DNA of 11,521 nucleotides from Halobacteria archaeon (GTDB lineage: Archaea > Halobacteriota > Methanoliparia > Methanoliparales > Methanoliparaceae): contig DUJX01000033.1 in NCBI GenBank assembly GCA_013329575.1, positions 1 to 11,521 of the forward strand, written 5' to 3'. Made by a program: the position numbers and the translations under genes. Position 1 is the first letter of the stretch. The number at the start of each line of letters is the position of its first letter. The notes beneath the pieces were generated by a model, which did no database searches, had not been told where the DNA came from, and worked only from the letters and a program-made list of their open reading frames with translations. Shown piece by piece: positions 1 to 11,521 of the stretch.

Positions 1-594
1 CCACCATTAGAAGAAATGGGAGAACCTGATTGTCCTATTAGAGAGCTAGTAGAGCCGACAGAGGGGACAAAAGCCGGTGACAGAATAAGGTACTCTCAGT
101 TTACCGATTCTATGTATTTTGCGCCATCTACACCTTATGTCCGGGCATGGATGATGCATTACAAATACAGAGGGATAGATGTCGGTACACTATCCGGTAG
201 ATGGATCGATGAAGCTAGGGAGAGAGATATCGAAAAGGTTACAAAAGACCTTTTAGAGACAGAGGTTTATGAGCCTGCTCTGTGTAGCATGAGAGGTGCA
301 ACCGTTCACGGGCACTCTTTAAGATTGCTTGAGAATGGTATGATGTTCGATATGCTCAGAAGAACGGAGCTTGGCAAGGATGGTAACGTATATTACGTCA
401 AGAACCAGATAGGTGAGCCGTTGGATAAGAGAGTATCCGTAGGAAAACCATTATCTGATGACGAGAGAATGAAGAGAACTACAATATACAGAAAAGATGG
501 TATGGAGAAAGAATCAATCGACAAAGAGGTTCTTGAGTTCATAAAGAGGATTCATAAATCCAGATCTATGGCAGGATTCCAACTTAAAGTATAA
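1..594 (+). CDS. mcrG: Methyl-coenzyme M reductase gamma subunit (partial, 5' end outside window)
   Basis: The gamma subunit of MCR, the Ni-F430 enzyme that makes methane from methyl-CoM and CoB or activates methane in reverse; it works as a cytoplasmic (alpha-beta-gamma)2 complex. The reading frame is open from base 1 (PPLEEMGEP), so the ATG at 16 is internal. About 55 N-terminal residues are missing compared with the roughly 250-residue family. Family landmarks are clear: AGDRIRYSQFTDSMYFAP, GTLSGRWI.EARERD, VHGHSLRL, GMMFDMLRR, VKNQIGEPLD, TTIYRKDG and RIHKSRS at the end. The next gene, mcrA, starts 15 nt downstream, which is the usual mcrGA order; mcrB, and often mcrD/mcrC, would be expected upstream of the window. 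Identity is certain; the fine lineage is not. Confidence 0.98.
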   Translation, partial: PPLEEMGEPDCPIRELVEPTEGTKAGDRIRYSQFTDSMYFAPSTPYVRAWMMHYKYRGIDVGTLSGRWIDEARERDIEKVTKDLLETEVYEPALCSMRGATVHGHSLRLLENGMMFDMLRRTELGKDGNVYYVKNQIGEPLDKRVSVGKPLSDDERMKRTTIYRKDGMEKESIDKEVLEFIKRIHKSRSMAGFQLKV

Positions 595-609
595 AGAGGT
601 GTAAATATA

Positions 610-2274
610 ATGGTAGAAGATAAAAAGTTTATAAAAGCATTGTCTAAAAAATTTACAGAGGACCCAAAAAGCAGGACAATGACGAAAGTAGGATTGGGAA
701 TTGACCAGTCGGCAAGAAAAAGAGAGTTTAAAGAGTGGGGAGAGAAGATAGCCAAAGAGCGAGGAATATCCGGATACGATCCAATGGTGCATCTCGGTGG
801 TATTCCACTCGGACAGCGTGTCTTGATGCCTTATAAGATCTCTACAACGGATGCTTACTGCGAAGGAGACGATCTGCATTTCGTAAACAACGCGGCAATG
901 CAGCAGTTCTGGGATGAGATAAGAAGGACGATCATAGTCGGTCTTGACACCGCGCATAACGTTCTTGAGAAGAGGTTGGGTAAAGAGGTTACACCCGAGA
1001 CGATCAACGAGTATCTGCATATATTGAACCATGCCATGCCAGGTGCCGCAGTGGTTCAGGAACACATGGTAGAGACGCATCCTGGATTGGTAGATGATTG
1101 TTATGTCAAAGTATTCACCGGTGATGATAAGATAGCCGATGAGATAGAAGACCAGTACTTGGTAGATATTAACAAATTATTCCCTGAGGATCAGGCAAAG
1201 CAGCTGAAAGAGGCCATTGGTAAGAGTCTTTGGCAGGCAGTCCACATTCCTACAACAGTTGTCAGGACATGTGATGGTGGTACAACGAAGAGATGGTCTG
1301 CTATGCAGATATCGATGGCAATGATCGATGCATACAGGCTTTGTGCAGGTGAGGCTGCGGTAGGAGATTTCGCTTTCGCGGCTAAACATGCAGCAGCTTT
1401 TGATTTGGCATCTATCCTTCCTGCAAGAAGGGCTAGAGGTCCAAACGAGCCCGGTGGATTGCAGTTCGGTATAATGGGAGATATTGTACAGGCAAACAGG
1501 CTTTACCCGGATGATCCTGCAAGGGCATCATTAGAGGTTGTAGCAGCTGGAACGATGCTTTACGACCAGATCTGGCTCGGGTCTTACATGTCAGGTGGTG
1601 TTGGATTTACCCAGTATGCTACGGCGGCATATACAGATGATATATTGGATGATTTCACATATCATGGTGTAGATTATATAAACAAGAAGTACGGCGGAAT
1701 CGGAAAAGCACCGGCAACCATGGATACAGTCCTAGATATCGGTACAGAGGTAACCCTTTATGCATTAGAACAGTACGAAGAGTTCCCAACACTCTTGGAA
1801 GACCACTTCGGAGGGTCTCAGAGAGCTGCTGTCGGCGCAGCCGCTACGGGTATAAGCTGTTCATTAGCCACAGGCCATGCTCAGGCAGGTCTCAGCGGAT
1901 GGTACTACCATATGCTTCTGCATAAGGAGAAACACGGCAGATTAGGATTCTACGGATACGATCTACAGGACCAGTGTGGTTCTACAAACACGTTCTCGAT
2001 AAGAGGAGACGAAGGTGCACCTCTCGAGCTGAGAGGACCGAACTACCCGAACTATGCAATGAACGTCGGGCATCAGGGAGAGTATGCAGGAATTTCTGCT
2101 GCTGCTCACTATGCAGTTAAAGACGCGTATGTTCTCAGCCCTATTGTAAAAGTGACGTTTGCAGACCCGTCTTTGAAGTTTGATTTTGCCAGAGTCAGAG
2201 AAGAGTTTGCCAAAGGAGCACTTAGAGAGTTCTATCCAGCAGGAGAGAGGAGTTTAATAATACCCGCAAGGTAA
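610..2274 (+). CDS. mcrA: Methyl-coenzyme M reductase alpha subunit
   Basis: The catalytic alpha subunit of MCR, 554 residues, a normal length. An SD (GAGGTG, about 596-601) lies before the ATG. Residues aligned by eye with Methanothermobacter McrA are kept: Gln150 (F430 axial ligand, Gln147), His260 (N-methyl-His257), Arg274 (5-methyl-Arg271), Phe333 and Tyr336 (Phe330/Tyr333), Gln404 (Gln400), Phe447 (Phe443), Gly449 (thio-Gly445), Asp454 (Asp450) and Cys456 (Cys452). Signature blocks include [31 protein letters not shown] and [16 protein letters not shown]. The retained Gln404 argues against typical ANME-1 McrA, which has Val there. The intact pocket argues against the divergent alkyl-CoM reductases of Syntrophoarchaeum type. 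In the loop at 411-422 the usual Gly-Cys-Ser reads Gly-Ile-Ser, with a Cys two residues later (Cys417). The gene is co-transcribed with mcrG and followed by T-rich tracts. Confidence 0.98.
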
Positions 2275-2280
2275 AACATC

Positions 2281-2310
2281 CCTCTTTTTCCTATTTTTTT
2301 ATTTTTACTT
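2281..2310 (+). terminator. T-rich terminator after mcrGA
   Basis: Runs of T (CTTTTTCC, then seven T, then five T) begin about 10 nt after the mcrA stop with no clear stem. This is the usual form of archaeal intrinsic termination. The remaining bases to 2360 hold the leader of the next gene. Confidence 0.6.
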
Positions 2311-2323
2311 ATTTATTGATCCG

Positions 2324-2340
2324 TAGTAATACTTTTACTA
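2324..2340. repeat. Small inverted repeat before the U32 gene
   Basis: TAGTAA (2324-2329) and TTACTA (2335-2340) are exact inverted repeats with a 5-nt spacer, about 20 nt upstream of the proposed U32 start and just ahead of its SD (GGAG, 2348-2351). It may be an operator or a weak hairpin. It is short enough to be chance in AT-rich DNA. Confidence 0.3.
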
Positions 2341-2360
2341 TTATTTTGGAGTTGTTTTAA

Positions 2361-3392
2361 ACGAAGCTGTCTATTCCCCATCCCGGGCATAAGTATGCAT
2401 TAGAAAAGATCATATCCGAGGCGAGATCGAATAAAAATCTTAAGAACATCCACGAGTTCTACGTAGCAGGTCCTTCCGACATAGCGGGTAGCGGTAGAAC
2501 GACGCTTTATTCTCCGCTTATCGCAGATCTGAAAGAGATGGCAGATCTTGCTCATGATTATAAGATAGAGATCGACGTAGTTATAAACCCATCCTGTTTT
2601 GGCGGCACACATCTAACGCCGCACGGTTATATGACCATCCAATGGTATCTGAACCAGCTTAACAAAATAGGAGTAGACTCGGTAACTGTTGCTGAACCTT
2701 ATATCATCGAACTATTAGACGATTTTCCGATGAAGACGGTCGTATCATGCATATCTATGATCGATTCTCCTCAACGAGCGAAATTTTTCGAGGATATGGG
2801 TGCCGATGTGATTACGCTCGATCCGAACATTAATCGAGATTTTAAGATGTTAAAAGCCATAAAAAAGAGCGTTAGTTGTGATTTAAGGCTTATGGTCAAT
2901 GAAGGATGCCTTTATTACTGCCCTTTTAGATATTCACATTTTAACCTGTTCTCCCATGTGACGACGGCAGGAATGAGACCGCCTATCTTTGGAGATTATT
3001 ATTTTGACAAATGTATATCAATACGTGTCAGAGATCCTGAACAGATAATAAAATCGCCGTGGATAAGACCAGAAGATATTAAGAAATACGAAGATATCAC
3101 TCCTTTTTTCAAGATAACAGGACGGGCGAATACTGTATCTTGGATCATCAATTGTATGAACGTCTATTGCAGCGAAGACTACGATGGAAATCTATTAGAA
3201 CTCTTGGATTGCCCATCCGAGCTAAGAGATCTCTATTTTATAGATAACAAAAAACTTGAAGGTTGTATAGATTTTTGGAAAGATTGTGACAAATTATGTG
3301 TTGGTTGCAATTATTGTAAGATGGTTACTATTGACGCATTGAAGGTTATAGATGATGAGAGAAGATATAATAAGTGCAAGGAAGAATCTTGA
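2361..3392 (+). CDS. U32 family peptidase-like protein with apparent ACG start
   Basis: A U32-family protein (343 residues). The family's characterised members include protease-annotated proteins, RNA hydroxylation factors (RlhA, TrhP) and the Fe-S hydroxylase partners UbiU/UbiV; the substrate here is unknown. Seen: an N-terminal beta strand KLSIP, then GPSDIAGSGR (37-46), LTPHGY, GVDSVTVAEPYI (104-115), LDPNINRDF (153-161) and the hallmark VNEGCLYYCPFRYSH (179-193), followed by Cys218 and a C-terminal CVGCNYC (313-319). These cysteines suggest an Fe-S site. The conserved part runs in frame back to ACG at 2361, where relatives start MKLS; a TAA immediately precedes it, and an SD (GGAG, 2348-2351) is 9 nt away. 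The first ATG (2538) would cut off 59 residues including the GSGR motif. No GTG or TTG lies between. The 3' end overlaps the next gene by 41 nt. Confidence 0.85.
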   Translation, partial: TKLSIPHPGHKYALEKIISEARSNKNLKNIHEFYVAGPSDIAGSGRTTLYSPLIADLKEMADLAHDYKIEIDVVINPSCFGGTHLTPHGYMTIQWYLNQLNKIGVDSVTVAEPYIIELLDDFPMKTVVSCISMIDSPQRAKFFEDMGADVITLDPNINRDFKMLKAIKKSVSCDLRLMVNEGCLYYCPFRYSHFNLFSHVTTAGMRPPIFGDYYFDKCISIRVRDPEQIIKSPWIRPEDIKKYEDITPFFKITGRANTVSWIINCMNVYCSEDYDGNLLELLDCPSELRDLYFIDNKKLEGCIDFWKDCDKLCVGCNYCKMVTIDALKVIDDERRYNKCKEES

Positions 3393-3726
3393 AGATACGT
3401 TAAGAAGACTTACCGGATTTTCTGTTTTTGTTCCGGAAGCGAAGCTTTTTAGTATGGTATGCGGCTGTGTCGGTTTTGCATCTGATTTGAGAGGATTATT
3501 GCTGGCTAGCGTGGAAGTATCCAACGAGAATATAAAAAATCTGTTTGAAGATATTGCCAAATCCTTGTCTATTAAGCCCGATATCATATATGCCAGAAAA
3601 CTTCCCGGATCAGAAGAGATAGTCGGGCTCACGGTGCGTGAGCTCTGTCCCAGATGTAAGAAAGAATTTTCAGGGGATGAACCGAGACCAGATATCTTTG
3701 TTGTCAAGAAGGTTGAAGAAAGATAA
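3352..3726 (+). CDS. Hypothetical protein, 124 aa, with CGC and CxxC motifs
   Basis: I do not recognise this family. It starts inside the 3' end of the U32 gene (41-nt overlap, different frame) with an SD-like GAAGG (3341-3345) 6 nt before tandem ATG codons, so it is probably translationally coupled. The first 20 residues look helical and basic. A hydrophobic core with CGC (37-39) follows (SMVCGCVGFASDLRGLLLAS), then an amphipathic region (57-75). A C-terminal CPRC (99-102) looks like half of a zinc or Fe-S site; a second pair is absent, so Cys37/Cys39 could complete it. The overlap implies it acts with the U32 protein, possibly as a partner or substrate-binding subunit (inference). Confidence 0.75.
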   Translation: MMREDIISARKNLEDTLRRLTGFSVFVPEAKLFSMVCGCVGFASDLRGLLLASVEVSNENIKNLFEDIAKSLSIKPDIIYARKLPGSEEIVGLTVRELCPRCKKEFSGDEPRPDIFVVKKVEER

Positions 3727-3783
3727 GTGTAAAATTCGATAAAATAGGGCATATTCATGGGTCTTTAAAGTTTTTAAATTTAA

Positions 3784-3809
3784 TTTTTTTTGTTTTTTCT
3801 CGTTTTTTT
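3784..3809 (+). terminator. T-rich terminator after the U32 gene pair
   Basis: Three runs of eight, six and seven T, broken by G and CTCG, lie about 60 nt after the stop of the 124-residue protein. This is a typical archaeal oligo-T terminator and separates the U32 unit from the DUF134 cluster. The rest of 3727-3902 is very AT-rich with no supported gene. Confidence 0.55.
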
Positions 3810-3902
3810 AAGTATATATTTGAAATATAAAATCGTTTTTTCTTATTATTACTACTTAATTTAAACATAATCTTTATTCTAATCCGTTTAAGATTTAGAA
3901 AA

Positions 3903-3910
3903 TTTTATAT
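3903..3910 (+). promoter_or_regulatory. TATA box of the DUF134 gene cluster
   Basis: TTTTATAT is centred about 28 nt upstream of the ATG at 3935. The usual archaeal spacing of about 25 nt puts transcription start at about 3932, so the mRNA would be essentially leaderless. That agrees with the lack of an SD here, unlike the other genes in the cluster. Confidence 0.5.
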
Positions 3911-3932
3911 ATTATGAATATATATTCATAAT
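3911..3932. promoter_or_regulatory. 22-bp perfect palindrome, probable operator
   Basis: The half site ATTATGAATAT is followed directly by its exact reverse complement, giving a 22-bp dyad with no spacer. It lies between the TATA box and the start codon, over the predicted transcription start. A protein bound here should block initiation. The adjacent gene encodes a helix-turn-helix protein, so autoregulation is the simplest reading (inference). Confidence 0.6.
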
Positions 3933-3934
3933 TG

Positions 3935-4381
3935 ATGCCGAGAAGAAGGAGATGCAGGAGAGTTGCGTTTTTACCTGATTATATCTATTTCAAACCGTCA
4001 GGAATTGGAATAAGAGATTTAGATGTTATCGAATTGGATTTATCCGAGATTGAAGCTATAAGATTGAAAGATTACCTACGATTGGATCAAGAAGAGGCTG
4101 CGATAAAGATGGGAGTATCTCAACCTACGTTTCATAGAATACTCGATGAAGCAAGAAGAAAAGTAGCAAAGGCGATCATCGATGGTATGGCTTTAAAAAT
4201 AAAGACAGATTCAAACGTTGAATTTTATAAAAACGATGATAAAAGGCTTTTTAGATGTTTTAGTTGTGGTGATGAATGGGAGATAGATTATGGAGAGCCA
4301 AGACCGTCTGTCTGTCCAAGATGCAATTCAAATTTTGTAAGAAGGATACGAGAGGATGAAGATACCGAATATAAAAAATAG
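3935..4381 (+). CDS. DUF134 family DNA-binding protein with C-terminal zinc ribbon
   Basis: A 148-residue probable transcription regulator. The N-terminus PRRRRCRRVAFLP and YFKPSG (18-23) are the DUF134 signature. EAIRLKDYLRLDQEEAAIK (40-58) and GVSQPTFHRIL (60-70) form a sigma-like helix-turn-helix. The C-terminal extension carries CFSC (108-111) and CPRC (127-130), a zinc ribbon, and ends in a charged tail. TTG at 3932 is an alternative start one codon upstream; ATG is preferred because the family starts M-P-R-R. The gene is first in the NifX/MinD cluster and sits directly after a 22-bp palindrome, so it likely controls its own cluster. DUF134 proteins commonly accompany NifX-type and MinD-type genes in anaerobes. 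The ligand or redox signal is unknown. Confidence 0.92.
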   Translation: MPRRRRCRRVAFLPDYIYFKPSGIGIRDLDVIELDLSEIEAIRLKDYLRLDQEEAAIKMGVSQPTFHRILDEARRKVAKAIIDGMALKIKTDSNVEFYKNDDKRLFRCFSCGDEWEIDYGEPRPSVCPRCNSNFVRRIREDEDTEYKK

Positions 4382-4401
4382 AAAAAGGAGGTGAATAAAA
4401 G

Positions 4402-4641
4402 ATGTGGAGAAGATATCCAGGACATGGTCCTTTCAGCGATCTCCCTCCATGGGAGAGGCCTGGATGGGTCTATGGACGAGGCCGCTGTTGGTGGTATCCG
4501 TACTATCAGCCGGCATATAGCCAATACCCGGAGTATAGATTACCTAAAGACGAAGAGATGGCGATGTTGAAGAATGAGCAACAAGCACTTCAGGCAAGGC
4601 TGAAAGAGATCGAAGAAAGGTTAAACGAGATGGAGAAATAA
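4402..4641 (+). CDS. DUF5320 family small protein
   Basis: A 79-residue protein with a strong SD (AAAGGAGGTG) just upstream, 20 nt after DUF134. The N-terminal half is rich in Trp, Tyr, Pro and Gly (PPWERPGWVYGRGRCWWYP, 15-33) and looks unstructured. The C-terminal 30 residues (KDEEMAMLKNEQQALQARL and onward) form a clear coiled-coil helix with Leu/Met heptads. This layout matches DUF5320 proteins, which recur beside NifX-like and MinD-like genes in archaea and anaerobic bacteria. The function is unknown; oligomerisation or scaffolding is a reasonable guess. The coding end overlaps a hairpin terminator. Confidence 0.85.
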   Translation: MWRRYPGHGPFSDLPPWERPGWVYGRGRCWWYPYYQPAYSQYPEYRLPKDEEMAMLKNEQQALQARLKEIEERLNEMEK

Positions 4642-4659
4642 TCATCCATCTCTTTTTTT
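4627..4659 (+). terminator. Hairpin terminator overlapping the DUF5320 stop codon
   Basis: GAGATGGA (4627-4634) pairs with TCCATCTC (4645-4652) around a 10-nt loop holding the TAA stop, followed at once by seven T (4653-4659). This is a bacterial-style intrinsic terminator shape. A TATA-like stretch (TTTATATATAATAAAA) follows and could be a second promoter, though its distance to the next start is short. Confidence 0.6.
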
Positions 4660-4685
4660 ATATATAATAAAATAATGAGGAGAAG

Positions 4686-5087
4686 ATGAAGATCTGTATA
4701 ACATCTGTAGGAAAAGACCTGGATTCGCCAGTAGATCCGAGATTTGGTAGATGTGCTAACTTCATTATCGTAGAGACGGAGACAATGGAGTTTAAAGTAA
4801 TACCAAATATGAATGCATCTCAGATGGGTGGTGCAGGGATACAAGCAGCGAAAGATGTTATTAGATCTGGGGTAGATGCGGTGATATCTGGAGCAATCGG
4901 ACCTAATGCTATTGATGTCTTTAAATCATCAGGTATAGAGTTTTATAGTGCCATACGGGGGAGCGTTATGGATAATATAAATGCTTTCAAAGATGGGAGA
5001 TTACAAGTAATGTATGGACCGACATTCTCTGGACATTTTGGTCAGGAAGGATTTGGTGGGGGTGGCGGACGTGGAGGAAGATGGTGA
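4686..5087 (+). CDS. NifX/NifB-type dinitrogenase iron-molybdenum cofactor family protein
   Basis: A 133-residue protein of the dinitrogenase Fe-Mo cofactor biosynthesis fold (NifX, NafY, NifB C-terminus, ORP), which binds Fe-S or Mo-containing clusters or their precursors. Seen: strand MKICITSVG, then VDPRFGRCANFIIVE (16-30), with the family D-x-x-F-G-R motif, GGAGIQAAKDVI (48-59), DAVISGAIGPNA (64-75) and the GRLQ strand near 104. A Gly-rich tail (EGFGGGGGRGGRW) ends the protein and is typical of stand-alone members. SD GAGGAG lies 4 nt before the ATG. The gene's 3' end overlaps the next small gene. There are no nitrogenase genes in the window, so a role in a non-nitrogenase metal cluster (ORP-like) is more likely. 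Confidence 0.93.
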   Translation: MKICITSVGKDLDSPVDPRFGRCANFIIVETETMEFKVIPNMNASQMGGAGIQAAKDVIRSGVDAVISGAIGPNAIDVFKSSGIEFYSAIRGSVMDNINAFKDGRLQVMYGPTFSGHFGQEGFGGGGGRGGRW

Positions 5088-5220
5088 AAGGCTTGGTTTA
5101 GGACCAGGAGGGTACTGCATCTGCCCAGATTGTGGTTACAGAGAAAAACACAGAAAAGGGGTTCCGTGCAGCACGCTGAAATGTCCCAATTGTGGGGCAA
5201 GTATGAAGAGGGAGGAGTAA
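5071..5220 (+). CDS. Small zinc-ribbon protein (49 aa)
   Basis: A tiny protein with CICPDCG (16-22) and CSTLKCPNCG (33-42) preceded by GPGGY. This is a compact zinc or rubredoxin-like ribbon often found next to NifX-family genes. It lies in another frame from the upstream NifX gene and overlaps its end by 17 nt. The start is uncertain: GTG at 5071 is chosen as the shortest form that gives the usual compact N-terminus, and in-frame GTG codons at 5056 and 5062 or TTG at 5053 are possible. There is no in-frame ATG closer than 5014, which would lie deep in the NifX gene. It ends 4 nt before the next NifX gene. A likely role is metal or Fe-S handling with its neighbours (inference). Confidence 0.8.
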   Translation: MEEDGERLGLGPGGYCICPDCGYREKHRKGVPCSTLKCPNCGASMKREE

Positions 5221-5224
5221 AATA

Positions 5225-5665
5225 ATGGTTGAGACTAATAAAAAAATAAAGATAGCAGTAGTAAGCGATGATGGGGAGACGGTAAGCCAGCATTTTGGTA
5301 GAGCAAGATATTTTGCAATCTTTGAGATCGATGATGGAAAGATAACGGGTAAAGAGATTAGAAATAAAGTAGGACATCATACCTTTGCAGAACAGGGCCA
5401 TTTAGGTACTTCTGGCGGCTTGCATGGCTATGAGCCTCATTCACAGGACAAACATGAGACGATGGCTCAGAGCATAGAGGACTGTAGCGTTCTTATAGCC
5501 GGAGGTATGGGTTACGGTGCCTATGAGTTCTTCAAGTCGATGGGGATAAACGTCATAGCAACCGATGTTGCTGATGCAGAGGACGCAGTAAAAAGATACT
5601 TAAGAGGAGAATTGAGGGATTTAAAGGTAGAGGCTCGACTGATTAGTCAAAAAGGAAAAATTTAG
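5225..5665 (+). CDS. NifX/NifB-type Fe-Mo cofactor family protein with His-rich loop
   Basis: A second member (146 residues) of the dinitrogenase Fe-Mo cofactor fold. Seen: IKIAVVSDDGETVSQHFGRA (8-27, motif HFGRA), YFAIFEID, then an inserted loop with six His between residues 51 and 77, then CSVLIAGGMGYGAYEFFKS (87-105) and GINVIATD. The His-rich insertion is absent from the first copy and could bind metal. The SD GGAGG is close upstream; the gap to the zinc-ribbon gene is 4 nt. Having two different NifX-type proteins with MinD-type ATPases fits assembly of a metal cluster by the cluster, as proposed for ORP systems (known family association; specific cargo unknown). Confidence 0.92.
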   Translation: MVETNKKIKIAVVSDDGETVSQHFGRARYFAIFEIDDGKITGKEIRNKVGHHTFAEQGHLGTSGGLHGYEPHSQDKHETMAQSIEDCSVLIAGGMGYGAYEFFKSMGINVIATDVADAEDAVKRYLRGELRDLKVEARLISQKGKI

Positions 5666-5696
5666 ATCTTAGATACTGATAAAAAAAGGAGCACCG

Positions 5697-6365
5697 ATGA
5701 AGATAAAGATCTTATATGATGATGAAGTTACCGCGGATAAAAAAAAGGTGATCCCTGCCCATGGATTTTCCTGTGTGATAGAGAAAGATGGGGATAGAAT
5801 TCTGTTCGATACGGGCTGGGATAGCAGAATATTATCGAATAATGCGTCTATTGTTGGTGTTGATCTGGAGGGTATTGATAAAATAGTCATCTCGCATGCA
5901 CACTGGGATCATATGGGATCTTTGCCAGCTTTACTGCCTTTAAATGAAAGAAGTAATAAAAAGATATACTTTCCTTCGGCGACAGAGAATATGAGAAAAG
6001 AGATTAAGCAAAGAGCTGATCTTATAACAGAAAAAGAATCTGTAGAGGTAATTAGAGGAGTTTATACGACAGGCCTCATGGGTAAAGAGATAAAAGAACA
6101 GTCATTGCTGATCTATGATGATAAAGGGCTTGTGATAATAACTGGATGTGCGCATCAGGGCGTAGACAATATACTTGAGCGGTCCAGAGAGCTTTTTGGA
6201 GCAAAGGTTTATGCGCTCATAGGAGGGCTGCACGGTTTTAGTGATCTGGATCTTTTAAGAGATATAGAACTCATAGTTCCATGCCATTGTACAGTCGAAA
6301 AAGAGAGGATACGAAGCGGGTTTAACTCTCTAATATGTGGTGTAGGGACTGAGATAGAGATATAA
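5697..6365 (+). CDS. MBL-fold metallo-hydrolase (MJ0301/COG1237-like)
   Basis: A 222-residue metallo-beta-lactamase-fold enzyme. Metal-site motifs are complete: HAHWDH (67-72), CAHQG with His153, GGLHG with His179 and PCHC with His197. The N-terminal ILFDTGWD (35-42) is typical. Relatives in archaea are annotated as 7,8-dihydropterin-6-methyl-4-(beta-D-ribofuranosyl)aminobenzene-5'-phosphate synthase, after the MJ0301 family, linked to methanopterin synthesis; the activity in this context is not proven. It is slightly short for the family (about 220-270). SD AAAGGAGC lies before the ATG. It follows the NifX gene by 31 nt and so appears to be part of the cluster. The stretch after it (6366-6525) has no convincing gene. 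Confidence 0.9.
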   Translation: MKIKILYDDEVTADKKKVIPAHGFSCVIEKDGDRILFDTGWDSRILSNNASIVGVDLEGIDKIVISHAHWDHMGSLPALLPLNERSNKKIYFPSATENMRKEIKQRADLITEKESVEVIRGVYTTGLMGKEIKEQSLLIYDDKGLVIITGCAHQGVDNILERSRELFGAKVYALIGGLHGFSDLDLLRDIELIVPCHCTVEKERIRSGFNSLICGVGTEIEI

Positions 6366-6373
6366 AAAGGTAC

Positions 6374-6444
6374 AGGAGAATACATATTCGGTGAGGTCTC
6401 CTATGATTGGATGAATATGATAAGGGTATTTTATGATCATAAAA
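6374..6444. promoter_or_regulatory. Inverted repeats in the leader upstream of the MinD pair
   Basis: Two dyads lie in the 160-nt gap. AGGAGA (6374-6379) pairs with TCTCCT (6397-6402). A perfect 16-bp palindrome, TTTTATGATCATAAAA, occupies 6429-6444 and is flanked by GGGT and ACCT, which can extend the stem around one bulged A. They could be operators or RNA hairpins controlling the two ATPase genes. A TATA-like CTATTTATC sits at about 6473. Confidence 0.4.
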
Positions 6445-6525
6445 ACCTCAAAGGGAGGATAAACGTCAAATCCTATTTATCAACGTGAGCAACTTGACAA
6501 AAAAGATGGATATTAAGGTGAAAGC

Positions 6526-7365
6526 ATGATAATAGCTGTAGCCAGTGGAAAGGGTGGAACGGGAAAGACGCTCATGGCCACAAGTCTGGCTCTCTCTATA
6601 AACGAAAAGCTGACATTTCTCGATTGCGATGTTGAGGAGCCGAACAGTGCCATATTTTTAAAGCCGGAGATAGAGAGGGATGAGGAAACCACCAAGATTG
6701 TGCCCTCCGTAGATTATGAGAAATGCAATTTCTGTGCAAAGTGCGAAGAGGTGTGCGCATACAACGCGATAGTGGTGGTAAAAGATAAAGTGATGATATT
6801 CCCAGAATTGTGCCACAGTTGCGGGGCGTGTTCGACTCTTTGTCCTAAAAATGCAATAAAAGAGGGGAAAAGGAGGATAGGGGTCATAAGAAGGGGCAAG
6901 CGGGAAAAAATAGACTTTTATGAGGGGGTGCTTGACATAGGAGAGCCCATGGCTACTCCACTCATAAGAAAGGTCAAAAATAAAGGGGAAGGGCTCACGA
7001 TCATAGACTGCCCTCCTGGAACTGCATGCCCTGTAATGGAGAGCGTCAGAGGGAGCGATTATATCCTTATGGTGACAGAAGCAACTCCTTTTGGATTGAG
7101 CGATCTTAAGATGGCTGTAGAGACATTTACAGAGTTAGGGCTTAAAATGGGTCTTATAATAAACAAGTCTATCGGCAATGATGAAGAGATCGAAAAATTC
7201 TGCATTGAAAAGAATATCGAGGTATTGGTGAAGATTCCACTCGATAGAATGATTGCAGAAGGATACTCTAAAGGAAGAAATTTGATCGAGATAAGCCCTG
7301 TTTATAAAGAGAAAATAAAAGATATATATAGGAGGATTAAAAACGAGACAGATAGCGATAATTAG
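6526..7365 (+). CDS. MinD/Mrp-type P-loop ATPase with inserted 2[4Fe-4S] ferredoxin
   Basis: A 279-residue ATPase of the MinD superfamily subgroup with a ferredoxin insert (COG1149-like). A deviant Walker A, SGKGGTGKT (7-15), is followed by FLDCDVEEPN (31-40). Two four-Cys motifs are inserted at Cys67/70/73/77 and Cys96/99/102/106. The Walker B-like strand IIDCPPGTACPV (159-170) and IINKS (211-215) complete the fold. Family members are ATP-driven Fe-S or metal-cluster carriers or redox switches; in ORP systems two such proteins work with the NifX-type protein. SD AAGGTGA precedes the ATG. It overlaps the paralogous second ATPase gene by 23 nt if that gene starts at 7343; its own last codons hold that gene's SD. 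Confidence 0.93.
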   Translation: MIIAVASGKGGTGKTLMATSLALSINEKLTFLDCDVEEPNSAIFLKPEIERDEETTKIVPSVDYEKCNFCAKCEEVCAYNAIVVVKDKVMIFPELCHSCGACSTLCPKNAIKEGKRRIGVIRRGKREKIDFYEGVLDIGEPMATPLIRKVKNKGEGLTIIDCPPGTACPVMESVRGSDYILMVTEATPFGLSDLKMAVETFTELGLKMGLIINKSIGNDEEIEKFCIEKNIEVLVKIPLDRMIAEGYSKGRNLIEISPVYKEKIKDIYRRIKNETDSDN

Positions 7366-8221
7366 TGGAAAAGGAGGCACGGGAAAGACTGTCATATCTG
7401 CATCCCTGGCTTCTGTATCTAAAAATATTCTTCTCATCGATTGTGATGTTGATGCTCCTAATCTTGAGATTCTTCTCAAGCCTGATGTGATAGAAAGATG
7501 CGATTTTTATGGGATGCAAAAAGCAGAGATCATAGAAGAAAGTTGTGTATCATGTGGAATATGTAGAGAGAACTGCAGGTTTGATGCAATAATCGAGATT
7601 GAAAAAATTGGAACTTTTTTCATAGATAGAACAGCATGCGATGGATGTAGACTCTGCTTTGAACTCTGTCCATCCGATGCAGTCAGAATGACCGAAAATC
7701 TTGCCGGACATTGGTTTGTTTCTAATACGGGTTACGCCCCCTTCATTCATGCTAAGTTAAAGGCTGCAGAAGAAAACTCTGGTAGACTTGTAGCGGTTAT
7801 AAGGAACAGTGCGAAGGAGATAGCAGAGAGAGACGCGATAGATTTTATAATCATAGACGGGCCTCCGGGTATAGGTTGCCCACTAATATCCACGCTTTCT
7901 GGTGTAGATCTTGCTATAGTGGTATTTGAGCCGACTTTTTCGAGTTTTCACGATGGGAAAAGGGTTATAGAGGTAGCAGAACATTTTGGGATCGGGATTT
8001 CATGTATAATAAACAAGTTTGATCTTAATGAGATGATAACACAGGATATCGAGGGCTTTTGTCGCCGAAAAGGCATCCAAGTATTAGAGAATATCCCTTA
8101 TGACGAAAAATTTGTAAAGGCTTTGTCCAAGAAAGAGATCATAGCAGAAGTGGATAAAAAATATAAGGATATCTTTGAGAAGATCTGGAGCAGAATACTC
8201 GGTAATTTTAAATATTTATAA
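7343..8221 (+). CDS. Second MinD-type ATPase with ferredoxin insert, apparent ACG start
   Basis: A paralogue of the preceding ATPase (292 residues from 7343). Walker A SGKGGTGKT (8-16), LLIDCDVDAPN (30-40), ferredoxin motifs Cys68/71/74/78 and Cys99/102/105/109, IIIDGPPGIGCP (169-180) and IINKFD (222-227). Translation must begin before 7361, because the P-loop is essential, but there is no ATG, GTG or TTG between the in-frame TAA at 7316-7318 and a GTG at 7487 that lies beyond the P-loop. ACG at 7343 is best: it gives (M)RQIAIISGKGG, as in relatives, and AGGAGG (7330-7335) is 7 nt upstream. Either ACG initiates, or this base is a sequence error or an edited site. It probably forms a heterodimer with the first ATPase. 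The gene ends 18 nt from a convergent gene. Confidence 0.88.
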   Translation, partial: TRQIAIISGKGGTGKTVISASLASVSKNILLIDCDVDAPNLEILLKPDVIERCDFYGMQKAEIIEESCVSCGICRENCRFDAIIEIEKIGTFFIDRTACDGCRLCFELCPSDAVRMTENLAGHWFVSNTGYAPFIHAKLKAAEENSGRLVAVIRNSAKEIAERDAIDFIIIDGPPGIGCPLISTLSGVDLAIVVFEPTFSSFHDGKRVIEVAEHFGIGISCIINKFDLNEMITQDIEGFCRRKGIQVLENIPYDEKFVKALSKKEIIAEVDKKYKDIFEKIWSRILGNFKYL

Positions 8222-8239
8222 AAAATAAATTTAAGTTAT

Positions 8240-8521
8240 TCAGATCTTCTCAATATACCGTAAACCAGAACCAAATCTGACCAAAGAAGCGACTAGAACG
8301 GCTTCATCGATCTCTTCGTCACTTAATCCCTCTTTCTCTGCTAGTTCTTTATGGTGCTCAAAACAAAAATCACAGCCTGTTGCAACAGCACTCGCGATTG
8401 CTATCAATCTTTTTGTCTTGCTCGGTAAGACATCATCTTTAAATATTTTTTCGATGATAGATCCAAAATCTATATTCTTCTCATTTAAAACTTTTATAAT
8501 ATTTGTTTGATCGTCCTGCAT
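8240..8521 (-). CDS. Carboxymuconolactone decarboxylase / AhpD-like protein
   Basis: A 93-residue all-helical protein of the CMD/AhpD family. The redox motif C-x2-C-x3-H is present as Cys50, Cys53 and His57 (TGCDFCFEHH), with conserved flanks (PSKTKRLIAIASAVATGC before it; EEIDEAVLVASLVRFGSG after it). Such small members act as thiol peroxidase or disulfide-relay partners in antioxidant defence; the exact substrate is unknown. The start ATG (8519-8521) has a GGTGAT SD. It is the only supported gene on the - strand, transcribed towards the MinD pair and away from the CooS-like gene. Confidence 0.92.
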   Translation of the reverse strand: MQDDQTNIIKVLNEKNIDFGSIIEKIFKDDVLPSKTKRLIAIASAVATGCDFCFEHHKELAEKEGLSDEEIDEAVLVASLVRFGSGLRYIEKI

Positions 8522-8555
8522 CTCATATCACCCGTTTTTCTATAACTACTGATTA

Positions 8556-8570
8556 TTTTTATATAAAATT
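8556..8570 (-). promoter_or_regulatory. TATA box of the AhpD-like gene
   Basis: Reading on the - strand, AATTTTATATAAAAA is centred about 40 nt before the start codon. Start of transcription would be near 8538, leaving a short leader with the SD. Confidence 0.45.
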
Positions 8571-8712
8571 TATGATAAAATCCTATTAACAAAAGTATCA
8601 CGACAGTAAAGAGACAATTATTTATGAAGGAGGAGACAGGCTGAGATTATAAACTCAAAGATATTCAAAATCTTTTATTTAATTATATGATATTTTTCTA
8701 CTTTATTATAAG

Positions 8713-8727
8713 AAATATTTATTAATT
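8713..8727 (+). promoter_or_regulatory. TATA box of the CooS-like gene
   Basis: AATATTTATTAATTA lies about 40 nt before the ATG at 8760, predicting a start near 8743 and a short leader with SD GGTGA (8751-8755). The rest of 8571-8712 is AT-rich divergent promoter space with no gene that I can support. Confidence 0.45.
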
Positions 8728-8759
8728 AGAAATCTCTTATCTCATTTATAGGTGAAAAA

Positions 8760-10661
8760 ATGGAAGGAGACCGAATATCTTATCACGAATCTGTTCTTAA
8801 AGCTTATGAACGGATAAAGATGGACAAAATGAGCAACGTCTGGGACCGATATGCGGCACAGGGTATTGGGGATAATCCCGACAATAGATGCCAGTTTTGC
8901 ATGACAGGAAGAAGATGTGATCTGTGCTCAAACGGACCTTGTAGAGCTGATGCCGCTATAGACAAGAGGGGGGTATGCGGAATCACGGCTGATGGCATGG
9001 CAATGCGGATGATGCTGCTCAGGAATGTCATGGGAGCATCTACTTATCAGTACCATGCTGAACAGACTATAAAGACTCTCAGATCATCTGCTGATGGCAA
9101 GAGTCCTTTTAAGATTAGAGAACCACAAAAACTAAAAACCCTGGCCGAACGGCTTGGGATAGATGTATCTGGTAGGCCAGAGGAGATAGCCTTGCGTCTT
9201 TGTGATTTCGTTGATGAGGATTTCAATAGAAAGGCTGATGAACCGAGCAGGATAGTGGAGATGCTTGCACCTGAGGAGCGGAAAAAACTCTGGAAAAAAC
9301 TGGACATATTCCCAGGAGGGATACACGGTGAGATCATGAGGACAACCAGCTCGTGTCTGACGAATGTGGATGGTTATTATGCAAGCTTAGCTTTGAAAGC
9401 CATGAGGCTCTCTATTGCCATGGCGTACCAGAGCCAGATAATTCTTGAGTATTGTCAGGATGTTATGTTCGGAGTCCCGAGGCCTCACGAGGTGAGAGTG
9501 AATCTGGGCGTCCTTGACCCAGAGTATGTTAATGTTCTGGCAAATGGGCACGAACCTTTTCTGGGTTTTGCAATGGCAGAACTTGCAAGAAAGAAAGAGT
9601 GGCAAGAGAGAGCGAAAACAGCCGAGGCAAAGGGTATTAGAGTCATAGCTAACATAGAGACAGGACAAGAAATGATACAGCGCTGGGAGACGGATGACGT
9701 CTTTTATGGTTTTACGGGTAACTGGATAATGCAAGAGGCCGTATTAGCAAGCGGATGCGTTGACTTATTCGCATGTGATATGAACTGTTCCCTACCAATG
9801 GATCCGCTCTATGCAAAAAAGTACAGATTCAGACTGGTTCCTGTAAGCGATCTTGTTGTCTTCGAAGGAGTTGAAGATAGAGTGAATTACGCGCCTGAAA
9901 AAGCTGAGGAACAGGCAGCAAAACTCCTGAGCATGGCTATAGAGAACTTTCCTGAGAGAAGAAGCATGATAGAACCCATAACGGGACAACCCGTAGGCAA
10001 TGCTATTGTTGGATTCTCAACAGAGTCTATTCTTGATGTCTTGGGAGGCAGCTTAGAACCACTGCTTGATGTTATAAAAAGTGGGGCTATACGAGGAGTG
10101 GCTGGTCTTGTCTCATGCACAACCCTTAGAGATCATGGGCAGGACGTCCACAGCGTTACGATGGCAAAAGAGCTTATCAAAAGAGATGTGCTTGTGCTCT
10201 CAATGGGCTGTGGAAATGCGGCAATGCAGGTTGCAGGCCTATGCACCCTAGATGCGAGAAATATGGCTGGTTCCGGTCTTAAAAGTGTGTGTGAAAAGCT
10301 GGACATCCCGCCTGTTCTTAGCTACGGAACGTGTACCGATACCGGACGTCTGGCAGACCTTCTTGCCGCCGTATCTGGATCTCTCGGAGTTTCCATACCA
10401 GATCTTCCTGTGGCTGCAGTTGCCCCTGAATACATGGAGCAGAAGGCAACGATAGATGCGATATTCGCCCTTGCTCTTGGTCTGTACACATATGTGAATC
10501 CGGTTCCAACGGTAACGGGTGGTCCAAACCTTGTGAGGCTTTTGACACAGGATTGCAGAGATGTTACGGGGGGTGTGATGGATGTGGAGAAAGATCCAGT
10601 CAAAGCTGCAGACAATATCGTAGCGCACATAGATGCAAAGAGAAAAAAACTGGGGATATGA
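8760..10661 (+). CDS. CooS-family protein with hybrid-cluster-type active site (probably not a CO dehydrogenase)
   Basis: A full-length (633 residues) member of the monofunctional Ni-CO dehydrogenase catalytic subunit family. Cluster D: Cys44-x2-Cys47; cluster B: Cys53, 56, 61, 73. Active-site ligands aligned by eye with Carboxydothermus CODH-II: His264 (His261), Cys343 (333), Cys453 (446), Cys484 (476), Cys525 (526) and Lys562 (563). Where CODH-II has Cys295 in GICCTGNE, this protein has ANIETGQE with Glu300. Hybrid-cluster protein has Glu at that position, and CooS-V of Carboxydothermus, which lacks a canonical Cys and holds an Fe-S-O cluster, neither oxidises CO nor reduces CO2 and turns over hydroxylamine slowly. 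Function here is therefore more likely a hybrid-cluster redox reaction (inference). No CooC or CooF gene lies nearby; a cupin gene follows 3 nt later. Confidence 0.93.
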   Translation: MEGDRISYHESVLKAYERIKMDKMSNVWDRYAAQGIGDNPDNRCQFCMTGRRCDLCSNGPCRADAAIDKRGVCGITADGMAMRMMLLRNVMGASTYQYHAEQTIKTLRSSADGKSPFKIREPQKLKTLAERLGIDVSGRPEEIALRLCDFVDEDFNRKADEPSRIVEMLAPEERKKLWKKLDIFPGGIHGEIMRTTSSCLTNVDGYYASLALKAMRLSIAMAYQSQIILEYCQDVMFGVPRPHEVRVNLGVLDPEYVNVLANGHEPFLGFAMAELARKKEWQERAKTAEAKGIRVIANIETGQEMIQRWETDDVFYGFTGNWIMQEAVLASGCVDLFACDMNCSLPMDPLYAKKYRFRLVPVSDLVVFEGVEDRVNYAPEKAEEQAAKLLSMAIENFPERRSMIEPITGQPVGNAIVGFSTESILDVLGGSLEPLLDVIKSGAIRGVAGLVSCTTLRDHGQDVHSVTMAKELIKRDVLVLSMGCGNAAMQVAGLCTLDARNMAGSGLKSVCEKLDIPPVLSYGTCTDTGRLADLLAAVSGSLGVSIPDLPVAAVAPEYMEQKATIDAIFALALGLYTYVNPVPTVTGGPNLVRLLTQDCRDVTGGVMDVEKDPVKAADNIVAHIDAKRKKLGI

Positions 10662-10664
10662 AAG

Positions 10665-10976
10665 ATGGATAGAGCAAAACCAGTAAAGATGACAGAACTT
10701 TCAGAATACCAGAAAGATGCCATAGTGAGCAGAACGATCATAGACAGGAAAACAGGAACGGTAACTTTCTTTGCGTTTGATGAAGGGCAGGGTTTGAGCG
10801 AGCATACTGCACCATTTGATGCGCTTGTACAAATAATCGAGGGCGAGGCAGAGGTAAAGGTCTCTCAAGTGATATTTAATCTCAAAGAGGGAGAACTCTT
10901 ACTTATACCGACAGGTGCACCACACGAGCTCAAAGCCGTTAAAAGGTTTAAAATGTTGCTTACGATGATACGATAA
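10665..10976 (+). CDS. Small single-domain cupin
   Basis: A 103-residue cupin. Motif 1 is G-L-S-E-H-T-A-P-F-D with His47 and IIEGEAEV (57-64); motif 2 is GELLLIPTGAPHELKA with Pro82, Gly84 and His87. The usual second His of motif 1 is absent, as in many small cupins of anaerobes, so metal binding may be weak or use other residues. The start is 3 nt after the CooS-like stop, so the two form an operon. Substrate unknown; a role as sensor or accessory protein for the CooS-like enzyme is inference. Confidence 0.92.
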   Translation: MDRAKPVKMTELSEYQKDAIVSRTIIDRKTGTVTFFAFDEGQGLSEHTAPFDALVQIIEGEAEVKVSQVIFNLKEGELLLIPTGAPHELKAVKRFKMLLTMIR

Positions 10977-10983
10977 AAGTTTG

Positions 10984-11093
10984 GAGATATCACAATCGGT
11001 TCAAGACCCAATGTAAAACATACAAATCTGTTTTAATTGAGAATCGTCCATAATAGGTTTCAGCGTTTTGAGATTGATGGTCTTGAATATCTC
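10984..11093. ncRNA. Candidate structured RNA in the cupin-alba gap
   Basis: Complementary segments nest in order. GAGATA (10984-10989) pairs with TATCTC (11088-11093); TTCAAGACC (11000-11008) with GGTCTTGAA (11079-11087); CAAT (11009-11012) with ATTG (11073-11076). Inside is a 7-bp hairpin, TAAAACA (11014-11020) with TGTTTTA (11029-11035). That gives 19 bp of closing helix with a 10-nt bulge on one side and a 2-nt bulge on the other. The strand is undecided: a terminator hairpin follows on +, while a - strand TATA-like ATTTATAAAAAT (about 11111-11122) would start a transcript near 11092. It is not a tRNA, 5S rRNA or C/D RNA that I can recognise. Confidence 0.4.
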
Positions 11094-11153
11094 TTAAATC
11101 TTTTATCTCATTTTTATAAATATCATCCAGAATATCTGTTTGAGTTATTTCAT

Positions 11154-11181
11154 AGAACAATCTCGTTCTTTTTTATTTTTT
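11154..11181 (+). terminator. Hairpin plus T-tract terminator
   Basis: AGAAC (11154-11158) pairs with GTTCT (11165-11169) around a 6-nt loop, followed by two T6 runs separated by one A. This probably ends the transcript of the CooS-like gene and cupin, or of the structured element. Downstream, 11182-11335 is AT-rich with several TATA-like stretches (for example AAATATATAAAAG near 11183) and no supported gene. Confidence 0.55.
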
Positions 11182-11335
11182 AAATATATAAAAGCGATAT
11201 AAATTTTATATACCGCGTTATACCCAAAGATTTAAGTATAAAAAATTAAACTACTTATAGAAAAAGATATGTAGAAATACCAAACGATAAAAGGTTATCC
11301 GTGTAAGTAAGTGCGATGATAATCTTTCTCGTAGA

Positions 11336-11342
11336 TATAAAA
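11336..11342 (+). promoter_or_regulatory. TATA box of alba
   Basis: TATAAAA followed by GG lies 43 nt before the alba ATG, predicting a start close to the SD (AAAAAGGAGGT, 11361-11371). Further TATA-like sites upstream (about 11183 and 11206) could give longer leaders. Confidence 0.45.
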
Positions 11343-11378
11343 GGCTCAATCAGAGATAAGAAAAAGGAGGTAAAAGGA

Positions 11379-11521
11379 ATGGCAGAAGATAACGTAGTAT
11401 ATATAGGCAAGAAGCCGGTGATGAACTATGTATTAGCAACGATCACCGTGTTTAATGAAGGGTCAAAAGAGGCAGTAATAAAGGCGAGGGGTAAAGCGAT
11501 ATCCCGAGCGGTAGACACAGC
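11379..11521 (+). CDS. alba: DNA/RNA-binding protein Alba (partial, 3' end outside window)
   Basis: The first 47 residues of the archaeal chromatin protein Alba, about 90 residues when complete. Diagnostic sequence: [16 protein letters not shown] (5-20), [23 protein letters not shown]. The Lys pair in IGKKPVMNY is the DNA-contact and acetylation region of the family. The strong SD lies 7 nt before the ATG. It is transcribed from its own promoter and seems unrelated to the upstream operon. Confidence 0.97.

Follow-up and report, generated by a model that had tools for sequence, protein, structure and literature searches.

A probable CooS-V-type hybrid-cluster protein encoded beside a cupin in an MCR archaeon of the Methanoliparaceae

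A gene of the prismane/CODH family with glutamate in place of a C-cluster cysteine raises the question of whether its product is a CO dehydrogenase at all and, if it is not, what it might do together with the small cupin encoded directly behind it. The gene lies in the window analysed here, the whole 11,521-nucleotide stretch of contig DUJX01000033.1 from a Methanoliparaceae archaeon, on the same contig as mcrG (16-594) and mcrA (610-2274), which bear out the description of the host in an earlier note on this DNA as an MCR archaeon. The features concerned are:

8522..8759, + strand: intergenic stretch upstream of the CooS-V gene, presumed promoter
8760..10661, + strand: prismane/CODH-family protein of 633 aa, CooS-V-type (clade D, group D-1), with Glu300 in place of Cys295
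9657..9659, + strand: Glu300 codon (position reckoned from the start of the ORF); Glu300 pairs with CooS-V Glu295, where CODH-II has Cys295
10665..10976, + strand: small single-domain cupin, "type A", 103 aa, 3 nt past the CooS-V stop codon

The open reading frame at 8760-10661 is complete from ATG to stop, matches the Prismane/CODH family of Pfam at 486.5 bits and passes the NCBIfam equivalog model for the CODH catalytic subunit (738.6 bits against a cut-off of 478), but does not reach the cut-off of the HCP model TIGR01703 (31.3 against 360.8 bits). Its product has cysteines for the D-cluster (C44, C47) and the B-cluster (C53, C56, C61, C73), and its other key residues are Tyr96, His264, Glu300, Asn342, Cys343, Cys453, Cys484, Cys525, Glu560 and Lys562. 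The five Cys and one His of the canonical Ni-CODH C-cluster are thus incomplete, Cys295 being Glu. The best PDB match is CooS-V of Carboxydothermus (7b7q; 694.6 bits over residues 5-633), the second best being a CODH chain with Cys at the position (407.5 bits), and in the HMMER alignment Glu300 pairs with Glu295 of CooS-V within a gap-free stretch, a placement made by sequence alignment to the solved homologue, not by structural alignment. No Cys is present in residues 294-306, so no nearby Cys substitutes for Cys295, and the alignment check proposed in the earlier note therefore came out, at the sequence level, in favour of its claim that Glu300 replaces Cys295 with the remaining C-cluster ligands kept. 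The region reads IETGQE in the window protein and CCTGNE in the canonical-type CooS of the host genome.

In 7b7q a Ni-free Fe-S-O hybrid cluster is bound by His259, Glu295, Cys338, Cys449, Cys480, Cys521 and Glu556 (PMC9311411), and all of these residues are matched in the window protein at an offset of 5 residues (up to Cys343) or 4. The pattern of His, Glu and four Cys that had been recognized from the sequence as that of a hybrid cluster agrees with the published ligand lists, which also include the second Glu (PMC9311411, PMC6344411). The window protein also carries the D-1 signature tabulated in PMC6344411 (Table 2), which consists of a type III D-cluster together with His, Glu, four Cys, Tyr and Lys: the D-cluster motif Cys-X2-Cys-X5-Cys is present (C44-X2-C47-X5-C53), Tyr96 stands at the position of the acid-base His, Lys562 is kept, and Glu560 precedes it by two residues. 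The kind of protein is already published, as clade D, group D-1 (PMC6344411, PMC9311411). The window protein resembles CooS-V in all cluster ligands including Glu295/Glu300, in the type III D-cluster motif, in the Tyr replacing the acid-base His, in Glu556/Glu560 and in its near full-length alignment; it differs in its archaeal MCR host, in the cupin directly downstream and in two extra cysteines (Cys333 and Cys339). HCP (prismane) has a comparable set of ligands (His, Glu, four Cys and Glu, with Lys) and both cupin types among its neighbours at some loci, whereas the window sequence is far under the HCP model cut-off and has, by sequence, the CODH scaffold, from which CooS-V and HCP reportedly had separate origins (PMC9311411). 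Canonical Ni-CODH CooS proteins, such as that of the host genome (L001), share with it the scaffold, the B-cluster and five of the six C-cluster ligands, but the window protein has Glu for Cys295, Tyr for the acid-base His, and other neighbours.

It is scarcely credible that the protein is an ordinary Ni-CODH tolerating Glu at the Cys295 position. Its score against the NCBIfam CODH equivalog speaks for such an enzyme, but CooS-V, with the same Glu, contained no Ni and showed neither CO oxidation nor CO2 reduction, and when Cys295 of CODH-II was changed to Glu, the C295E protein produced in E. coli was deficient in Ni and could not oxidize CO (PMC9311411). Assignment to the CooS-V-type Fe-S-O hybrid-cluster proteins, not to the CODHs, is well supported by the solved homologue with the same ligands and by the D-1 signature (PMC9311411; PMC6344411 Table 2), as the earlier note had it when calling a CODH label misleading. 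The window gene was accordingly rejected as a canonical CODH, the canonical-type gene of the host being L001 on contig C20.

A search of species genomes located 385 stretches that encode relatives of the window protein. Among the 80 most similar to the window (L017-L096) are archaea (Methanosarcina, Methanophagales, Methanoperedenaceae, Archaeoglobus, Bathyarchaeota, Hadarchaeum, Methanofastidiosum and Asgard archaea) and bacteria (Chloroflexi, Actinobacteria and Deltaproteobacteria). Rarity of such a protein in an MCR archaeon, as the earlier note had implied, is ruled out by relatives in so many archaea and bacteria. Within the window's phylum, taken here to be Halobacteriota, full-length relatives of at least 68% identity occur in 64 of 392 genomes, that of the window among them, and 32 further genomes have a relative at 49-55% identity, both being hand counts with the Glu confirmed for part of them. 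Near the host the D-1 gene is patchy, a CooS-V-type match being found in one of the five genomes of the host family (G000 to G004), G000 only. In a quick tree, to which D-2, D-3, D-4 and the remaining clades contributed no reference sequence apart from a single canonical row, the window protein grouped with two database proteins at supports of 95 and 99, while its grouping with Jordarchaeum was weak (36); no gene-transfer donor is named on this basis.

Removal of near-identical proteins from 157 D-1 loci left 136, the window counted. Glu occupies the Cys295 column in all 136 non-redundant D-1 proteins and Cys in all 39 canonical CooS proteins; thus, Glu300 is no chance slip. His264, Glu300, the four Cys, Glu560 and Lys562 are likewise kept in 136 of 136, and the 16-residue D-1 signature is identical in 135, the remaining protein having one unreadable D-cluster position. 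The two additional cysteines of the window protein, Cys333 and Cys339 (window 9756-9776), lie near ligand Cys343; they occur in 82 and 55 of the 136 D-1 proteins, respectively, and are absent from 7b7q and the 39 canonical CooS proteins. One relative at 42% identity (L013, G030:C3:80912-82774), left out of the D-1 set because it falls below the 45% threshold, has Asp at the Cys295/Glu position and is without the second D-cluster Cys (signature CGCCCCYHDNCCCCEK); it is possibly a further variant. Two D-1 relatives each contain one in-frame stop, L006 (G024) a TAG at window residue 86 and that of G114 a TGA; pyrrolysine, selenocysteine, decay or a sequence error could each account for them. In the G114 copy (L166) the D-cluster Cys44 column could not be read.

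The host genome, which is 85% complete, was examined for other members of the family and for the surroundings of the gene. A separate CooS on contig C20 (L001) has Cys at the position and is flanked by an Fe-S protein resembling CooF and by an ORF resembling FAD/NAD oxidoreductases (both named by eye), and a third prismane-family gene, an 845-residue open frame on C86, is presumably CdhA. No HCP match above the family cut-off was found, an absence that is uncertain because of the completeness of the genome. The assembly has one McrA, whereas three of four relatives (G001, G002 and G004) have a second, divergent McrA besides the canonical one, a feature suggestive of Methanoliparia. In G001, of the same genus, one 17-kb stretch carries mcrG, mcrA, a U32-like gene, DUF5402 and an ahpD-like gene, the last two about 1.4 kb apart; CooS-V and the cupin were not found on this stretch, nor does it have a match to the block at 3932-8221 of the window (DUF134, two NifX-like genes, an MBL-fold gene and two ferredoxin-fused ParA/MinD-like genes). 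That the two ATPases (6526-7365 and 7487-8221) might be CooC was considered but not adopted; they appear to be the ferredoxin-fused ParA/MinD-like proteins, and an opposite-strand gene separates them from CooS-V.

The cupin gene beside the CooS homologue, on the same strand with a gap of 3 nt, had been pointed out in the earlier note and proved the useful clue. Its product scores 28.8 bits against the Cupin_2 cut-off of 27.2 and is the sole Cupin_2 match found in the assembled genome. By an HMM built from 14 CooS-V neighbours, a cupin was detected within 600 bp of 28 of the 136 D-1 loci, in 26 of them with both genes on one strand. These figures count the window, 12 of the 28 are seed loci (16 of 124 remain when seed loci are omitted), and loci of related genomes are not independent. 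At the same distance a cupin was detected at none of the 39 canonical CooS loci (40 hand-picked loci of the window's phylum before redundancy removal) and at 8 of 26 hcp loci (kept from 30 of the window's phylum, L155 being without a full ORF). The other 108 D-1 loci have no such cupin at this distance. Fisher p values against canonical CooS are 8e-4 for D-1 and 3e-4 for HCP, and restricting D-1 to the window's phylum gives 14 of 61, the window counted, to be compared with the 0 of 39 above. A tally of Pfam families, independent of the cupin HMM, places Cupin_2 as the commonest among same-strand neighbours within 250 bp of D-1 genes (19 of 125, window included, out of 140 neighbours from which 15, mostly ORFs truncated at locus ends or very short, were excluded by hand), with MFS_1 at 7 and glutaredoxin at 3. 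The 44 canonical CooS neighbours scanned were led by Fer4 proteins (24) and CbiA/ArsA-type ATPases (11), and Cupin_2 was not among the 25 of 34 families listed for them.

Cupins are sited upstream or downstream of CooS-V, in several phyla, and are of two main types, A, which is that of the window and has the motif LSEHTAPFDA, and B, with HITPVDVFF. Classed by these motifs, the nearby cupins comprise 10 of type A, 14 of type B and 4 others at D-1 loci, and 1 of type A and 7 of type B at hcp loci; in the cupin tree both types have CooS-V-adjacent and hcp-adjacent members. When the search was reversed, 17 of 30 type-B loci were flanked by hcp (14) or CooS-V (3), in a set that comprises the loci nearest one hcp-adjacent cupin, is biased toward hcp neighbours and retains near-identical loci, whereas a prismane-family gene flanked 2 of the 30 loci nearest the window's cupin, one of them the window itself. 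Type-B cupins are thus strongly linked to these enzymes, and type-A cupins, to which the window's own belongs, only modestly. Type-A cupins of L248 and L260 directly adjoin an FrdX-like protein (by eye; Fer4 confirmed for L248), and type-B cupins of L276, L277, L287 and L296 have, at a distance of 144-396 bp, a small gene resembling nitrite/sulfite reductases (by eye), which in L276 only is Pfam-confirmed and nearest NirB in NCBIfam.

That the association with cupins is a by-product of compact genomes and shared locus ancestry is improbable. The predominance of type-A cupins elsewhere, the dependence among loci and the seeding of the HMM by CooS-V neighbours all point that way, but siting on either side of the gene, two main cupin types in several phyla, the complete lack of such cupins at canonical CooS loci of the same phylum, the independent Pfam tally and the occurrence of the assembly's only Cupin_2 match at this very place are against it. 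The cupin partnership common to CooS-V and HCP is what is new here: the CODH context survey PMC13056359 terms clade D variable, does not discuss its operons further, and does not use the word cupin in its main text, and in the main texts searched, from a library with few subscription journals, no report of a CooS-V–cupin pair was found. Passages of PMC13079737, PMC8470020 and PMC10210160 do not alter this picture.

Cupins have been recorded near hcp before. In the NO table of PMC5701242 the values are 4.4 for Ddes_1828 ("Cupin fold protein") and 3.17 for Ddes_1829 (hcp); a cupin is among the genes around hcp and hcpR in Desulfovibrio (PMC4287179); and hcp-frdX operons and NO-linked regulators have been described (PMC1274295). 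An HMM for FrdX-like proteins, made from a mixed cluster of neighbours, has matches within 600 bp of 23 of 136 D-1 loci (14 at E <= 1e-30, by our own row count), 8 of the 39 canonical loci (lowest E 2e-14) and just one of the 26 HCP loci. An FrdX-like neighbour as a general rule was therefore set aside as secondary, given these counts, the mixed origin of the HMM and its matches at canonical loci. Small nitrite/sulfite reductase-like proteins lie 111-806 bp from CooS-V at L169, L172, L173 and L177, with cupins further along; these NIR_SIR-like neighbours, at 4 of 136 D-1 loci, belong to a single genus (Pfam confirmed for L169).

The reading that we prefer, at slightly under even probability, is that the CooS-V protein is made with the cupin and protects the cell from reactive nitrogen species, or from some similar small oxidant, doing HCP-like work. 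The protein would be a homodimer built on the scaffold of CO dehydrogenase. A [2Fe-2S] D-cluster would lie at the subunit interface, each subunit would contain a [4Fe-4S] B-cluster, and a Ni-free Fe-S-O hybrid cluster would be bound by His264, Glu300, Cys343, Cys453, Cys484, Cys525 and Glu560, to which electrons from a low-potential donor would pass by way of the remaining clusters. Once the cluster is reduced, the persulfide sulfur of Cys525 would shift into it and open a channel, so that a small oxidised substrate could bind the reduced form and be reduced there. The cluster types, persulfide switch and channel are modelled on the solved homologue, in which a persulfide on Cys521 gates a channel and for which a reductase was suggested on that account (PMC9311411). 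What the sequences show directly is the family, the ligand set, the gene pair and the recurrence of that pair. We infer co-transcription of the pair, the electron donor and the part of the cupin, and the favoured substrate is drawn from the partners shared with hcp. The window pair may form a reducing system directed at nitrogen oxides or another small oxidant of that kind; a hydroxylamine or NO role, which the earlier note had brought up as a question, is a hypothesis.

Real objections to such a substrate come from CooS-V itself, whose NO reduction was not above background, whose hydroxylamine reduction was slow (kcat/KM 20 M-1 s-1), and whose potentials of -390, -170 and +80 mV include cluster potentials about 300 mV lower than those of E. 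coli HCP, which its authors took as a sign that its role in the cell is another (PMC9311411). The negative NO assay and the weak hydroxylamine activity may reflect the lack of a partner protein or donor. The same measurements, with the varied neighbours of D-1 genes (MFS_1 and glutaredoxin among them), agree with the same hybrid-cluster protein acting at very low potential on peroxide, persulfide or another small oxidant that is not a nitrogen oxide; against this, the cupin partners are common to hcp, which is itself NO-linked (PMC5701242, PMC1274295), and we judge it somewhat unlikely. Less likely again is the proposal made in PMC13056359 for clades C and D, that such proteins serve as redox sensors or regulators and have no real turnover. 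Clade D genes are found alongside active CODHs and are often coded alone (PMC13056359), and the host genome also has its canonical-type CooS, which would suit a sensor, but the conservation of His264, Glu300, the four Cys, Glu560 and Lys562 throughout the D-1 set and the gated channel from which the authors of PMC9311411 suggested a reductase would not. In favour of the preferred, protective reading, the clade D protein of Archaeoglobus fulgidus reportedly has no part in CO metabolism (PMC13056359), and the host genome has no HCP match above the cut-off but does have a separate canonical-type CooS. Against it, deletion of the clade D gene in Clostridium autoethanogenum had no immediate effect except a moderately lower biomass yield (PMC13056359), most D-1 loci have no such cupin nearby, and type-A cupins mostly stand away from prismane genes. 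M. acetivorans has clade A CODHs only (PMC13056359).

A broader form of the protective role proposed here for CooS-V and its cupin would have CooS-V and HCP sharing a set of partners (small cupins of two types and, at some loci, an FrdX-like protein with two 4Fe-4S motifs), the cupin functional in the hybrid-cluster chemistry of anaerobes, and CooS-V doing the work of HCP in genomes without HCP, apparently including this one. Such a general scheme is possible but on balance unlikely. Clade D is the clade that co-occurs most with HCP (PMC13056359), which argues against a simple replacement of HCP.

The nearest relatives of the window protein, where named, are called "carbon-monoxide dehydrogenase catalytic subunit" (3174 proteins at E <= 1e-150, whatever their residue at the Glu position), and because the curated CODH model is passed, an automatic pipeline would label the gene CO dehydrogenase. 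CO metabolism is thus probably over-read from such genes, and such over-reading is likely in methanogens and other anaerobes. Partners common to hcp would make the role of CooS-V in the cell testable, for example in a Methanosarcina strain carrying a D-1 gene.
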